This document shows, piece after piece, positions 1 through 64,000 of a stretch of 64,000 nucleotides of DNA (position 1 is its first letter; each line of letters begins with the position of its first letter). Origin of the DNA: Crocinitomicaceae bacterium (GTDB taxonomy: Bacteria > Bacteroidota > Bacteroidia > Flavobacteriales_D > Crocinitomicaceae). The stretch lies in assembly GCA_024643365.1 (NCBI GenBank), contig JAHENC010000020.1:1-64000 (forward strand). The letters are read 5' to 3'. The notes beneath the pieces were generated by a model. That model was not told where the DNA came from, did not search any database, and saw nothing but the letters and a program-made list of their open reading frames with translations. Position numbers and translations under genes: made by a program.

Positions 1-69
1 GATAAACATAATACATATCAATGAAACGAGAATTTTTAGAAAATATTTCACTAAAAACTATAGATGTGA

Positions 70-178
70 CCGCCGTAGTTATCCTTCGTTTTTGATTCTC
101 ATAATATACGATGCTTCACAAGTGGACGGGTCCGCCGTAGCTCGCCTTCGTTTTTGATACTCAAAAACTTCGGCGAAC
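70..178. repeat. Two direct copies of a hairpin-forming repeat
   Basis: Two related units start with CCGCCGTAG at 70 and 132. Each continues into CCTTCG-TTTTTGA. The second unit (140-178) completes a stem-loop with arms GCTCGCC/GGCGA and TTTTTGA/TCAAAAA. The first loses its right arm after about position 101. A third, better copy at 232-270 serves as a terminator and is listed separately. This looks like a small family of palindromic intergenic repeats, or duplicated terminators. No gene is recognisable in 1-231, apart from an unconvincing 22-codon ORF at 21-89. Confidence 0.6.
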
Positions 179-225
179 TAACTCGCTGAAAGTGAAAAGA
201 TTTAAGTTTTGGAAATGGATTAAAT

Positions 226-270
226 AAAAAAGCTCGCCTTCGTTTTTGATTCTCAAAAACTTCGGCGAGC
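226..270 (-). terminator. Hairpin terminator, probably the original ssrA terminator
   Basis: On the minus strand the arm GCTCGCC (270-264) pairs with GGCGAGC (238-232). An inner stem TTTTTGA/TCAAAAA closes on a 3-nt loop, with a small internal loop between the stems. The 3' arm is followed directly by six T residues (231-226). This is the form of a rho-independent terminator reading leftward. It begins 4 nt beyond the ssrA-like 17 bp at 275-291, so it most likely terminated tmRNA transcription before an element was inserted between them. Confidence 0.7.
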
Positions 271-274
271 GAAG

Positions 275-291
275 GTGGAGCCGGAGGGGTT
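275..291. repeat. Left attachment site (attL), 17-bp copy of ssrA 3' end
   Basis: The sequence GTGGAGCCGGAGGGGTT is identical to 8152-8168, which covers the discriminator base, acceptor-stem strand and start of the T arm of the tmRNA gene. After it the match continues as GAA where ssrA has CGAA. A copy of the 3' end of tmRNA at the far side of an integrase-bearing segment is the expected footprint of site-specific integration. Confidence 0.75.
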
Positions 292-365
292 GAATTAAAT
301 TATTTTAAACCCTGTTTATCATATACTTAAATAACATCAAGATAACTTGTTGACTCAATGTTGAT

Positions 366-1520
366 TCAAATACTTTTTATATTTTTTTGTATTAAAACCT
401 CCATCAACTTCTCAAGTACATTATCCTTGTAAGTGATCTCTAAGAAATTGATGTTGTTCTTAGTCAAATAGTCTTTTTTAATCTGATCGCGACGTTGATT
501 TTCGGCAAGTGCTTCAGCGCCTCCGAAGCTTTGAACTACTTCATAATGTTGTCTGCCGTGGAATTCGATTACGGTGTTTTGTTCTGGGAGGTAGAAGTCA
601 CATTTTAAGCGTCTTCTGTCTTTGAGGTCGGGGAAGGTGTACTGTTGGATAAACGCAACTTGATGGAACTCCAAGAAACGTTTAATTTGTTCTTCACCCT
701 TAGAACTGTTACAGTTTGGGCAGCCATTTCCACGTTGATGGTTATTTGGCGTTTGATAAAATTCTCCATGTTTAGGACAAATCAACTTAACCATTTTTTT
801 ACCACCTTGGTAATCAACTTGACTGTAATCATATTTCTCTCCGTGGACTAATATGCTGTCCTGAATAAATTCTTCAACACCTTTAAGTTGAAGTTTATGT
901 TGATCTATTATAGCGCATTTAGGACAAGTACTCCCTGTTAGATGATTTTGAGGTTGTTGATCAAAAGCATCGTGAGATGGGCAAATGATAGTCACTTTCG
1001 TAAATTGATTTACATAATTGACTCTACTGTAATCGAATTTATATCCATGTATTTTTCGTGACCTTTCCAAAAAAACTTCAATACCTAATTGTCGCTTTTG
1101 ACTTTGTTTGGTCGCTTTTGCTTTTCCGCAGATAGTACAACCTTGTTTCCCATTTACATGCGAATCGGCATTTTGTTCAAACCAGCCGTGTTCAGGACAA
1201 TTAATTTTGACTTTTGCAGACATTTTCGTGTAGGAAGATCGATCATATTGATATTTATTCATATGAATTTCATTAGCCTTCAACAGAAACAAATCAAAGC
1301 TGACCCTTCTTAGTTTGGCAGCATTTCCTCTCCCACAAATCGGACATCCATGTCCTCTTTTAAGTTGATCGAGAGCACTAAAAAACGAACCGTGAATGCG
1401 ACATATGAGTTCTACTTTTGTTCTACTTGATTTATAAGTTAGATTAGAATAGTCGTATAGTTCACCATGGACACTTTTAATAATGTTCAATACTTCTATT
1501 TGATTAAGTTTTTTAGCCAT
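366..1520 (-). CDS. Zinc-repeat (DUF723-type) protein with C-terminal Vsr/PD-(D/E)XK-like nuclease
   Basis: The protein has 384 aa. It carries four tandem copies of about 65-70 aa (roughly residues 15-62, 85-132, 157-200 and 225-271). Each has the pattern HG-x2-YDYS, then KVxxxCPxHGxF, then a closing CPxC, so each probably binds one zinc through Cys/His. After residue 275 comes a nuclease-like region with CDFYLP, VIEFHGRQHY and a later Lys-rich helix. This resembles Vsr/EDxHD-type endonucleases attached to DUF723 repeats in phage and mobile DNA. The expected role is DNA binding through the repeats and cleavage by the C-terminus, as a homing-type or defence nuclease; no target can be inferred. 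It is the last gene before the left att site, and the start is the ATG at 1520. Confidence 0.65.
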   Translation of the reverse strand: MAKKLNQIEVLNIIKSVHGELYDYSNLTYKSSRTKVELICRIHGSFFSALDQLKRGHGCPICGRGNAAKLRRVSFDLFLLKANEIHMNKYQYDRSSYTKMSAKVKINCPEHGWFEQNADSHVNGKQGCTICGKAKATKQSQKRQLGIEVFLERSRKIHGYKFDYSRVNYVNQFTKVTIICPSHDAFDQQPQNHLTGSTCPKCAIIDQHKLQLKGVEEFIQDSILVHGEKYDYSQVDYQGGKKMVKLICPKHGEFYQTPNNHQRGNGCPNCNSSKGEEQIKRFLEFHQVAFIQQYTFPDLKDRRRLKCDFYLPEQNTVIEFHGRQHYEVVQSFGGAEALAENQRRDQIKKDYLTKNNINFLEITYKDNVLEKLMEVLIQKNIKSI

Positions 1521-1736
1521 TTAATCCTTATTTTCCTAAAAAAATCTACCCTTCCTTGTCACCCTTTATCTTTGTATTTTTTACCAAGACGAGACGGTAA
1601 CGGGAATTGTAAATTATTCCAATGCCTTTTATGAAAATTGTGAACTTGGGATACACGATGGATGTAATCAATATCAACGAGCATGTAATCGATGATAGAT
1701 CATAATAAGATGTCAGAGTCACTGTGTATTTTAAAG
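1521..1736. other. Intergenic gap in the element with plus-strand promoter box and 27-codon ORF
   Basis: The gap lies between two minus-strand genes. On the plus strand TATCTTTG at 1567-1574 matches the Bacteroidota -7 box TAnnTTTG. Downstream are a small GGGAAT/ATTCC stem and an ORF from ATG 1622 to TAA 1705 (27 codons, starting MPFMKIVNLGY). Such a transcript would run antisense into the 3' end of the next gene. It may be a small RNA or peptide gene, or chance; nothing in the peptide is recognisable. Confidence 0.2.
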
Positions 1737-2735
1737 CTAAAAGATTAAACTTTTTTCTGTTAAATGTTCCGAGTCATCCAATTCACATAGACTAATCTCT
1801 ATTGGATACGTGTAATTACATAATTCAAGTATTTCTTCTAGGACTCTCTCACCATTCTCAATACAAGCGTAAATTTCCTCTGTTACAACTTCTTTAATTT
1901 TCGATTTAATCTTCTCATCAAAATCATTCATTAATGGATGGAAATCATGTCCTATAAAATTGTCATCATTATCAATTGTTCTATGCCATTTGATTAATGA
2001 ATGATCACCTATTATTTCAAAATCATTAAAATCTAGTTCGTCATCTTTTAATAATTTCTTCAAGATATTTTTATCATTAACTGGGAAATGTACAGAATAT
2101 TCTAAATACCAATAATTGTTCAATATATTCTCTTCAAGTTCTAATTGTTTTTCTTCATTTATTTCTTCAACAATTTTAGAAATTTGAATTCCATGATTTT
2201 TTAGTTGCGATAATGAACCAGATGAGAATAAGAATTCAAATTCTTGTACCTTTTCATCAAAATATTCTCTTATATAAGATTGTATTTCATGTTCAATTTT
2301 TCTTTTATCCTCGGGATTTAAAATGTCACAAACTAAAATATCATTATATCCATCTAGATATAAAATTGAAATATTTTTTTGATTAAGTTCTCGTTTTTTA
2401 CTATCCAAACTTCTCAACTTACTATCTAATATTTCTCTATATCTCCTGAAATTATTATTTCCAAAATTATTTGAAAGTTTTAGTAAAGTTTCGTTTTTTT
2501 CAGATTCTAAGTCAAGTCTAATATTCCTAAAGTAGAATTCAGATATTACTTGAAAGGTTTCGTTTAATTTATCATGCCAATACAAATCAAAATCTAGTTC
2601 TCTATGTTGGTTTTGATCTGAACGAGGGTAATCTAAATTTTTCAACTGTAAGTCAATAAATTCCCGACTAAAATCTTGAAAAAGAATCTTGAAGTTTTCA
2701 ATTTTTGCTGATGTAAAAATTATGGATGGGTTCAT
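1737..2735 (-). CDS. Unrecognised 332-aa acidic, helix-rich protein of the element
   Basis: I do not recognise a family. The protein is rich in Glu, Asp, Asn and Lys. It has long predicted helices (about residues 85-120 and 150-215) and no signal peptide or membrane segment. The C-terminal third contains a compact mixed region (HSLIKWHRTIDNDDNF, then HDFHPLMNDFDEKI) ending in an acidic tail. It starts 40 nt after the stop of the DUF262/DUF1524 gene on the same strand, so the two are probably co-transcribed and may act together. Very low GC matches its upstream neighbour rather than the host genes, which fits horizontal acquisition. It could be a sensor or inhibitor partner of the GmrSD-like protein, but this is only inferred from position. 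Confidence 0.6.
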   Translation of the reverse strand: MNPSIIFTSAKIENFKILFQDFSREFIDLQLKNLDYPRSDQNQHRELDFDLYWHDKLNETFQVISEFYFRNIRLDLESEKNETLLKLSNNFGNNNFRRYREILDSKLRSLDSKKRELNQKNISILYLDGYNDILVCDILNPEDKRKIEHEIQSYIREYFDEKVQEFEFLFSSGSLSQLKNHGIQISKIVEEINEEKQLELEENILNNYWYLEYSVHFPVNDKNILKKLLKDDELDFNDFEIIGDHSLIKWHRTIDNDDNFIGHDFHPLMNDFDEKIKSKIKEVVTEEIYACIENGERVLEEILELCNYTYPIEISLCELDDSEHLTEKSLIF

Positions 2736-2775
2736 AAGTCAAGTTGTTAATTATTTCAATAATATCCTCTTTAAA

Positions 2776-4548
2776 TTAAAAGTCCCATATTTTGGTATAT
2801 GCTTCTTTTGCTAAATCTAATGATCTAGCTTTAATTTTGTCAAAATCCCAATTAATTGAATCAGTTTTATATTTATTGATAAAGTCATCTATATACCGGA
2901 GGTTTCCAAAATACTTTTTATCCGATTCGATTTTTTCAATTTTTTGAAAAGGTTTAAGATCACCAAGTGCTGAATTTGTATGACGACTTATGACGATCAA
3001 ATTTCCAATTTGATTAAAAAATTCCTGTTCTTCTTCTGTATATTGCTTTTTAGCACTTTGGGCATAAAAATGCTCTATATTGTAATTTCTCTTAGTTACA
3101 TCAATTTCAGGCCTATATATTGGCACATATTGAGCCCCCTTAGCGCCGAAATTATTTATTCGGTCAAAAACATAATTTATTAACGAATAGTTTTTTGCAT
3201 TGTAAATAACGGTGTCAATAAAATTAGATTCAAATTCTGCCCTAATTGCTTTTTTGGTTTTTAAAATTTTGAGAAAAGCTTCAATTTCAACGGAAAAACT
3301 TCTTGTCGAGTTATAAATTTCTGCGGCTTTTTCAGCATATAATTTTTCAACTTCATTTCCTACTCGACCTGATATTACATTGTTTATAAAATGATAATTT
3401 TCAATTGCCTTTAAAGCTTTAAAAAGCAATTCCGCCTTTGATTTTTGATCTTTTCGGTATAAATGAAAAATAGAGTAAATTAATGGCATGGGTTGAGAAA
3501 CACGAAATAACTTTAACGCTTGAAAGGTTCTACCGATTCTACTGTAATAATCTTCATTTTTAGCAAGTTCATTTAAATTGAATTCTTCTAACCAATCTTT
3601 TTTATTTTCAAAAGACAAAGAATTGGACGATTTAAAAAAACGTGAAAAATTGTATAAATCTTCTATAAATATAGAAATCCCTTCTTCTGTTGTTGTTTCA
3701 TCTCCATCTAATTCCTTAACATAAAGTTTTAAACTATTATACAATTTAGATTGCTGAATATAGCCCTTCCTAGAAACCCAAAAATACTTTAACATTCTTG
3801 GCAGTTGGCCATTGGCGTTTTCAACAATTTCCGGCCATTTTTCCTCAATTGTCTGGTCTTGATATGATAGAATATAATTTTTAAGTAAATCTCCTATATT
3901 CAAGTCCAATCCTCTTGCATTTGTCCTTTCAAAAACCGAAAAAACATCTTGTGTGTTTTCAACTTTAATCACAACAACGTATGAATCCCAGACAGCATTT
4001 ATAAATTCTGAAAGCTCATCAACATTAAAATCTTTAATTGTTGATTTTATGAAAGAATAAATTGGTCGTATTCTATTGATTTGACGTTTGACAGTTTTTT
4101 GTAATATTTTATCTGGAAATTCACCATTCCAATCAGGGTCAGCCATATATTCATATAGCTCTTTTATATTCGGTGAAACCTCGAACTTTATTGCATTTTT
4201 TTTACGTACCTTGGAATATGTACTTATGAATTTTTGAACTTCTTCTTGAACTTGAGGTTCATTTAAATATCGGGCATGTTCTCTCAATGCAATGAATAAA
4301 ATGGAGAGACTTGTAAGTCTTTGTTGACCATCTACAATCTCAAAATTCTGAGAGTTTGAAACGTCAAAAATAAAGTTACCGAGAAATAAATTACCATTGA
4401 TAGTTCCTTTAATTTGCATTAAATCTTCCATCAAATCCTGCAACTCACTTTTTCCCCAATCGTAAGATCTTTGATACTTAGGGACAGAATATTTAATGCG
4501 GTCGCTCCCTAGTATTTCATCAATCGTTTTTTTTTCTGGTACAATCAT
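2776..4548 (-). CDS. DUF262/DUF1524 protein, GmrSD-like (type IV restriction-type) nuclease
   Basis: This 590-aa protein has the two-domain layout of GmrS-GmrD fusions. The N-terminal DUF262 (ParB/Srx-like NTPase) domain shows VPKYQRSYDW at 22-31, the conserved DGQQRLTS at 74-81 and FERTNARG at 206-213. The C-terminal DUF1524 domain shows an HNH-type site: IEHFYAQ near 491-497 followed by IGNLIV and NSALGDLKPF. Family members cleave modified (for example glucosylated) phage DNA in an NTP-dependent way, or act within larger defence systems such as SspE or BrxU. Which DNA this one recognises cannot be read from sequence. All key motifs look intact. It lies 18 nt after the small HTH gene and 40 nt before the unknown 332-aa gene, in one minus-strand unit. 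Confidence 0.8.
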   Translation of the reverse strand: MIVPEKKTIDEILGSDRIKYSVPKYQRSYDWGKSELQDLMEDLMQIKGTINGNLFLGNFIFDVSNSQNFEIVDGQQRLTSLSILFIALREHARYLNEPQVQEEVQKFISTYSKVRKKNAIKFEVSPNIKELYEYMADPDWNGEFPDKILQKTVKRQINRIRPIYSFIKSTIKDFNVDELSEFINAVWDSYVVVIKVENTQDVFSVFERTNARGLDLNIGDLLKNYILSYQDQTIEEKWPEIVENANGQLPRMLKYFWVSRKGYIQQSKLYNSLKLYVKELDGDETTTEEGISIFIEDLYNFSRFFKSSNSLSFENKKDWLEEFNLNELAKNEDYYSRIGRTFQALKLFRVSQPMPLIYSIFHLYRKDQKSKAELLFKALKAIENYHFINNVISGRVGNEVEKLYAEKAAEIYNSTRSFSVEIEAFLKILKTKKAIRAEFESNFIDTVIYNAKNYSLINYVFDRINNFGAKGAQYVPIYRPEIDVTKRNYNIEHFYAQSAKKQYTEEEQEFFNQIGNLIVISRHTNSALGDLKPFQKIEKIESDKKYFGNLRYIDDFINKYKTDSINWDFDKIKARSLDLAKEAYTKIWDF

Positions 4549-4566
4549 TTTTTGGAATTTATATGC

Positions 4567-4806
4567 TTACAATCTGTTACGTTCAATGTAAATATCTTGA
4601 ATTTTTTGATATATGCCCATTTTCTTTTCCAAAACTTTAACAATTTCAGCCAAAATTTTTACATTGTTTGAACGTTGATTTAACACATTATAAACAGTTC
4701 CTCTATTGCATTTTAACGTTTTTGCTATGTTAGTAACGTCTCCATAGCTTAAAAACAGCTTAATTTGATCTAGTATTTCTTGTGAAAGTTGATTTTTCTG
4801 GTTCAT
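4567..4806 (-). CDS. Small helix-turn-helix protein (79 aa)
   Basis: The short protein contains one helix-turn-helix at about residues 14-50. The recognition-helix stretch is NIAKTLKCNRGTVYNVLNQR, which resembles resolvase/Fis-type HTHs, followed by a basic helix. It begins 1 nt after the Rep stop codon and ends 18 nt before the DUF262/DUF1524 gene, so it sits at the joint between the replication module and the cargo. A likely job is transcriptional control of the element or of the cargo, possibly a copy-control repressor. There is no enzymatic motif. Confidence 0.6.
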   Translation of the reverse strand: MNQKNQLSQEILDQIKLFLSYGDVTNIAKTLKCNRGTVYNVLNQRSNNVKILAEIVKVLEKKMGIYQKIQDIYIERNRL

Positions 4807-4807
4807 T

Positions 4808-5821
4808 TTAATAAAGTGTTGGTTTTAAAAAAGACAATTGAACTCCTATTTTTTTGATTTTCATTTCTTCATATACTTTTGGATGTAATTTCAGATCATG
4901 CAATACATCTTTAGCATTTGGAATCCAATATCCGAAAATAGTTATTGGATCGTTTTCTTTTTTGGTGTCTGAATTATCAATCTCAATAACTCCAGTTTTT
5001 AAATTGAAAAATACTTCATTTAATACTTCCGAAGGATTTCGTGAGGATGTATGAATTAGTTCAGCTATTACAGGCTTGGATAATTCTTGTGCCAACTTGG
5101 AAATATTGTATCTGTTTCCTTCAATAGAGTTATTTTCATCTTTCGTAATATACTTGGTAACATATTTACTTGCATTTTTAACCGATAGGACATTTGGCAA
5201 CACCTGTTTAAATTCATAGTTATTCTTTTGGTACCATTTCCTAACAATCTCAGACCAAGCTTTATTAATGATTTCTTTTGGGATATAGTTTGGCGTTACA
5301 ATATGAAAGTGTATCGCGCCTCTCTTTTGCTTCTCTGCAACCCACAAATACATGAAATTACTAGTGTGTCTATTCATGCGCTTTAAAAAATGATCCAAAT
5401 GAATTTTTGAAAATCGATCATCTGGATAATGCATTGGATAACTTAAGGTAATCATGGAGCATTTTTTTGATCGACTCATACCGCTTTTAACGTAATGATC
5501 AAACATTCTGCAAACCCGTTTTATTTTTGATTTAGCTGAATCAGTTAAACTTGTTCTCTCCAATCTTTCTTTTCTAATTGGCGGAGTTGGCTTGGGCTTA
5601 CCTTCATAATCAGGGAATTTAAACGTCACTAGAGCTTCACCATTAATGTACTGTTTGTAATTGATATCCGCGGTGAGATTTGGGACATTAGATAAACCTA
5701 CTTTATTATCCGTGTACACCCACTCCTCCTTAGAATTTTTTGAATGAAATTTTTTATTCATGAGTCGTTTTTTATTTGATTTTTTTATTGTTGAGTTTAT
5801 AGAGAGCTTCTCCCAAGCCAA
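4808..5821 (-). CDS. Rolling-circle replication initiator (HUH Rep, ORF2/G2P-like)
   Basis: This 337-aa protein has the ordered motifs of a REP ORF2/G2P-type HUH endonuclease. ITLSYP at about 124-129 is motif I. YLWVAEKQKRGAIHFHIV at about 158-175 holds the metal-binding His-171/Phe/His-173. ASKYVTKYITK at about 217-227 provides the catalytic Tyr (Y220 and/or Y224). Such proteins nick one strand at an origin hairpin and start rolling-circle replication, as in filamentous phages and small Bacteroidota plasmids. Its presence means the excised element probably replicates as a circle. The first 100 residues are basic and less conserved. A hairpin in the 87 nt upstream is a candidate nick site. 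The start is the ATG at 5821. Confidence 0.75.
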   Translation of the reverse strand: MAWEKLSINSTIKKSNKKRLMNKKFHSKNSKEEWVYTDNKVGLSNVPNLTADINYKQYINGEALVTFKFPDYEGKPKPTPPIRKERLERTSLTDSAKSKIKRVCRMFDHYVKSGMSRSKKCSMITLSYPMHYPDDRFSKIHLDHFLKRMNRHTSNFMYLWVAEKQKRGAIHFHIVTPNYIPKEIINKAWSEIVRKWYQKNNYEFKQVLPNVLSVKNASKYVTKYITKDENNSIEGNRYNISKLAQELSKPVIAELIHTSSRNPSEVLNEVFFNLKTGVIEIDNSDTKKENDPITIFGYWIPNAKDVLHDLKLHPKVYEEMKIKKIGVQLSFLKPTLY

Positions 5822-5908
5822 AAGATTAATTCTGACAAGGGAGATTCAATCGATCTTCCGTATGTGGTGATCGCCCTCTCTGAGTTGCTCTCCAGCAGAG
5901 CTCAGTTT
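5822..5908. other. Candidate rolling-circle origin with hairpin
   Basis: This is the gap between the excisionase-type HTH gene and rep. It contains GCTCT-ccagc-AGAGC (5887-5901), a 5-bp stem with partial flanking complementarity (TGAG/CTCA). HUH initiators nick near such hairpins and often have the origin just upstream of rep. The site is proposed from position and structure only; no nonanucleotide typical of a known Rep family could be recognised. Confidence 0.3.
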
Positions 5909-6166
5909 CTAACTATTTGTAAGTAGTTTATTCAATTCGGATGAACTGAAATATAATTTATGACCGATTTTACGGCCTTTAATTTTACCTTGTTTTCGGT
6001 AAGTCCAAAGCGTAGTTTGACCGATACCAAGAAAGTCAGTAGCTTCCTTGGTGTTTAACCATTCTTTTTCTTGATCTGGTGGACTCTCTTTATTTGCTAA
6101 GAGTTGATCAATTTTCTCAATCAGATGATCTAGTTGGGATTTTGTGATAATATATGCCTGTTCCAT
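5909..6166 (-). CDS. Excisionase-type HTH_17 (MerR-like) DNA-binding protein
   Basis: The 85-aa protein has a coiled N-terminus (about 1-33) and a winged MerR-like helix-turn-helix at about 35-80. The stretch EWLNTKEATDFLGIGQTTLW is followed by YRKQGKIKGRKIGHKLYF, which is the classic HTH_17 / excisionase-family signature. In Bacteroidota mobile elements these small proteins sit between the integrase and the replication genes and act as recombination directionality factors or regulators. Here it lies 68 nt after the RteC-like gene and 87 nt before rep, matching that layout. Confidence 0.75.
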   Translation of the reverse strand: MEQAYIITKSQLDHLIEKIDQLLANKESPPDQEKEWLNTKEATDFLGIGQTTLWTYRKQGKIKGRKIGHKLYFSSSELNKLLTNS

Positions 6167-6209
6167 TTTGATTATTTTGGAACAAACTAAAGGAGATTAA
6201 AATATTAAG

Positions 6210-6229
6210 GGGTACACAGGGTATACACA
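6210..6229. repeat. Tandem GGGTACACA / GGGTATACACA motif
   Basis: Two near-identical units lie head to tail in the gap before the excisionase-type gene. Short tandem sites here could bind the HTH_17 protein or Rep. The evidence is position and repetition only. Confidence 0.25.
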
Positions 6230-6233
6230 ACTT

Positions 6234-6815
6234 TTATTTTTCGAACATATTTCTTTTGTTTTTTAATCTTTCCATCCAATTTTCCATGAATGCGACGCAC
6301 TTGTTATAATCATTTAAATCCATGTCATCTGAATTGGATAATCGTGTTCGGATATTATCAGATGAGATTCCAAATAAAATACTAAGACCGTCACCAAGTT
6401 CAGTTTTCCGGTCATTAATGCAGTTAATTTCTCGAAGATGATCAAATAAAAACGCAATATGTTGTGCAGTTAGATCACTAAATTGCTTTCGTGGTGTGGT
6501 AACTACAATCTGTTTACCTTGCAGTCTTGAAATGACTTCTAAGAATATTTTCTCGACACTATCCTTTATCTGTTGGTCAATTCCATTATTTGCGTTTAGG
6601 AATTTTGATAGTTCAAATTGCTTTTTACTCAATTCACTTTCCTGATATAGTCGTTCTGACGAACTTGAAAGTTGTTCTTTTTTACCTATTTCAATGTCAT
6701 TTAAAATTTGATCAATAATTTGATTTAAAATCACTTCGTTGATTTGAGTATTGTGAAATGTTAATTGAAGGCTTGAGGCTATTCCATTTATCGATAAGTC
6801 AACTAGTTTTTCCAT
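6234..6815 (-). CDS. Unknown 193-aa element protein, weakly RteC-like
   Basis: The N-terminal half (about 1-100) is helical and charged, with no recognised domain. The C-terminal half contains LTAQHIAFLFDHLREINC, then LSILFGISSDNIRTRLS and a terminal amphipathic helix. This pattern recalls the C-terminal domain of RteC-type regulators and other proteins next to Bacteroidota integrases, but the resemblance is weak. It starts 2 nt after the integrase stop, so it is translated from the same transcript, and it probably regulates or assists excision. There is no signal peptide or membrane segment. Confidence 0.5.
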   Translation of the reverse strand: MEKLVDLSINGIASSLQLTFHNTQINEVILNQIIDQILNDIEIGKKEQLSSSSERLYQESELSKKQFELSKFLNANNGIDQQIKDSVEKIFLEVISRLQGKQIVVTTPRKQFSDLTAQHIAFLFDHLREINCINDRKTELGDGLSILFGISSDNIRTRLSNSDDMDLNDYNKCVAFMENWMERLKNKRNMFEK

Positions 6816-6817
6816 GT

Positions 6818-8011
6818 TTAAAGTTTTTGATTTAATAGTTTTGCGAACTCAGACATGGATTCATTTAAAACCTTAGCATAGATCTGAGTTGTGGCAATAT
6901 CTTTATGCCCTAGCATTTTAGAAACCACCTCTATGGATACGTTATTTGCTAGAGTAACAGTCGTAGCAAATGTGTGTCGAGCCATGTGAAAAGTGAGGAT
7001 TTTATCGATCTTGCTGAAATCTGCAATGATCTTCAGATAAGCATTGACTTTTTGATTACTTCTCAGAGGCAATAATTTACCTGTAATCTCTGCTTCTTCT
7101 TTATAAAGTTCAACAATCTCTTCCGCTCTGTTCAATAAGGGAATCCGATGGAAATCTCCAGTCTTTTGAATTTCCTGTATCTCAATCCATTTATTGCCAT
7201 TTGCATCGGTTATGATACACTTCGGCGTTAGTTTATCGACGTCTGTAAAACGTAGTCCTGAATAGCATGAGAAAAGAAAGATATTCCTAACTCGATTTAG
7301 GCTTTCGTTTGATAATTCAACTTCTTTAATTCGATTTAACTCGTCAAAAGTCAAAAATGTGCGATTCGTACGCTCATGCTTGAATCTTAGATTTTGCATA
7401 GGATTGTTGGCCAATTTGCCAAATTCTATTGCCCTGTTAAAAACTGTCTTGAGTAATTTTAAATACTTAGTTGTGGTATTTACAGAAAGTTGAGATGTTG
7501 TTTTTAGATAAAATTCTAATTCTTTAATGTGCTCTGGCTTTACCGCATTCATGCTGATATGCAATAATTGCTTTGACGCTAAAAATCCTGTGAGATGTTT
7601 TTGAATGGTTTTATACTTCTTGGCGGTTGAATCTGAGTATTCGGGGAGAAGTTTAATTTGAGCAATGTATTCTGCTAAATAATCAAGAAGCTTCGTGCTT
7701 TTATCCTTGATATTTAGGAAATCATTTTTTATTTCAATGGAGGAGGGAATTCTACCTTCGGAAATAATCTTATTTCTAATCTCATTTAACCGATTGTAAG
7801 TTGAATTCAGTTTAGCGGTTAATTCAGGATCTCCCTTAATCGTTTGACTTCCTTCACTCCATTTCTTCGGATCAACAAATTCTCTTAATGCAAATTCGGC
7901 TTTCTTTCGATTGATATTAATTCTACAGTAAATTGGATGAAGTCCATTCTTGGCTCTCGCTGGGACAGTTACGAACTTCACTGTAAAAGATAGTTTATTC
8001 ATAGGGCTCAT
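6818..8011 (-). CDS. Tyrosine recombinase / integrase of the ssrA element
   Basis: The protein has about 397 aa, the usual length for Bacteroidota phage-type integrases. It has an N-terminal arm-binding region (about 1-95), a SAM-like core-binding domain (about 100-200) and a C-terminal catalytic domain. The catalytic residues are visible: Arg in SGLRFTD, Lys in QKTGDFHR, the HMARH box, and GHKDIATTQIY with His and the nucleophile Tyr. It should catalyse integration at, and with a directionality factor excision from, the tmRNA 3' end 140 bp away. An upstream TTG (8023) is in frame, but ATG 8011 or ATG 8002 is more likely. The RteC-like gene follows 2 nt downstream. Confidence 0.9.
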   Translation of the reverse strand: MSPMNKLSFTVKFVTVPARAKNGLHPIYCRININRKKAEFALREFVDPKKWSEGSQTIKGDPELTAKLNSTYNRLNEIRNKIISEGRIPSSIEIKNDFLNIKDKSTKLLDYLAEYIAQIKLLPEYSDSTAKKYKTIQKHLTGFLASKQLLHISMNAVKPEHIKELEFYLKTTSQLSVNTTTKYLKLLKTVFNRAIEFGKLANNPMQNLRFKHERTNRTFLTFDELNRIKEVELSNESLNRVRNIFLFSCYSGLRFTDVDKLTPKCIITDANGNKWIEIQEIQKTGDFHRIPLLNRAEEIVELYKEEAEITGKLLPLRSNQKVNAYLKIIADFSKIDKILTFHMARHTFATTVTLANNVSIEVVSKMLGHKDIATTQIYAKVLNESMSEFAKLLNQKL

Positions 8012-8012
8012 T

Positions 8013-8082
8013 TGTTGAAACAATTCAATTATGTTGAATCATTGTAGAGCCAAATTAGAAAATAAATGAATATGTTGAAACA
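8013..8082. promoter_or_regulatory. Three TGTTGAA(A/T)CA repeats upstream of the integrase
   Basis: The 10-bp motif occurs at 8013-8022, 8032-8041 and 8073-8082, all in the same orientation, between the integrase start and the ssrA junction. Directly repeated short sites in this position are typical of integrase arm-type binding sites or of an operator controlling int. Confidence 0.4.
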
Positions 8083-8094
8083 TTATTGAAAGAA

Positions 8095-8147
8095 AAAGAT
8101 TCGGTAACTACTTGTAAACAAATGTTTTCAAATAGTTCCGAATCTTT
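8095..8147 (-). terminator. Element-borne hairpin just 3' of ssrA
   Basis: A perfect 10-bp inverted repeat (CCGAATCTTT at 8138-8147 and AAAGATTCGG at 8095-8104) is extended inward by TAGTT/AACTA. On the minus strand its 3' arm runs into TTTTTCTTTC. It begins 5 nt after the mature tmRNA end, so it would terminate ssrA transcription now that the original terminator has been moved to 226-270. It could instead, or also, be a core-type integrase site. Confidence 0.55.
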
Positions 8148-8151
8148 AATT

Positions 8152-8168
8152 GTGGAGCCGGAGGGGTT
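8152..8168. repeat. Right attachment site (attR) within the ssrA 3' end
   Basis: Direct repeat partner of 275-291. It covers the discriminator position, the 3' acceptor strand and the start of the T-stem of tmRNA, so integration leaves a complete tmRNA gene. Confidence 0.75.
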
Positions 8169-8551
8169 CGAACCCTCGTCCAAACGACGAGTTTTCAAGC
8201 TTTCTACATGCTTATTCCTCGGTTATTTTTCGATCCAGGCACGGACAAGAACACCCAAAACCTGAACTTAGGTACTGAATTTCGCATTTGCTTAGTACCG
8301 TCGCAAACACTAGCCTAATGGGATGAACTTTCGAGTGGTAAATCGATTAGGCGACGATCTACCGAAAGTACTTGTCCAACCTACTGTGCTTCAGTCGGAT
8401 TAAGCCAATTAACATTCAGCTAATTAAGCAGCAAGTGCGTATGACGTGTTGTCAATTATTGTTCGAGACAAGATATTTAAGAGGTTCACCTCAACCCTCT
8501 GCATGCTGACACTTGACTACCGCTATCGCTGTCAAATCCAAGGTCGGCCCC
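8153..8551 (-). ncRNA. ssrA: Transfer-messenger RNA (tmRNA)
   Basis: The 5' end GGGGCCGACCUUGGAUUUGACAG (minus strand from 8551; first bases quoted) is diagnostic of tmRNA. Its GGGGCCG pairs with CGGCUCC near 8154-8160 to form the acceptor stem. The T arm shows GGGUUCGAACCCC. The CCA is not encoded and must be added. The tag reading frame ends YALAA-stop: the codons for DNTSYALAA run from about 8453 to the TAA at 8426-8424, with GAC the probable resume codon. The 399-nt length is normal. tmRNA with SmpB rescues stalled ribosomes and tags the products for proteolysis. An integrative element abuts its 3' end. Confidence 0.95.
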
Positions 8552-8617
8552 ATTGAATGCAAAGATACAAGGAAATTCGAGATGATTTTTGTATCCATCA
8601 CAGATACCTGAAACTAA

Positions 8618-10459
8618 TTATTTAATAACGGTTACAAAACCTTGGTACAATTCCTTAACGGTATCGCCAGGATTAAAGTATAACATGTAAGTATACACTC
8701 CGTCCAAAACAGGAAGACCTGATCGCTCGTCTTTTCCATCCCATTTCAGTTGGGTCGGTGAAAAGGTACAAATCACATTGCCCCAGCGATTGAAAATCCA
8801 ACCACGCTCCACTTTTCCATTTTGAATGATGATTTCAAAGGTGTCGTTTACCATATCGCCATTTGGTGTGAATACGTTTGGAATATAGATGACTGATGGC
8901 TCGATGATACATTCTTCCAATTGAACATTGACCGTATGTATAAAATCACAGCCATTAGACGTTTGCTCAACTTGTGAGAGTGATTGTGCACCAAAAATCC
9001 ATTGATTAAATACTAAAACGGAATCAAATTCACATAAGATAATGTTTTCCGTTAAGGGTACAACTGGATAAAAACTCAAGTTCGCGATGTGTGTACTGTC
9101 GCATTGATTCATGTCCATGAATGCCGCAGAATATTGTCCCGGTGCGTTTTCCCAAGTTCCATTGATTAATGCAGAATCACCCGGACAAATAGTCAAAGAT
9201 TCCGAAGTCGTTTGTGGCGTGCAACCATTTGTTACTACGATGGAAATACATTGTATATCTGCACACGCACCTGATCCCAGTTGATAACATACTTGCCAAG
9301 TTCCAATTCCTGCTACTTGTGGATTAAACATACCATTTGAAGACAAACATGTTCCGCAAGTGGATGACCAAACTCCTCCCACATTCAACGCTTGAATTTG
9401 TTGTGCAGGGTCTTGGTTCGTAAATGGACCCGATGGAGAAATAGTAGCATTTGAACCTTGTGTTCCTGCAGTCACACTAAATGTTTCAATTACGGAACAT
9501 CCGTTTGCTCCAGTAACGGTTACGGTATAATTTCCCGGACAAACATTCGCAAGTGCACTTGTCGTTGCTCCGGTCGACCAATTATACGTGTAGGGTGCAA
9601 GACCGTTCGTAACCGAAGTTTGAATGGAACCATCGCATAAATTGAGACACGTTTCATTGGAAATTACTGGTGTAATTGTCATTCCTGGATTCACGCTACA
9701 AAGTGGATTCATGCTTCCAATCCACGCATCATTTGCTGCATTATTTGCCATTCCGGGTGTTTGTCCAGTGACAACATCTGAACTTGTCCAGTTTGCGACC
9801 AAATTCCAATCGTTTGATGTTGTATTCGTAAAGGAAAACACTTTTCCGGCGGCTGATCCGGCAAAATAAACGATGGCATTTGTTGAATTATTTCCCCAAC
9901 TCACACTGTGGAAAGGAACTCCAGTCGATGGAATATTCGGAACTTGAAAAGAATCGTCGGAATTAGACATTGCTAATGGTGACCAAGACCCACCTACTGT
10001 CCAATTGGCATCTGGTGGATATGCTTGATTCGTAGTTGTAGGACTCACCGTTGTTTTTTCCAACAACATAGAATTAGCTGGAATCACCAAACGGCAATTT
10101 CCATCAGCCATGGTATTATCATCTGGAGGTAAACTTGTGTTTGGACTCGCATCATTGTAGATAACAATATATGTTCCTTGTGGAATGCTTTGCCAAAATG
10201 AGATGTTTGCAAATCGAACCGCTCCGCCTGCTATCCCGGTACCTGATCCTGGTGCAAAATAGCCATTGTTGTCATCAATTATGACTTTTCGCAAGTCTAA
10301 ACTTGGAACCGGAGTGACACATGTTGGTGTTCCAATCACAACCAATTCAACATATTCACTTGAACCTGTTCCTTGAGAAACTTCATTTATGATTAATTGT
10401 TGTGCTTCAAATCCTCGAAACAAAAACAACAATACACTCAGAATTAATCCTTTATTCAT
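8618..10459 (-). CDS. Secreted lamin-tail/SprB-repeat protein with T9SS type B sorting domain
   Basis: The start is taken as ATG 10459 (MNKGLILS), which gives a signal peptide ending FEAQ. An in-frame TTG lies 6 nt upstream. The N-terminus (about 20-200) looks like a lamin-tail/LTD-type domain (LIINEVSQG, SSEYVELVV). A SprB-type repeat follows at about 265-330 (GLAPYTYNWSTGATTSAL, PGNYTVTVTGANGCS). The last 90 residues are a CHU_C / gliding-motility type B sorting domain (IPNVFTPNGD, FNRWGN, WDGKD, DGVYTYML). Such proteins are exported by Sec and then T9SS and anchored or released at the cell surface. A -7 box (10544-10551) gives a leader of about 80 nt. Confidence 0.85.
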   Translation of the reverse strand: MNKGLILSVLLFLFRGFEAQQLIINEVSQGTGSSEYVELVVIGTPTCVTPVPSLDLRKVIIDDNNGYFAPGSGTGIAGGAVRFANISFWQSIPQGTYIVIYNDASPNTSLPPDDNTMADGNCRLVIPANSMLLEKTTVSPTTTNQAYPPDANWTVGGSWSPLAMSNSDDSFQVPNIPSTGVPFHSVSWGNNSTNAIVYFAGSAAGKVFSFTNTTSNDWNLVANWTSSDVVTGQTPGMANNAANDAWIGSMNPLCSVNPGMTITPVISNETCLNLCDGSIQTSVTNGLAPYTYNWSTGATTSALANVCPGNYTVTVTGANGCSVIETFSVTAGTQGSNATISPSGPFTNQDPAQQIQALNVGGVWSSTCGTCLSSNGMFNPQVAGIGTWQVCYQLGSGACADIQCISIVVTNGCTPQTTSESLTICPGDSALINGTWENAPGQYSAAFMDMNQCDSTHIANLSFYPVVPLTENIILCEFDSVLVFNQWIFGAQSLSQVEQTSNGCDFIHTVNVQLEECIIEPSVIYIPNVFTPNGDMVNDTFEIIIQNGKVERGWIFNRWGNVICTFSPTQLKWDGKDERSGLPVLDGVYTYMLYFNPGDTVKELYQGFVTVIK

Positions 10460-10543
10460 TGTCAATAGTCGACATTCAATTTTATTTTGGTTTCGGTGCT
10501 AACAGGTCGTTCACCTCAAGGAGTTCAAAACAAAATTTCAAAG

Positions 10544-10551
10544 CAAAGGTA
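10544..10551 (-). promoter_or_regulatory. Promoter -7 box TACCTTTG
   Basis: It matches TAnnTTTG on the minus strand and lies about 85 nt before the start of the T9SS type B gene, in the divergent gap shared with the fucosidase gene. Confidence 0.4.
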
Positions 10552-10668
10552 CTTCAACTATCCGAATTAAATCGACTAAGCGTATGATAAAATTGTTAAG
10601 TATGGAAGGTATTCTATTCTGAAGCAAGTACTTTAAAGCTGAGAAATTCTGATTAATTAGAGAATTTG

Positions 10669-10676
10669 TAACTTCA
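10669..10676 (+). promoter_or_regulatory. -7 box TAACTTCA, 4 nt before the fucosidase ATG
   Basis: A TAnnTTTG-like box ends 4 nt before the start codon. If it is used, transcription would begin at or within a few bases of the ATG. The same geometry recurs upstream of eight other genes in this window. Confidence 0.4.
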
Positions 10677-10680
10677 CAAC

Positions 10681-12165
10681 ATGAAAAAATTGGTCCTTTT
10701 ACTATTTATTGGCTTATTCTACAAGGTCTCGTTTGCACAGCAAGCAAAGGAATCTGATTCCCTACAATGGTTTTCGGACGCCAAACTAGGAATCTTTATC
10801 CACTGGGGAATTTATGCTGTGGATGGAACATCTGAAAGTTGGGCATTCCACAACAAAGGTGTCCCCTACTCGATTTACATGTCACAATTGAAGGGCTTTA
10901 AAGCGGAAAATTACCATCCCGAGGAATGGGCGAAATTAATCAAGGAAAGTGGCGCTCAATATTCCGTCATGACCACACAACACCACGATGGAGTTGCCCT
11001 TTGGGATACAAAATGGAAAACACCGAAAACAACAGAAACGGAAATTAAGAAAGCACTTCCTACGACCCCAATGAACCTTGGAAAAGATTTCCTATGGAAT
11101 GAAAAATTACCTTTAAGCGTAGTTTATCAAACACCAGCTAAACGCGATTTAATGACTCCATTTGTGGAAGCAATTCGTAAAGAAGGATTGCATTTTGGCG
11201 CCTATTATTCCTTGCTGGACTGGTCTCATGATGATTATCCAACTTTCCTGAAAGACTACAACCGCTATCAAATCAAAGACGACAGCGTTCGTTGGAATCG
11301 TTTTCTGTCCTTCATGCATGGACAAATAAAGGAAATCAATCAGCAATTTAAACCTGATTTATTTTGGTTCGATGGGGATTGGGAACATTCAGAATCAGAA
11401 TGGCAGGCAGCGAAAATCGATCAAATCATTCATGCGAGTAATCCAAATGCCATTCTAAATGGACGATTAAAATCCTTCGGAGACTACGATACACCAGAGC
11501 AGAACATGCCAATCGTTCATCCCGATCGCAAAACATGGGAACTTTGTCTGACCAGCAACGACAATTGGGGATATCGTCCAAGTGACCGTAATATGAAAAC
11601 AATCAATGAAGTCTTGCAGATCTTCACAGAATGCCTCGGTATGGGCGGGAATTTACTGTTGGACATTGGTCCAAAAGCAGATGGAACAATACCTGCTGAA
11701 CAAGTTCAGTTGTTAAGAGCATTGGGACGTTGGACATCCAAACACAAAGAGGCAATTTATGGAACAGTCGCTGGATTACCCGAAGGACATTTTCATGGAA
11801 ACACGACACTTTCAAAGGATTCGTCATCCATTTTCTTGTATATTCCAGCAGTCGGAATCGACACAACCAATCAAGCAAACCGAGAAACACAATACGGCAA
11901 TATACAGAGTTCACCAGTAGCTACATCGAATTTAAAAGTAACTGTCCAACTAAAAGGATTAATGTCCGAAATCGAAAGCATTACTGTATTGGGAACCAAT
12001 TCAAGCGTACCATACAAAATTGTCGGTAAAATTGATTGGAGCTATGTACCTGGTACAATTTATATGGAGGTTCCCATTTCTTTATTGGATCCAGAGATTT
12101 CTGTCATCAAAATAAATCTTAAAACACCCCTGAAGCTTTACCGCGGCAAAGGTGGCTTTCATTAA
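10681..12165 (+). CDS. Secreted alpha-L-fucosidase, GH29 (first of two)
   Basis: This 494-aa protein has a signal peptide (cut near residue 20, SFAQ). The GH29 barrel carries GIFIHWGIYAVDG at about 37-49, TTQHHDGVALWD at about 98-109 and DLFWFDGDW at about 226-234, where Asp-231 is the expected nucleophile. It should hydrolyse terminal alpha-L-fucose from glycans in the periplasm or outside the cell. The C-terminal 90 residues form the usual beta-sandwich. It is the first gene of an operon with a DUF4838 protein and a second GH29, which suggests processing of a fucosylated polymer or glycoprotein. No SusC/SusD pair is present. Confidence 0.88.
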   Translation: MKKLVLLLFIGLFYKVSFAQQAKESDSLQWFSDAKLGIFIHWGIYAVDGTSESWAFHNKGVPYSIYMSQLKGFKAENYHPEEWAKLIKESGAQYSVMTTQHHDGVALWDTKWKTPKTTETEIKKALPTTPMNLGKDFLWNEKLPLSVVYQTPAKRDLMTPFVEAIRKEGLHFGAYYSLLDWSHDDYPTFLKDYNRYQIKDDSVRWNRFLSFMHGQIKEINQQFKPDLFWFDGDWEHSESEWQAAKIDQIIHASNPNAILNGRLKSFGDYDTPEQNMPIVHPDRKTWELCLTSNDNWGYRPSDRNMKTINEVLQIFTECLGMGGNLLLDIGPKADGTIPAEQVQLLRALGRWTSKHKEAIYGTVAGLPEGHFHGNTTLSKDSSSIFLYIPAVGIDTTNQANRETQYGNIQSSPVATSNLKVTVQLKGLMSEIESITVLGTNSSVPYKIVGKIDWSYVPGTIYMEVPISLLDPEISVIKINLKTPLKLYRGKGGFH

Positions 12166-12182
12166 ATTTTTAAGTAAAAGTG

Positions 12183-14435
12183 ATGACAAAAAATTCAAAT
12201 TCAGCTAATTATGGCGAATATGCCATAAATAAAACCCTTCGAAAGTTAACAATCGTACTGATTATTCAGTTATTCGTATTCAATGTCTTTTCTCAAGAAG
12301 TTTTCTACCCTAAACTAAACACCACTTTCAATTTTTATTTACGTGAAATCACCCAAACTGAATCGGACTTCGAAATACATTTTGCGCTTCCAAATGATGC
12401 GTTGTTTGAACGCACAAATGAATGGGGAACAGATGGCTTCGGTGTCATTGCAGATCGAAAAACGATTGTTTTTTATGGCTCAACAGAACAAGCCATCGAA
12501 CACGCAATCTATTACACATTAGAACATTCTTTTGGGATTCGATTCATCAGTGCAGAAGAAACGTACATTCCAAAGCAAGCGCGCATCAAAGCTCTTCCAT
12601 ATACGACATATGAGGAAGTTCCAGCCTTTGAATACCGTGAAGTATTTTACGGTGAAGCAAGACGCGCTGGGTATGCAGAATCGTTTTTCTTAACCGATGG
12701 TCAAGGTTCAGGAAACTTTGAACGTCATCCAGGATGGGGATTATGGGTCCACACCTTACATCGCTTGTTGCCACCGGAAACGTATTTTGAATCTCATCCC
12801 GAATACTATGCACTTAGAAACGGTGTCCGAATGAGAGATCAATTGTGTTTGAGCAATCCAGAAGTTCTTACTCAAGTGAGCAACGCTTTACAATTGGAGG
12901 TCAACAAACGTCCAAATGAAAAATATTGGAGTGTTAGCCAAATGGACAATTACAACTACTGTGAATGTGAAAAATGCGCACATATCGATGAAGAAGAAGG
13001 GTCACATTCCGGTTCCATCATTCGTTTTGTCAACGAAATAGCGAAACGCTTTCCGGACAAAGTGATTTCTACTCTTGCATATCAATATTCGCGTACGGCA
13101 CCAAAAGTAACCAAACCACTTCCAAATGTGAACATCATGCTTTGTACGATAGAGGAAAATAGAGCGAAATCACTAATGGGAACAGGATTTGAAAAAGACC
13201 TATCCGATTGGTCGAAAATCAGTCAAAACATTTTAATATGGGACTACGTCATTAACTTCTCCCACATGGTCATGCCTTTCCCTAATTGGCCAACGCTTCA
13301 GGAAAACATCCAACTTTTCAAGAAATACGGCGTTAACATGCTTTTCGAACAAGGCTACAATCAATCATCCTCCGAAATGCAAGAATTACGTTGTTTTTTA
13401 CTATCCAAATGGATGTGGGATCCAAACCTAGATCGTGAAACGTTAACGAATACCTTCCTTTCGAATTACTACGGCGTCGCTGGTCCAATCGTGAAAGAAA
13501 TCCTTGACCGTGAGGTAAGTGAATTGCAAAAAAGCGGTAAATCACTGACTTTATATGAACCTCCGATGACCCACATTAAAGGGTATTTGTCTCCAGAAAA
13601 CCTTCATTGGTACCATAATATGTTTGAAAAGGCAAAAAATATGGAAGGACTAACTCCCAAACAAATCGAACGCATTCAAATGGCACAGCAAAGTATGCGC
13701 TATGCATCCTTGGAAATTTCGAAATCTCCCGATGCTGGCAAAGACTGGTATTTCTATTCAACGGATAATCCATACGATCAAATGCTTACGGACTTTGTCC
13801 GACTTGCACTTAAAAATGGACCGAAATTACTGCACGAAATCAAGTTGAGTCCAAAGGAATATGAGCAGATCACGCGTGATTATTGGAAAAATGGAAAAGT
13901 AAAACACCTTGCTTCAAACGGAACCTTGAAATACCTTAACATCCCAAATAGCTCCTACCAAGATGGCGCAAAGAAAACCGACGGAAGTTCTATTGATACC
14001 CTGACTTTCATAAGTGGACAACCCTTGATAAATGGAATCAAAGGAACAACAGACTATCAATACAATTGGCAGGGATGGCAAGGACGAAATGCGGAATTGA
14101 TTATTGACCTTGGGAAAATAGATTCTATTTCGAATATTCGCTTGAACTTTTTAGAAAACAACTCCGCTTGGATTGTCGGTCCGAAAAGTTTGAACGTACA
14201 CATCGCAACGAATTTGGCCGAACTTGATGCATCAACTTCATTCCAAGGTTCAATTGAAAATCCAGATGCAGGAAAACAACTTCCTGCAGGAACTTATCCG
14301 CTGCAATTAACGCTACCAAGTAAAACAGCCGGACGCTTTATACATATTCAGGTCATTAATCCAGGAGCATTGCCTAAATGGCGCGGTGTCGATGGTGATG
14401 GCTGGTTATTTATCGATGAAATTGAAATTCACTAA
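12183..14435 (+). CDS. Secreted DUF4838 protein, putative glycoside hydrolase
   Basis: About 750 aa. An N-terminal hydrophobic stretch (LTIVLIIQLFVFNVFSQ) follows an unusually long polar lead, so the signal peptide is about 40 residues. ATG 12183 is preferred over the adjacent GTG 12180. Residues about 60-130 resemble the beta domain that precedes GH20/GH67-type barrels. DUF4838 covers about 150-480 (EYREVFYGEA, LCLSNPEV, YWSVSQMDNYNYCECEKC with its Cys pair). The C-terminus (about 620-750) looks like a discoidin-type carbohydrate-binding domain (NAELIIDLGKIDSISNIRL). It lies 14 nt after one fucosidase and directly abuts the next, so it probably acts on the same glycan. The exact reaction is unknown. 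Confidence 0.7.
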   Translation: MTKNSNSANYGEYAINKTLRKLTIVLIIQLFVFNVFSQEVFYPKLNTTFNFYLREITQTESDFEIHFALPNDALFERTNEWGTDGFGVIADRKTIVFYGSTEQAIEHAIYYTLEHSFGIRFISAEETYIPKQARIKALPYTTYEEVPAFEYREVFYGEARRAGYAESFFLTDGQGSGNFERHPGWGLWVHTLHRLLPPETYFESHPEYYALRNGVRMRDQLCLSNPEVLTQVSNALQLEVNKRPNEKYWSVSQMDNYNYCECEKCAHIDEEEGSHSGSIIRFVNEIAKRFPDKVISTLAYQYSRTAPKVTKPLPNVNIMLCTIEENRAKSLMGTGFEKDLSDWSKISQNILIWDYVINFSHMVMPFPNWPTLQENIQLFKKYGVNMLFEQGYNQSSSEMQELRCFLLSKWMWDPNLDRETLTNTFLSNYYGVAGPIVKEILDREVSELQKSGKSLTLYEPPMTHIKGYLSPENLHWYHNMFEKAKNMEGLTPKQIERIQMAQQSMRYASLEISKSPDAGKDWYFYSTDNPYDQMLTDFVRLALKNGPKLLHEIKLSPKEYEQITRDYWKNGKVKHLASNGTLKYLNIPNSSYQDGAKKTDGSSIDTLTFISGQPLINGIKGTTDYQYNWQGWQGRNAELIIDLGKIDSISNIRLNFLENNSAWIVGPKSLNVHIATNLAELDASTSFQGSIENPDAGKQLPAGTYPLQLTLPSKTAGRFIHIQVINPGALPKWRGVDGDGWLFIDEIEIH

Positions 14436-15842
14436 ATGAAAACATACGTTACACTTATCCTTTCTAGTTTACTTTGGACTGCTGTCCATGCACAAGAACA
14501 CGAACAAAAGTATTTCCCTCCTTCTGATCCGCTCGTTCAAGCGAAACTAGAAACGTGGCAGGACTTCAAATTTGGACTATTAATGCACTGGGGAACCTAT
14601 TCCCAATTGGGCGTCGTGGAATCTTGGAGCATTTGTCCAGAGGATGAAGATTGGTGCATTCGACGTGGACCCTACAAAAACGATTATTTCGGCTACGTGA
14701 AAAACTATGAAAACCTACAAACGACGTTTAATCCCGTTCAATTCCAACCGGAAAAATGGGCGAAAGCAGCGAAGGATGCAGGAATGAAGTACATGGTTTT
14801 TACTACAAAACACCACGATGGATTTTGTATGTTCGATTCGAAATACACCGATTACACCGTAGCGAATGAAAAATGTCCGTATTCAATCAATCCCAATGCC
14901 AATATTGCCCTGAAAGTATTTAATGCATTTCGCAAGGAAGGATTATGGACCGGCGCTTACTTCAGTAAACCAGACTGGAGTAACGATGATTACTGGGATC
15001 CAACCTTTCCACCCTATGACAGAAATCCAAATTACGATTTAAACAAGAAACCAAAAAAATGGGATGCATTTGTTCAATTCACCCACAATCAAATCATGGA
15101 GTTAATGAAAGATTATGGTAAAATCGACTTACTCTGGCTCGATGGTGGCTGGGTTCAACCAATGACAGCAACTTCGCCTCGCTGGGGATACAAACCTGTG
15201 AATCAAGATATAAAAATGGATTCATTGGTCGCGGAAGCACGAATATTACAACCGGGATTAATCGTGGTGGATCGCGCAGTGGAAGGTCCAAATCAGAATT
15301 ACTTAACTCCGGAGCAACAAATTCCTGCAAAACCCCTTCCCTATCCGTGGGAATCTTGCATGACAATGGCAAACAGTTGGAGTTACGTCCCCAACGACCT
15401 ATACAAGTCGACAGCTAAAATTTTGGAGAATTTGTGCTTAATTGTTTCACGTGGTGGAAATTACTTGCTGAATATTGCCCCAAATGCTCAAGGCGATTGG
15501 GATCCTATTGCCTATCAAAGATTAGAGGAAATTGGCGCATGGATGAACATGAACGGTTCAGCGATTTACGGTACGCATCCAGTTACTCCATATGAAGTTA
15601 AAACCGAACAAGGATCATGGGTATTCACAGAAAATGATAAATTGGAGCTATTTGCGATTTTCATTCCTAATGATTTCGAAGTCATGTTTGTGGAACTTCC
15701 GGTCAGTCAGTTAAACTTAAGCGGTAAAAAGAACATCTCGGCACTTGGATCATCTGCATATTATAAATTGAAAAAGTCCTCTGCGAACGTATTTTCATAC
15801 GACCACAAAGGACTTCCTCAAGTTTGGAAAATATCCAAGTAA
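14436..15842 (+). CDS. Secreted alpha-L-fucosidase, GH29 (second)
   Basis: 468 aa with a signal peptide ending VHAQ (about 20). GH29 motifs are FGLLMHWGTYSQLG at about 46-59, FTTKHHDGFCMFD at about 122-134 and DLLWLDGGW at about 231-239, with Asp-236 as expected nucleophile. Its sequence differs clearly from the first fucosidase in this operon, so the two probably have different linkage or aglycone preferences. The ATG follows directly after the DUF4838 stop codon, which implies translational coupling. It ends 6 nt before the convergent RND gene with no obvious hairpin between them. Confidence 0.88.
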   Translation: MKTYVTLILSSLLWTAVHAQEHEQKYFPPSDPLVQAKLETWQDFKFGLLMHWGTYSQLGVVESWSICPEDEDWCIRRGPYKNDYFGYVKNYENLQTTFNPVQFQPEKWAKAAKDAGMKYMVFTTKHHDGFCMFDSKYTDYTVANEKCPYSINPNANIALKVFNAFRKEGLWTGAYFSKPDWSNDDYWDPTFPPYDRNPNYDLNKKPKKWDAFVQFTHNQIMELMKDYGKIDLLWLDGGWVQPMTATSPRWGYKPVNQDIKMDSLVAEARILQPGLIVVDRAVEGPNQNYLTPEQQIPAKPLPYPWESCMTMANSWSYVPNDLYKSTAKILENLCLIVSRGGNYLLNIAPNAQGDWDPIAYQRLEEIGAWMNMNGSAIYGTHPVTPYEVKTEQGSWVFTENDKLELFAIFIPNDFEVMFVELPVSQLNLSGKKNISALGSSAYYKLKKSSANVFSYDHKGLPQVWKISK

Positions 15843-15848
15843 ATTAGA

Positions 15849-18800
15849 CTAATGCGCGCTGTGCTCTTTCAACATAGCCGCAACATCTAATCCTTCTTTG
15901 CGAATAATTTTCAATTGCGCTTTGCCTTCTTTGTTTTTAATGTCCTTTTTGAATACATCGAAAATCATGTAAACAGATGGAACAACGACAAGTGTTAAGA
16001 TCATTGAACTTGTTAATCCACCAATCAACACCCAAGCAAGTCCACTTTTCCATTCTGCTCCTGGCCCATGCGCCATGGCAATTGGCATCATCCCTGTAAT
16101 CATGGAAAGTGTCGTCATCAAGATTGGACGCAAACGCGTTTTTCCAGAAGCAATCAGTGCTTCAACAGTATTTCTACCTTCCGCTTTCAATTGATTCGCA
16201 AAATCGACAATCAAGATGGCATTTTTAGCTACGAGTCCAATCAACATAATCATTCCAAGCATGGAGAAAATACTCAAGGGCTGCATAGATAATGCCAGAG
16301 CTAAAAAAGCTCCTACAACCGCGACCGGAATGGAGAATAAGACAACGAATGGATAAACATAGGAATCGTACAACGCAACCATGATCAAATACACGAACAA
16401 AATCGATGCAATCAAGGCAAATCCTAAGTTCGCAAATGCCTCACCCATGTTTTTCGAGTTACCTTCGAAACTCACCACTACCGAACTTGGATAGTTTTTC
16501 TTTTTGATGAATTTGGTCATTTCACCAGTTACTGTTCCACTAGAAACACCTAAAACCTGCGATGAAATCGTTATGGATGGAACGCGGTTTTTACGCTCCA
16601 ATTTCGTTGAACCTGTGGATCTACCAATATTTGCAAACTGCTCCAAACGAATGTTCTCACCACGGTTATTGATAAAAATCAAACCTGCCAAATCACCTTC
16701 ATTTCGGCGGTCAAAATTGTCATACATTACATTGATGTCATAATCTTTTCCTTGATCAGTGTAAGAAGCCTTGCTGTTTCCAGAGAACGCTGCTTGCATG
16801 GTCATTCCGACTACATCCATACTCAATCCAAGTTCGGCCATTTTCTCTCGGTTGATATCCACACTTACCTCAGGATTCCCAGATTCAATAGACATTTTCA
16901 CCTCTGCTGTCCCTTTGATCGACTTTAATTTATCGATGAGTTCATTGGTGATTTGGAAATTTTGATTCAAATCATTTCCAGTCACTGCCATTTGAACAGG
17001 CGCTTGATTAGCTCCACCGGTAATACTCACCGCCGCAGAACTGACCTTCACACCAGGTAGAATTTTTTCCAATTCTAATTTCATGTATTGTGCGTAGATG
17101 CTTGATTCCACTTCACGTTGTTCTCTAGGAACCAACTTTACATTAATTTCCGCTTTGTTGTTGGTAGAATTACTTCCACCGATTGCGTTCGATGCCGTTC
17201 CAATACTGGAAAAAACATTTTTTACATCTGCGTTTTTGAATAAATGCTCTTCCGCTTTTTGCACGGCATCATTTGTTTGTGCCAATGTCGCATTTTGCGC
17301 CAATTCAAGATTCACAATAAATTCACTTGTATCCCCTTGACTAACGAATTCCGTTCCAATGTAGCCTTTTCCAACCAACATGAAGGAAGCAACGACAACG
17401 ACAATCGTTCCCAAAATCACATAGCGTTTTTTGCCAAGTGCATACGCCAAAATATGTCCATAAGAATCTGTAAGATTCGTTATGAAACGCTCGAACAATA
17501 AAATGAAGCGTCCAAACAATGTTTTATTTGTCATTTCTTCCTTGCGTGCCATACGAGACGCTAAAAGCGGCGTCAAAGTGAAGGAAACGAATAAACTCAT
17601 CAAGGTGGACAATACAATCACCACGGAGAATTGCGATAGCAAGTTTGATATAATCCCACCAACAAGTGTTAACGGCAAGAATACCACAACGTCCACCAAG
17701 GTAATTCCTAGTGCAGTGAATCCGATTTCTTTTCGTCCTTTGATGGATGCGGTTATTCGGTCTTGTCCGAGTTCAAGATGTCTGTAAATGTTTTCTAATA
17801 CAACAATCGAGTCATCCACTAGAATTCCCACCACCAATGAAATCGCTAACAAGGTCATTAAGTTCAAGGAATATCCCAATAAAAACATCGCAACGAATAC
17901 CGAAATCAATGAAGCTGGAATCGCAATCATGACGATAAGTGCATTTCGAATGCTATGTAAGAACAACAACATACAAAGCGCCACAATGAAAATCGCCAAT
18001 CCAAGGTCGTACATCACTGCATTCGCAGCAGCCAAGGTAAAATCGGATGAATCGGAAGCAATGTCAAAGGTTAAGTTTTTCGCTTTGTAAGTCGTTTCAA
18101 GGTTCTTGATTTCCTTTTTCACAAGTTTACTTAGTTCAACAGCGTTTGCATCGTTTTGCTTGATGATCAATAGTCCTATGGAGTTTCTTCCATTAATACG
18201 ACTAAACGTTTTGATCTCTTTTGTTCCATCTAAAATGGTAGCAACTTCAAACAAACGAATCTTGGATCCTGTATTTTTATCGATTCCTACAGGCAAGTTA
18301 CGAATGTCGTCAAGGGATTGGTATTTACCTTTTAACTTAATAACGGTTTGCGTGTTATCATTGGTCAATTTTCCGGTAGGAAACTCCAAATTCGCATTCT
18401 TTACCGCCTGACTAATTTGCAAAATCGACAAGTTATACAATTCCGCTTGACGTCGGTTGATGTTGATGTTAATCATGCGTTCCTCTCCACCGACAATAGA
18501 GATTTGTGCCGCACCTTTCACACGTCCAAGTAAAGGTTTAACTTCATCTTTCACCAATGAATACAATTCACTTGGTGGCATTTTAGCGGTGACACCTAAG
18601 CGCATAATCGGCGCTTCATCAAAGGAGAATTTCCCCAAAGAAGGCGATTGTACATCTTCCGGAAGTCTCGACAGTACCGCGTTTACTTTGCGCTGAGCAT
18701 CTTGAATGGCTTGATTCGCATCGGAATCGGGTTTCAACATCAACACCACCGAGGAAACACCTTCCATGGAAGTGGATTTAATCTCATCCAAATTTTCCAA

Positions 18801-19019
18801 ATTGGACAACGCATCCTCCAATACTTTTGTCACTGAATTCTCCACCTCTGTAGGTGAAGCACCAGGATAAACCGTCGTCACACTGACCACTGGAATAGAG
18901 AACTTAGGCATTAATTCGTAGTTCAGCTTCGAATAACTGAGTATCCCCAGAAACGCAAGTACTGAGAAGATCACCACAATAAGGGATGGTCTTTTAATCG
19001 CTAATTCCGTAATTGACAT
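15849..19019 (-). CDS. RND multidrug efflux pump, inner-membrane transporter (HAE1 family)
   Basis: The 1056-aa length is typical of AcrB/MexB-like pumps. Two repeats of six TM helices flank large periplasmic loops. The proton relay is intact: the adjacent Asp pair in GILVDDSIVVLENIY (TM4) and Lys in GLVAKNAILIVDFANQL (TM10). It should form a trimer that exports drugs, detergents or lipophilic compounds together with the adaptor and outer-membrane channel encoded just upstream. It is the last gene of a regulator / TolC / MFP / RND operon, with 8 nt to the adaptor gene. Confidence 0.93.
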   Translation of the reverse strand: MSITELAIKRPSLIVVIFSVLAFLGILSYSKLNYELMPKFSIPVVSVTTVYPGASPTEVENSVTKVLEDALSNLENLDEIKSTSMEGVSSVVLMLKPDSDANQAIQDAQRKVNAVLSRLPEDVQSPSLGKFSFDEAPIMRLGVTAKMPPSELYSLVKDEVKPLLGRVKGAAQISIVGGEERMINININRRQAELYNLSILQISQAVKNANLEFPTGKLTNDNTQTVIKLKGKYQSLDDIRNLPVGIDKNTGSKIRLFEVATILDGTKEIKTFSRINGRNSIGLLIIKQNDANAVELSKLVKKEIKNLETTYKAKNLTFDIASDSSDFTLAAANAVMYDLGLAIFIVALCMLLFLHSIRNALIVMIAIPASLISVFVAMFLLGYSLNLMTLLAISLVVGILVDDSIVVLENIYRHLELGQDRITASIKGRKEIGFTALGITLVDVVVFLPLTLVGGIISNLLSQFSVVIVLSTLMSLFVSFTLTPLLASRMARKEEMTNKTLFGRFILLFERFITNLTDSYGHILAYALGKKRYVILGTIVVVVASFMLVGKGYIGTEFVSQGDTSEFIVNLELAQNATLAQTNDAVQKAEEHLFKNADVKNVFSSIGTASNAIGGSNSTNNKAEINVKLVPREQREVESSIYAQYMKLELEKILPGVKVSSAAVSITGGANQAPVQMAVTGNDLNQNFQITNELIDKLKSIKGTAEVKMSIESGNPEVSVDINREKMAELGLSMDVVGMTMQAAFSGNSKASYTDQGKDYDINVMYDNFDRRNEGDLAGLIFINNRGENIRLEQFANIGRSTGSTKLERKNRVPSITISSQVLGVSSGTVTGEMTKFIKKKNYPSSVVVSFEGNSKNMGEAFANLGFALIASILFVYLIMVALYDSYVYPFVVLFSIPVAVVGAFLALALSMQPLSIFSMLGMIMLIGLVAKNAILIVDFANQLKAEGRNTVEALIASGKTRLRPILMTTLSMITGMMPIAMAHGPGAEWKSGLAWVLIGGLTSSMILTLVVVPSVYMIFDVFKKDIKNKEGKAQLKIIRKEGLDVAAMLKEHSAH

Positions 19020-19027
19020 CGACTTTC

Positions 19028-20095
19028 TTATTTAATGATTTCAACTTTTGATCCATCTGCGATGTTCAATTGTCCCGTTCGAACAACCTTATCTTGTGCA
19101 GTCAATCCACCTAATACTTCCACATAATCACCTTGAATATATCCTGTTTGAATGCTGCGTTTTACCGCTACATTGTTAACAATCACATATACTTGTGGAT
19201 CTTGTAATCCACCGACGATACATTGAACGGGCAACATATTTGCTTGACGTTCCTCTGACATTTCAAAGGAGACAACGCCTGTCATACCAGCTTTCAACGG
19301 TTCTTTTGCACTATTCGCTAATTCAATTTCCACACTGTAATTTCGAGATGCATCCGCTTTCGATGCGATATAAGTAATTTTTCCATTTCGAGGTGAAGTT
19401 GGATATAAATCAGGTTTCACAGTGATGCTTTGTCCAACTTTAAATCGAACGACATCTCTGTCTAATAAAGATGCTTTCATCTTCAAACTTGAAATGTCCA
19501 AGATTTCAGCGATGCTTGCTCCAGGGGAGACAAACGATCCTACTTCCAAGGATAATTTATTCACTACACCAGCTATTGGAGAAACGATTTTGGTGGATCT
19601 TAATTGACGTTTTAACGTTGCTACGCGTGCCTCAGCACTTTTAACTTGCATTTTCAAGTCTTCAATTTGTTGTTTCGTCGCTGCGTTTCCTGCCAACATC
19701 CCTTCGAATTTACTAAGGTCTGATTTTGCCTTATCCAAAGTTGCAGCAGCAAGTTCAATATCAATCAAAAGTTGCTCATCATCGATTTTAGCAATTTGCT
19801 GACCTTTAGAAACGGTTTGTCCTTCACGAATAGAAACTTGAACAATTCGTCCAGATTGTTCTGATAGAAAATTCAAGGAATGGTTTGGATTAAAAACACC
19901 ATTCACCTCAATTAATTGATTCAATACTTGTGACTTGGAATGAACAACGGTTACAGGGAATACCACCGTCTTTGTTTCCGCAATGGCAGCCTTTTCTTCC
20001 ATTACCTTTTTATTGCTGGATAATTTCCATGCCACTACTGCGACTAAAAGAATCGTGATAAGGGATGGAACTAAAATTTTTCTGATTTTTTTCAT
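19028..20095 (-). CDS. RND efflux periplasmic adaptor (HlyD/MFP family)
   Basis: 355 aa. One N-terminal membrane anchor (ILVPSLITILLVAVVAW) is followed by a lipoyl/barrel-sandwich half (EQSGRIVQVSIREGQTVSKG at about 85-104), a coiled-coil hairpin (about 110-160), the second lipoyl half (VVNKLSLEVGSFVSPGASI) and a beta-barrel domain. It bridges the inner-membrane pump and the TolC channel. It starts 8 nt after the TolC gene and ends 8 nt before the RND gene. There is no lipobox, so it is membrane-anchored by its helix. Confidence 0.92.
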   Translation of the reverse strand: MKKIRKILVPSLITILLVAVVAWKLSSNKKVMEEKAAIAETKTVVFPVTVVHSKSQVLNQLIEVNGVFNPNHSLNFLSEQSGRIVQVSIREGQTVSKGQQIAKIDDEQLLIDIELAAATLDKAKSDLSKFEGMLAGNAATKQQIEDLKMQVKSAEARVATLKRQLRSTKIVSPIAGVVNKLSLEVGSFVSPGASIAEILDISSLKMKASLLDRDVVRFKVGQSITVKPDLYPTSPRNGKITYIASKADASRNYSVEIELANSAKEPLKAGMTGVVSFEMSEERQANMLPVQCIVGGLQDPQVYVIVNNVAVKRSIQTGYIQGDYVEVLGGLTAQDKVVRTGQLNIADGSKVEIIK

Positions 20096-20103
20096 GGTAT
20101 TAA

Positions 20104-21459
20104 CTATTTAATGATTGATTTAATATTTCCTGCTGCTTTCAATGCTTCCAACTCCGCCATTCGGATTTGGGCAACAGATCGCAAATAATTCGTTTGTGCT
20201 TCTTTTAAACTTGTTTCAGCATTTAATAATTCTGCTGTACTGATGATGCCTGATTGATATTGCAACATCGTGGTTTGATAAATTTCTTCCGCAAGTTTCA
20301 AATTGTTTCGCTGCGTTTCCATCGCTCCTAAACTGACATTCAACTTGGTTTCCATGTTTTTCATTTGGAAATTCAAGGTGTTTTTCAATTGTTCTTCGTC
20401 CAAAGCACTTTGCTTCTGTTGAATACTCAATTGTTGAATTTTCGCATGCTTAGAAAGTCCATCAAAAATGGGTACATTCATATTAATCGACAAAACTGAA
20501 TTGGGATACCATGTCGTGGCACTGCTAAGAAAATCCAATTGATTTCTTTGCGCTTGATAACCATAGCGGAATCCCAAAGAAAAACTTGGAATATAGCCAG
20601 CTTTCAATTGATTGATGTTAATGTTTGTCATGCGACGTTGCGCCATCAACAGTTGAAAATCGAGGTTATTTGTAACATCCATTTTTGTGGCGATAGAAGA
20701 TGCTGCCTTTTCCTGCTCGACATTTGTAGAAAGTTGAATCGCTTGATCTAAGGGATAGGCCATGATGTATTTCAAATACACTAATTGTTGCTGATAGTTC
20801 AATTCAATAGTGGACAATTCCGTTTCTAAATTAGTGCGATTCACCTTCAACTTATTGTAATCCAATTGTTTCGCAAACCCAAGATCTAACTGAACCTTGG
20901 TGATTTTTAACAAACTATCCAATTTATTCACATTCGCTTGAACAATTTCCTTTTGCAGACCTATCAATTGGACATTGTAATAAGCAATTGCCACATCGAA
21001 AATCACTTGTTCCTCATTTTTGTTAACGGACAATTGGGTCATCGTTTGTAATTCCTTATTGGCACTTAAACCCGTAATCAAAGATTGATCATAAATCACC
21101 TGTGAAGCATCAATGAATCCATTCACCGTGTATTTTGTTCCAAACCGCACGGCAACATCTTGTCCTGGTTGACCAAAAATAGCTCCAGGAAGGATACTCG
21201 TAGCTAACTTCAGGTTGTTATTCACACCACCAGAAGCCTGAACATGTGGTAGGTACATTGCCAATGCTTCATTGAACTTTTGTTCGTTTTTATCCAATTC
21301 CAATTTGGATTTCTGAATATTGACTTGATGTGCCACACCATAAACGACCGCATCTTGCAACGAGAAGGATGTTCCTTGCTGTCCATAAACGACCGACGTA
21401 ATCATTGCACCCATCAGCAAGAAAGTGCCGCGCTTGAAAAGAGAGAGTTGTTGTTTCAT
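20104..21459 (-). CDS. TolC-family outer membrane efflux channel
   Basis: 451 aa with a signal peptide (ending VVYGQ, about 27) and the two-repeat helical-hairpin architecture of OEP/TolC proteins. Repeats such as LDKNEQKFNEALAMYLPHV (about 42-60) and a later LYSI-type segment near 395-440 (ISTAELLNAETSLKEAQTNY) are typical. It would give the tripartite pump its exit through the outer membrane and periplasm. It begins 3 nt after the regulator gene and precedes the adaptor gene. Confidence 0.92.
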   Translation of the reverse strand: MKQQLSLFKRGTFLLMGAMITSVVYGQQGTSFSLQDAVVYGVAHQVNIQKSKLELDKNEQKFNEALAMYLPHVQASGGVNNNLKLATSILPGAIFGQPGQDVAVRFGTKYTVNGFIDASQVIYDQSLITGLSANKELQTMTQLSVNKNEEQVIFDVAIAYYNVQLIGLQKEIVQANVNKLDSLLKITKVQLDLGFAKQLDYNKLKVNRTNLETELSTIELNYQQQLVYLKYIMAYPLDQAIQLSTNVEQEKAASSIATKMDVTNNLDFQLLMAQRRMTNININQLKAGYIPSFSLGFRYGYQAQRNQLDFLSSATTWYPNSVLSINMNVPIFDGLSKHAKIQQLSIQQKQSALDEEQLKNTLNFQMKNMETKLNVSLGAMETQRNNLKLAEEIYQTTMLQYQSGIISTAELLNAETSLKEAQTNYLRSVAQIRMAELEALKAAGNIKSIIK

Positions 21460-21462
21460 ATG

Positions 21463-21939
21463 TTAGTTATTTTCTTTTTGTTGTTGCTTATTCCATTTTT
21501 CAAAAACTTGAACCAATTCCACTTGCATGAAATCAATAAATGCAATGACATTTTTTAAATCCTGGTTAAAATCCTCCGTTTCACTAGTTCGAACAGCTAA
21601 AATCTCCTTGAGCAATTGATTCACACTGAGGAGTTTTTCTAATCCATCCTTCGCATTTGAATTCCAATTTTTTAATTGGTGTTTAAAATAGCGCTTACGA
21701 TCACCAGGTATCGTAATTGACTCAACCTTATTGCGTAACACTAGTGTATTTAAAGCTGTACTTACAGCGCTTTTACTTGTATTTAAGGTTTCTCTAATTT
21801 CATCGAAGGTTAATTCGGTGCGGTCTGAAACCAACAACAAGGCAAGTATACGCGCTTCCGTTGGAGGCATCCCAGCTCTTACTTGAAACACACTCATTTT
21901 CTGAATGATTTCTAGTTGCTCCGCTTTTAATTCAATCAT
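21463..21939 (-). CDS. GbsR/MarR-family transcriptional regulator of the efflux operon
   Basis: 158 aa. The winged-helix domain at about 20-90 includes PPTEARILALLLVSD and the recognition region FDEIRETLNTSKSAVSTAL, with the wing around KVESITIPGDRKRYF. The C-terminal helices (about 95-158) should dimerise. GbsR-type MarR regulators usually repress the adjacent transporter until a ligand binds. This gene is the first of the operon, and a perfect 8-bp inverted repeat sits on its promoter, so autorepression with the pump genes is likely. Confidence 0.85.
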   Translation of the reverse strand: MIELKAEQLEIIQKMSVFQVRAGMPPTEARILALLLVSDRTELTFDEIRETLNTSKSAVSTALNTLVLRNKVESITIPGDRKRYFKHQLKNWNSNAKDGLEKLLSVNQLLKEILAVRTSETEDFNQDLKNVIAFIDFMQVELVQVFEKWNKQQQKENN

Positions 21940-21958
21940 AATTGTTCAAATTCGGGTG

Positions 21959-21997
21959 CAAAGATATAATGTTCTTTTGGTTCTGAATTAAAAGAAC
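21959..21997 (-). promoter_or_regulatory. Efflux operon promoter and palindromic operator
   Basis: Reading leftward, TATCTTTG (21966-21959) is a perfect -7 box 19 nt before the regulator ATG. Immediately upstream, GTTCTTTT (21971-21978) and AAAAGAAC (21990-21997) form a perfect 8-bp inverted repeat with 11 nt between the arms. It covers the -10 to -40 region, where a bound dimer would block RNA polymerase. Confidence 0.65.
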
Positions 21998-22066
21998 TAA
22001 AATTTATTTTACGTATTTCACAGAACGAATACCATCGCTTCATTGGCAATCTTGTATTTTTACTTC

Positions 22067-22861
22067 ATGCAGGACAAATACTTAGAATTAAATCGTCAGA
22101 ATTGGAACAACCGTGTCGCAGGACATTTAAGATCTGATTTCTACGAAATGGATGCCTTTCGAGCAGGAAAAAGTTCCTTGAAAGAAATAGAAATAGCACT
22201 TTTAGGAAACGTGGAAGGAAAAAGCATCTTGCATCTGCAATGCCACTTCGGTCAGGATACACTTTCACTCGCTCGCATGGGTGCACAGGTTACGGGAATT
22301 GATTTTTCCGATAAAGCAATTGACGAAGCTCAAAATCTCGCAAAGGAATTATCCATCGATGCGACATTTATCTGTTGCGATGTCTATAGTACTTCAGACC
22401 ATCTTTCAGAACAATTCGATATTATTTACACGACATACGGAACCATAGGTTGGCTACCCGATTTGGATAAATGGGCGAAGGTCATTGCAGACCGTTTAAA
22501 ACCAGGAGGTCAATTGATTTTCGTCGACTTTCATCCAGTCGTTTGGATGTTCGATGATGATTTTAAACATGTCGCCTATAATTATTTTCAGGAAAGTCCC
22601 ATTGTCGAAGATGTTTCAAGCTCTTATGCAAATAAAGAAATTCAGATTACTGACACGACCATCACTTGGAATCATGGATTAAGTGAAGTGTATCAAGCAC
22701 TTCAAAAAGCGGGACTTATTGTCAATCATTTCTCGGAATACCCATTCTCCCCATATGATTGCTTGAATGACTTAATCGAAGTTGAACCAAATCGTTTTCA
22801 AGTGAAACACTTAGTTAACAAAATCCCCATGGTTTATGCTCTCACTGCCCTGAAGGCATAA
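22067..22861 (+). CDS. Class I SAM-dependent methyltransferase
   Basis: About 264 aa. A TTG at 22043 extends the frame, but ATG 22067 (MQDKYLELNRQNWNN) is preferred: the family starts with this NxxxWN motif, and a TATTTTTA box ends 4 nt before it. Motif I is ILHLQCHFGQDTLSLARMGA with the SAM-binding loop, followed by VTGIDFSDKAI, a motif II/III region (FDIIYTTYGTIGWLPDL) and post-motif LKPGGQLIFVDFHP. The substrate is unknown; a small molecule is likely. The gene stands alone, divergent from the efflux operon. Confidence 0.85.
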   Translation: MQDKYLELNRQNWNNRVAGHLRSDFYEMDAFRAGKSSLKEIEIALLGNVEGKSILHLQCHFGQDTLSLARMGAQVTGIDFSDKAIDEAQNLAKELSIDATFICCDVYSTSDHLSEQFDIIYTTYGTIGWLPDLDKWAKVIADRLKPGGQLIFVDFHPVVWMFDDDFKHVAYNYFQESPIVEDVSSSYANKEIQITDTTITWNHGLSEVYQALQKAGLIVNHFSEYPFSPYDCLNDLIEVEPNRFQVKHLVNKIPMVYALTALKA

Positions 22862-22900
22862 CCTCAACTAAAAATTCCTTTTAAATTGTAAATTTGTCGC

Positions 22901-24133
22901 ATGAAAATAATTGCTAGTATTCTTATTGCTTTTGTGGCTCAATTATCCTGGACACAAGACAGCATTTCCGTTCTTTTTATTGGAAATAGTTATTTGAGCG
23001 TGAATAATTTACCTCAAATGGCACAGGATTTAACAGAATCATTGGGCGACCACATGCTCATGGACAATAAAATGAATGGTGGATTCACTTTTCAGTCTCA
23101 TTCATTCGACGCCACAACCTATGATAAGATCCATTCGAAACCATGGAACTTCGTTGTTCTACAAGGACAAAGTCAGGAACCAAGTTTTCCTTTCGAGCAG
23201 GTAAACCAACAAACATTGCCTTATGCGCAGCAAATTTCCGATAGCGTTTATGCATCGAACCAATGTTCGCAAGTGAATTATTACATGACATGGGGAAGAC
23301 AAGTTGGAGATCCTCAATGGGATTCCATTAATACCTTTGATAAAATGAACACGCGCTTGCGCAATGCTTATCTACGTATCGCCGATTCAACGAATGCTTC
23401 CGTCTCACCTGTTGGTGTAGCATGGAAATATGTGCGTGACAATTATCCGTCCATCAATTTATACGCTGGAGATGGCTCACACCCTAGCTTAGAAGGATCT
23501 TATTTGGCTGCCTGTACATTTTACAGTTCCCTGTTTCAAAAGTCGTGTGTTGGAGCGAGTTACACTGCTGGATTAAATCCTCAAACCTGCGCAATCCTAC
23601 AATTGGTAGCGAGCAGCATCGTTCTGGACAGTATTCCAACGTGGAAATTGGTGCACCATGATTCTTTATTCAACGCATCATTTGTAGCTGGAGTCAATGA
23701 TTACGACGTCCTTTTCGCTGCAACAACAAGTTCACCAGGAAACCTTGTTTGGGACTTTGGAGATGGAAGCCAAGTCGGATTTGGACAAAATCCAACACAT
23801 ACCTACACGCAAGGTACATATACGGTTACCTTGTTTGCAAGTGGTGCATGCGGAATGGACACCGTTCAACAACAGATCACGGTAAATACGGTTGCATTGG
23901 AAGACATAACTACTGAAACTCCTTGTTTTTATCAAAACGAAAACGGTGAAATGGTCTGTCAAACGAAATTCTTTGAAGTACGCAACATCGAAGCAATCAA
24001 CTTTTCCGGACAACGAATTCCATCTTTGCAGCACTTCAATTCTGACGGCATAATTACCTTCGTTCAAAATCCCGATGTTTTCATGATTCGAATTGAATTT
24101 GACAATTACCTACTCATCCAACGCTTACACTAA
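22901..24133 (+). CDS. Secreted SGNH-like hydrolase with PKD domain
   Basis: 410 aa with a signal peptide (about 1-19). Residues 24-37 (VLFIGNSYLSVNNL) give the SGNH block I with Ser-30 as likely nucleophile. VVLQGQSQEPSF near 89-100 gives the Gly/Asn-type block, and DGSHPSLEGSYL near 188-199 gives the Asp-x-x-His pair. It probably cleaves esters of a carbohydrate or lipid at the cell surface. A PKD domain follows at about 262-330 (VWDFGDGSQ, HTYTQGTYTVTLF). The last 70 residues are a short, poorly matching sorting-domain-like tail (KFFEVRNIEAINFSGQRI). A TAAATTTG box ends 4 nt before the ATG. The stop codon overlaps the next start by 1 nt. Confidence 0.7.
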   Translation: MKIIASILIAFVAQLSWTQDSISVLFIGNSYLSVNNLPQMAQDLTESLGDHMLMDNKMNGGFTFQSHSFDATTYDKIHSKPWNFVVLQGQSQEPSFPFEQVNQQTLPYAQQISDSVYASNQCSQVNYYMTWGRQVGDPQWDSINTFDKMNTRLRNAYLRIADSTNASVSPVGVAWKYVRDNYPSINLYAGDGSHPSLEGSYLAACTFYSSLFQKSCVGASYTAGLNPQTCAILQLVASSIVLDSIPTWKLVHHDSLFNASFVAGVNDYDVLFAATTSSPGNLVWDFGDGSQVGFGQNPTHTYTQGTYTVTLFASGACGMDTVQQQITVNTVALEDITTETPCFYQNENGEMVCQTKFFEVRNIEAINFSGQRIPSLQHFNSDGIITFVQNPDVFMIRIEFDNYLLIQRLH

Positions 24134-24693
24134 TGGACTATATTACCGATCAAACGTTTGAAGGATTAAACTTTGCTGATATGAAAACAGCGGAATACGA
24201 GAATTGCGTATTCCAATCGTGCCAATTGAACGGCGCTGATTTATCAAACTTCACATTTGTTGATTGCGAATTCATCAATTGCGACTTAAGTTCCATTCGT
24301 AGCAAAAAAACCTCTTTTCGCGATGCATACTTTCGTGACTGTAAGTTGATGGGAATTCACTTTGAAGATTGCAATCCATATGGATTAAAATGCACCTTTG
24401 AGTCCTGTACCTTGGACTATTCTTTCTTTTACCAATGTCCAATGAAAGGTTCGCGCTTTTCAAATTCACGCTTAATCGAAGTAGATTTCACGGAAGCAAG
24501 TTTAGAAAGCGTCTCATTTGACGGCTGCAACTTAACCGGTTCCGTTTTCCTCATGAGTAACCTAGAAAAGTCAGATTTTTCTGGTGCGCAAGGATACATC
24601 ATTGACCCATCGAATAACCGAATGAAAGGAGCAAAATTTAGTCAGGATGGACTAGCAGGACTACTTCTTCCATTCGGAATCGAAATTTCTTAA
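24133..24693 (+). CDS. Pentapeptide-repeat protein
   Basis: 186 aa made almost wholly of pentapeptide repeats of the A(D/N)Lxx/FxxCxL type, for example CVFQSCQLNGADLSNFTFVD at about 26-45 and FRDCKLMGIHFEDC further on. These form a right-handed square beta-helix. Known functions include DNA mimicry and gyrase protection (Qnr/MfpA), but most members are uncharacterised. There is no signal peptide, so it is cytoplasmic. The ATG shares its A with the stop codon of the SGNH gene. It ends convergent to the lipoprotein gene after 3 nt. Confidence 0.85.
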   Translation: MDYITDQTFEGLNFADMKTAEYENCVFQSCQLNGADLSNFTFVDCEFINCDLSSIRSKKTSFRDAYFRDCKLMGIHFEDCNPYGLKCTFESCTLDYSFFYQCPMKGSRFSNSRLIEVDFTEASLESVSFDGCNLTGSVFLMSNLEKSDFSGAQGYIIDPSNNRMKGAKFSQDGLAGLLLPFGIEIS

Positions 24694-24696
24694 AAC

Positions 24697-24912
24697 CTAA
24701 TGCTCGTGACAATGAACCGTATAGGTTCCTGTTGAATCCGTAAAAGTACCTAGTGCCTCTAATTGTTTTAAATCGTCACCGCAGTATTCACCCAACTCAA
24801 TTTCTAAACCTGCCTTGTCGTAATGACATTCATGGCATTTGTTTTTACTACACGAACTTGTTGTGACTAGAAAACTAAGTGCAACTGCACTGAATAGAAC
24901 TACTTTTTTCAT
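24697..24912 (-). CDS. Small His/Cys-rich lipoprotein
   Basis: 71 aa with a lipoprotein signal (LVTTSSC lipobox, Cys about residue 21). The mature part contains CHECH near the N-terminus and ends HCHEH, with another Cys in EYCGDD, so it probably binds a metal ion. Its ATG overlaps the stop of the TonB-receptor gene by 4 nt (ATGA), so the two are translationally coupled. A role as metal-binding accessory at the outer membrane is inferred from composition and coupling. No named family is recognised. Confidence 0.7.
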   Translation of the reverse strand: MKKVVLFSAVALSFLVTTSSCSKNKCHECHYDKAGLEIELGEYCGDDLKQLEALGTFTDSTGTYTVHCHEH

Positions 24913-27182
24913 GCTTTTTGTTTTTTTAGTTGATGACTGATGTTAAAATTGATACTGATATAGATATTTCTTCCTGGACTTGGCATCGAAATGTTTTTCA
25001 GTCGAGAAAGGTGATCGATGTAGCTTGAATTGAAAATATTCCTACAGCCAACTTGTACATCCATAGGCACTTTACCATTCCACTTTAATTGTAGGGACGC
25101 ATCAAGCAACTGATATGCCGAACTCGCTGTCTCATTAAAAGCAAGTTTGTTTTGTTTGTTCATATAAGTATACTGAACAAGTACATCCTTAATTTGCAAC
25201 TTTTTACCTAGGTCCAACTGGTAACGAAGACTCATCATAAGGCGTCCAGGCGGAATCATCGAAACACTACTATCAGTTGCAGTGAGCACATTTATGTAGG
25301 AATACGTTGTTTCTATGTGTAAATCATGAGCGAAATGTGGATGGTAATGCAATCCGATATCACTTCCGTAAAATAAAACACGGTTCAATTGTTTGTATGC
25401 AAAAACCGGCAAATTAGACACCATAGAATCCATCGGTTGCAGGTAAATAAATTGCTGAATATTATTCAAAAATGGATTCACAAGCAAGACTAGGTGTTCC
25501 CTTTTCACTTCAAAACTTAAGTCCAACTGACTTGCTCGTTCAGGACGTAATTGTTCATCGCCAATTTCATAGCGCAAAGCACCGTGATGAAAGCCATTTG
25601 CCAACAATTCGGATGGATGTGGCGCTCGATATCCCGATGAAACATTCGTTCTAAAAGTAAACTTGTCTGTCGAATAAATGGCCCCAATAGATGCATTTGG
25701 ACTTCCATATTTCTTTGAAATGACTTGTTTCCCATTAAATTCCTCTAAGGTTTTAATATAGCGAAGGTCGTACCTTAATCCAGCTTGAAAATTCCAACGA
25801 TCCATGGAATACATCCACATCGAGAAAATTCCATTATCAAAAGAAAGAGAATTTGGCAACAAACGTTCCATGCCATCAAGACCGTTCAAATTGTTTTGAA
25901 ACATCCCTTGTATTCCATTGACCACTTTTAGGTTTTCACTAAAGGTATGCGTCCATTTAGCCGTATACAGGGAATTCCACAAACGCATTTGAATTCCTGG
26001 AATCGTGACTTTCTCATCGTATTCTGTTAATTGATTCAAGGTTTGTCCGATCAATAGCGACACTTCATTTCTTTCCAAAAACCATTTGTTTTCAAAGGAT
26101 AAGTAATGATTATCAAAAAATTGAGCTGGAATCGTTTGTTTTCGACGTTGTAATTCGGACTGGAATTCAAGTGGATTGAGAATGGAGTCATGCGTGTGCC
26201 CAGGCAAACCACTCATCACGTGATTAAACGAATAACGGAGGTGATGAACCTTGTTTTTACCGTTCCACGATAGAGCAGCTTTCAAAACGGATTCGTTGAA
26301 ACGCGAATTCTGAGCGAATTTCTGATTTGGCAGCTGAAAATCTGCATGATTGGCATAACTTCCTCCTATTAAAAACCGAAATTTCTGATTGGATTGCTTG
26401 TAAAGTACACGCAGTGCGCCTCCATTCGTATTGCTGTTGTAAATAGACTGAACCTTTACCGATTCCGAATTCACCGCAGCATACGATTCATCTGAATAAT
26501 ACAAAACACCTCCCAGGGCATCCGCACCATATAGCAAAGAAGCTGGACCTTTAATGACTTCAACAGAACCAATTCCAACTTCAGAAATTCCCATTCCATG
26601 ATCTCCACCCCATTGCTGTCCTTCCATCCGCATGCCATTTAACAAACTGACCACTCGAATTCCTTGAAGGCCACGAATCACTGGTTTTGAAATGCCATTT
26701 CCAATACTTGAATGATAAACGCCAGGAATCTTCGCCAAAGCCTCCCCCATATTTAGCGTGGTAATTCCATTCAAATCAGATAACTTTCGGGTTTCAATCA
26801 GAAATGGACTCTTGTTTTTTTGAACATTGATTCCAGTTGAAACCGTAATCTCCTCCAAATCCAAGTGCCTTTCTGACAAATAGACTTCTAGGCTTCCAAT
26901 GAGGTATTGTCTTCCAAGAGCTTGTTCAGATTCCGTTAGAAACAAAACTTTTGACTCAAATTCAACAGCAGTAATATGCAAATGAATGATTTTCGGATAA
27001 TTCCCAAAGAAAATAAACGCTCCTGTTTCGTCAGAAACGGAGGTTTCCCCTGTTTCCTCTATTTGTATGCGTGCATTGGCAATCGGAAGGTTCGTTACTG
27101 TACTTTTAACGAAACCTGATAATTCTTTTTGTGCGGTCGTTGACAAAGCAACAAACGCAACGAGTAATGCAATAAATTTCAT
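24909..27182 (-). CDS. TonB-dependent outer membrane receptor, probably for zinc or another metal
   Basis: 757 aa. A signal peptide is followed by a carboxypeptidase-like (CarboxypepD_reg) domain at about 20-105 (LSGFVKSTVTNLPIANARIQ). The plug domain at about 120-235 carries PVIRGLQGIRVVSLLNG, EGQQWGGDHGMG and VEVIKGPASLLYGADALGG. The rest is a 22-strand barrel ending in an aromatic-rich strand. A GLPGHTHD loop (about 318-325) recalls the His loops of ZnuD-type zinc receptors. The neighbouring His/Cys-rich proteins on both sides support metal uptake. Substrate assignment is inference; a siderophore is the main alternative. Confidence 0.85.
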   Translation of the reverse strand: MKFIALLVAFVALSTTAQKELSGFVKSTVTNLPIANARIQIEETGETSVSDETGAFIFFGNYPKIIHLHITAVEFESKVLFLTESEQALGRQYLIGSLEVYLSERHLDLEEITVSTGINVQKNKSPFLIETRKLSDLNGITTLNMGEALAKIPGVYHSSIGNGISKPVIRGLQGIRVVSLLNGMRMEGQQWGGDHGMGISEVGIGSVEVIKGPASLLYGADALGGVLYYSDESYAAVNSESVKVQSIYNSNTNGGALRVLYKQSNQKFRFLIGGSYANHADFQLPNQKFAQNSRFNESVLKAALSWNGKNKVHHLRYSFNHVMSGLPGHTHDSILNPLEFQSELQRRKQTIPAQFFDNHYLSFENKWFLERNEVSLLIGQTLNQLTEYDEKVTIPGIQMRLWNSLYTAKWTHTFSENLKVVNGIQGMFQNNLNGLDGMERLLPNSLSFDNGIFSMWMYSMDRWNFQAGLRYDLRYIKTLEEFNGKQVISKKYGSPNASIGAIYSTDKFTFRTNVSSGYRAPHPSELLANGFHHGALRYEIGDEQLRPERASQLDLSFEVKREHLVLLVNPFLNNIQQFIYLQPMDSMVSNLPVFAYKQLNRVLFYGSDIGLHYHPHFAHDLHIETTYSYINVLTATDSSVSMIPPGRLMMSLRYQLDLGKKLQIKDVLVQYTYMNKQNKLAFNETASSAYQLLDASLQLKWNGKVPMDVQVGCRNIFNSSYIDHLSRLKNISMPSPGRNIYISINFNISHQLKKQKA

Positions 27183-27385
27183 GTATAAGTTCTTCTAAGA
27201 CACTGAATAAATACTCTGGCGAATGGTTTTCTCCTTTCTCGAGCAAAAGGAAAGTTCCATTTTTGGATAAACCGATGGATGTGAGTTGTTCACGAATTCA
27301 ATAACGAACCAGAAAAAGGGTTCGCAAAATCCAAGGAAATGAATCTCAGCCTATTGACTTTCGTCAAAGGTTCATCCATCAAATA

Positions 27386-27688
27386 TTAAGCGTTTTGAGG
27401 CGGTCCGCGAAGGGAAAAAGACAGATTAATTGTGCTCTCATTATCCAAAAGTTCTGCTAAAACTTCTGATGGAATCGAAGGTTTATCCGAACGGAAAAAA
27501 AGAATGGATTGAACAGTGAAAAATCCAAGGTCGATGTCGCAGATATCACAGGAACCATCATCGAAATGACTTTCACTTAATGTAGTTGTCGAAAATTGTT
27601 TGTGATCGCATTCATGCCACCAATCTCGGGGCGTAAGCAGCACGAAAAAGGTGAACAGTAATAAACCAGAAATAATTTTATTCTTCAC
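27386..27688 (-). CDS. Small His/Cys-rich exported protein at the head of the TonB-receptor locus
   Basis: 100 aa from GTG 27688. The hydrophobic N-terminus (about 1-19, LLLFTFFVLL) acts as signal or anchor. It is followed by HECDHK (about 24-29), SHFDDGSCDICD (about 40-51) and a hydrophobic segment near FFTVQSILFF. The layout resembles DUF2946-like proteins found beside metal receptors. A TAATTTTA box ends 4 nt before the GTG, and a 7-bp inverted repeat lies about 30 nt upstream. The gap of 203 nt to the receptor gene holds no other gene that I can support. Confidence 0.6.
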   Translation of the reverse strand: MKNKIISGLLLFTFFVLLTPRDWWHECDHKQFSTTTLSESHFDDGSCDICDIDLGFFTVQSILFFRSDKPSIPSEVLAELLDNESTINLSFSLRGPPQNA

Positions 27689-27692
27689 AAAG

Positions 27693-27739
27693 TAAAATTA
27701 GTGTTATTCTTTGAGTCTTGTTCATAAAATATTGAACAA
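27693..27739 (-). promoter_or_regulatory. Promoter and palindromic operator of the metal-receptor locus
   Basis: On the minus strand the -7 box TAATTTTA is at 27700-27693. TTGTTCA (27718-27724) and TGAACAA (27733-27739) form a perfect 7-bp inverted repeat around 8 A/T bases, placed over the -33 region. The size and A/T core fit a Fur/Zur-type or other metalloregulator site, but the sequence is not a textbook Fur or Zur box. Confidence 0.5.
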
Positions 27740-27743
27740 AAAA

Positions 27744-27769
27744 AAACCCTGACAGTACCGTCAGGGTTT
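27744..27769 (-). terminator. Rho-independent terminator of the T9SS type A gene
   Basis: AAACCCTGAC / GTCAGGGTTT form a 10-bp stem with a 6-nt loop. On the minus strand it is followed by a run of T residues (27743-27738). It lies 22 nt after the stop codon of the gene at 27792-28922. Confidence 0.85.
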
Positions 27770-27791
27770 ATCATAAATAGCGGTATTAATC

Positions 27792-28922
27792 TTATTTAAT
27801 CACTTTCTGCGTATAAACCGTTGAACCTACCTCCAATTGGAAGAAATACGTTCCAGCTGGTAAATTCACTGTAGCGATTGTCGCTTGTTGAACAGAAGCC
27901 AAGGATTGTGTTCTAACCAGTTGACCGTTCATATTGTACAAACGCATTGTTCCCGTTGTTAGCTCATCGAATTGAACCGTTAAGTCATTCCCCATTGGGT
28001 TGATTACCGTAAATGGATTTTTAACGACTTCATTTAATCCACTTAGTTCCGCTGCATCGTTTACGACAATGGTTTTTACATCCAAAGATTTCACCGAACA
28101 GAATAAGGTGAATTGAAGGTTCACACAATTGTACGAATACGCATTGGGAACATTGAAATTCACGGTGTAATTAGTCACTATCCCGCTCGTGTCGATGAAA
28201 TTCCAAATGGATTGTACCGTATCATTGCTCAAGTACATCGCATAATTCAAGTTCGCACTAGCACAAGCATTAAAATCAAAAGTACAATCCTCTAATGCTG
28301 CTGTATAGAAAGTTGTATTTGAAGGACCACAATTGGCACCATTTACAACGAGCGTGTCACCCATCGTGGAATTCAATATTTCCATCGAATCGCACACCAT
28401 CACATTACAACCAGCGGCATCTTGCACGTACAAACAATAATTGTATCCAGGTAATAAATTAATCAGGTTTTGAGTAACCGCACCAATACTCCAACTATAC
28501 ATATAAGGCGGCGTTCCTCCTGTGGCATTGGCATTCAAGGCACCATCATTTGAGGTTGGTGTCGAACATGGAGTTTGTGTAATGGTTGCATTGAAATTCG
28601 CACATGGATTCACTCCACCAGATATTAAAAATGAATAATTTATGGAATCTAATCCTCCTGCAGGATTAGTTTGAACCAAGGAAATATTATAATTACCTGG
28701 ACACAAATTCCCGATTTGATACGTATTTGTTGCGATAATCGCTCCGTTTCCGTACCATGTAATGGAAGATTGAATCACCTGAGAAGGATTGCTAAGTGCT
28801 GCGGTTCCATCACATACATTTGGACCACTTGCTGGTGTAATGTTTAATTGTGCAAAGGAGAATTGAGATGTGAACAAGATGCTCAGCCCAAAAAAAAGTG
28901 ATTTAAGTAGATTTCTTTTCAT
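27792..28922 (-). CDS. Secreted SprB-repeat protein with T9SS type A sorting domain
   Basis: 376 aa with a signal peptide (ending QFSFAQ, about 25). Ig-like/SprB-type repeats occur at about 30-105 and 108-188 (GTPPYMYSWSIGAVTQNL, PGYNYCLYVQDAAGCN). The last 80 residues are a type A C-terminal sorting domain (NPMGNDLTVQF, MRLYNMNGQLV, LPAGTYFFQLEVGS, KVIK). It should be exported through Sec and T9SS and attached to the surface. The binding target is unknown. A TAAGTTTG box (28952-28945) is 22 nt before the ATG, and a strong terminator follows. Confidence 0.85.
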   Translation of the reverse strand: MKRNLLKSLFFGLSILFTSQFSFAQLNITPASGPNVCDGTAALSNPSQVIQSSITWYGNGAIIATNTYQIGNLCPGNYNISLVQTNPAGGLDSINYSFLISGGVNPCANFNATITQTPCSTPTSNDGALNANATGGTPPYMYSWSIGAVTQNLINLLPGYNYCLYVQDAAGCNVMVCDSMEILNSTMGDTLVVNGANCGPSNTTFYTAALEDCTFDFNACASANLNYAMYLSNDTVQSIWNFIDTSGIVTNYTVNFNVPNAYSYNCVNLQFTLFCSVKSLDVKTIVVNDAAELSGLNEVVKNPFTVINPMGNDLTVQFDELTTGTMRLYNMNGQLVRTQSLASVQQATIATVNLPAGTYFFQLEVGSTVYTQKVIK

Positions 28923-28994
28923 GTGTTGATAAAATAAATGTGAACAAACTTAATAATTTCTAATGTCCAAACGAACAGATCTTGAAGTAGTTGC

Positions 28995-29984
28995 CTAGTT
29001 CACAGAGATTAAGTGAAAGTATTTTGTGGAGGATGTACGCACGGGTGCATTCCAGCGGAACACCCAATAACAGCAACTATGGATAAAACTTCGGAATCGA
29101 TAGATTTTTCCAATTTGCCAAGTCAAGTGCTTGTATTTCAATCCATTTTGCGTATCAAAAACAATCTGCCGTGAATAATACGCTGGAAGGGAACTTAAAA
29201 CAGCATCCGGACCATGAAACAGAAATCGCACATGCTCGTGAGCTGCGATGTTGTCAACGCGGTGAATGATGTCCTTTTTCACCCTGTTCCACTGTTCCTT
29301 TTGAATGTGGCGACAAAAGCGGCAATGTCCGGAACAAACAGGAGCTTCGATTTCCTCAGTTAGAACAGAATTTATGCTTAATTCCACGTAATTACTGTAA
29401 ACTCCCCAAGCATCAATCTGCATGCGCTCTGGATTCAAACTGTCCTCGATACTGCGTCCGTGATCATCGTACGCTTGAAATGCATATGGTGCTAACGCTT
29501 CACCAAAGGGATTGTAATACGCAATGACCTGATACGACCCGTTTGCTAAATCAGGAAAAGAATAATTTGAAAGGATATTTTTCTGCGCATTTGCTGTATC
29601 GTTTACAAATAAGGGAATACTGACTGATTCCCTAGCTTCCAAGCGCTTAAAATAAACGGAACCAATGAAGGAAGTGTCCATTTCCAATATCATAGGATTC
29701 TCAAAAACTTTCGTATAAAAATTGGAGACATTATTCACAGAAAACACCTGTAGTTGAAGAAGGCGCTTTCCTTTATTTTGAGTCCCTGGAAGTAATATCG
29801 ATAAGCTCCGGTCCGTTTGATTCGTGAATTTGACTTCAAACTGGATGACCTCTCTGTTTTGATGTATGTTTTTCTTTAGAATGAGTTCCATCGCCAATTC
29901 AGGCATACGTAAATCTGCATAACTCGTCCCAGATAACAAGATAATCGTAAGTAACAATATGAATTTAATCCCAGCCAATTTCAT
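28995..29984 (-). CDS. Secreted protein of unknown function
   Basis: 329 aa with a signal peptide (about 1-23, ending SYADLR). The first 190 residues look like an Ig-type beta domain of the kind that modulates secreted proteins (VIQFEVKFTNQTDRSLSILL). A Cys-rich stretch CSGHCRFCRHIQ follows near 217-228, then a basic C-terminus. No catalytic motif is seen. The start overlaps the 3' end of the upstream YwqK-repeat gene by 20 nt, so the pair is co-expressed. The last 60 residues are unusually rich in Tyr, Phe and Cys. It ends 72 nt before the start of the T9SS type A gene. Confidence 0.6.
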   Translation of the reverse strand: MKLAGIKFILLLTIILLSGTSYADLRMPELAMELILKKNIHQNREVIQFEVKFTNQTDRSLSILLPGTQNKGKRLLQLQVFSVNNVSNFYTKVFENPMILEMDTSFIGSVYFKRLEARESVSIPLFVNDTANAQKNILSNYSFPDLANGSYQVIAYYNPFGEALAPYAFQAYDDHGRSIEDSLNPERMQIDAWGVYSNYVELSINSVLTEEIEAPVCSGHCRFCRHIQKEQWNRVKKDIIHRVDNIAAHEHVRFLFHGPDAVLSSLPAYYSRQIVFDTQNGLKYKHLTWQIGKIYRFRSFIHSCCYWVFRWNAPVRTSSTKYFHLISVN

Positions 29985-32247
29985 GTATCATAGTTGGATT
30001 TTCTTTTAATAACTCTTCGTTGGTATATAGTTGATTTTCCACCTCTACTTCACCATCCGAATAAATCAGCAGTGAAACCGATCCAAAAGGAATAGTGAGT
30101 GCAGCTTTCATCAGGCAACCGCTCACACGTGAAAGGTATATAGAATTTTGTCGATGGTACCGTTTCATCCCATAATCAACTTGACGTTCCCTTGGATTTT
30201 CTTTGGTATAAGCGAATTCCATCCAACTCTGACAATTCGGAAAATAGGTATTCCCGATAAGTGGTGAATACAATCCTTCCAAATGGATTTTTGCCACATA
30301 GATTCCATTTTCCAAATTCCATTTTGGCAATTCCCATCCTAACTTAGCAAAGGACTTAACGATTTCTTTCACGCGGTAATTTGTGGTGTCCCCTTGTAAT
30401 AACCCAGGAAAAGCAGCCTCAGGTAAACGAAGAAATAATAATTGTTCGCCAACATCAATACTAGGAAAGGTAAAACTAGCAAACGGCGTGCAATCAATAA
30501 TGTAGGAATACCATTGCACTAAAGAATCAATTTCTTCTCGTGTATAATGCTCCTTCAAAGTTCGTATGATTTGCTGATGCGCTAATCCATACACATACGA
30601 GCGTTCACTCTCACATAAGATGGATAATTTACGTTTGTTATTGATGTTGTTTTTTGCCTGAATAGGACAGCCATGATCGTATTCTTGATAGAAATTCAAT
30701 TCTTGCTTACTGTTGTAACGACGACAAACACCATTTCTTAATCCATTAGCATAGGAATAAGAAACCAATACATTACCCAAGCTATCTAATTCCTGGTAGG
30801 GTCCTTCTAGTTTCCCATCCACGGTATGACGCGAACGGATTTTGATGCCATTCGTAGCGTATAATTCTTCGTAACGATCGGTCTTTTTATGAGGAACTAG
30901 CGTTTTAAGTCCATTTTCCGTTGTGATTTCCTCGTTTTGATGAAATTCTTTTTGAATGACTATACTTTTAAAATTACCATTGGAATAGAATATGTTTTGC
31001 AAAAAGGAAGTGAAATAATCTTCCTTAACGATTTCTACCTCTAGTGCAAGGACGCCATTTTCAAACCATTCTTTCTGAATCTTTCTATTCGAGGTGGGTG
31101 ATACCTTCTTTACTTCCTCGAAATGAAGAATCGACATCTGTCCATTCGGAAAATAAGCAACATAAGTGGTATCGGCATTTGGTAAGTGGTTCAGGATGGA
31201 TTTTATTTTCCCATCGGGATACTTCTCTACTTCAATTTCTTTTTTGTAATCATTCGAGCGAATCAATGTTTCGTAGAGCAGAATCCCATCGTCGTTCCAT
31301 TTTTTCATATAACCATTGCCCTCCTTGTCCAGAACAAGATCCAAAAGTAACTTCCCTTGTTCGTTCCATTCCTTTTTTGCCGGTTGAAACGGATGATTGG
31401 ATGTTACGTCATAATAATGTTCTATTTGCAATTGACCATTATCGAACCAAGTACGGTGAAAACCTTGAATGAGATTGTCTTTATAGTTCAATTCCACATT
31501 TTTCATTCCAAGATAATTGTATCCCACCCAGGAACCATCGGGATTTCCATCTTTGTATCGACCTTTCGTTTTCACTTTTCCATTTTCATGGTATTCAGTG
31601 AAGGGTCCATCTTTGGATGAGTCTCGCGAGAATTCACTTAAGATCAATTTATGGTGAAATCTACTGATGAGCACGCCTTCCGTAGAATAATTCTCTTCGT
31701 CTCCGAATTCAACCTGCAGGGAAGTGTATCCTTCGTCATCTACAGTATGTGGAGGATGGTTCTTGATTTCATATTGATTGATTTCACTCAATCGAACAAA
31801 TGCATATGAATGAACGAAACGTTTTTTTCCATTTAAATGATAATCCGTTTGTTTCATGCAACGCCGACCAGACTCATCCAAGTAATACAGACAATACAAG
31901 GCAGGTTGACCATTTTCCCAATAGCTACGAAGTTCCGCAATCATGCCATCTGGACGATCTGCGTATGTTTTTAGAATAATGCGTGGTTTGCCATCTTGAA
32001 AATTTGCCTCTTCGGAAATCAAATGTCCATGTAGAAACTCTCGTCGTTCATAAAGTTGTCCTTGAATGTACGATTCACACTTTCCTTCTAATGGTGTTTT
32101 GTAATCTCCTTCCAAATAGGTAGAAAAAACGTAATTACTGCCTTTTCTGATGTGCGTTTGAAAGGTGCAATTTTCTTGTGCATACAACAGTTGACCCGCT
32201 AAAAAAGACGACAACATCAATAGTGTAAAAATGGTCAACCGGTTCAT
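29965..32247 (-). CDS. Secreted YwqK/MORN-like repeat protein
   Basis: 760 aa from ATG 32247. An upstream in-frame ATG at 32283 is rejected because the later start gives a clean signal peptide (ending LLYAQ) and a TAAGTTTG -7 box lies 17 nt before it. The body repeats the YwqK-type unit of about 20-25 aa, such as YHENGKVKTKGRYKDGNPDG, WFDNGQLQIEHYYD, YFPNGQMSILHF and WFENGVLALEVE. These beta-hairpin repeats resemble MORN motifs. The C-terminal 200 aa are globular (SFTFPSIDVGEQLLFLRLPE). Such proteins are common in Bacteroidota and largely uncharacterised. The toxin-antitoxin label on the YwqK family is not supported here. Confidence 0.7.
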   Translation of the reverse strand: MNRLTIFTLLMLSSFLAGQLLYAQENCTFQTHIRKGSNYVFSTYLEGDYKTPLEGKCESYIQGQLYERREFLHGHLISEEANFQDGKPRIILKTYADRPDGMIAELRSYWENGQPALYCLYYLDESGRRCMKQTDYHLNGKKRFVHSYAFVRLSEINQYEIKNHPPHTVDDEGYTSLQVEFGDEENYSTEGVLISRFHHKLILSEFSRDSSKDGPFTEYHENGKVKTKGRYKDGNPDGSWVGYNYLGMKNVELNYKDNLIQGFHRTWFDNGQLQIEHYYDVTSNHPFQPAKKEWNEQGKLLLDLVLDKEGNGYMKKWNDDGILLYETLIRSNDYKKEIEVEKYPDGKIKSILNHLPNADTTYVAYFPNGQMSILHFEEVKKVSPTSNRKIQKEWFENGVLALEVEIVKEDYFTSFLQNIFYSNGNFKSIVIQKEFHQNEEITTENGLKTLVPHKKTDRYEELYATNGIKIRSRHTVDGKLEGPYQELDSLGNVLVSYSYANGLRNGVCRRYNSKQELNFYQEYDHGCPIQAKNNINNKRKLSILCESERSYVYGLAHQQIIRTLKEHYTREEIDSLVQWYSYIIDCTPFASFTFPSIDVGEQLLFLRLPEAAFPGLLQGDTTNYRVKEIVKSFAKLGWELPKWNLENGIYVAKIHLEGLYSPLIGNTYFPNCQSWMEFAYTKENPRERQVDYGMKRYHRQNSIYLSRVSGCLMKAALTIPFGSVSLLIYSDGEVEVENQLYTNEELLKENPTMIHEIGWD

Positions 32248-32343
32248 GAACTTCAAGTACAACACAAACTTAATAAAGTTCATCGAGATTGAATCGCCTC
32301 AGCGGAGAAGAAGAGAAAGAAGAAGAGAGGCTAAGAGACAAAC

Positions 32344-32937
32344 TTATTTTTGCGCAATCACTTGTATCACGGCAGCATTTCCAAAATGAAATTCACCTTC
32401 GTGCACTTCGCGAATTGTTTGATTTATTTTCAATGAAGGGAACTCGCATAAGTCAGACTTTAATTCTTCTTCAGAATAAAGCAAGGTTGTTGTCATTGGA
32501 CCACCTGTCTTATAATTCACTTGATCCTTGTGGTAGGATTCCATAACCAATTTCCCGCCATCTTTCAATGCATTGAATAATTGTCCATGTACTTTTTTAC
32601 GCAACTCTTCAGGAAAATGCCCGAAAATAATCACAATGCCGTCCCATGTGTTCGCTTCTAAATCGAAGTTGTTTAAATCAGCACAAATAGTTTTTATTTG
32701 CACTCCTTTCATTTCTGCCAATTGAGACATTTTTCGAATGCCTTCTTCGGAATAATCCACACATGTTACGTCATGACCTTGTTCTGACAAAAACACACCG
32801 TTTCGACCTTCTCCTTCTGCTAAACAAAGAATCTTTGATCCGGAAGGAAATGACTGTTCTTGTAAAAAATCATTTGCCTGCAAACCATAAGCGAAAACTT
32901 TTTCTTTATACCGCTCATTCCAAAATTCAACTTGCAT
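32344..32937 (-). CDS. Class I SAM methyltransferase (TehB-like)
   Basis: 197 aa from ATG 32937 (MQVEFWNERYKEKVFAYG). That start is 1 nt after the stop of the kelch-like gene and begins with the family's WNxRY motif. Motif I is SKILCLAEGEGRNGVFLSEQ, then VTCVDYSEEGI, an Asp/Asn pair (ICADLNNFD) and IIFGHFPEE in place of motif IV. This subgroup, related to TehB and thiopurine methyltransferase, often acts on small molecules such as chalcogen oxyanions or thiols. Here it is the last gene of an operon that starts with sulfur-handling genes. Confidence 0.8.
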   Translation of the reverse strand: MQVEFWNERYKEKVFAYGLQANDFLQEQSFPSGSKILCLAEGEGRNGVFLSEQGHDVTCVDYSEEGIRKMSQLAEMKGVQIKTICADLNNFDLEANTWDGIVIIFGHFPEELRKKVHGQLFNALKDGGKLVMESYHKDQVNYKTGGPMTTTLLYSEEELKSDLCEFPSLKINQTIREVHEGEFHFGNAAVIQVIAQK

Positions 32938-32938
32938 A

Positions 32939-34537
32939 TTAATCAATGTTTATTTGAACAACTCGCGTATACTTGTCGTCAAAAATGAAATTAAAAAAAT
33001 AACTACCTTTCGCTAAAGGTATATCATCGTTATAGCGAAAGGCTTTCAATCCTGTTTTTTGTTTCTCATAATACTTTTCCATCACAATCTTTCCTTCTTG
33101 ATTGGTGATAAATAACTCTACATTACCTTTATAAGGACATTGAAACTTCATATCCATTTCTCCATGTGATGGATTGGGATATACACTCACATCAAATAAA
33201 TTAGTTCCGGGAATTACTTGTGCTTGACCAGTGGTAGCTCGAACTAACCAAACCTCATACATTGTAGCCTGGGCAGAAGTTACTCCTGTATTATTCATAG
33301 AAAAAGGATTTGCCTCAGTACTTTTAATTCCGCCTACAATGTAACCTATACGCATGGAATCCGCAGTGATTTGAGACAAATCAATGATTTCTTCACCTAA
33401 GGTTGGCACTGCAAAATCGTTAAAAAAACGTGCGGAAGAACCAGTCAGAGCCGGCATTTCCATCGAGAACATGGATTCCTCAAACTGTCCATTTTGAGAC
33501 ATCGATAAACGGCTAATGGTTTTCACGAAAGGAACATTCGGATCGCTGGTTAAAACTCCATTCACATATGAATATTGACTAATTCCACCGAAGAAAATAT
33601 GATGCATTTGCTGAGAAGCGGAATCATAAAATGATGCTTTGGCAGAATGATAGTGACTCAAATACTGGTTAAAATCTGTTCGAGGAACATAGTTGTTCGC
33701 GTGAATTTCCACAGGATACAAAAACGGTAAATCTGCATTTATTTGAAAAACTCCCGCTGAAATCAGGTAGCCAAATTCATTGTTCGGATATTTCATCGGT
33801 AACAGATTGTAATCACGTCGATGCAAATGCATTTGATCCAACTGCTCGGAATAATTAGTAATAGACAATTGACCATTCATGTGGGAAACCTGAAAGCTTC
33901 GAATTCCACTTACGTAAGTTTGAACATATGTTGGACCACCCATTGGATTATAACGACCATCAAAACGATGTCCACCGACCAAATAAAAAGTTGAATCAAT
34001 CATTCCAAGATTTCCTCCAGTGACGGCGAAGCGATCATCAGTAAGTTGAATAAAATTCGGACTGATATCCATTCCATTTATCATGTCATTTACTAATCCG
34101 TTCAGATCAATTTCGGTGAGTTTTGGAAAAGTAATGTGGTCATTCGCACTCGGACTAAAACCATACCCACCCGCAATGTAAAGTTTATCTCCTACTTGGA
34201 ATTCATTCATATTGGTGGACTGTAATTGTTCCTTTAATCCAACAGGTAATGTATTCACAGAAGCTGTCCAATATTGATTATTTGCTTTATCTAAAACATA
34301 AATCAACTCGTTGTTGTTGCTAGCCGGAAATGCGTTAAAAGGCTGACGTGCATGTAAGCCGTCCTTTCGTCCACCAATAATGATCCATTTCCCATCATAG
34401 GTTGCACTCGCAAAGGAATGTAGCCCAGGAATGTCGAGCAAGGAAGTTGGCATCAACTTTAGTTCAAACGGAAACTGGGTAGTTTGCGCAAAAAATCCAT
34501 AACTCGTAAGTAGAAGTAAAAAGAGTATTTTTTTCAT
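32939..34537 (-). CDS. Secreted kelch-like protein with T9SS type A sorting domain
   Basis: 532 aa from ATG 34537 (MKKILFLLLLTSYGFFAQ, a signal peptide). An upstream in-frame ATG at 34585 would overlap the TSUP gene and spoil the signal. The body (about 25-430) has kelch-type beta-propeller features (GKWIIIGGRKDG, DKLYIAGGYGF, STFYLVGGHRFDG, MHHIFFGGISQYS, RIGYIVGGIKS). The C-terminal 80 residues are a type A sorting domain (VYPNPSHGEMDMKFQCPYKG, LAKGSYFFNFIFDDKY). It is a surface protein probably mediating protein or glycan contacts. It begins 10 nt after the TSUP gene. Confidence 0.8.
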   Translation of the reverse strand: MKKILFLLLLTSYGFFAQTTQFPFELKLMPTSLLDIPGLHSFASATYDGKWIIIGGRKDGLHARQPFNAFPASNNNELIYVLDKANNQYWTASVNTLPVGLKEQLQSTNMNEFQVGDKLYIAGGYGFSPSANDHITFPKLTEIDLNGLVNDMINGMDISPNFIQLTDDRFAVTGGNLGMIDSTFYLVGGHRFDGRYNPMGGPTYVQTYVSGIRSFQVSHMNGQLSITNYSEQLDQMHLHRRDYNLLPMKYPNNEFGYLISAGVFQINADLPFLYPVEIHANNYVPRTDFNQYLSHYHSAKASFYDSASQQMHHIFFGGISQYSYVNGVLTSDPNVPFVKTISRLSMSQNGQFEESMFSMEMPALTGSSARFFNDFAVPTLGEEIIDLSQITADSMRIGYIVGGIKSTEANPFSMNNTGVTSAQATMYEVWLVRATTGQAQVIPGTNLFDVSVYPNPSHGEMDMKFQCPYKGNVELFITNQEGKIVMEKYYEKQKTGLKAFRYNDDIPLAKGSYFFNFIFDDKYTRVVQINID

Positions 34538-34547
34538 TTTTTTTATT

Positions 34548-35357
34548 TTAGCGCAGCATCGTTTGAAATTCATGGAAAAAAACAAATAATCCCATCAGCA
34601 GGACAAACCAAGCAAATCCTTTTCGAAGTATTTTCGTATCCATTTTTTTGGCAAATTGACCGCCAATTAAAATACCAATTACTGCGAGTAGTGTGAGTAA
34701 TCCTAAAAATCTCCAATCCATCAGAGAACCTTGTGTCCAAACATCTCCGGTAAATCCAATCAAGGAATTCACGGAAATGATTAAAAGCGAAGTTCCAACA
34801 GCTATTTTCATCGATAATTTACTGAACATGACTAAAGCTGGAACGATCAGAAATCCACCACCAACTCCGACGAGTCCGGTAAGGATACCAACGATGGCTC
34901 CTTGAAACATCAATGGATAATTATTCCATTGAAATGGGCGTTGCTGTTGTTCTTGTTCCGTTGTTTGACCTCTTAACATTTTGAAGGCCGCAAATAACAT
35001 TAGGATTGCAAACAACACCAGCATCGCATTCGATTTCGTCAAAACTAGGTGTTCAGATGAATAAATTAAATCTGGTATTGTCGGTAAAATCCACTTTCGT
35101 GTGCTAAAAACAGTGAGCATGGAAGGAAGTCCAAAAAGTACAGCCGTTCGCATATCTACTTCCATTCGTCGCCATTTAGGCAGTACACCTATCAAACTCG
35201 TTGATCCGACGATAAAAAGTGAATAAGCCGTACTTAGCTCCGTTTGAATGTGAAATAAATAAACCAAAACGGGTACCGTTAAAATCGAACCTCCACCACC
35301 GATTAATCCGAGTATGAGTCCGATTAGAACCGCCGCAACGTAACCGAAAATTTCCAC
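34548..35357 (-). CDS. TSUP-family transporter (TauE/SafE), sulfite/sulfur-anion exporter
   Basis: 269 aa with about eight TM helices and the TSUP glycine motifs LILGLIGGGGSILTVPVLVY (about 15-34) and GLVGVGGGFLIVPALVMF (about 162-179). Members export sulfite, sulfoacetate or related anions. The GTG start at 35357 follows the stop codon of the MBL-rhodanese gene without a gap, so coupling is tight. This supports export of sulfite or thiosulfate made from persulfide oxidation. Confidence 0.85.
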   Translation of the reverse strand: MEIFGYVAAVLIGLILGLIGGGGSILTVPVLVYLFHIQTELSTAYSLFIVGSTSLIGVLPKWRRMEVDMRTAVLFGLPSMLTVFSTRKWILPTIPDLIYSSEHLVLTKSNAMLVLFAILMLFAAFKMLRGQTTEQEQQQRPFQWNNYPLMFQGAIVGILTGLVGVGGGFLIVPALVMFSKLSMKIAVGTSLLIISVNSLIGFTGDVWTQGSLMDWRFLGLLTLLAVIGILIGGQFAKKMDTKILRKGFAWFVLLMGLFVFFHEFQTMLR

Positions 35358-36770
35358 TTACTTTAAAACTTTACTCTGACAGATGAAATCCGTCGTAGGA
35401 ATCGCAGTTTTGGAAATCGCAGCGAATCCACCATCTACCTCCGTAAAGTTTCTGTACCCTCTTGCCTGTAGAATACTCGCTGCAATCATGCTTCGGTATC
35501 CACCTTGACAATGCATAAAGAAATGCTCATCTGGATTGATGTCTTTCGTCCATTCGTTGATATAAGCCAAAGGTTTACTGTACGCATCCGAAACATGTTC
35601 GGCAGCGTATTCTGTTTCTTTACGCACATCGACTACGATCGATTTTCCCGCATCGAATTGTGAAGCGAATTCCTCAGAACTAATTCGATGTACTTGATCA
35701 CTTTCTTTTCCTGCTTCAATCCATGCAGAGAATCCACCGGATAAATATCCTACAACGTGATCAAATCCAACGCGGCTCAATCGCGTGATCACTTCTTCCT
35801 CCATTCCGGAATCTGTTACCAATAATATTTCTTGTTTCACATCTCCAATAAGTGCGCCAACCCATGGAGCAAAATCACCTTTGATTCCAATGTTAATCGA
35901 ATTTGGAACGAATCCTTTGGTGAATTCTCCCGCTGGACGTGTATCCAAAACAAGGGCATTTGTTGATTCAGCTACTAATTCAAATGCTTCTGGAGCAAGC
36001 GGAGTCAATGAACGTGACTTCACCTCATCAAAACTGTCATACCCACCTTTATTCATTGCTACATTGAATCCAAAATAAGCTGGAGGCGCTAACAATCCGT
36101 CCGTTACTGCAGCGATAAATGCTTCTTTATTTGGTTGATTCAAGGCGTAGTTCATCTTTTTTTGATTACCCAGTGAATCGACTGTTTCTTTCATCATGTT
36201 TTTGCCACAAGCGGAACCTGCGCCATGCGCTGGATAAACGGTTACATCGTCGGATAACGGCATAATCTTCGTCATCAAACTTTCGTATAAAAGTCCAGCC
36301 AATTGATCTTGTGTCATGTCTGCTGCTTTTTGAGCCAAATCTGGACGGCCAACATCTCCAAGGAATAAGGTGTCTCCTGAGAATAAGGAATGATCTTTCC
36401 CATTTTCGTCTTGCAAAAGGTAGCATGTACTTTCCATCGTATGCCCTGGTGTATGCAATACTTTAATTTTAATAGAACCAACTTCGAAGATTTGCGCGTC
36501 TTCAGCAACGATTGCCTCAAAAGCAGGATTAGCTGTTGGACCGTACACAATTGCCGCTCCTGTTTTTTTACTTAAATCTAAGTGTCCAGAAACAAAATCA
36601 GCATGAAAATGCGTTTCGAAAATGTATTTCAATTGAACACCATCTTCTTTTAATCTTGCTAAATAGGGTTCAACTTCTCTTAATGGATCAATAATGAGCG
36701 CTTCGTTTCCACTCACAATATAATAAGCTCCTTGGGCTAAGCATCCAGTATAAATTTGTTCGATTTTCAT
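35358..36770 (-). CDS. MBL-fold/rhodanese fusion, persulfide dioxygenase-like
   Basis: 470 aa. The N-terminal metallo-beta-lactamase domain (about 1-245) carries THFHADFVSGH at about 53-63, HTPGHTMES and SGDTLFLGDVGRPDL, as in ETHE1-type persulfide dioxygenases. Two rhodanese domains follow. The first (about 262-360) has TDSG where the catalytic Cys loop would be, so it is probably inactive. The second (about 368-460) has MHCQGGYRS with the catalytic Cys. The expected reaction is oxidation of glutathione- or protein-persulfide to sulfite with sulfur transfer. It heads an operon with a TSUP exporter. Confidence 0.85.
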   Translation of the reverse strand: MKIEQIYTGCLAQGAYYIVSGNEALIIDPLREVEPYLARLKEDGVQLKYIFETHFHADFVSGHLDLSKKTGAAIVYGPTANPAFEAIVAEDAQIFEVGSIKIKVLHTPGHTMESTCYLLQDENGKDHSLFSGDTLFLGDVGRPDLAQKAADMTQDQLAGLLYESLMTKIMPLSDDVTVYPAHGAGSACGKNMMKETVDSLGNQKKMNYALNQPNKEAFIAAVTDGLLAPPAYFGFNVAMNKGGYDSFDEVKSRSLTPLAPEAFELVAESTNALVLDTRPAGEFTKGFVPNSINIGIKGDFAPWVGALIGDVKQEILLVTDSGMEEEVITRLSRVGFDHVVGYLSGGFSAWIEAGKESDQVHRISSEEFASQFDAGKSIVVDVRKETEYAAEHVSDAYSKPLAYINEWTKDINPDEHFFMHCQGGYRSMIAASILQARGYRNFTEVDGGFAAISKTAIPTTDFICQSKVLK

Positions 36771-36792
36771 ATGCTTTCATTTATTTACAGTA

Positions 36793-36800
36793 CAAAGATA
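36793..36800 (-). promoter_or_regulatory. -7 box TATCTTTG of the sulfur operon
   Basis: A perfect TAnnTTTG box on the minus strand, 22 nt before the ATG of the MBL-rhodanese gene. A TTTG lies about 16 nt further upstream as a possible -33 element. Confidence 0.55.
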
Positions 36801-36865
36801 AAGTACCTATTCAAATCAAAAGGTGATATAAGTCACAAATTGAAATTTGCCACTTGTTAAAACAA

Positions 36866-36891
36866 AAAAAGACATCCGGAGATGTCTTTTT
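36866..36891 (-). terminator. Rho-independent terminator of the chalcone-isomerase-like gene
   Basis: AAAAAGACATC / GATGTCTTTTT form an 11-bp stem with a CGGA loop, A-rich on one side and T-rich on the other, so it can act in both directions. It starts 24 nt after the stop codon of the gene at 36916-37470. Confidence 0.8.
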
Positions 36892-36915
36892 AAAGGTATT
36901 TATTTGGATAAAATC

Positions 36916-37470
36916 CTATCCTTTCCCTAACATTCCTTTTTTCAAGTTTTCGTCAGCAGGTTTTGAACCAAGCCAAATAGAAAAAAGAGATTTTTTGAAA
37001 TCGTAACCAGCAATTGTTCCTTTTACGACTCCGTTTTTCGTGACTTTCAAGCCTTTATCTGGTGTATAATCAAAATGAATCACATCACCGATTTTAAATT
37101 CATCGGAAAAGAAACTGATGAATTTCTTTTTATCCTCAGCGGACGCTTTGGATGTAGCATTCGCGAATCCTTCGTTTACTGACTCAAGAAAACGCTCACG
37201 TGTTACGCTACTAGAAATAATCTTGATATGAATCGCCATTTCTTCCGTACCATAAATCACTTTACTTGCGTCCGTTGTTTTTGCCTCTAAGTAAAGCGCA
37301 GCAACATATAAGTCCATCCAGTATTTCTCACGAAGTCCACCTCCGTTTAATACCAATTCATTTTTGCCGATTTTTTCTGTTAATGGGAATTTTACTCCGG
37401 AAATCGTTTTTGTTTGACCAAAGGCCTGAAATCCTAAGAAAAGGATCAACATTAGGTTTAATTTTTTCAT
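36916..37470 (-). CDS. Chalcone-isomerase-like secreted protein
   Basis: 184 aa from ATG 37470 (MKKLNLMLILFLGFQAFGQ, signal peptide). The in-frame start at 37521 is rejected because it lies upstream of the -7 box TATTTTTG (37499-37492). The body matches chalcone isomerase-like domains (GVKFPLTEKIG, LNGGGLREKYWMDLYVAALY, SSVTRERFLESVNEGF, GDVIHFDYTPDKGLKVTKNG). In bacteria these proteins are periplasmic and not shown to isomerise chalcones; a lipid- or fatty-acid-binding role is suspected. It is a single gene followed by a terminator. Confidence 0.8.
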   Translation of the reverse strand: MKKLNLMLILFLGFQAFGQTKTISGVKFPLTEKIGKNELVLNGGGLREKYWMDLYVAALYLEAKTTDASKVIYGTEEMAIHIKIISSSVTRERFLESVNEGFANATSKASAEDKKKFISFFSDEFKIGDVIHFDYTPDKGLKVTKNGVVKGTIAGYDFKKSLFSIWLGSKPADENLKKGMLGKG

Positions 37471-37527
37471 TTTATCAATTTTGGGTTCCCTCAAAAATAG
37501 GTATTGTGATTTAAAATTCAAAACGAT

Positions 37528-38748
37528 TTATTTATCTGTCCATTCATCTGGATCAGAAAAATCCGCAATCAATTTCTTCCAATTATAATTTAAGTCTTCT
37601 GTGTCTTCAATGATGGACATATAATCTTTATTGTCGATGTCGTAGCGCAAAATCTCTTCCCCTGTATAGGCTTCAATCGCATCCAACAACTTCACTTCTT
37701 CTTCACTACAAAAGGACAAAGCTTGACCTGTTTGTTGTCCACGTCCCGTTCTACCGCAACGGTGAACGTAATTCTCTGGAGAATCGGGCAAATCGTAGTT
37801 AATAACATAGTCCATATTCGGAATATCAATTCCACGGCACGCTACGTCCGTTGTAATCAACACTTGATTTTCGGTCGAACGAAAGCGATCCAAAATTGCA
37901 AAACGGTCTTCTTGTTCTTTTCCACCATGCAATGCTTCAGCCTTCACTCCTACTCGTTCCATTGCCGATACCACACGTTCTGCGCGTACTTTCGTGCGAA
38001 CAAACACCAAGAATTTAAATTCTGGATATTCTTTAATCATGTTTTCTAAAAAGAATCGCTTGTCATCCATTTCAATGAATGCAACGGCATGTGTCACATT
38101 TTTTGAAACGGGATTCTTTGGAGATACTTGAATACGAATAGCGTCTTTCACCACATCATATGCTAACGACTTAATCTTTTTGGAAATAGTCGCGGTAAAA
38201 AACAAGGTTTGACGATTTTTCGGGATTTTCTTTATCACATCGTGGATATCCTTCGTGAAACCAAGGTCCAACATTAAATCGGCTTCATCCAAAACGAGGA
38301 CTTCCAATTTGGTAATATCAATAAATCCTTGTGCGATCAAATCAAACATACGTCCAGGTGTCGATACCAAGATATCTAATCCGCTTTTCAGTTTTGCAAT
38401 TTGTTTTTCCTGTTCCACTCCACCGTAAAGTCCAAGGACACTCACAGGAGTTTTCGCACCAATTTGAACCACAACATCTGAAATTTGCTTCGCTAACTCT
38501 CTTGTTGGGACAAGCACTAATCCACGAATACCCTTGTACGCACCTCTTTTCCTTGTTGCAAATTTATGCAACATAGGAATAACGAATGCCGCTGTTTTTC
38601 CAGTTCCAGTTTGTGCAACCGCCATGACATCCTCACCTTCTAAAATGGGTTTAATGGCACGGTGTTGAATATCTGTTGGACGCTTGAATCCGAGGATATC
38701 AAGTTGGTCTTTAATTTCATCAATAAGGGAATAGTCCTTGAATTTCAT
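37528..38748 (-). CDS. DEAD-box ATP-dependent RNA helicase (RhlE-type)
   Basis: 406 aa from ATG 38748 (MKFKDYSLIDEI). Motifs in order: Q-motif GFKRPTDIQ, Walker A AQTGTGKTAA, motif Ia PTRELA, DEAD (LVLDEADLMLD), SAT variant FTAT, ARGID-type ITTDVACRGIDIPN and HRCGRTGRG. The C-terminal extension is short, as in RhlE. It unwinds structured RNA in ribosome assembly, mRNA decay or cold adaptation. A TACCTTTG box ends 4 nt before the ATG, so the transcript may have almost no leader. The longer frame to 38802 would start upstream of this promoter and is rejected. Confidence 0.9.
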   Translation of the reverse strand: MKFKDYSLIDEIKDQLDILGFKRPTDIQHRAIKPILEGEDVMAVAQTGTGKTAAFVIPMLHKFATRKRGAYKGIRGLVLVPTRELAKQISDVVVQIGAKTPVSVLGLYGGVEQEKQIAKLKSGLDILVSTPGRMFDLIAQGFIDITKLEVLVLDEADLMLDLGFTKDIHDVIKKIPKNRQTLFFTATISKKIKSLAYDVVKDAIRIQVSPKNPVSKNVTHAVAFIEMDDKRFFLENMIKEYPEFKFLVFVRTKVRAERVVSAMERVGVKAEALHGGKEQEDRFAILDRFRSTENQVLITTDVACRGIDIPNMDYVINYDLPDSPENYVHRCGRTGRGQQTGQALSFCSEEEVKLLDAIEAYTGEEILRYDIDNKDYMSIIEDTEDLNYNWKKLIADFSDPDEWTDK

Positions 38749-38854
38749 ACAACAAAGGTAAGAATGTTTGTGTAGGAATCCGCCATCTGATGGACAATTC
38801 AACTTTCAATTGAACCTTTTGAAAAGACGGATGTAAGCAAGGAAAAATTGAGAC

Positions 38855-40531
38855 ATGAAAAGAATCTTCTTATTTACGGCATTAGCGACTTTCAGTTGGA
38901 AAGCGTTTGCCACCGAAAAAGACCTAGTGAAAGCCACACTTTCTGAGGTAACCGTTTACTCACAAGGAGCACAATTGCATCACAAAGCAAATTACTCCGC
39001 AAAAGTCGGAGTAACCGAAGTAAGTATCGAGGGAATTAGTCCTTACATCGATCCAAAAAGCATTCAAGTGAAAGCGACAGGTAATGTCGTCATCCTTGAT
39101 TCAAAGTATGTCCTCCATTATCCCCAGCCGACACAAGTCACAGAAGATGGAATTCCGTTAAAAATTAAAAAAAGCATTTCTTTATTGGAGGATTCCTTGC
39201 GTTCATGGGGATTCGATATTCAAGAAATAGATGATGAAATCGGCGTGCTGAATGCCACAAAATACATCATCAGCAACAATGGCTCGATGAAAGGAACTGG
39301 AAAAGTCAATGATTCCATTCTCTTATTAAAATCTGCCGTGGATTATTACGCCTTAAAAATGAATGAAATCAACAAGAAACTTTTGGTTTTACAGCGGAAA
39401 AAGGCACAAAAGGTAGATACAAAACAAGAAATGGAAGCACGTTTGGAAGAACTTAGAAATTACCAAAATGGAAACGGCTTAAATAGAGAAATCAACAAAG
39501 CCATCCCTCGGATTGTAATCACTATTTCATCCAATGAAATCGTTTCTGGAAAGTTGAGTTTTTCGTATGTTGTCTCACAAGCGGGCTGGACACCACTTTA
39601 TGATTTGCGTAGTGATTCATCCACAGGAAAAATCAACTTAACATACAAAGCCCAAGTTCACCAAAATTCTGGCTTAGACTGGAACGACGTACGCTTAAAC
39701 ATTTCCACAAATAATCCATACGCTAATAAAACGAAACCTGAATTGAATCCGTGGTACATCGATTATCAAGCAGCTTATGGAAAAAAGTTACAAGAATCAA
39801 CTGTATGCTCCGGAACAAGCGCGGGATTGATCAATACACAAGCGATGAACATGGGATATTCTTTTAGTCAAAAAGAATTTGGAGATGCCTTATCTGCAGC
39901 GAACTTCACCACTGTTGTGCAAATGTTGATTGCTGCGGAATTTAAAATCGACCTGCCTTATTCGATTCCTTCCAACAACGACCAACACATGGTACTGATT
40001 AAACAGACAGATTTAGCAACTACCTTCAAATATTACGCTGTTCCGAAAATGGATCCAGGAGTTTACTTGGTTGCCCAAATGACGAAGTTGGACGAATTGC
40101 AACTGATTCCAGCAAAAGCGAATATTTTCTTTGATGGATCTTACATAGGTGAAACGTACATTGATCCAACGCGAATGGAAGACACTTTGAATTTGTCCTT
40201 AGGAAAAGATCCAAACATTGTGGTAAAAAGAACATTGTTGAAAAAAGAATGCAAGGACAAAGTCATTCAAGATAAACGTGAACGGACCTTCGCCTATTCG
40301 ATTGAAGTCCGCAATAGCAAATCAAGTCAAATTGACATCGTGATTCAAGACCAAATTCCAATTACGCAAAACACAGACATCACAATAGAATCTGCCAATT
40401 TAGCGAAAGGACGCTTGAACGAGCGAACCGGAGTCATCGAATGGAGTTTCAATTTGAAACCAAAGGAAAACAAAGTCATCGATTTCGACTACAAGATCCG
40501 ACATTCAAAAGATAAAGAGATTAATATCTAA
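38855..40531 (+). CDS. MuiA-family (DUF4140/DUF4139) secreted protein
   Basis: 558 aa with a signal peptide (ending AFATE, about 20). The N-terminal DUF4140 domain (about 25-125) contains SEVTVYSQGAQLHHKANYSA. A helical coiled coil follows (about 150-205). The C-terminal DUF4139 domain includes SYVVSQAGWTPLYDLRS at about 229-245, KAQVHQNSGLDWNDVRLNIS and IEWSFNLKPKENKVIDFDYK. The family is named after the mucoidy inhibitor A; its biochemical role is unknown. A central insertion of roughly 100 residues (around 305-400) separates the two DUF4139 halves. A strong terminator follows. Confidence 0.8.
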   Translation: MKRIFLFTALATFSWKAFATEKDLVKATLSEVTVYSQGAQLHHKANYSAKVGVTEVSIEGISPYIDPKSIQVKATGNVVILDSKYVLHYPQPTQVTEDGIPLKIKKSISLLEDSLRSWGFDIQEIDDEIGVLNATKYIISNNGSMKGTGKVNDSILLLKSAVDYYALKMNEINKKLLVLQRKKAQKVDTKQEMEARLEELRNYQNGNGLNREINKAIPRIVITISSNEIVSGKLSFSYVVSQAGWTPLYDLRSDSSTGKINLTYKAQVHQNSGLDWNDVRLNISTNNPYANKTKPELNPWYIDYQAAYGKKLQESTVCSGTSAGLINTQAMNMGYSFSQKEFGDALSAANFTTVVQMLIAAEFKIDLPYSIPSNNDQHMVLIKQTDLATTFKYYAVPKMDPGVYLVAQMTKLDELQLIPAKANIFFDGSYIGETYIDPTRMEDTLNLSLGKDPNIVVKRTLLKKECKDKVIQDKRERTFAYSIEVRNSKSSQIDIVIQDQIPITQNTDITIESANLAKGRLNERTGVIEWSFNLKPKENKVIDFDYKIRHSKDKEINI

Positions 40532-40534
40532 ACG

Positions 40535-40570
40535 AAAAAAGTCCCTGACAGAGTTGTCAGGGACTTTTTT
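40535..40570. terminator. Bidirectional terminator between convergent genes
   Basis: AAAAAAGTCCCTGACA and TGTCAGGGACTTTTTT form a 16-bp stem with a 4-nt loop. It has A and T tracts on both sides, so it serves both the MuiA-like gene and the DUF4476 gene. The core CCCTGAC/GTCAGGG is shared with the terminator at 27744-27769. Confidence 0.9.
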
Positions 40571-40593
40571 TATTATATCATTTGTTCAAGAAA

Positions 40594-42027
40594 TTAATGA
40601 CTTGACACATATTTTCTGTACTCCATTTTACTGGAATCAAAGGACATGAATTTTGCAAGTGAGGTTGCGTTTTCACGGTCAATTAAGCGATCAGATAAAA
40701 ACTTGGCAACATCTAGTTTGTTTTCATCAAATGTAAATAACTCAATGATTTTACCCGCTTGTTCCGTATTTAAACACGTATTTTTCAAAGCCAACTTCAC
40801 CGATTCAAGGCGATCATCCTCAAAACTTTGATCTTTCAATTCTTCCAAAAATGTGGGTAGGTTGTTTAAGGTGCGATTACAAGCGATTAACGCTCCTGAT
40901 GTGTTCACATTCGCCTGCGTATTGACTTGATTCTGTTGATTATTCGTTTGATAGTTGACATTTCCACCAGAATTCGTCGTGGTAGTGGTAGTGGTTGTCG
41001 TAATGGTCGTTTGTCCAGTTGTTTGCTGTGTGTTCATCCCATTTGCATTGACATTCATCTGAACATTCCCATTGTTTCCATAGGTGTTTTGCGTTTGCAT
41101 GCCGTTCGCATTGATATTCATGTTGATGTTGGCGTTATTGGACGGAGTCACCGATTGATTCGTTCCCGTTGCATTGACATTCATGTTTACATTGGTATTT
41201 GGATTCACTTGCTGTTGCTCCATACCTGTTACATTCATGTTAACTCCCATATTGCCATTTTGCATGTTTGGATCCATTCCGGAAACATTGATACTAATTC
41301 CCACACTGCCGTTTTGCATGTTCGGATCCAATTCACTTCCAGATACATTCATTTGGAAGTTTGCATTTCCATTTTGTGTGGATTGCGTTTGTGTCGTTCC
41401 TGTACCTGTTGCATTCACATTCACATTCATTCCTACATTTCCAGATTGAGTCGATTGTTGATTCATACCCGTTGTATTCACATTCATATTTACATTCGCA
41501 TTTGGATTCGTCGTTTGTTGATTCATTCCGTTTGCATTTGCATTGACATTCATGTTCACGTTTCCATTGGTAGGAACTTGTGCATTCGCTGTACCATTTG
41601 TGGTTTGCGTGGTGGTGGTTTGAACCGTTGTTGTTTGAACGACCGCATCTGAATAAACCGAAGCGTCTGAAGGACGATAGACAACCGCACCAGGAGTAAT
41701 GACTCCTTCTGTCGCAACTAAACTAACCAATTGTAATTTTCCTTTCCCTTTTTTAAAGGTAATGCGCGTTGTGATATCACTTGGAGCATCGATAAACAAA
41801 TTCTTATCCACATCTGCTGTTTTGCCATCTGCGAAAATAATCTTCAAGGAATAGCCGCCGTTTTTAATGCCTGATATATAGACGTTTGTTTGTGGCTGTG
41901 AATTTTGTTTAATTCCATTGAGAATGGCATAAAACTGTTGTCCACCGTTATTGAAAATTGTTAGGTTACTTTGTGATACTGCAATCAGCGACACAAAAGA
42001 GAATAAAACACTCGTAATCAATTTCAT
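40594..42027 (-). CDS. Secreted DUF4476 protein with long Asn-rich repeat region
   Basis: 477 aa from ATG 42027 (MKLITSVLFSFVSLIAVSQS signal peptide). A TTG 18 nt upstream is rejected, and a TATTTTTG box precedes the ATG. The N-terminal domain (about 20-115) contains a GGYSLKIIF-type beta strand. Residues about 125-375 are low complexity: Thr-rich VQTTTTQTT, then many copies of a degenerate NVNMNVNATG unit with Gln and Met. The C-terminal 90 residues are DUF4476 (FLEELKDQSFEDDRLESVKL, MSFDSSKMEYRKYV). The Asn/Gln-rich middle is prion-like in composition. Function is unknown. Confidence 0.8.
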   Translation of the reverse strand: MKLITSVLFSFVSLIAVSQSNLTIFNNGGQQFYAILNGIKQNSQPQTNVYISGIKNGGYSLKIIFADGKTADVDKNLFIDAPSDITTRITFKKGKGKLQLVSLVATEGVITPGAVVYRPSDASVYSDAVVQTTTVQTTTTQTTNGTANAQVPTNGNVNMNVNANANGMNQQTTNPNANVNMNVNTTGMNQQSTQSGNVGMNVNVNATGTGTTQTQSTQNGNANFQMNVSGSELDPNMQNGSVGISINVSGMDPNMQNGNMGVNMNVTGMEQQQVNPNTNVNMNVNATGTNQSVTPSNNANINMNINANGMQTQNTYGNNGNVQMNVNANGMNTQQTTGQTTITTTTTTTTTNSGGNVNYQTNNQQNQVNTQANVNTSGALIACNRTLNNLPTFLEELKDQSFEDDRLESVKLALKNTCLNTEQAGKIIELFTFDENKLDVAKFLSDRLIDRENATSLAKFMSFDSSKMEYRKYVSSH

Positions 42028-42108
42028 ATTATCATTTTTTTTCAAAAATACATAAAATACATTGCGACATCAAATTCGGAATTCAAACCTTTTCCTAACT
42101 TCGCACTC

Positions 42109-43479
42109 ATGAATTTTGTCATTGTCGATGTGGAAACAACCGGAGGAAATACCAAAGACTCCAAAATCACTGAATTAGCGATGTACAAATACGATGGCGA
42201 AAAAGTGATTGACTCCTATGTCTCACTTGTTAATCCAGAACAATCCATTCCAGAGTTTATTGTACGTCTGACAGGCATCACGGACTCCATGGTTGCAGAC
42301 GCTCCAAAATTTTACGAAATCGCTAAAGAAGTGATTGAATTCACAAAAGACTGTGTCTTCGTAGCGCACAATGTCGCCTTCGATTACGGAATGTTCCGCA
42401 GTGAATTTCGAAGACTCGGTTTCGATTTTCGTCTACCACACATGTGTACGGTTCGTGCATCGCGTTATGTAATTCCTGGACATGCGAGCTATAGTTTAGG
42501 GAAATTATGTCGCGAAATCGGAATTGAAAACAACGCACGCCACCGAGCGGATGGAGATGCCAAGGCAACAACAGAGTTATTTCATTTAATCTATCACAAG
42601 GATCCAAATAACCTTAGCACCTTCATACAACAAGAATTGAATCCGAAGTCGATTCATCCGAACTTGAGTTTAGATGTAATAGACAATCTCCCGACAAAAA
42701 CAGGGGTCTATCTGTTATACAATGAATTCAATCAACTGATTTACATCGGGAAAAGTATCAACATTAAAAAACGCATTGAGCAACACCTTCGAAATACAAA
42801 AACCGCAAAAGGATTGAAAATGATTCAGGATATTTGCCGAATCGAACACGAATTAACCGGAAGCGAATTGATTGCGATGCTCCTTGAGTCCGAGTTAATC
42901 AAACAACATCAGCCGATTTACAACCGAAAACTGAGAAAAAGTTTCTTCCCATTTGGCATCTTTGATGAGGTAGATGAACACGGTTACGTTCAACTTCAAG
43001 TAAACTCTTTGGCAAAAAAAGAAGAGCAAGCAATCATACAGTTCAGTACAAAAAAAGAAGGTAGTGATTATTTGAGTCATGTGGTTCAGAAATTTGAACT
43101 TTGCCAAAAATTATGTCACCTCTACCCCACTAAATCTGCATGCTTTCATTACACTATAAAAGAATGTAAAGGTGCTTGTGTTCAGGAGGAAAGCCCCGAT
43201 GATTACAACCAACGCATTAACAACTTTTTAGAAAACATCAACTTCAAAGGATCTTCCTTCTTTATTATTGACAAAGGACGAAACAAAGGTGAGAAAAGCC
43301 TTATTTGGATTGATCGTGGCACCTACAAAGGATATGGATTTGCGCCATTCCATTTTCACGGAAAAGAACCCATGCACTGGATGAGGTACATTGAATTAGC
43401 ATCAGAAAACCGTGACAATAAGTCAATCATTAATTTGTTCTTGCGCAAGGACAAACAGCACCGCATTGTCGGTTTATAG
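42109..43479 (+). CDS. DnaQ-like 3'-5' exonuclease fused to GIY-YIG nuclease (UvrC/Cho-like)
   Basis: 456 aa. The DEDDh exonuclease at about 1-165 shows FVIVDVETTGGN with the first acidic pair, FVAHNVAFDYGMF and HRADGDAKAT with His and Asp. A GIY-YIG domain at about 195-275 (KTGVYLLYNEFNQLIYIGKS, then IKKRIEQHL and a Glu in LLESELIKQHQP) resembles the UvrC N-terminus. A C-terminal UvrC-associated region follows (about 330-456, with CHLYPTKSACFHYTIKECKGAC). Such fusions occur in several phyla and are thought to act in DNA repair, but their substrates are not settled. A TAACTTCG box ends 5 nt before the ATG. Confidence 0.88.
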   Translation: MNFVIVDVETTGGNTKDSKITELAMYKYDGEKVIDSYVSLVNPEQSIPEFIVRLTGITDSMVADAPKFYEIAKEVIEFTKDCVFVAHNVAFDYGMFRSEFRRLGFDFRLPHMCTVRASRYVIPGHASYSLGKLCREIGIENNARHRADGDAKATTELFHLIYHKDPNNLSTFIQQELNPKSIHPNLSLDVIDNLPTKTGVYLLYNEFNQLIYIGKSINIKKRIEQHLRNTKTAKGLKMIQDICRIEHELTGSELIAMLLESELIKQHQPIYNRKLRKSFFPFGIFDEVDEHGYVQLQVNSLAKKEEQAIIQFSTKKEGSDYLSHVVQKFELCQKLCHLYPTKSACFHYTIKECKGACVQEESPDDYNQRINNFLENINFKGSSFFIIDKGRNKGEKSLIWIDRGTYKGYGFAPFHFHGKEPMHWMRYIELASENRDNKSIINLFLRKDKQHRIVGL

Positions 43480-43491
43480 TATCTTTAAACT

Positions 43492-44265
43492 ATGATTGGA
43501 ACCGTTCGTATTTTAGGATCAGGAACATCGCAAGGAATCCCAATGATTGCCTGTAGTTGTGACGTTTGTCATTCAAGCGACCCACGTGACAATCGACTTC
43601 GCGCATCGATTCTATTGGAAATGAATGGATCTAATTATTGCGTGGATGCCGGACCAGATTTTCGCTACCAATTGTTGAGAGAAAAGATTACACACCTCGA
43701 AGGAATTTTATTTACACACGAACACAAAGATCACGTCGCTGGATTAGACGATGTTCGCGCCTTTAATTTTTTTTCACAAAAACCCATGAATGTCTATTGT
43801 TCAAAAAACGTGGACAATGCCTTGCGCAGAGAATTTCACTACATTTTCGACGAAAAAGATTATCCAGGTGTACCAAAATTGAACATCATTCCCATAGATA
43901 AAAATCCATTTAAGATGGATGGAATTCAGGTTTTACCAGTTGAAGTCATGCATTATAAACTACCTGTTCTAGGATTTCGAATTGGCAACTTTGCGTATAT
44001 TACAGATGCAAAGACCGTTGATCGTGAAGAACGCGAAAAAATTAAAGGTATTGACACCCTCATTGTCAATGCCTTACATAAGTTCCCGCACATCTCACAT
44101 TTCAACTTAGACGAAGCCTTGGAATTTATTGCCGATATTCAACCAAAACAAGCATACCTTACCCACATTTCCCACCTTTTTGGAAAGCATGCAGATATTT
44201 TAGCACAACTTCCAGAGAATGTTTCCTTACTCTTTGATGGAATGTCCTTTGAATTTGAATTTTAA
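43492..44265 (+). CDS. MBL-fold metallo-hydrolase (PhnP-like)
   Basis: 257 aa. Metal-binding motifs: FTHEHKDHVAGLDD at about 76-89, YITDAKTV with Asp, and HKFPHISHFN plus LTHISHLFGKH with the late His residues. A Cys cluster near the N-terminus (MIACSCDVCHSSDPRDNR) is typical of the PhnP/lipoyl-associated subgroup and may bind structural zinc. The likely reaction is hydrolysis of a cyclic phosphodiester or related ester. A TATCTTTA box ends 4 nt before the ATG, although the preceding stop is only 12 nt away, so it may have its own promoter. Confidence 0.85.
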   Translation: MIGTVRILGSGTSQGIPMIACSCDVCHSSDPRDNRLRASILLEMNGSNYCVDAGPDFRYQLLREKITHLEGILFTHEHKDHVAGLDDVRAFNFFSQKPMNVYCSKNVDNALRREFHYIFDEKDYPGVPKLNIIPIDKNPFKMDGIQVLPVEVMHYKLPVLGFRIGNFAYITDAKTVDREEREKIKGIDTLIVNALHKFPHISHFNLDEALEFIADIQPKQAYLTHISHLFGKHADILAQLPENVSLLFDGMSFEFEF

Positions 44266-44335
44266 AGCTTTAAAATGTGAATAATTCCGAGGCTTAACTA
44301 TCCTGTAAACGCCCGAAAAATTGTAATTTCGAATC

Positions 44336-45157
44336 GTGCAAGCACCCAAAGCTATTGATATTAAAGAATTGATCCGAAGTAAAAATCCAAAGTTATTGAG
44401 ATTTTTACCTGGATTTGTCCTACGTTATTTGCGTAAAACACTACATGAAAAGGAATTAAACGCATTTATTCAGGCACATGGAGAACTCGAGGGACTCGAA
44501 TTTTGTGAAGCTGCTGTAAATTATTTTCATTTTAAATTTGACATCAAGCACATCGAAAGGATTCCAAAAACTGGTCCGATTATCATTGCGATGAACCATC
44601 CACTTGGTGGCGTTGATGCAATGGCGTTGATTGTGGCATTGAAAAACCACCGAAAAGATTTGAAATTTATTGTCAACGATATCTTAACGACCATAGAAAA
44701 TTTAAACACCTATTTCGTCGGAATCAATAAACATGGGAAACTGGGATTGTCTGCACGTGAAAGAATCAAAGCAGCATTTCAAGAGGATCAAGCCTTGTGT
44801 ATTTTCCCTTCAGGTATGGTGAGCCGTATTCACGATGGTACGATTCAAGATAGTGAATGGAAAAAAACATTTATTACGTACGGAAGAGAATTTAATCGTC
44901 CAATTGTACCCATACACATCAGTGGACAGCTCTCCCCCTTCTTTTACCGCCTCTTTAAATTTCGATCGTTTCTAGGAATTAAAGCAAACGTCGAAATGTT
45001 TTACCTAGCGGATGAAATGTTAAAACAAAAAAACAAAACCATCACCTACACGGTTGGTGAACCGATTATGGGCATGGATATCGATCCCGAAATGGACGAT
45101 TTACGCGCTGCGAATTGGGTTAAATCAATCGTCTATCAATTAAAAAGCGACAAATGA
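44336..45157 (+). CDS. PlsC-like acyltransferase, putative glycine/ornithine-lipid O-acyltransferase
   Basis: 273 aa starting at GTG 44336. The acyltransferase block I is AMNHPLGGVDAM (about 85-96), with His and Asp five residues apart (H-x5-D) rather than the usual H-x4-D. Block III is LCIFPSGMVSR, and IVPIHISGQ follows. In Bacteroides and related bacteria an acyltransferase of this type next to a GNAT-type N-acyltransferase makes glycine lipids (GlsA/GlsB). The overlap of 4 nt with the GNAT gene here fits that pairing. A TAATTTCG box ends 4 nt before the GTG. Confidence 0.75.
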   Translation: MQAPKAIDIKELIRSKNPKLLRFLPGFVLRYLRKTLHEKELNAFIQAHGELEGLEFCEAAVNYFHFKFDIKHIERIPKTGPIIIAMNHPLGGVDAMALIVALKNHRKDLKFIVNDILTTIENLNTYFVGINKHGKLGLSARERIKAAFQEDQALCIFPSGMVSRIHDGTIQDSEWKKTFITYGREFNRPIVPIHISGQLSPFFYRLFKFRSFLGIKANVEMFYLADEMLKQKNKTITYTVGEPIMGMDIDPEMDDLRAANWVKSIVYQLKSDK

Positions 45158-46068
45158 AAGCAATCAGAGAAGCCGTTTCAACGGAATTATTGAAAGCCGA
45201 GTTGACAGCAGAACGCTTTCTGCGTGTCACTCGTAAAGGTGAAAATGAAATTTACGTAGTCAATTGCCACAATGCACCAAATGTTTTGGAAGAAATTGGA
45301 CGTTTACGCGAAGTAACGTTTCGTGCTGCAGGAGGAGGAACTGGAGAATCCATCGATTTAGATGAGTACGATTTAGGCGAATACGCTTACGAACAACTCA
45401 TCGTTTGGTCCGTAGAGGATGAAGCAATTATAGGTGGTTACCGTTATAAAAAATGTAATGAAGCAATCGAATCCGATGGATCCATTCATTTATCAACAAC
45501 CCATTATTTCGATTTTAATCCATCATTCGTTGCAGATTACCTTCCAAAAACGATCGAACTTGGACGCAGCTGGGTTCAACCTGATTTTCAGCCAAGCAAT
45601 AATCCAAGAAAAGGACTTTTTGCCTTAGATAATATTTGGGATGGATTAGGTGCACTCATTCGTTTTAATCCAGAGATTGACTATTTCTTTGGAAAAGTGA
45701 CTATGTATCCAAGTTACAATGTTGCTTGTCGTGATTTCTTGTTGTTCTTTTTACATCGATTCTTCCCCGATAAAAGTGGACTAATGAAAGCCTATTTCCC
45801 GCTACAAATCGAAAGTGACCCTGCCATTTTTGATGAATTAATTATGGGGATGGATTACAAAGAGGCATTCAAAATTCTAAATACTTTCACTAGAGAACAT
45901 GGGGAATTTATTCCACCACTGATGAATATCTACATGAATTTATCACCTACCATGATGACTTTTGATACCGCAATTAATCCAGAATTTGGAAATGTAGAAG
46001 AGACTGGAATTCTCGTTAAAATATCAGACATTTACCCTGATAAAAAGGAACGTCACATTGACTTCTAA
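45154..46068 (+). CDS. GNAT-type N-acyltransferase (hemolysin/OlsB-like), putative glycine-lipid synthase
   Basis: 304 aa. The N-terminal two thirds match the OlsB/hemolysin acyltransferase family (GRLREVTFRAAGGGTGESID, YEQLIVWSVEDEAIIGGYRY, IELGRSWVQPDFQ, LFALDNIWDGLGAL). These enzymes move an acyl chain from acyl-ACP to the amino group of ornithine or glycine. The ATGA overlap with the preceding O-acyltransferase supports a two-step aminolipid pathway. It ends in a 4-nt convergent overlap with the sigma-factor gene. Confidence 0.75.
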   Translation: MKAIREAVSTELLKAELTAERFLRVTRKGENEIYVVNCHNAPNVLEEIGRLREVTFRAAGGGTGESIDLDEYDLGEYAYEQLIVWSVEDEAIIGGYRYKKCNEAIESDGSIHLSTTHYFDFNPSFVADYLPKTIELGRSWVQPDFQPSNNPRKGLFALDNIWDGLGALIRFNPEIDYFFGKVTMYPSYNVACRDFLLFFLHRFFPDKSGLMKAYFPLQIESDPAIFDELIMGMDYKEAFKILNTFTREHGEFIPPLMNIYMNLSPTMMTFDTAINPEFGNVEETGILVKISDIYPDKKERHIDF

Positions 46069-46607
46069 GACTTACTATTCAACCAATCATCTAGGTTAAC
46101 ATTTCCGGTTTGACGTCGAACGCGTTCTTTGATGCGCGCAATGTACACATCGACATGTTTGATGCCCATTTTCTCTGAAATGTATTTAGACGGTTTGTCG
46201 TAACAGTACTTCATCTTCAAGACCAATGCATCTCGTTTATTCACAGATCCAATTACAGCTTCAAACAATTCAGCGATTAACTCCTCTTGATCATAAACTG
46301 GAGTTTCTTGAATGATAACCTTTTCAGAGGTGGTATTTACCCATACCTGATTTTTTTTCGCTTGACGTTTCCGGATTTCCGAGATGCAAAAATGATGTGT
46401 GATCGTTTTTAGCCATCCATAAGAAGCAAACAACTCTGGCTGTGCATCATAACGATCAACGATTAATTGATAAAAATGAATAGAAAACTCTTGAAAAGTA
46501 TCAGGAAGTTCTTGCAACGGGATGCTTTTTCGCATCACATGCTTAAAAAAAGTTCCATGCTCTTGCATCAACTCATTATAAACTAGGTTATGTCTTGCTC
46601 TTTCCAT
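46065..46607 (-). CDS. RNA polymerase sigma-70 family (ECF) sigma factor
   Basis: 180 aa from ATG 46607 (MERARHNLVYNEL). A TTG 12 nt upstream is in frame but less likely. Region 2 lies at about 20-95 (FQEFSIHFYQLIVDRYD, GWLKTITHHFCISEIRKRQ, the usual region 2.3/2.4 position) and region 4 at about 115-170 (RDALVLKMKYCYDKPSKYIS, GIKHVDVYIARIKERVR). No anti-sigma gene is adjacent. The target regulon is unknown. It converges with the GNAT gene and is divergent from porQ. Confidence 0.8.
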   Translation of the reverse strand: MERARHNLVYNELMQEHGTFFKHVMRKSIPLQELPDTFQEFSIHFYQLIVDRYDAQPELFASYGWLKTITHHFCISEIRKRQAKKNQVWVNTTSEKVIIQETPVYDQEELIAELFEAVIGSVNKRDALVLKMKYCYDKPSKYISEKMGIKHVDVYIARIKERVRRQTGNVNLDDWLNSKS

Positions 46608-46734
46608 TTGGAGCACCAAAACAAAAATCAGTCCAAAAAATAAACTTTATCAAAAATCACATCGGATTTTATCCGTTAAATTGATTTTATCCATTAAATT
46701 CACAATTAAATTGATTTTTTTGCGTTGTAAAACC

Positions 46735-47769
46735 ATGTTGAAATTAACACTACTCCTTATATTATTTCCACTTTTTTGTTTTGGTCAATACAACCCTGGA
46801 ACAAATACATTCCATTTTTTGAATGCTTCAAGTTCTGCCCGTAACGCAGGATCAGGAAATGGTTTAATAAGTGTTTACGACAATGACCTTGGATTAGCAC
46901 TTGATAATCCTGCCCTACTTAATGAAAAAATGAATGGACAGGTTCAATACACTTATGGGAAATACCCATCCGGAGTTCATTATGGAAATGTAAGTTATGC
47001 TCTACATTCCAAAATAGGTACATTTGCACCAAGCATTCGTTATTTTAGTTTCGGTCAGTTTGATGAAACCGATGATGTTGGAACAGTTATAGGAACCTTC
47101 AGCGGTGGAGAATATGCTATTGGGACCAGTTATAGTCGTAAGATTAACGAAGTAATGAGTATTGGCGCCAACCTTTCCTTTCTCGGATCACACATGTATC
47201 GATACAGTGCTTTTGGTTTAACCGGAAGCTTTAGCGGATTGCTTCTTCATCCAAACAAACTTTTATGTGCGACATTCCTCGTGAAAAACATGGGTGTACT
47301 TTTAAAAGACTTCACTGAAAATAGCGCATCAAAACTTCCATTGGATGTACAAGTAGGATTAAGTTACAAATTGAAACATGCCCCTTTTCGCTTTGGAATA
47401 ACGGGATATCAGTTGAACCAATTAAACAACGTTTACCTGGACCCACTCGCGAAACCAACATATGACCCTTTAACAGGTGATACCATCCCGGTATATTCGC
47501 CATCTATTGGAACAAAAATCGCTCATCACGTGAATTTTCAGGTGGAGCTATATGCTTCTAAATCATTTCAATTGCGCGGTGGATTCAACTTCATGCGTCG
47601 TGAACAAATGAAATTACTTGATCATCCTGGATTAGCTGGATTCTCGATGGGCATGTCCATCAAACTGAAAAAGTTCAACATGGATTATGGTGTACAGTTT
47701 TATTCTAAGGCCGGCTCTATTCACTCACTTGGATTCAGTACATCCCTTAATAATTGGAAGAAGAATTAA
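46735..47769 (+). CDS. porQ: Type IX secretion system protein PorQ
   Basis: 344 aa from ATG 46735 (MLKLTLLLILFPLFCFGQ signal peptide). The ATG at 46681 is rejected because the signal would not be at the N-terminus. The protein is a PorV/PorQ-type outer-membrane barrel (NTFHFLNASSSARNAGSGNG, DLGLALDNPALL, SYALHSKIGTFAPSIRYF, GTSYSRKINEVMSIGANLSF). PorQ, with PorU, PorV and PorZ, forms the attachment complex that processes T9SS cargo and links it to the surface. Four cargo proteins with sorting domains lie elsewhere in this window. It ends in a 4-nt convergent overlap with trmN6. Confidence 0.85.
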   Translation: MLKLTLLLILFPLFCFGQYNPGTNTFHFLNASSSARNAGSGNGLISVYDNDLGLALDNPALLNEKMNGQVQYTYGKYPSGVHYGNVSYALHSKIGTFAPSIRYFSFGQFDETDDVGTVIGTFSGGEYAIGTSYSRKINEVMSIGANLSFLGSHMYRYSAFGLTGSFSGLLLHPNKLLCATFLVKNMGVLLKDFTENSASKLPLDVQVGLSYKLKHAPFRFGITGYQLNQLNNVYLDPLAKPTYDPLTGDTIPVYSPSIGTKIAHHVNFQVELYASKSFQLRGGFNFMRREQMKLLDHPGLAGFSMGMSIKLKKFNMDYGVQFYSKAGSIHSLGFSTSLNNWKKN

Positions 47770-48482
47770 TTCTTAGCTGTTAAATCGGTATGGTGGTAGT
47801 GCTTGGTTAACGCAATGTATTCCGGCGTATACCCTCCTCCTGTTAGTCTAATAGTCAAAGCCGATTCAATCAAAGTCCCCTCACATTTTTCAAACACAAG
47901 AATAACTCGGGAATTCAACTTTTCAGCTGTTGCATGAATGGTTATTTTCTGCGAGGGATGAAGTCCATTTTGTTTTGCAACACTCAGGATATAATTAAAT
48001 TGATCAAAAGGAACGATAACGTAAAATCGTCCATATTCACTGAGTAATTCTGAGGTTTTACGAATAAACAATTCGTACGTTTCTCGGCTAATATGCTTTG
48101 CTTGATCAATAAGTTTATCACCTGATTTTAGTCCATCTAAATAAAAAGGCGGATTGCTAAAAATCAAATCATATTGTTTCGATGGGTAATACGCTAAGAA
48201 ATCAATGGCGTGAATCTGAGTGGACTTCCCCCACGGACTATTCTTTAGATTCAATAAACATTCTTCCGCAGCAGCAGAATGAATTTCCACGGCATCCAAC
48301 TGAATATTCGGTTTTTTTTGAAGAACCATTAACGATAAAACCCCTGTTCCTGCGCCAATATCTAGGGCAGTTGTAGCGGATGCTGGATCAATAAACGAAC
48401 CCAACAACATACTATCTGTTCCAACTTTGAGCGGATTTTTCGATTGAATAACATCGAATTGCTGAAAGCGAAATACCGACAA
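47766..48482 (-). CDS. trmN6: tRNA1(Val) (adenine(37)-N6)-methyltransferase
   Basis: 238 aa starting at TTG 48482, 1 nt after the proS stop. The start fits because FRFQQFDVIQS and KVGTDSMLLG are the conserved N-terminal elements of the family. Motif I is ALDIGAGTGVLSLMVLQ, followed by AVEIHSAAAEE and the amino-methyltransferase motif NPPFYLDGLKSGDK. It methylates N6 of A37 in tRNA-Val. Co-transcription with proS puts two tRNA-related genes together. Confidence 0.85.
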   Translation of the reverse strand: MSVFRFQQFDVIQSKNPLKVGTDSMLLGSFIDPASATTALDIGAGTGVLSLMVLQKKPNIQLDAVEIHSAAAEECLLNLKNSPWGKSTQIHAIDFLAYYPSKQYDLIFSNPPFYLDGLKSGDKLIDQAKHISRETYELFIRKTSELLSEYGRFYVIVPFDQFNYILSVAKQNGLHPSQKITIHATAEKLNSRVILVFEKCEGTLIESALTIRLTGGGYTPEYIALTKHYHHTDLTAKN

Positions 48483-48483
48483 A

Positions 48484-49956
48484 TTAATAGGCTTTAGCGA
48501 AAATTACGCGTCCAGAAGATGGCTTACCTGTAACCATGCAAACACCTGCTTCTTCTTTACGGTCCAGTGCGATGCAACGAATCGTTGCTTTCGTTTCTTC
48601 TTTGATTCGTTCTTCGGTTTCAGATGTTCCATCCCAGTGTGCCAAGAAGAAACCTCCTTTGTCAATTTCCTTCTTAAATTCCTCGTACGAATCAATTTCA
48701 CGTGTGTTTTCCGAGCGGAAAGCTTTCGCACGTTGCAATAAATTCACCTGAATATCCGCAAGCAATTGTTCGATGTGATTTTCCAAACCATCAAAATCAA
48801 CAACTTCTTTGGTTTTATTATCACGACGAGCAATCTCTGCTTTTCCATTTTCTAGATCTCTTGGACCCATCGCAACACGCACGGGAACACCTTTAGATTC
48901 GTACTCCGCAAACTTCCATCCTGGACGACGGTTTTCATCATCATCGTATTTGAAAGAAATTCCTTTCGCCTTCAATTTAGCCGCCAATTCGGACATTTTC
49001 TCAGAAATTGCTGCTAATTCTTCATCTGTTCGGTAAATCGGAACGGCAACTACTTGTATTGGAGCCAATGCCGGTGGTAAAACGAGTCCTTCGTCATCGG
49101 AATGCGTCATAATCAATGCACCCATCAAACGAGTGGAAACACCCCATGATGTCGCCCAAACGTAATCTAACTTCCCTTCCTTATCTGCAAATTTCACTTC
49201 AAAAGCTTTGGCAAAATTTTGTCCGAGAAAGTGAGATGTTCCAGCTTGAAGCGCTTTTCCATCTTGCATCATTGCCTCGATACATAAGGTATCATCCGCA
49301 CCTGCAAAACGTTCATTCGCTGTTTTTCTACCTTTGATAACAGGCATGGCCATATAGTTCTCAGCGAAATCTTCGTAAACATCCAACATTTGTTCTGTTT
49401 CTGCTATCGCTTCTTGTTTTGTTGCATGAGCTGTGTGTCCTTCTTGCCAAAGAAACTCTGTGGTTCTCAGAAACAAACGCGTTTTCATTTCCCAACGAAC
49501 AACATTTGCCCATTGATTGATAAGGATAGGTAAATCGCGGTATGACTGGATCCAATTTTTGTATGAATTCCAAATAATTGTTTCAGATGTTGGTCGTACG
49601 ATCAATTCCTCTTCCAATTTAGAATCCGGATCCACAATTACTCCGCTTCCATCCTCAGCATTTTTCAAACGGTAATGAGTAACAACTGCACATTCTTTTG
49701 CAAATCCATCTACATGACTTGCTTCTTTACTCAAGTAGGATTTTGGGATGAACAAAGGGAAGTAGGCATTCGAATGACCAGTTTCCTTGAATTTAACATC
49801 CAAGATGTCGCGCATTTTCTCCCAAATCGCATAACCATAAGGTTTAATCACCATGCAACCGCGAACATCGGAATGTTCAGCTAAATCAGCGCGGTAAACC
49901 AATTCATTATACCATTTTGAATAATCTTCTGCTCTCGTTACGTATTTCTGTGCCAT
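48484..49956 (-). CDS. proS: Prolyl-tRNA synthetase (archaeal/eukaryotic type)
   Basis: 490 aa. It lacks the long editing insertion of the bacterial type, so it is the ProS type 3 found in most Bacteroidota. Class II motifs: motif 2 region [20 protein letters not shown] with [12 protein letters not shown], and motif 3 with [20 protein letters not shown]. The anticodon-binding domain is at about 285-390, and a C-terminal zinc-like domain ends in the conserved Tyr (FAKAY). It charges tRNA-Pro. A TACCTTTG box (49983-49976) lies 19 nt before the ATG. Confidence 0.95.
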
Positions 49957-49975
49957 TGCTACTATTATTGAACGT

Positions 49976-49983
49976 CAAAGGTA
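49976..49983 (-). promoter_or_regulatory. -7 box TACCTTTG of proS-trmN6
   Basis: A perfect TAnnTTTG match on the minus strand, 19 nt upstream of the proS ATG. Confidence 0.5.
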
Positions 49984-50037
49984 GCGAAAATACTTCGAAA
50001 TCGAGACCTAGAAAACGTGGTATGAACGGGAAAAGTC

Positions 50038-51867
50038 CTACTTTATGGTTGTTGGAGTCATTTGATTTGTGATCAAATCATGTGTGTAATGCTGATACAA
50101 TGCCTTCATTTCACGAATAATTTGCTTTTCATGCGTATTTCTTTTTTGCTTCATCTGTTCATTCCAAACAGTAGTTAAAATTCCTTGTTCACTCTTTTCA
50201 AAGGATATTAAATTCCCTTGTTCGCTGACCATTTTCGGAGTCGACTTCGCACTAAAATACGATGTTCCAAACGAATAATATTTCGTATTCAAGCCCAATA
50301 AATCAATGATGGTTGGCATGATGTCAATTTGTTGAAACTCTTTACCACTTTTTACTTTGGGAAGCTTCATAGATGCATGATAGAATCCTATAGGAATGCG
50401 ATAGGTCCATTCTAAAGAACATCGATCAGATCTTTTGGTTGGACCAACATGATCTGCACAAAACACAAACAAAGTGTTTTTAAACCACGCTTGTTTTTGA
50501 GCCTTCTCCCAAAATTCTTTCAAGGCGAAATCCACATAGGAAATCGTTGCACAAAGCGGTTCTGGACCATGTTTCACTTTCGACTTAAACGACCTTGGAA
50601 TCGTGTAAGGATGATGCGACGACAAGGTAAATATCATTGAGAAGAATGGTTTTTTAAAACGATTCATTTCATCCACCGCGAAACTTAACATATGATGATC
50701 TTCGATACCCCAATTGCCATCAAAATGCGCATCATTTGGATATTCGTTCCTTCCGTAATAGGAATCGAATCCAGCAGCCGACGTAAACGCATCAAAACGC
50801 ATGGATCCATTGTTTGCCCCATGAAAGAAAGCAGAATAATATCCTTCTTTATTCAATATTGACGGTAGTCCTTGAAATTGATTGGCACTGTAGGCAGATA
50901 AAATAAATGATTCATTGGTATATGCAGGAATGGAGGAAATGACTGAAGGAAGGGCATCCATCGATGTTCGGCCATTCGCTATCGCATCTTCAAAAAACAT
51001 GGATTGTGTTAAAAGCGAATCCAAGAATGGCGTGTAACTCTCTGGACTATTTGGACCACAATACATGGTTCCAAAACTTTCCAAAAGAATAAAACAGACA
51101 TTTGTTCCTTTCGGTAAAAAAGTTTGTGCTTGACTTGATTGAATTGGATTAAAAATGGCGTTTAACTCCTTTTCTTCAAAGTACTGTTTATCTTCTAAAC
51201 CTTTTATTCCAATGGTTTTTATTATGGTAAATGCAGAATTTAGAACTGCTGGGGCATTAGATAAACTACTGTAATTTGTGGCTTCAATGATACCAATGGG
51301 TTTCAATTGAAATCCTCCTCGACCAATAATCACAAACGATGTGACGATAAAAACAAACACTATCCAATTTCTACGAAGTTTCCAAGAAATAGGCGCTGAC
51401 TTTATTTTCACGAAGCACCAAATGGAAAGGGATAAACTGATAATAAAAAATCCAATTAACCACCAAAATTCAGCGATAAAATCACCCGCTAAGCTCGATG
51501 TCTCCGTATTGGTCAACATGTAGATAAAATAGTCGAAACTTGTACGCTTGGCCGTGTAAGAAAAATAGGCGACATCCCAACCATTAAAAACAAAAACAAG
51601 GAAGGTCCCGAAGCTAAAGAGCACCAATTTTATCCAAAAGCGAAAGCGTTCCAATTGCTCGGGTAATGGCAAATAAAGTAAGGTGATGAAGGGTAAGAAA
51701 AAAAGCGCGATAGTCACTAAATCAAATCCAGCGCCAATCAAATAATCCTGAACACCAAACTCCAGGAATTTTTTGTTATTCATTGTGACCAAAAGAATTC
51801 GATACACACCTGAAAACAACCAGACAAGACCTAGAGGTAAAAGGATTTTAAGACTTGTTTTAATCAA
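50038..51867 (-). CDS. LTA-synthase-family sulfatase (membrane phosphoglycerol transferase-like)
   Basis: 609 aa. About five N-terminal TM helices (to about residue 180) are followed by an extracytoplasmic sulfatase-fold domain: NVCFILLESFGTMYCGP at about 256-272, AIANGRTSMDALPSVISSIP with the likely Thr nucleophile, FTLSSHHPYTIP and FVFCADHVGPTKRSD with metal-binding Asp-His. In Gram-negative bacteria these enzymes modify periplasmic glycans or lipid A with phosphoglycerol or phosphoethanolamine. The start is TTG 51867, since the next Met would cut into the first TM helix. It starts 15 nt after the E1 gene. Confidence 0.8.
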   Translation of the reverse strand: MIKTSLKILLPLGLVWLFSGVYRILLVTMNNKKFLEFGVQDYLIGAGFDLVTIALFFLPFITLLYLPLPEQLERFRFWIKLVLFSFGTFLVFVFNGWDVAYFSYTAKRTSFDYFIYMLTNTETSSLAGDFIAEFWWLIGFFIISLSLSIWCFVKIKSAPISWKLRRNWIVFVFIVTSFVIIGRGGFQLKPIGIIEATNYSSLSNAPAVLNSAFTIIKTIGIKGLEDKQYFEEKELNAIFNPIQSSQAQTFLPKGTNVCFILLESFGTMYCGPNSPESYTPFLDSLLTQSMFFEDAIANGRTSMDALPSVISSIPAYTNESFILSAYSANQFQGLPSILNKEGYYSAFFHGANNGSMRFDAFTSAAGFDSYYGRNEYPNDAHFDGNWGIEDHHMLSFAVDEMNRFKKPFFSMIFTLSSHHPYTIPRSFKSKVKHGPEPLCATISYVDFALKEFWEKAQKQAWFKNTLFVFCADHVGPTKRSDRCSLEWTYRIPIGFYHASMKLPKVKSGKEFQQIDIMPTIIDLLGLNTKYYSFGTSYFSAKSTPKMVSEQGNLISFEKSEQGILTTVWNEQMKQKRNTHEKQIIREMKALYQHYTHDLITNQMTPTTIK

Positions 51868-51882
51868 GGTTTCAACGTGAAT

Positions 51883-53868
51883 TTAGTACTTCATGATGCG
51901 ATCAATGGCTTCTTTTAATCGTTCAGATGCCAAAAATTGCTTTTCTAAGCTCACCGCAAATGGAACGGGCGTGTCCATCGAAGCCACACGCAAAACCGGC
52001 GCATCTAATTGCTCAAAACAATGTTCAGTTATCAAAGCAACCAATTCACCACCGATACCACCAGTTAAACAGTCCTCGTGCAAGACGATGACTTTACCTG
52101 TTTTATTTGCTGCTTGAAAAATCGCTTCCTTATCCAAAGGCATCAAGCTTCGAAGATCAACGATTTCCGCAGATATCTCGGGATAATGAGACATTGTCTC
52201 AGTCGCCCAATGAACTCCTAGTCCATACGTTATGATAGTTAAGTCATTTCCAGAAGTAACCGTTCGTGCTTTCCCAATTTCAACTGTATAATAATCCGTT
52301 GGAATTTCTTCTTTTAAACTTCGGTATAAAAACTTATGTTCAAAAAACAAAACTGGATTTGGATCCTCAAATGCTGCGTTAAGCAATCCTTTCGCGTCGT
52401 ACGGTGTAGACGGATAAAGGATTTTCAATCCAGGAGTATGGAAAAACCATGCTTCGTTGCTTTGAGAATGAAAAGGTCCAGCTGCTGTACCTGCACCAGT
52501 AGGCATTCGCACAACAACATCGGCATTTTGACCCCAACGCCAGTGCATTTTTGCTAAATTATTGATAATTTGATTGAATCCACAGGTGACAAAATCGGCA
52601 AACTGCATTTCGACCATCGCTTTCATTCCTGAAATCGATAATCCTAATCCAGTTCCGATAATCGCAGATTCACACAAAGGCGTATTACGAACGCGGTCCT
52701 TTCCGAATTGTTCTACAAGTCCCTCTGTTACTTTAAACGCCCCGCCATATTCCGCGATATCTTGTCCCATTAGGACGAGTCCTTCATGTTTGGCCATTGA
52801 CTGAGTTAAGGCATCTTGAATCGCATCAATGAATCTTTTCTCCTCCTTTTGCCCTGTTGCTTCAATTAATTGTTGAATGTGAGAAGCAAATAAATCATCT
52901 ACCTCGGTCATTGCATTCGCTTCGATAGCTGGCTCTGCATTAGCTTCATCGAATCCCTGTTGAATCTCAACTTTGATTTTCTCCTTAATTTGTTCGATTT
53001 CAGATTCTTTCAACAAACCCTGCTCCAATAAATAGGCTTCATAATTCGAAACAGGATCTTTTTTCTCCCATTCATCTTGAATTCCTTCTGGATAATATTT
53101 CGTTCCCGATGATTCCTCATGTCCGCGCATACGGAAGGTCATTAACTCCAAAAGATATGGTTTTGGATCGACACGAATTTCTTCGTTTATTTTTCGAACA
53201 GTTCGTATCACTTCTAGAATGTTATTTCCATCAATTTGAATGGCATTCATTCCGTATCCAATTCCTTTATCTATGAATTGCTTACAACGAAACTGTTCAA
53301 CGGATGGGGTTGAAAGTCCCCAGCAATTGTTTTCAACGGCAAAAATCACAGGTAAATCCCAAACAGCGGCAACGTTTAACGATTCGTGAAAGTCTCCTTC
53401 AGATGCTCCACCGTCGCCAGTAAAAACGATGGTTGATTTTTGATTCTTTGTAATTTTGTTCGCAAGAGCAATACCATCAGCAATTCCTAACTGTGGGCCT
53501 AAATGCGAAATCATTCCAACTAACTTATGTTCTTGTGTTCCAAAATGGAAACTACGGTCACGTCCTTTCGTGAAACCGTTCAGTTTTCCTTGAAATTGAG
53601 AAAACAAACGATTCAAAGGAATCTCACGTGTAGTAAAAACCCCTAAGTTTCTGTGCATGGGAAGGATGTATTCATCTTCATTCATTGCATATGCACAACC
53701 AACAGAGATACCTTCTTGTCCCCAACCGGAAAACCATTTCGTAATTTTCCCTTGGCGTAATAAAATGAGCATTTTCTCTTCAATGAGTCTCGGTCGGACC
53801 AACTTCAAATAAATATCCTTTAACTCTTCATCTGAGAATCCTTCTCTGTTGAATGCTATTTCTGACAT
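51883..53868 (-). CDS. Fused E1 alpha-beta of branched-chain 2-oxoacid dehydrogenase
   Basis: 661 aa. The alpha part (about 1-325) has the thiamine-diphosphate motif GDGGASEGDFHESLNVAAVW through VENN, plus RMRGHEESSGTKYYP. The beta part (about 340-661) includes LMGQDIAEYGGAFKVTEGL, ESAIIGTGLGLSISG and QFADFVTCGFNQI. Fusion of the two subunits is common in Bacteroidota. The enzyme decarboxylates 2-oxoisovalerate and related acids, feeding E2 lipoyl groups and branched-chain acyl-CoA for iso-fatty acids. No E2 or E3 gene is adjacent. Confidence 0.9.
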   Translation of the reverse strand: MSEIAFNREGFSDEELKDIYLKLVRPRLIEEKMLILLRQGKITKWFSGWGQEGISVGCAYAMNEDEYILPMHRNLGVFTTREIPLNRLFSQFQGKLNGFTKGRDRSFHFGTQEHKLVGMISHLGPQLGIADGIALANKITKNQKSTIVFTGDGGASEGDFHESLNVAAVWDLPVIFAVENNCWGLSTPSVEQFRCKQFIDKGIGYGMNAIQIDGNNILEVIRTVRKINEEIRVDPKPYLLELMTFRMRGHEESSGTKYYPEGIQDEWEKKDPVSNYEAYLLEQGLLKESEIEQIKEKIKVEIQQGFDEANAEPAIEANAMTEVDDLFASHIQQLIEATGQKEEKRFIDAIQDALTQSMAKHEGLVLMGQDIAEYGGAFKVTEGLVEQFGKDRVRNTPLCESAIIGTGLGLSISGMKAMVEMQFADFVTCGFNQIINNLAKMHWRWGQNADVVVRMPTGAGTAAGPFHSQSNEAWFFHTPGLKILYPSTPYDAKGLLNAAFEDPNPVLFFEHKFLYRSLKEEIPTDYYTVEIGKARTVTSGNDLTIITYGLGVHWATETMSHYPEISAEIVDLRSLMPLDKEAIFQAANKTGKVIVLHEDCLTGGIGGELVALITEHCFEQLDAPVLRVASMDTPVPFAVSLEKQFLASERLKEAIDRIMKY

Positions 53869-53934
53869 GCGTATGGGTTTTATTCCAATAAATTGGAAAA
53901 TGAAATGTAATAATAAGGCTACTTAGATTTGAAC

Positions 53935-54483
53935 TTAAACTTTTAGTCCACGAACGACACGTTCTTTACGTTTCGTTTTTTGCAGGCGTTTTTTAACGAC
54001 TAAAAGATGCGCAGCACGAGGTGCTCCGCGCATTAAATCGACTTTATATGTGTTTTCACCGTAAACAACTTTCGGTCCGCCTTGACTATTCCAATCAGCA
54101 TCAAAATAAAAACGTTTAACGCTACTTCCTTCCGTTTTTGTGGCAAAGGTGATGATTCTACCATCTCCCAATTCAAAGCGTAATTGCATTTCTCCTTTTG
54201 GACCAAAGCTTTCGAAGATACACGTTGTCATTGCCGGTATCACAATACTTTCGCGCTCACTGCTTGAACTTGCCACTAGGGTACCATTTTGAGTGGTATT
54301 TTGACTATCATCTCTTTTTTCTTGATTCAAAATAATGGTATGCGATGTATAGAATTGAACTTGACGTAATTTTTCATCCGAATCTAAACTAAACTCGTCT
54401 CGAATCTGAGTTGTATAAGGAACTTTAACGCCACATGACATGAACACAGTCGCTAAGGAAAGGAATAAGAAGAAATTTTTCAT
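53935..54483 (-). CDS. Lipoprotein of unknown function
   Basis: 182 aa with a lipoprotein signal (TVFMSC lipobox, Cys about residue 17). A beta-rich body contains QFYTSHTIILNQE, MTTCIFESFGPKGEMQLRF and GENTYKVDLMRGAPRAAHLL, and the tail is strongly basic. Similar short lipoproteins occur across Flavobacteriales, but I know of no function. A TAAATTTG box lies 16 nt upstream of the ATG. It is divergent from the gene at 54550. Confidence 0.65.
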   Translation of the reverse strand: MKNFFLFLSLATVFMSCGVKVPYTTQIRDEFSLDSDEKLRQVQFYTSHTIILNQEKRDDSQNTTQNGTLVASSSSERESIVIPAMTTCIFESFGPKGEMQLRFELGDGRIITFATKTEGSSVKRFYFDADWNSQGGPKVVYGENTYKVDLMRGAPRAAHLLVVKKRLQKTKRKERVVRGLKV

Positions 54484-54549
54484 TTTGCTTAATTTTGTTC
54501 AAATTTACAGAAAATCGTCTTGATACATTCGAAAAATACAGATTTTACC

Positions 54550-55179
54550 ATGCTAAATCAACTTTGTTTATTCTTCTTACTACTCGTATTGACGTCCTGT
54601 TCGGAAAACAACTCTGGAAAGTTGAAGGATTTGGATAATATTCGTTCAAAATCAAGTTATCAGCAAAAAAAGAAAATTGTACCTCTAGATCCATGGAAAG
54701 ACTCCCTTTTAGCAATTTACAATCAAGACTCCGTAGATTTTAAATTTCAATTCATTGAAAGCGATTCAAATCGTTTCTTTTTTCATGAGTTCAATTACGT
54801 TGAATCTGCAATGTGGTGCTTAACAGATTCAAACAATCATACTTACAAACATCAATTCGCACGATTTAACATCGACTCGACTAACGTGAAAAACAATTTT
54901 TACAATTGGTTCGATAAGGAGTTTTGCAAGCGAAATTTAGCTGTGCGCATTTATAACCGTTTGAATATTTTCCCAAAAAACATCTTTTTTGTCTGTACAA
55001 ATCAAAGTATCCACGTGATTAAAAGTGATGACAAAATTGATCCGTTAAAATGGATAAAGTTTATTCAACGAACAGAGAAAAAATTGAAATTCATCTACAT
55101 TTGTCATCAAGTAAAGAACAAGGAAGCACTTTGGTATACCTTTGAACAAAACAAACTAAACTTAATCCCAGCACAATGA
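54550..55179 (+). CDS. Lipoprotein of unknown function
   Basis: 209 aa from ATG 54550 (MLNQLCLFFLLLVLTSCS, a lipoprotein signal with Cys 17). The ATG at 54520 is rejected because it would precede the TACATTCG promoter box (54524-54531). The body is rich in Phe, Asn and Lys with alternating beta and alpha segments (FKFQFIESDSNRFFFHEFNY, LAVRIYNRLNIFPKNIFFVC). No domain is recognised. It overlaps the next gene by 4 nt, so the two form a unit. Confidence 0.6.
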   Translation: MLNQLCLFFLLLVLTSCSENNSGKLKDLDNIRSKSSYQQKKKIVPLDPWKDSLLAIYNQDSVDFKFQFIESDSNRFFFHEFNYVESAMWCLTDSNNHTYKHQFARFNIDSTNVKNNFYNWFDKEFCKRNLAVRIYNRLNIFPKNIFFVCTNQSIHVIKSDDKIDPLKWIKFIQRTEKKLKFIYICHQVKNKEALWYTFEQNKLNLIPAQ

Positions 55180-55511
55180 CTATTCTAAATCGTGGACAAA
55201 TCGTTGTTTTCCAATCAGAAAATTTTCAAAATTGGGCAAAAGAAAACAGCGAAGACGATCTTTTTTTTTCAAGTCAAGCTGAACCGACAGTATATCTTAT
55301 CGAAGAAGAATTTTGGGACGACGAACTCGTACTAGAAAAGTATAGGAAAAAGATTATTCGAAGAGAATGTTCGGAAATTTGTTCGGATGAAACGAAATGG
55401 CCGGTGATTAAGGATAATGAGCAATTTCGTTTTTACTTTCAGGTGTTTCTTGGAATTATCGTCGTAGACTTATTAGAAAGCGATCTCATATGCGAAGAAA
55501 TGGATTTATAA
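55176..55511 (+). CDS. Small hypothetical protein (111 aa)
   Basis: An acidic protein without signal peptide or recognised domain (RGQIVVFQSENFQNW, YLIEEEFWDDELVLEKYRKK, then a hydrophobic FQVFLGIIVVDLL near the end). The ATG overlaps the stop of the preceding lipoprotein gene by 4 nt. Its 3' end overlaps the convergent CYTH gene by 6 nt. It is probably real because of the tight coupling; function unknown. Confidence 0.55.
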   Translation: MTILNRGQIVVFQSENFQNWAKENSEDDLFFSSQAEPTVYLIEEEFWDDELVLEKYRKKIIRRECSEICSDETKWPVIKDNEQFRFYFQVFLGIIVVDLLESDLICEEMDL

Positions 55512-55955
55512 ATTTTTAAAAAGATTGACATTCAAGTAAGTTGGGTCATTCGTTACCTCTTCCCCTATCCAAGCAGGTAGTTGAAACTCTTCGTTCTCAT
55601 TGTTTAATTCAATTTCCGCTAACACCAATCCTTCATACTTTCCTTTAAAAACATCAATTTCCCAGGTGGATTCTAGATATTGAACAACATAACGATCTTT
55701 CTCTAGACACAATAGTGCTGCCTTTTCGATCATTTCATCCGCATCACTAACGGGAATCAAATATTCAAACTCATTCCTTGTGACACCTTTGCCCATTTTA
55801 ATGGTCATGTAGGCTTTGTCCGAACGTATACGAATCCGAACTGATTTATCCTCATCTTCAAATAGATATGCTTGTTTAATATGAGTAACAGATTGAATAA
55901 ATTCATCTTTCCAATCCATCGTTTCCAATAAATACTTGCGTTCGATTTCGAGCAT
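55506..55955 (-). CDS. CYTH-domain phosphohydrolase (thiamine-triphosphatase/adenylate cyclase-like)
   Basis: 149 aa, the usual length of single-domain CYTH proteins. The signature ExExK motif is EIERK at residues 3-7. Further charged strands line the tunnel (KSVRIRIRSDKAYMTIKMGK, TRNEFEYLIP, WEIDVFKGKYEGLVLAEIEL). CYTH enzymes bind triphosphorylated substrates, with inorganic triphosphatase activity the most likely for this short bacterial form. A CATCTTTG box lies 26 nt upstream. Confidence 0.85.
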   Translation of the reverse strand: MLEIERKYLLETMDWKDEFIQSVTHIKQAYLFEDEDKSVRIRIRSDKAYMTIKMGKGVTRNEFEYLIPVSDADEMIEKAALLCLEKDRYVVQYLESTWEIDVFKGKYEGLVLAEIELNNENEEFQLPAWIGEEVTNDPTYLNVNLFKNL

Positions 55956-56045
55956 TTTTAATTTTTTTCTACTATTTTTACCAAAGATGCAACTTAAAGA
56001 TGTATTGTTGCGTCAAACGATGTGAAATTTTAACGTTAACCAATA

Positions 56046-56447
56046 ATGAAACTAAACTTAACTATTCTCGCTTTCTGTTTTTTAGGATTCGGATTGAATG
56101 CTCAAAAAAACATAGAATCAAACGGAATTAAAATCAGCACCAAACAAATCAATTGTAATATTCCAGCTGAAGGATACGAGTCAGATCTTATTCAATTAAC
56201 TATTGAAAACCAAACAAATACAGTTAAGACTGTCACATACAGTTTCGAATTATTCTATGATGGAGAATGTGCAACATGTGGTCATGAAGAATACACGTAT
56301 ACACAAATCCTTCAGCCAAAAGAAGTGTTGGTTGGTGAATGCTTGGATCGCACTCATTTTGGATTAACCATTTTTCATCACATGCCTGCTCATTTGACGA
56401 AAACGACACTAACTGACTTTAATATTAAGAATGTAGTAGTAAAATAA
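56046..56447 (+). CDS. Small secreted protein of unknown function
   Basis: 133 aa with a signal peptide (ending GLNAQ, about 19). An Ig-like beta domain (SDLIQLTIENQTNTVKTVTY) carries CATCGHEEYTY with paired Cys and one further Cys (GECLDRTHFG), so a disulfide or metal site is possible. It lies 4 nt before the large T9SS type B gene and is probably co-transcribed with it. Function unknown. Confidence 0.6.
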   Translation: MKLNLTILAFCFLGFGLNAQKNIESNGIKISTKQINCNIPAEGYESDLIQLTIENQTNTVKTVTYSFELFYDGECATCGHEEYTYTQILQPKEVLVGECLDRTHFGLTIFHHMPAHLTKTTLTDFNIKNVVVK

Positions 56448-56451
56448 TTCT

Positions 56452-58695
56452 ATGAAATTTACCAATTTATTCGTTTCAGCTGCTCTCATAGTTGGATCAA
56501 TTCAATCGTTTTACGCACAATGTACCGTTACAGCAAGTGCATCAAGTACAACAATTCCTTGTAACGGATCAGCAACATTAAGTGTATCAGGAAGTGGGAC
56601 TAGTCAAGTGGCCTTCGGTGAAAACTTTAACAGCGGGCAACCAGTTGGATGGTTATTTTCTCAGGTAGTGACGATTGCCAATAACACATGTGGTGTACCA
56701 TCTTTAGACGGTACGGATTTTATGTGGATGGGAAATCAATCTGTTGCTCCTCGCGAAATGACAACCATTGCATTAGATGTATCTTCAGGTGGACAAGTTT
56801 GTTTCGATATGCGTTACGCTATTCAAGCACAAGCTTCACCTTGTGAAGGACCAGATTTGGCAAGCGAAGGTGTCTATGTACAGTATTCAATAGATGGAGG
56901 TCTTTCTTGGACAACAATGAATTACTGGAGTCCACTAGGTGGTTATGATCCTTTAATGACGTCATGGCAAAACTATTGTTTACCTATTCCTGCAGCTGCA
57001 CAAACTACAGCTACACAATTTAGATGGACACAATTAGCTGTATCTGGCGCACCGTTTGACCACTGGGGACTAGATAACATTATGATTACAGCTACAGAAC
57101 CAAACTTCAACATCACTTGGTTACACGATAATTATTCTTACGGACCAGGTGTTTACACAGGTAATAATCCTACTCCTGTTAGTCCAACCCAACAAACTTC
57201 GTACATAGTTATGATGACGGATAGCATTAACACATGCTACGATACTATCACGATTACCGTTAGTTACCCACAGATTGATTCAGTTACAACAATCAATCCA
57301 ACGTGCGGAAGTATCAATGGAAGTTTAACGGCAAGTTCATCAGGTGGTGCAGGTGGATATACCTATTCCATAGGTGCTGCTTTTCAAACAAATGGAACAT
57401 TCAACAATTTAGACACAGCCTCTTACACGGTAATATTGGTGGATCAAAACAACTGCTCGGACACCATGATGGCCGTTCTAGATGGTGTTGATTCACTACA
57501 AATTACAAATTTAACATCCATCACTACAACCTGTGGTTTGGATAATGGAACCATTGATTTTGACGTTGCCGGTGGAACACCTAACTTTCAATACAGTATT
57601 GATAATGGAACAACTTTTTCGGCAGCTAATAATTTCACCAATTTAGCACCTGGTGTTTATCCGATTTATGTCGAAGATCAAAACGGATGTTTCGACACGG
57701 AATCTATTGAAATTTTCCCTTCCACAAATCCAAACATTGATAATTTCAATTCTACTTTGGAATTTTGTAGTCTTTCGGACGGTGGAATTACCTCTTCTTC
57801 CTCTCTTGGAATTACACCTTATCAATTTATCTTATACCAAGGTTCTTTGCTAGTTTCGAACAATTCAAGCGGAAACTTTACTGGACTTCAAAGTGGTAAT
57901 TACTCATTGATGGTAATTGACCAAATCGGTTGTGTGGACAGTGTTATGGTAACTGTTGATTCCATTCCTGCTCCTGTAGCTCCACTTCAAGATACTGTTT
58001 TGTGTAACTTAACACTACAAATCAACGGAGTTCTTTCCTACACAGGAAGTAATTGGACAGCCAATTCACCCTTAGTGAACTTCTCTAATCCGGCTGGACA
58101 AAACCCAACAATTGTTGCAGATACCTCAGGAATTTATTCCATCACAATGACCGATAGTGTGTGTAGCTTTTCACAAACATTCGAGTTAACATTCGTTGCT
58201 GATCCATACACAAATGTACTTGACACAACGCTTTGTATCGGTGAAACACAAGTTTTAGCAGCCTTGGTTCAACCCCAAAACGTTAATTACCTTTGGTCAA
58301 CAGGAGCCTCAACTTCCGCGATTAGCGTAACAGAAACCGGAAATTACATCGTTACAGCTTCAAACATGTGTGGTGTTTCTATCGACACAGCAACGATCGA
58401 ATTCTATTTCTGTGACATAGAAGTTCCAAACGTATTTACTCCGAACAATGATGGTAGCAATGATTATTTCCAATTACTATTCTTTGGTGGAATTAAAACG
58501 TTTAATTGTACCATTTTAAACCGTTGGGGACAGGTGATTAGAGAATATGACAATCCAGCATTTATGTGGGATGGTAAAGATGAATCAGGCGATGATGTAT
58601 TAGAAGGTGTATACTTTTACATCGCTAAAGCAGTATCCAATGGAGGAAATGAAATCGTGAAACATGGAAATGTTACCTTGGTACGTTCCGAGTAA
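56452..58695 (+). CDS. Large secreted SprB-repeat protein with T9SS type B sorting domain
   Basis: 747 aa with a signal peptide (ending SFYAQ, about 23). A jelly-roll/reelin-like domain at about 45-215 (WMGNQSVAPREMTTIALDVS, GVYVQYSIDGGLSWTTMNYW) is followed by four SprB/PKD-like repeats (GGAGGYTYSIGAAFQTNGTF, GGTPNFQYSIDNGTTFSAAN, LGITPYQFILYQGSLLVSNN) and a GNYIVTASN-type domain. The last 85 residues form a CHU_C type B sorting domain (EVPNVFTPNNDGSNDYF, LNRWGQVIREY, WDGKDESGDDVLEGVYFY). It is probably a surface adhesin exported by T9SS. Confidence 0.88.
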   Translation: MKFTNLFVSAALIVGSIQSFYAQCTVTASASSTTIPCNGSATLSVSGSGTSQVAFGENFNSGQPVGWLFSQVVTIANNTCGVPSLDGTDFMWMGNQSVAPREMTTIALDVSSGGQVCFDMRYAIQAQASPCEGPDLASEGVYVQYSIDGGLSWTTMNYWSPLGGYDPLMTSWQNYCLPIPAAAQTTATQFRWTQLAVSGAPFDHWGLDNIMITATEPNFNITWLHDNYSYGPGVYTGNNPTPVSPTQQTSYIVMMTDSINTCYDTITITVSYPQIDSVTTINPTCGSINGSLTASSSGGAGGYTYSIGAAFQTNGTFNNLDTASYTVILVDQNNCSDTMMAVLDGVDSLQITNLTSITTTCGLDNGTIDFDVAGGTPNFQYSIDNGTTFSAANNFTNLAPGVYPIYVEDQNGCFDTESIEIFPSTNPNIDNFNSTLEFCSLSDGGITSSSSLGITPYQFILYQGSLLVSNNSSGNFTGLQSGNYSLMVIDQIGCVDSVMVTVDSIPAPVAPLQDTVLCNLTLQINGVLSYTGSNWTANSPLVNFSNPAGQNPTIVADTSGIYSITMTDSVCSFSQTFELTFVADPYTNVLDTTLCIGETQVLAALVQPQNVNYLWSTGASTSAISVTETGNYIVTASNMCGVSIDTATIEFYFCDIEVPNVFTPNNDGSNDYFQLLFFGGIKTFNCTILNRWGQVIREYDNPAFMWDGKDESGDDVLEGVYFYIAKAVSNGGNEIVKHGNVTLVRSE

Positions 58696-58719
58696 TACAT
58701 AGAATGCCTATCTTTACGT

Positions 58720-60597
58720 GTGCTTAAATTAAAACAAAATACGCCGAGATGGGTGGTGGTTATTCTCGACTTAATCATTCATCTGAGTGCGCTCGCATTT
58801 GCTTATATAATCCGCTTTGACCTCAAAGCGGATTTTTCTTTGATTCAATCAGAGTGGGAAATTCTTTCGAAATCACTTTGGTTTTTTATCTTAGTCAAAC
58901 TACTGATTTTCTACGCATTCCAAATCCAAAAAGGACTGGTGCGTTATACATCCACGGAGGATTTAAGACGAATATTTCTTGCTGAATTGAGCTGCACCAT
59001 ACTCTTTTTATTGGGTGGGCTCGTTCGCTACCATCACATGGATGGTTACTTTCTCTTCCCGATGTCAGTGCTCATTATGGAATTCCTTGCGAGTGTATTC
59101 TTTGTAGTTGGAGGAAGGTTCATCATCAAACTATTGTATTTAGAGTCTATTAAGGATTCTGGGGTTCAAGAATCTGTAATAATTTATGGTGCAGGAGTTT
59201 CCGGTTTAATTACCAAAAGAACCTTGGAAAAAGACACTAGAAATAACCAAATTGCCGCAGCATTTATTGATGATAATGAAAAACTTCAAGGAACGCGCAT
59301 TGAAGGAATTCGCGTATATAGTACACGTCAACTCTCTAAATTACAAAAGGAACTTCAAGCAAAAACGTTAATTGTTGCCATTCAGGTTCCCGATGTAACA
59401 AAAATGCAAAAAGTCATAGACGAAGCGATGTCCTTGAAATTGACAATTCAAAAAGTCCCAAATCCTAAAAGTTGGATTAACGGAGTTTTCAGCTCCCGAC
59501 AATTGAAAAAAATCAGAATTGAAGATCTATTAGGAAGAGAAATTATTGATTTAAAAAACAACCAACTTTCTGTTGAAATTTCTAGTTCTACCATTTTAAT
59601 TAGTGGAGCTGCTGGATCCATTGGAAGCGGACTTGTTCAGCAAATTGCACAATTCAATCCAAAGTACATCATTTTATTAGATCAAGCAGAATCGCCTTTA
59701 TTTGACCTGCAATTTGAATTAAACCAACATTTTTCGGACTTGCAATTTGAGGTTGTCATTGGTGATATTTGCAATCAAGAGCGAATGCACAAACTGTTTC
59801 AAACATTTAAACCAGATATCGTTTTTCACGCTGCGGCCTACAAACATGTACCGATGATGGAATTAAATCCAGCTGAGGCAGTTCAAACCAATGTCAAGGG
59901 AACAAAAATACTGGCTGACTTATCCCTGACATTTGGAACAAAGAAATTCATCATGATTTCTACCGATAAAGCCGTGAATCCAACAAATGTAATGGGCGCA
60001 TCCAAGCGCATTGCAGAAATGTACGTTCAAAAATTAAACGAACAACAAATCACACAATTTATCACCACTCGTTTTGGGAATGTTTTAGGTTCGAATGGAT
60101 CGGTCATTCCATTATTTCAAAAGCAAATTGAAAATGGAGGTCCTGTAACGGTTACAGACGAACGCATCACGCGCTACTTCATGACCATTCCTGAAGCTTG
60201 TCAACTGGTTCTCGAGGCTGCTACAATGGGTAAGGGCGGTGAAATTTTCGTTTTTGAAATGGGGCAATCCGTAAAAATTGCGGATCTAGCAAAAAAGATG
60301 ATTCAATTATCCGGTTTAGAAATTGGAAAAGATATTGAACTGAAATTTACTGGCTTGCGTCCGGGTGAAAAATTATACGAGGAATTATTAGCCAACGAAG
60401 AAAATACGATGCCAACGCATCATGAGAAAATCCTTATTGCTAAAACGCGTAGCGAAACGGATGAACAAATGGCCAACATACAAACCCTTGTAGACTTATG
60501 TATTCACCAGGATAATATGGCCATCGTTACACAAATGAAATACATCGTACCTGAATTCATCAGCAACAACTCAGAATTTCAAAAACTCGACAAATGA
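58720..60597 (+). CDS. Membrane nucleoside-diphosphate-sugar epimerase/4,6-dehydratase (CapD/FlaA1/WbpM-like)
   Basis: 625 aa from GTG 58720. Four N-terminal TM helices (to about 130) precede a CoA-binding-like Rossmann domain (VIIYGAGVSGLITKRTLEKD at about 148-167) and the catalytic SDR domain (TILISGAAGSIGSGLVQQIA at about 288-307). The catalytic Lys is in STDKAVNPTNVMGASKRIAE, where the Tyr of YxxxK is replaced by Met as in WbpM-type enzymes. It converts UDP-GlcNAc to a 4-keto-6-deoxy sugar for surface polysaccharide or glycoprotein glycans. A TATCTTTA box ends 3 nt before the GTG. It overlaps the thioesterase gene by 4 nt. Confidence 0.88.
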   Translation: MLKLKQNTPRWVVVILDLIIHLSALAFAYIIRFDLKADFSLIQSEWEILSKSLWFFILVKLLIFYAFQIQKGLVRYTSTEDLRRIFLAELSCTILFLLGGLVRYHHMDGYFLFPMSVLIMEFLASVFFVVGGRFIIKLLYLESIKDSGVQESVIIYGAGVSGLITKRTLEKDTRNNQIAAAFIDDNEKLQGTRIEGIRVYSTRQLSKLQKELQAKTLIVAIQVPDVTKMQKVIDEAMSLKLTIQKVPNPKSWINGVFSSRQLKKIRIEDLLGREIIDLKNNQLSVEISSSTILISGAAGSIGSGLVQQIAQFNPKYIILLDQAESPLFDLQFELNQHFSDLQFEVVIGDICNQERMHKLFQTFKPDIVFHAAAYKHVPMMELNPAEAVQTNVKGTKILADLSLTFGTKKFIMISTDKAVNPTNVMGASKRIAEMYVQKLNEQQITQFITTRFGNVLGSNGSVIPLFQKQIENGGPVTVTDERITRYFMTIPEACQLVLEAATMGKGGEIFVFEMGQSVKIADLAKKMIQLSGLEIGKDIELKFTGLRPGEKLYEELLANEENTMPTHHEKILIAKTRSETDEQMANIQTLVDLCIHQDNMAIVTQMKYIVPEFISNNSEFQKLDK

Positions 60598-60986
60598 TTT
60601 CACCAGCTCGTATTTATGTTCGATTAACGGATTTAGACATACTTGGACATGTAAACAATGCCATTTACCTCACCTATTTCGAAATTGCCCGCATGCATTA
60701 CTTTGCAGAAATGGTTGGTAAAGATTGGAATTGGATGGAAGAAGGTGTGGTTTTGGTCAAAAATGAAGTGGAGTACTTGAAACCAATCGTTTTAAACGAC
60801 GTTCCCTACGTGACCGTTCGATTAATACAAATGGGTACAAAGAGCTTTACATTGGGTTATGTGATACACGTTAACGAAGTCCTCGTAACGAAAGGAAGCT
60901 CAACACTGGTAGCCTTCAATTCTAAAAAACAATGCACGATTGAAATTCCAGAAAAAATGAAGGAAGCTATTGAAAAAATAGCGTAA
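60594..60986 (+). CDS. 4HBT-family acyl-CoA thioesterase
   Basis: 130 aa hotdog-fold enzyme. The catalytic signature is VRLTDLDILGHVNNAIYLTY (about 8-27) with the active-site Asp, followed by EVEYLKPIVLNDV and STLVAFNSKKQ. It hydrolyses fatty acyl-CoA or related thioesters. The ATGA overlap with the epimerase stop makes it translationally coupled, though the metabolic link is not obvious. Confidence 0.85.
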   Translation: MISPARIYVRLTDLDILGHVNNAIYLTYFEIARMHYFAEMVGKDWNWMEEGVVLVKNEVEYLKPIVLNDVPYVTVRLIQMGTKSFTLGYVIHVNEVLVTKGSSTLVAFNSKKQCTIEIPEKMKEAIEKIA

Positions 60987-61014
60987 CTTTCTAATGCATT
61001 CTAAACTTTTCAGC

Positions 61015-61986
61015 ATGAAGCATCACATGCTTTTTCAATTATTTCTAGTTTTTTTTAGCACATGTTTCAGTCAAGAATTAAGTCCATGTGGCAACGTGAT
61101 CAAAACCTGTGACTTTCGTAACTTGAAGAATTGTTACAACCTCTTATCCTACGATGATCAGCGAAACATGTATGTGATGAAAAGAGATTTCTCCACACCC
61201 TACAATGGAACCTGCGTTACCTGTCATCAGAATGGAAATTTGGAAGAATCACTAAACATCGTAGATGGTTACCGCCACGGCATCGACACGTCATACTTTA
61301 GCAATGGCTGCCGACAGTCGATTCAAGCCTATGCGATGGGAAAACTTAATGGGAAAAGCACCGTTTATTTTGAGTCTGGAAGGAAGGAACGAGAAATAAA
61401 CCACGTTAATAATCAATTGCAAGGAACCTACATCCTTTTTGACGACAACGAAGCTAATGACACGATTGAACTTCACACCTACAAAAATAATTTAATGGAC
61501 GGTGTCCAAAAGTTCTACTACCTAGATTCCAAACTGGGAAAGATGGTGTATTACAAAGCCGGCTTGCAAGACGGACCGCACATTACCTATACCGATTCTG
61601 GAAAAGTAGAAATGCGCCTCAGTTACAAACAAGGGAAGAAAGATGGTAAATGGACCTATTACTATGAAAGTGGGAAAGAAGCACATATTGAAAATTGGTC
61701 CAATGGATTAAAAAATGGTGAATTTAAAACCGTGGATGAGAAAGGCATGATTTTGCAGCAATCATTCTTCAAGAATAATTTACCTGATGGAAAACATGTA
61801 GAATATTATCCTGACGGCAAACTAAAATATCAAGCAGTTTTCTCTAGTAAAGGTGAAAAACTAGAAGAATTTAGCATTGACCAATTTGGTGTAAAAACAG
61901 AACTCTTTAAGATCGTAGAGAAACCTAAGAAAGGTGACCCGAAAAAATCAGCGGAAATTTCAGACGAAAAAGAAGATTCAAATTAA
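61015..61986 (+). CDS. Secreted YwqK-repeat protein
   Basis: 323 aa from ATG 61015 (MKHHMLFQLFLVFFSTCFSQ signal peptide). An ATG 21 nt upstream is possible. Four or more YwqK units follow: CHQNGNLEESLNIVDGYRHG, YFESGRKEREINHVNNQLQG, YTDSGKVEMRLSYKQGKKDG, YYESGKEAHIENWSNGLKNG and YYPDGKLKYQAVF. The N-terminus has several Cys residues (CGNVIKTCDF, CVTCH). It is a shorter relative of the 760-aa protein at 29965-32247. It ends in a 4-nt convergent overlap with a TSUP gene. Confidence 0.75.
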   Translation: MKHHMLFQLFLVFFSTCFSQELSPCGNVIKTCDFRNLKNCYNLLSYDDQRNMYVMKRDFSTPYNGTCVTCHQNGNLEESLNIVDGYRHGIDTSYFSNGCRQSIQAYAMGKLNGKSTVYFESGRKEREINHVNNQLQGTYILFDDNEANDTIELHTYKNNLMDGVQKFYYLDSKLGKMVYYKAGLQDGPHITYTDSGKVEMRLSYKQGKKDGKWTYYYESGKEAHIENWSNGLKNGEFKTVDEKGMILQQSFFKNNLPDGKHVEYYPDGKLKYQAVFSSKGEKLEEFSIDQFGVKTELFKIVEKPKKGDPKKSAEISDEKEDSN

Positions 61987-62750
61987 ATGATTCCCGTCAT
62001 AAGTCCTGTGGCCATAACCAGTAAAAAAACAGCGACAATTCCTTGAATAAAACCGTAAGAAACTTTGGTCAGATACTTTTTACCAAGCACCGAGCCAATA
62101 AAAGCAGATATCGCTCCCAAAACAAGAAAGCTCGAATTCAGACCTGTCCAATTTGTATGACTCGTATAGATCGAAATTCGAGAAAAGTCAATCAGGGTTG
62201 AAATGAGCGCACTTGTCGCCACAAACAATTGTTTATCCAAGGATATTTTCGAAAGAAAAGCTGAACGTAAGGCACCTTGATGTCCCGAAAAACCTCCGAA
62301 AAAACCACTTAGTAATCCACCAACCGGTAAAAAAAGTGGCGCGTTTGAAAATGGGAATTTGATTTTTTTCCATTCGAAAATAACAAAAATCAACATCAAG
62401 AGTCCTATCATGAACGAAAGCAAACTCACTTCCCTCCCACCCCATAATGGAAAAACAAACAAAGTCCCCATTTGTCCCGCCAATCTAAGTAGGTACGCTC
62501 CCAAAAATGCACCCAACAATGCAGTAAGTCCGAATTTTTTAAAAAGTCCTAAGTCAATATGACGCGACATGATGGCTAACTTAAATAAGTTATTGGAAAA
62601 ATGAACAAGTGCTGTTGCAAGCACAGCCAATTCCAGCGGGAAATACAAACTAAAAACAGGTAACAAAATGGTTCCTAATCCAAACCCACTAAAAAAGGTT
62701 GCGAAAGAACCGACTAAACAAACCAATACAATTCCAATTTCACCTGCCAT
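61983..62750 (-). CDS. TSUP-family (TauE/SafE) membrane transporter, second copy
   Basis: 255 aa from ATG 62750 (MAGEIGIVLVCLVGSFATFF). The longer frame to 62849 would overlap the divergent aldolase gene and is rejected. There are about eight TM helices. The glycine motif is modified relative to the TSUP at 34548: FFSGFGLGTILLPVFSLYFP and GLLSGFFGGFSGHQGALRSA. The latter is a subgroup feature, and the substrate is not predicted (often linked to sulfur anions or permease-like roles). Its ATG is 29 nt from the aldolase ATG, so the two promoters overlap. Confidence 0.75.
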   Translation of the reverse strand: MAGEIGIVLVCLVGSFATFFSGFGLGTILLPVFSLYFPLELAVLATALVHFSNNLFKLAIMSRHIDLGLFKKFGLTALLGAFLGAYLLRLAGQMGTLFVFPLWGGREVSLLSFMIGLLMLIFVIFEWKKIKFPFSNAPLFLPVGGLLSGFFGGFSGHQGALRSAFLSKISLDKQLFVATSALISTLIDFSRISIYTSHTNWTGLNSSFLVLGAISAFIGSVLGKKYLTKVSYGFIQGIVAVFLLVMATGLMTGII

Positions 62751-62779
62751 TTTGATTATTTTTGTTAAAAATAATAGGA

Positions 62780-63802
62780 ATGATTGACTTTCGAAGCGAT
62801 ACCGTGACAAAACCGAGTCCAGCAATGAAGGATGCCATGTTTGCAGCACCTGTCGGAGATGATGTTTTTGGGGAAGATCCTAGCATCATCGAATTGGAGC
62901 AATATGCCGCACATTTATTTGGCAAAGAGGCTGGTCTCTTTTGTTCTTCAGGAACTCAAACAAATCAAATTGCCATCAACGTCCACGTACAACCCGGTGG
63001 AGAGGTCATTTGTCATGAGGAAAGTCACATCTATAAATATGAAGGTGGAGGTATCGCGAAAAACAGCGGTGCATCTGTTCGACTGCTAAAAGGAGACCGA
63101 GGTCGGCTAGAAGCAACGGACATTTCACAGTGGATCAATCCTGCTCATGATGTTCACTTTCCCTTAACGCAACTCGTTTCCCTAGAGGATACTGCAAATC
63201 GTGGTGGCGGGGCGGTTTATGACTTTCATAAAATTCAAGAAATAAGAGCACTTTGCCATTCGCTTGGACTACCATTGCATTTAGACGGTGCGCGTGTATG
63301 TAATGCGCTCGCAGTTAATCAAATGGACCCTGCAATTTATGGAGCTGCTTTTGATTCAATCAGTATTTGTCTATCAAAAGGACTCGGAGCACCAGTTGGT
63401 TCTGTTTTAGTAGGAACAAAGGAATTCATTCACAAAGCTCGTAGGGTTCGAAAAGTAATGGGAGGCGGAATGCGACAAGCTGGAATTATTGCCGCTGGTG
63501 GACTTTTCGCTCTTAAGAACAATCGGGAACGATTAACTGAGGACCATCGACATGCCAAGCAACTCGAAGTCACATTCTTGAAACAGGACTGGGTAGAAAG
63601 CGTTTTGGGAGTAGAAACTAATATCGTAGTCATTCAACTGAAAAATCCTGCGAAACGCGATGCGATCTTGGCACAGTTTATGTCTTTCGGAATCCTCGCC
63701 ATGGCTTTTGGACCGGGAATGTTGCGTTTCGTGACACATTTAGACGTTTCCCCGGAGGACATTGATTTTACCTGCGAGAAGATTGAAATGATCACTGAGT
63801 GA
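62780..63802 (+). CDS. ltaE: Low-specificity L-threonine aldolase
   Basis: 340 aa from ATG 62780 (MIDFRSDTVTKPSPAM, the conserved start of the family). A TTG 18 nt upstream is rejected. The fold-type I PLP site is SISICLSKGLGAPVGSVLVG with the Schiff-base Lys. Further motifs are GDDVFGEDPSI and LHLDGARVCNA with the PLP-ring Asp. It cleaves L-threonine and L-allo-threonine to glycine and acetaldehyde. A TATTTTTG box (62757-62764) precedes it by 15 nt. Confidence 0.9.
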   Translation: MIDFRSDTVTKPSPAMKDAMFAAPVGDDVFGEDPSIIELEQYAAHLFGKEAGLFCSSGTQTNQIAINVHVQPGGEVICHEESHIYKYEGGGIAKNSGASVRLLKGDRGRLEATDISQWINPAHDVHFPLTQLVSLEDTANRGGGAVYDFHKIQEIRALCHSLGLPLHLDGARVCNALAVNQMDPAIYGAAFDSISICLSKGLGAPVGSVLVGTKEFIHKARRVRKVMGGGMRQAGIIAAGGLFALKNNRERLTEDHRHAKQLEVTFLKQDWVESVLGVETNIVVIQLKNPAKRDAILAQFMSFGILAMAFGPGMLRFVTHLDVSPEDIDFTCEKIEMITE

Positions 63803-63814
63803 GGAACAGAACTG

Positions 63815-63955
63815 AGAGCACATTAAACCATCAGCAAACTATCACATTAAACCATTAGCACATTAGCACATTAGCACATTAGCACATTAAACCATTAGCA
63901 AACTAGCACATTAGTTCATTAGCACATTAGCACATTAAACCATTAGCACATTACA
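63815..63955. repeat. Tandem octamer repeat tract (CATTAGCA and variants)
   Basis: The intergenic sequence is built of CATTAGCA units, with recurrent variants CATTAAAC and AAACTAGCA. The uninterrupted core is at about 63853-63885. It is short-period, without hairpins or spacers, so it is a simple-sequence repeat that may vary in copy number. It lies 12-140 nt upstream of the next gene. Confidence 0.85.
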
Positions 63956-63966
63956 CTCATACAAAC

Positions 63967-64000
63967 ATGCAAAAAATACGCTTCTTTATATTTTTATTGC
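63967..64000 (+). CDS. Start of a gene cut by the window end (signal peptide)
   Basis: ATG at 63967 followed by MQKIRFFIFLL, which looks like the beginning of a signal peptide. Only 11 codons are present, so the product is unknown. Confidence 0.45.
   Translation, partial: MQKIRFFIFLL

What the first reader, a model, noticed from the sequence alone, without database searches (positions are those of the whole stretch)
275..8168. Compact ssrA-targeted integrative element carrying a rolling-circle Rep
A 17-bp direct repeat of the tmRNA 3' end flanks eight same-strand genes with an integrase beside ssrA. The element combines a tyrosine integrase, an HTH_17 excisionase-type protein and an HUH Rep but has no transfer or virion genes. 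That layout resembles a phage satellite or mobilisable mini-element, and I know of no named family with exactly this gene set.
Basis: partly seen in the sequence, partly recalled or inferred. Interest (0 to 1): 0.7.

Follow-up and report, generated by a model that had tools for sequence, protein, structure and literature searches.

The report
Small mobile island with defence genes
This is a 7.9-kilobase mobile DNA element inserted at the end of a housekeeping RNA gene; it carries its own integration and copying genes and probable anti-phage genes, and it resembles other small elements in related bacteria.

Summary
A 17-bp repeat of the ssrA 3' end (275-291, 8152-8168) bounds a 7,877-bp insert with eight minus-strand genes. 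Four same-genus genomes show the empty site: matches to the left flank and to ssrA overlap by exactly 17 bp. Genes: tyrosine integrase, an unknown protein (u193), an HTH_17 protein, an HUH-type Rep, and probable defence cargo (GmrSD-like nuclease, HNH-type nuclease); no transfer or virion family was matched.

It is not a one-off. Of 78 Rep loci kept from named genomes, 34, all Bacteroidota, have a related integrase within 4 kb upstream on the same strand. Of 28 with a tRNA/tmRNA after the cargo, 26 carry a 13-23 bp repeat of its 3' end; 26 measured elements span 5.6-7.8 kb; 18 of 29 loci tested have a PADLOC match in the largest cargo ORF, without a background control. The window element differs in att orientation, integrase lineage and Rep. 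It works like a PICMI satellite or Rep-encoding IME but fails PICMI's primase and fis criteria. Activity and transfer route are untested. New variant of a known kind.

The parts
1..274 (.). Chromosomal left flank: sequence that follows ssrA in the empty site, including a strong hairpin at 232-270
   Evidence: Colinear with G015, and its right part with G246, G220 and G002, directly after ssrA; hairpin z -4.0
275..291 (.). Distal att copy, 17-bp direct repeat of the ssrA 3' end
   Evidence: Exact match, 2 sites in genome
366..1520 (-). Zinc-ribbon array plus HNH-type endonuclease (the C-terminal part looks Vsr-like to me; that label is recalled), cargo
   Evidence: DUF4379, DUF723; phrog_559 HNH endonuclease 8e-75, phrog_9084 homing endonuclease 5e-28; PDC-S69 8e-5
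1737..2735 (-). u332, unknown protein downstream of the GmrSD-like gene, mosaic halves
   Evidence: No family match above cut-off; 3 homologs besides itself; halves of different descent
2776..4548 (-). GmrSD-like nuclease (GmrSD_N + GmrSD_C), probable anti-phage cargo
   Evidence: PF03235 3e-31, PF07510 7e-13; HEC-06 3e-61
4567..4806 (-). 79-aa HTH protein, one base after Rep
   Evidence: Weak HTH matches only, none above the Pfam cut-off
4808..5821 (-). HUH rolling-circle Rep; start probably ATG at 5761 (317 aa, as in P0001); HUH motif H171-F-H173, tyrosines Y220 and Y224
   Evidence: PF23343 1e-15; phrog_3419 6e-26; conservation; predicted structure with weak but consistent HUH-nuclease hits
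5909..6166 (-). HTH_17 excisionase/AlpA-type protein
   Evidence: PF12728 6e-13; phrog_66 excisionase 6e-9
6234..6815 (-). u193, in the slot held by RteC or ORF2 proteins in related elements
   Evidence: No family match above cut-off; 6 homologs; weak profile match to ORF2 C-terminus and to the RteC-slot proteins
6818..8023 (-). Tyrosine integrase (likely start ATG 8002, inferred)
   Evidence: PF00589 1e-18, PF13102, PF17293; 84% identical integrase (344 aa, cut by a contig end) beside ssrA in G020
8152..8168 (.). att copy inside ssrA (3' end)
8152..8551 (-). ssrA (tmRNA), left intact by the integration
   Evidence: ARAGORN, RF00023 130.7 bits

Best explanation
A compact integrative element. 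Shown by comparison: it inserted into the 3' end of ssrA, leaving ssrA intact and duplicating 17 bp. Inferred: the tyrosine integrase recombines the element's att with ssrA; the HTH_17 protein, with the u193 protein in the RteC-like slot, directs excision; the HUH Rep nicks the excised circle and replicates it by rolling circle through Y220/Y224; transfer between cells depends on a helper (phage particle or conjugation machine), because no gene for either was recognised. While resident, the GmrSD-like nuclease (perhaps with u332) and the HNH-type nuclease protect the host against phage or rival elements. By gene order and size it belongs with a recurrent kind of 5.6-7.9-kb Bacteroidota elements, each an integrase-regulator-Rep chassis with, in many cases, a defence cassette. 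Its integrase comes from the lineage seen in RteC islands of the host family, so it is a mosaic.
For: Empty sites with exact 17-bp overlap. Only two att copies in the genome. Family assignments. Rep model: top Foldseek hits are AAV Rep nuclease domains (E 6e-4, target TM 0.45, query TM 0.27), and the small SIRV1 protein 2x3g reaches target TM 0.65; that these are HUH nucleases is recalled. Rep not found in the 239 other family genomes, as expected of a sporadic arrival. Same integrase (84%) at ssrA in G020. Recurrent block: 34 of 78 Rep loci have an upstream same-strand integrase; 26 of 28 with a tRNA/tmRNA have repeats of at least 13 bp, against 3 of 521 random stretches. Iteron-like repeats before rep in 13 flavobacterial elements suggest a live replicon there. 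18 of 29 loci have a PADLOC match in the largest cargo ORF.
Against: No excision, circle, replication, transfer or defence was observed. No iterons were found upstream of the window's rep, and the hairpins there fold only modestly better than shuffles (z -1.9 to -0.6). The Foldseek matches are weak: only 2 of 1560 have E up to 0.001, and unrelated folds follow closely. No background control was run for the PADLOC counts. G020 has the integrase but no detected Rep, so Rep is not bound to this integrase, unless it lies in unassembled DNA. Window Rep is only about 25-32% identical, in best segments, to the Reps of the named-genome elements (40% over a short piece in L043), and the att orientation is reversed relative to them. 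Of 4 Rep-positive phylum genomes fetched (of 6 found besides the window's own), only 1 has a detectable integrase next to Rep.
Confidence: 0.72

Rival explanations
1. Phage satellite: the excised, Rep-amplified DNA is packaged by a helper phage, as PICMIs are, and the cargo hits competing phages.
For: Layout and size like PICMI115 (6,110 bp, 17-bp repeats, int, a gene of unknown function overlapping int, AlpA/HTH_17, replication gene, defence cargo; passages read). Narrow size range 5.57-7.83 kb among 26 related elements. Defence-like cargo.
Against: No phage-derived gene was recognised; cos/pac sites were not searched for. No TerL_ATPase match in the genome.
Confidence: 0.3
2. Integrative mobilisable element: Rep doubles as relaxase and the nicked strand leaves through the conjugation pore of a co-resident element.
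For: In 124 Streptococcus genomes 118 of 144 IMEs encode RCR-initiator-like putative relaxases, 35 of these without a coupling protein (PMC5704250, passages). The Rep is of HUH type.
Against: No coupling protein was recognised; oriT was not searched for. The Bacteroidetes IMEs named there as mobilised by ICEs (Tn4399, Tn4555, NBU1, NBU2) encode MobP. No TraG-D_C match in this genome, though that profile rang in only 4 of 14 control genomes and not in the Bacteroides one.
Confidence: 0.3
3. Integrated rolling-circle plasmid that moves only passively (transformation, vesicles, general transduction).
For: Distant Rep relatives sit on 12 small plasmids (846-10,318 bp, 21-58% of the Rep covered). 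A tandem 5.2-kb duplication in Riemerella (L043) looks like a plasmid multimer.
Against: A shared regulatory block and dedicated att sites argue for an evolved excision programme.
Confidence: 0.15
4. Decayed remnant of a larger ICE or prophage that kept a few genes and no longer moves.
For: The integrase groups with those of RteC islands, which are apparently larger.
Against: All eight ORFs are open. Both att copies are identical. Other elements of the same size and order exist.
Confidence: 0.1
5. Provirus of a filamentous (inovirus) phage.
For: Rep matches PF23343 (ORF2/G2P); weak matches to Inoviridae and Spiroplasma phage Reps.
Against: No Zot/pI, coat or other virion family in any of the eight proteins beyond noise; recognisable cargo is nucleases.
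Confidence: 0.02

Closest known systems
PICMI phage satellites of Vibrionaceae (PMC10803314, passages read)
   Same: About 6 kb, 17-bp repeats, tyrosine integrase, extra gene directly after int, AlpA/HTH_17-type regulator, one replication gene, small defence cargo, no capsid genes
   Different: Replication by a DUF3987/DUF5906 primase, not an HUH Rep; integrates beside fis, not ssrA; spread in phage particles shown there, untested here
Streptococcal IMEs with RCR-initiator-like relaxases (PMC5704250, passages read)
   Same: Integrase plus RCR initiator, no conjugation pore, some without coupling protein
   Different: Rep_Trans, Rep_2, PHA00330 or Viral-Rep initiators in Firmicutes; defence cassette not part of the definition
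AICEs such as pSAM2 (PMC3218068, passages read)
   Same: Tyrosine integrase mostly at tRNA 3' ends, RDF, rolling-circle Rep; window Rep matches RepSA below cut-off (4e-6)
   Different: AICEs encode an FtsK-like Tra; none matched here
   Same: Gene order in the circular form, size, att at tRNA/tmRNA 3' end, defence cargo in many
   Different: Window Rep distant; integrase of another clade; ssrA on the int side rather than the cargo side; no small ORF between HTH_17 and Rep
RteC genomic islands of the host family (L203-L216)
   Same: Related integrase (36-41%), in 11 of 14 a tRNA (Asp, Leu) or tmRNA directly upstream in the same orientation, HTH_17-like gene matched in 12 of 14
   Different: Second gene RteC (PF09357 4e-38 in the one scanned), then a 210-260-aa protein and an AAA-like protein (3 of 3 scanned, below or at the cut-off) instead of Rep; no second att found in the stretches fetched (0 of 11)

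Membership tests
Site-specific integrative element | Integrase, flanking direct repeats, empty site in relatives | tested here: met
PICMI | Tyrosine integrase and AlpA/HTH_17 | tested here: met
   PF00589, PF12728; criteria from PMC10803314
PICMI | DUF3987/DUF5906 primase | tested here: not met
   No such match; Rep PF23343 instead
PICMI | Integration beside fis | tested here: not met
   Integrated at ssrA
PICMI | Packaged by helper phage | not testable with these tools
   Needs phage infection and particle DNA
IME | Integration/excision module, no conjugation pore | tested here: met
IME | oriT or relaxase used by a helper | tested here: inconclusive
   HUH Rep could act as relaxase; oriT was not searched for
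AICE | FtsK/SpoIIIE Tra protein | tested here: not met
   No such match in the eight proteins
AICE | RepSA, RepAM or Prim-Pol replication protein | tested here: inconclusive
   RepSA 4e-6 but below the curated cut-off
Inovirus | Zot/pI morphogenesis ATPase | tested here: not met
   No match listed at E up to 1
   7.88 kb, just above the range; 17-bp repeat
   ssrA is on the int side
   Groups with RteC-island integrases, 100/99 support, in a tree of 39 rows; those rows were picked among the nearest to the window's integrase

The most novel reading that the evidence does not exclude
Bacteroidota harbour an unnamed phylum-wide class of 5.6-7.9-kb satellites that combine a tRNA/tmRNA-targeting integrase, an RteC-slot regulator, HTH_17 and an HUH Rep, are amplified by rolling circle, and are carried by phages or conjugative elements. 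Each shuttles about one anti-phage system, so that part of the turnover of defence genes in these bacteria rides on this one chassis. The window element is a divergent member with a swapped integrase and inverted att.
Probability: 0.4. Interest if true: 0.8.

Novelty: new variant of a known kind. Interest (0 to 1): 0.56.

Why it matters
If the class is real and active, it supplies a vehicle for defence-gene spread in Bacteroidota, for which I found no described satellites, and a minimal replicon in which helper dependence can be tested with a handful of genes. The interchange of the Rep module, the integrase lineage and the cargo between elements would make modular evolution of hitchhiking elements directly traceable.

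Tried and rejected
Rep, u193 and family searches in viral and plasmid collections: only distant relatives, so packaging is neither shown nor excluded. The 15-kb IMG/VR contig L186 has a Rep-related 480-aa protein but no match to the window's integrase.

Unique-element idea rejected: the int-Rep block recurs. Inovirus provirus rejected for lack of Zot and coat genes. AICE and PICMI membership rejected on defining features.

u193 as RteC: weak only (hhalign probability 61% with ORF2, 17% with the RteC-slot proteins); left as a slot analogy. Window origin of replication: no iterons, only modest hairpins. RteC islands: no second att found in the fetched stretches (0 of 11). Solved-structure sequence search for the GmrSD-like protein and for Rep: nothing useful. 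Helper genes in the host: no TraG-D_C or TerL_ATPase match, weak negatives because the controls rang in only 4 and 3 of 14 genomes. The genomic context of the nearest Rep and u193 relatives (P0001, P0041 and others) could not be fetched. Paper searches (10, listed in the report) found no description of this Bacteroidota set; the library lacks most subscription journals.

Full report
OBSERVATION. The 17-bp repeat GTGGAGCCGGAGGGGTT lies at 275-291 and 8152-8168 and nowhere else in the 2.53-Mb genome with up to one mismatch. The right copy is the 3' end of ssrA, a tmRNA gene at 8152-8551 on the minus strand. Between them lie eight ORFs of 79 aa or more, all on the minus strand. The insert is A+T-rich: 31.5% G+C against 38.8% for window 8601-64000.

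EMPTY SITE. DNA of window 1-10600 was searched in 86 same-genus genomes, own genome included, with at most three candidate stretches scored per genome. In four others (G015, G246, G220, G002) the matches to the left flank (ending at 291) and to ssrA onward (from 8152) adjoin with an overlap of exactly 17 bp, as expected if 275-8151 had been added. The window starts at base 1 of its contig. The last 121 bases of contig C13 equal its first 121, and with C13 added the left flank is colinear with G015 for 3.0 kb up to the att site. G215 instead has two att copies 169 bp apart, 152 bp between them, perhaps the scar of another visitor. The insertion itself is therefore shown; its activity is not.

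PARTS. In transcription order from ssrA: tyrosine integrase (PF00589, 1e-18; arm-binding and SAM-like domains); u193, no family match; HTH_17 protein (PF12728, 6e-13; excisionase profiles in PHROGs); Rep (PF23343, 1e-15; phrog_3419, 6e-26); a 79-aa HTH protein one base after Rep; a GmrSD-like nuclease with both domains (PF03235, PF07510; PADLOC HEC-06, 3e-61); u332, no family match; and a zinc-ribbon/HNH-type endonuclease (phrog_559, 8e-75). No relaxase, coupling, pore, capsid, terminase or Zot family was matched beyond noise. An AlphaFold model of Rep from 24 aligned sequences (mean pLDDT 76.6; block means 90-97 over residues 121-220) has AAV Rep nuclease domains as its best Foldseek hits (E 6e-4, query TM 0.27, target TM 0.45), and 2x3g, a small SIRV1 protein, at target TM 0.65. 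Only 2 matches have E up to 0.001, so this is supportive rather than strong. The motif GAIHFHI (H171, H173) and Y224 are invariant or so, and Y220 nearly so, among 24 relatives. Naming these the catalytic residues, and the fold hits HUH enzymes, rests on general knowledge.

DISTRIBUTION. The Rep was not found in the other 239 genomes of the family. Of 398 others of the order, one gives a 26-residue match at E 8e-4, which I treat as noise. It has 40 relatives in a 5.8-billion-protein set, the nearest 92% identical. u193 has six. One Rep relative (P0009) and one u193 relative (P0043) both have a longest contig of 135,525 bp, which suggests, by length only, that they lie together. G020, of the same genus, has an 84% identical integrase next to ssrA, cut off by a contig end, and no Rep found in its assembly, so this integrase may carry other contents.

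A RECURRENT KIND OF ELEMENT. A profile of the Rep family (A1) in named bacterial genomes matched 93 stretches, of which the best 80 were kept, 78 distinct loci. In 34, all Bacteroidota by record title (Flavobacterium, Arenibacter, Winogradskyella, Pontibacter, Rufibacter, Ginsengibacter, Sunxiuqinia, Daejeonella and others), an integrase related to the window's lies upstream of Rep on the same strand, within 4 kb. In the 84 loci compared (78 plus 6 viral) eight integrase matches lie elsewhere. I picked by hand the tRNA or tmRNA after the cargo in 28 of the 34; ARAGORN found none in the other six. In 27 of these 28 a repeat of its 3' end was found upstream of int, in 26 of at least 13 bp. With L045 (no repeat; int near the locus end) left out, 24 of 27 repeats lie 177-306 bp before the integrase match. 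Random 68-base stretches gave 13 bp or more in 3 of 521. Element sizes, for 26 loci (L045 without a repeat and L037, a near-copy of L036, left out), are 5.57-7.83 kb, median 6.55 kb. The L079 value rests on an 11-bp repeat of chance length, though in the usual place, and L060 and L066 on repeats unusually far from int. The search for repeats was limited to 2.5 kb before int. Targets: tRNA-Met in 13 of 28, otherwise Gln, Leu, Phe, Asp, Arg, Glu or Ser; in Daejeonella L079 it is ssrA. Between int and Rep lie, in most, an ORF2 (not seen in L035, L045, L048, L057, L060, L066), an HTH_17 protein (matched in 3 of 3 such proteins scanned, one of them below cut-off) and usually a 70-100-aa protein.

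CARGO. 65 larger cargo ORFs from these loci and L052 (one of them a fragment) include type II methylases and endonucleases, reverse transcriptases, OLD/AriA-type ATPases, AbiTii, Abi_alpha, McrBC and two GmrSD proteins; non-defence families such as an EamA transporter occur too (only the first 25 families of each list are shown). The largest cargo ORF was then scanned in 29 loci: 27 of the 28 (without L037), L046 (no tRNA found) and L052 (Rep without an integrase match). 18 match a PADLOC model at 1e-5 or better, 17 of them among the 27. 11 do not: L034, L042, L047, L052, L066, L068, L070, L071, L077, L079, L103. No background rate was measured, and PADLOC holds broad methylase and ATPase models, so 18 of 29 is not a tested enrichment. 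In 13 flavobacterial elements, chosen for their similar Reps, the stretch before rep is strongly conserved and holds, by eye, repeated AACCTTTAAT-like units, which look like iterons of a working origin. No such repeats precede the window's rep, and its hairpins are unremarkable.

RELATION OF THE WINDOW ELEMENT TO THIS KIND. Circularised, both have the order att-int-ORF2/u193-HTH_17-Rep-cargo. They differ in three ways. The target gene lies on the int side in the window and on the cargo side in the others, so the att core is inverted. The Rep is only about 25-32% identical in best segments (40% over a short piece in L043). The integrase groups (100/99, 39 rows) with integrases of islands in the host family, which run int - RteC-slot gene - HTH_17 - 210-260-aa protein - AAA-like protein, in 11 of 14 directly after a tRNA-Asp, tRNA-Leu or tmRNA. 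Only one of the RteC-slot genes was scanned and it is RteC (4e-38); the AAA matches (3 of 3 scanned) are at or below cut-off. Those rows were chosen among the nearest integrases, so the grouping is partly by construction. G211 has such an int - 307-aa protein - HTH_17 set next to ssrA. The window element is best read as a mosaic: an RteC-island integrase front with a rolling-circle Rep and defence cargo.

PREVALENCE AND COUNTER-EVIDENCE. In 392 Bacteroidota genomes (own included) 7 have a Rep match at 1e-10, so the Rep is not common. I fetched four of the six others. L217, apparently the same contig as L035, has the integrase next to Rep. L218 holds a Rep fragment, and L219 and L220 have Rep without a matched integrase. 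The window Rep matches 7 phage records and 12 plasmids, all distantly; the Rep of L059 matches no phage record and one plasmid weakly. The satellite reading therefore has no virome support.

MECHANISM. Shown: insertion, att duplication, intact ssrA. Inferred from families: integrase-driven integration and excision; HTH_17 as directionality factor; u193 as an RteC-like regulator (weak profile support only); rolling-circle amplification by Rep; helper-dependent transfer. The cargo's defence role follows from GmrSD homology and from the cargo of the related elements; it is not tested.

COMPARISON WITH THE LITERATURE. I read passages, not whole papers, of PMC10803314 (PICMI), PMC11389934 (hitchers), PMC12324425 (Charybdis elements, no replication gene found, a different thing), PMC3218068 (AICEs) and PMC5704250 (IMEs). 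PICMIs are the nearest working analogy but require a primase and fis. Rep-encoding IMEs are known in streptococci (118 of 144, PMC5704250). I found no description of the Bacteroidota set in ten searches of an open-licence library that lacks most subscription journals; this does not prove that it is unpublished.

VERDICT. A real, cleanly delimited mobile element. New variant of a known kind. The wider pattern it led to is the more interesting result.

Noticed in passing
L182 1031-1216 (G215 C38): Two copies of the 17-bp ssrA att 169 bp apart with 152 bp between them; maybe the scar of another element.
   Followed up: partly
window 1737-2735: u332 is mosaic: alignment columns 1-200 are 60% identical to P0049 and 27% to P0048, columns 201-338 are 32% and 88%, as if halves were exchanged.
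   Followed up: partly
L043 9211-18528: In Riemerella columbipharyngis a unit with Rep is repeated in tandem at 5,224 bp spacing, with identical ORF lengths.
   Followed up: no
window 366-1520; L221, L222, L223: The zinc-ribbon endonuclease has partial copies at other loci of G218, G002 and G215 (77%, 78% and 64% amino-acid identity over 224, 138 and 36 residues), with no match to the window's integrase in the stretches fetched.
   Followed up: partly
window 1-121: Identical to the last 121 bases of contig C13, so C13 and C16 are probably neighbours in the chromosome.
   Followed up: yes
window 77-273: A 43-nt hairpin-forming repeat (CTTCGTTTTTGA...TCAAAAACTTCGG) downstream of ssrA in two close copies (93%) and one diverged copy (65%), seen in relatives too.
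   Followed up: no
L210, L212, L215, L184: In the host family other islands with int and a gene in the RteC slot, and an HTH_17 match in three of the four, also sit at ssrA, so ssrA looks like an integration hot spot.
   Followed up: partly
L046 11083-14787: A related Rep element in Arenibacter carries a 1,234-aa protein matching the Tmn defence model (3e-79).
   Followed up: no
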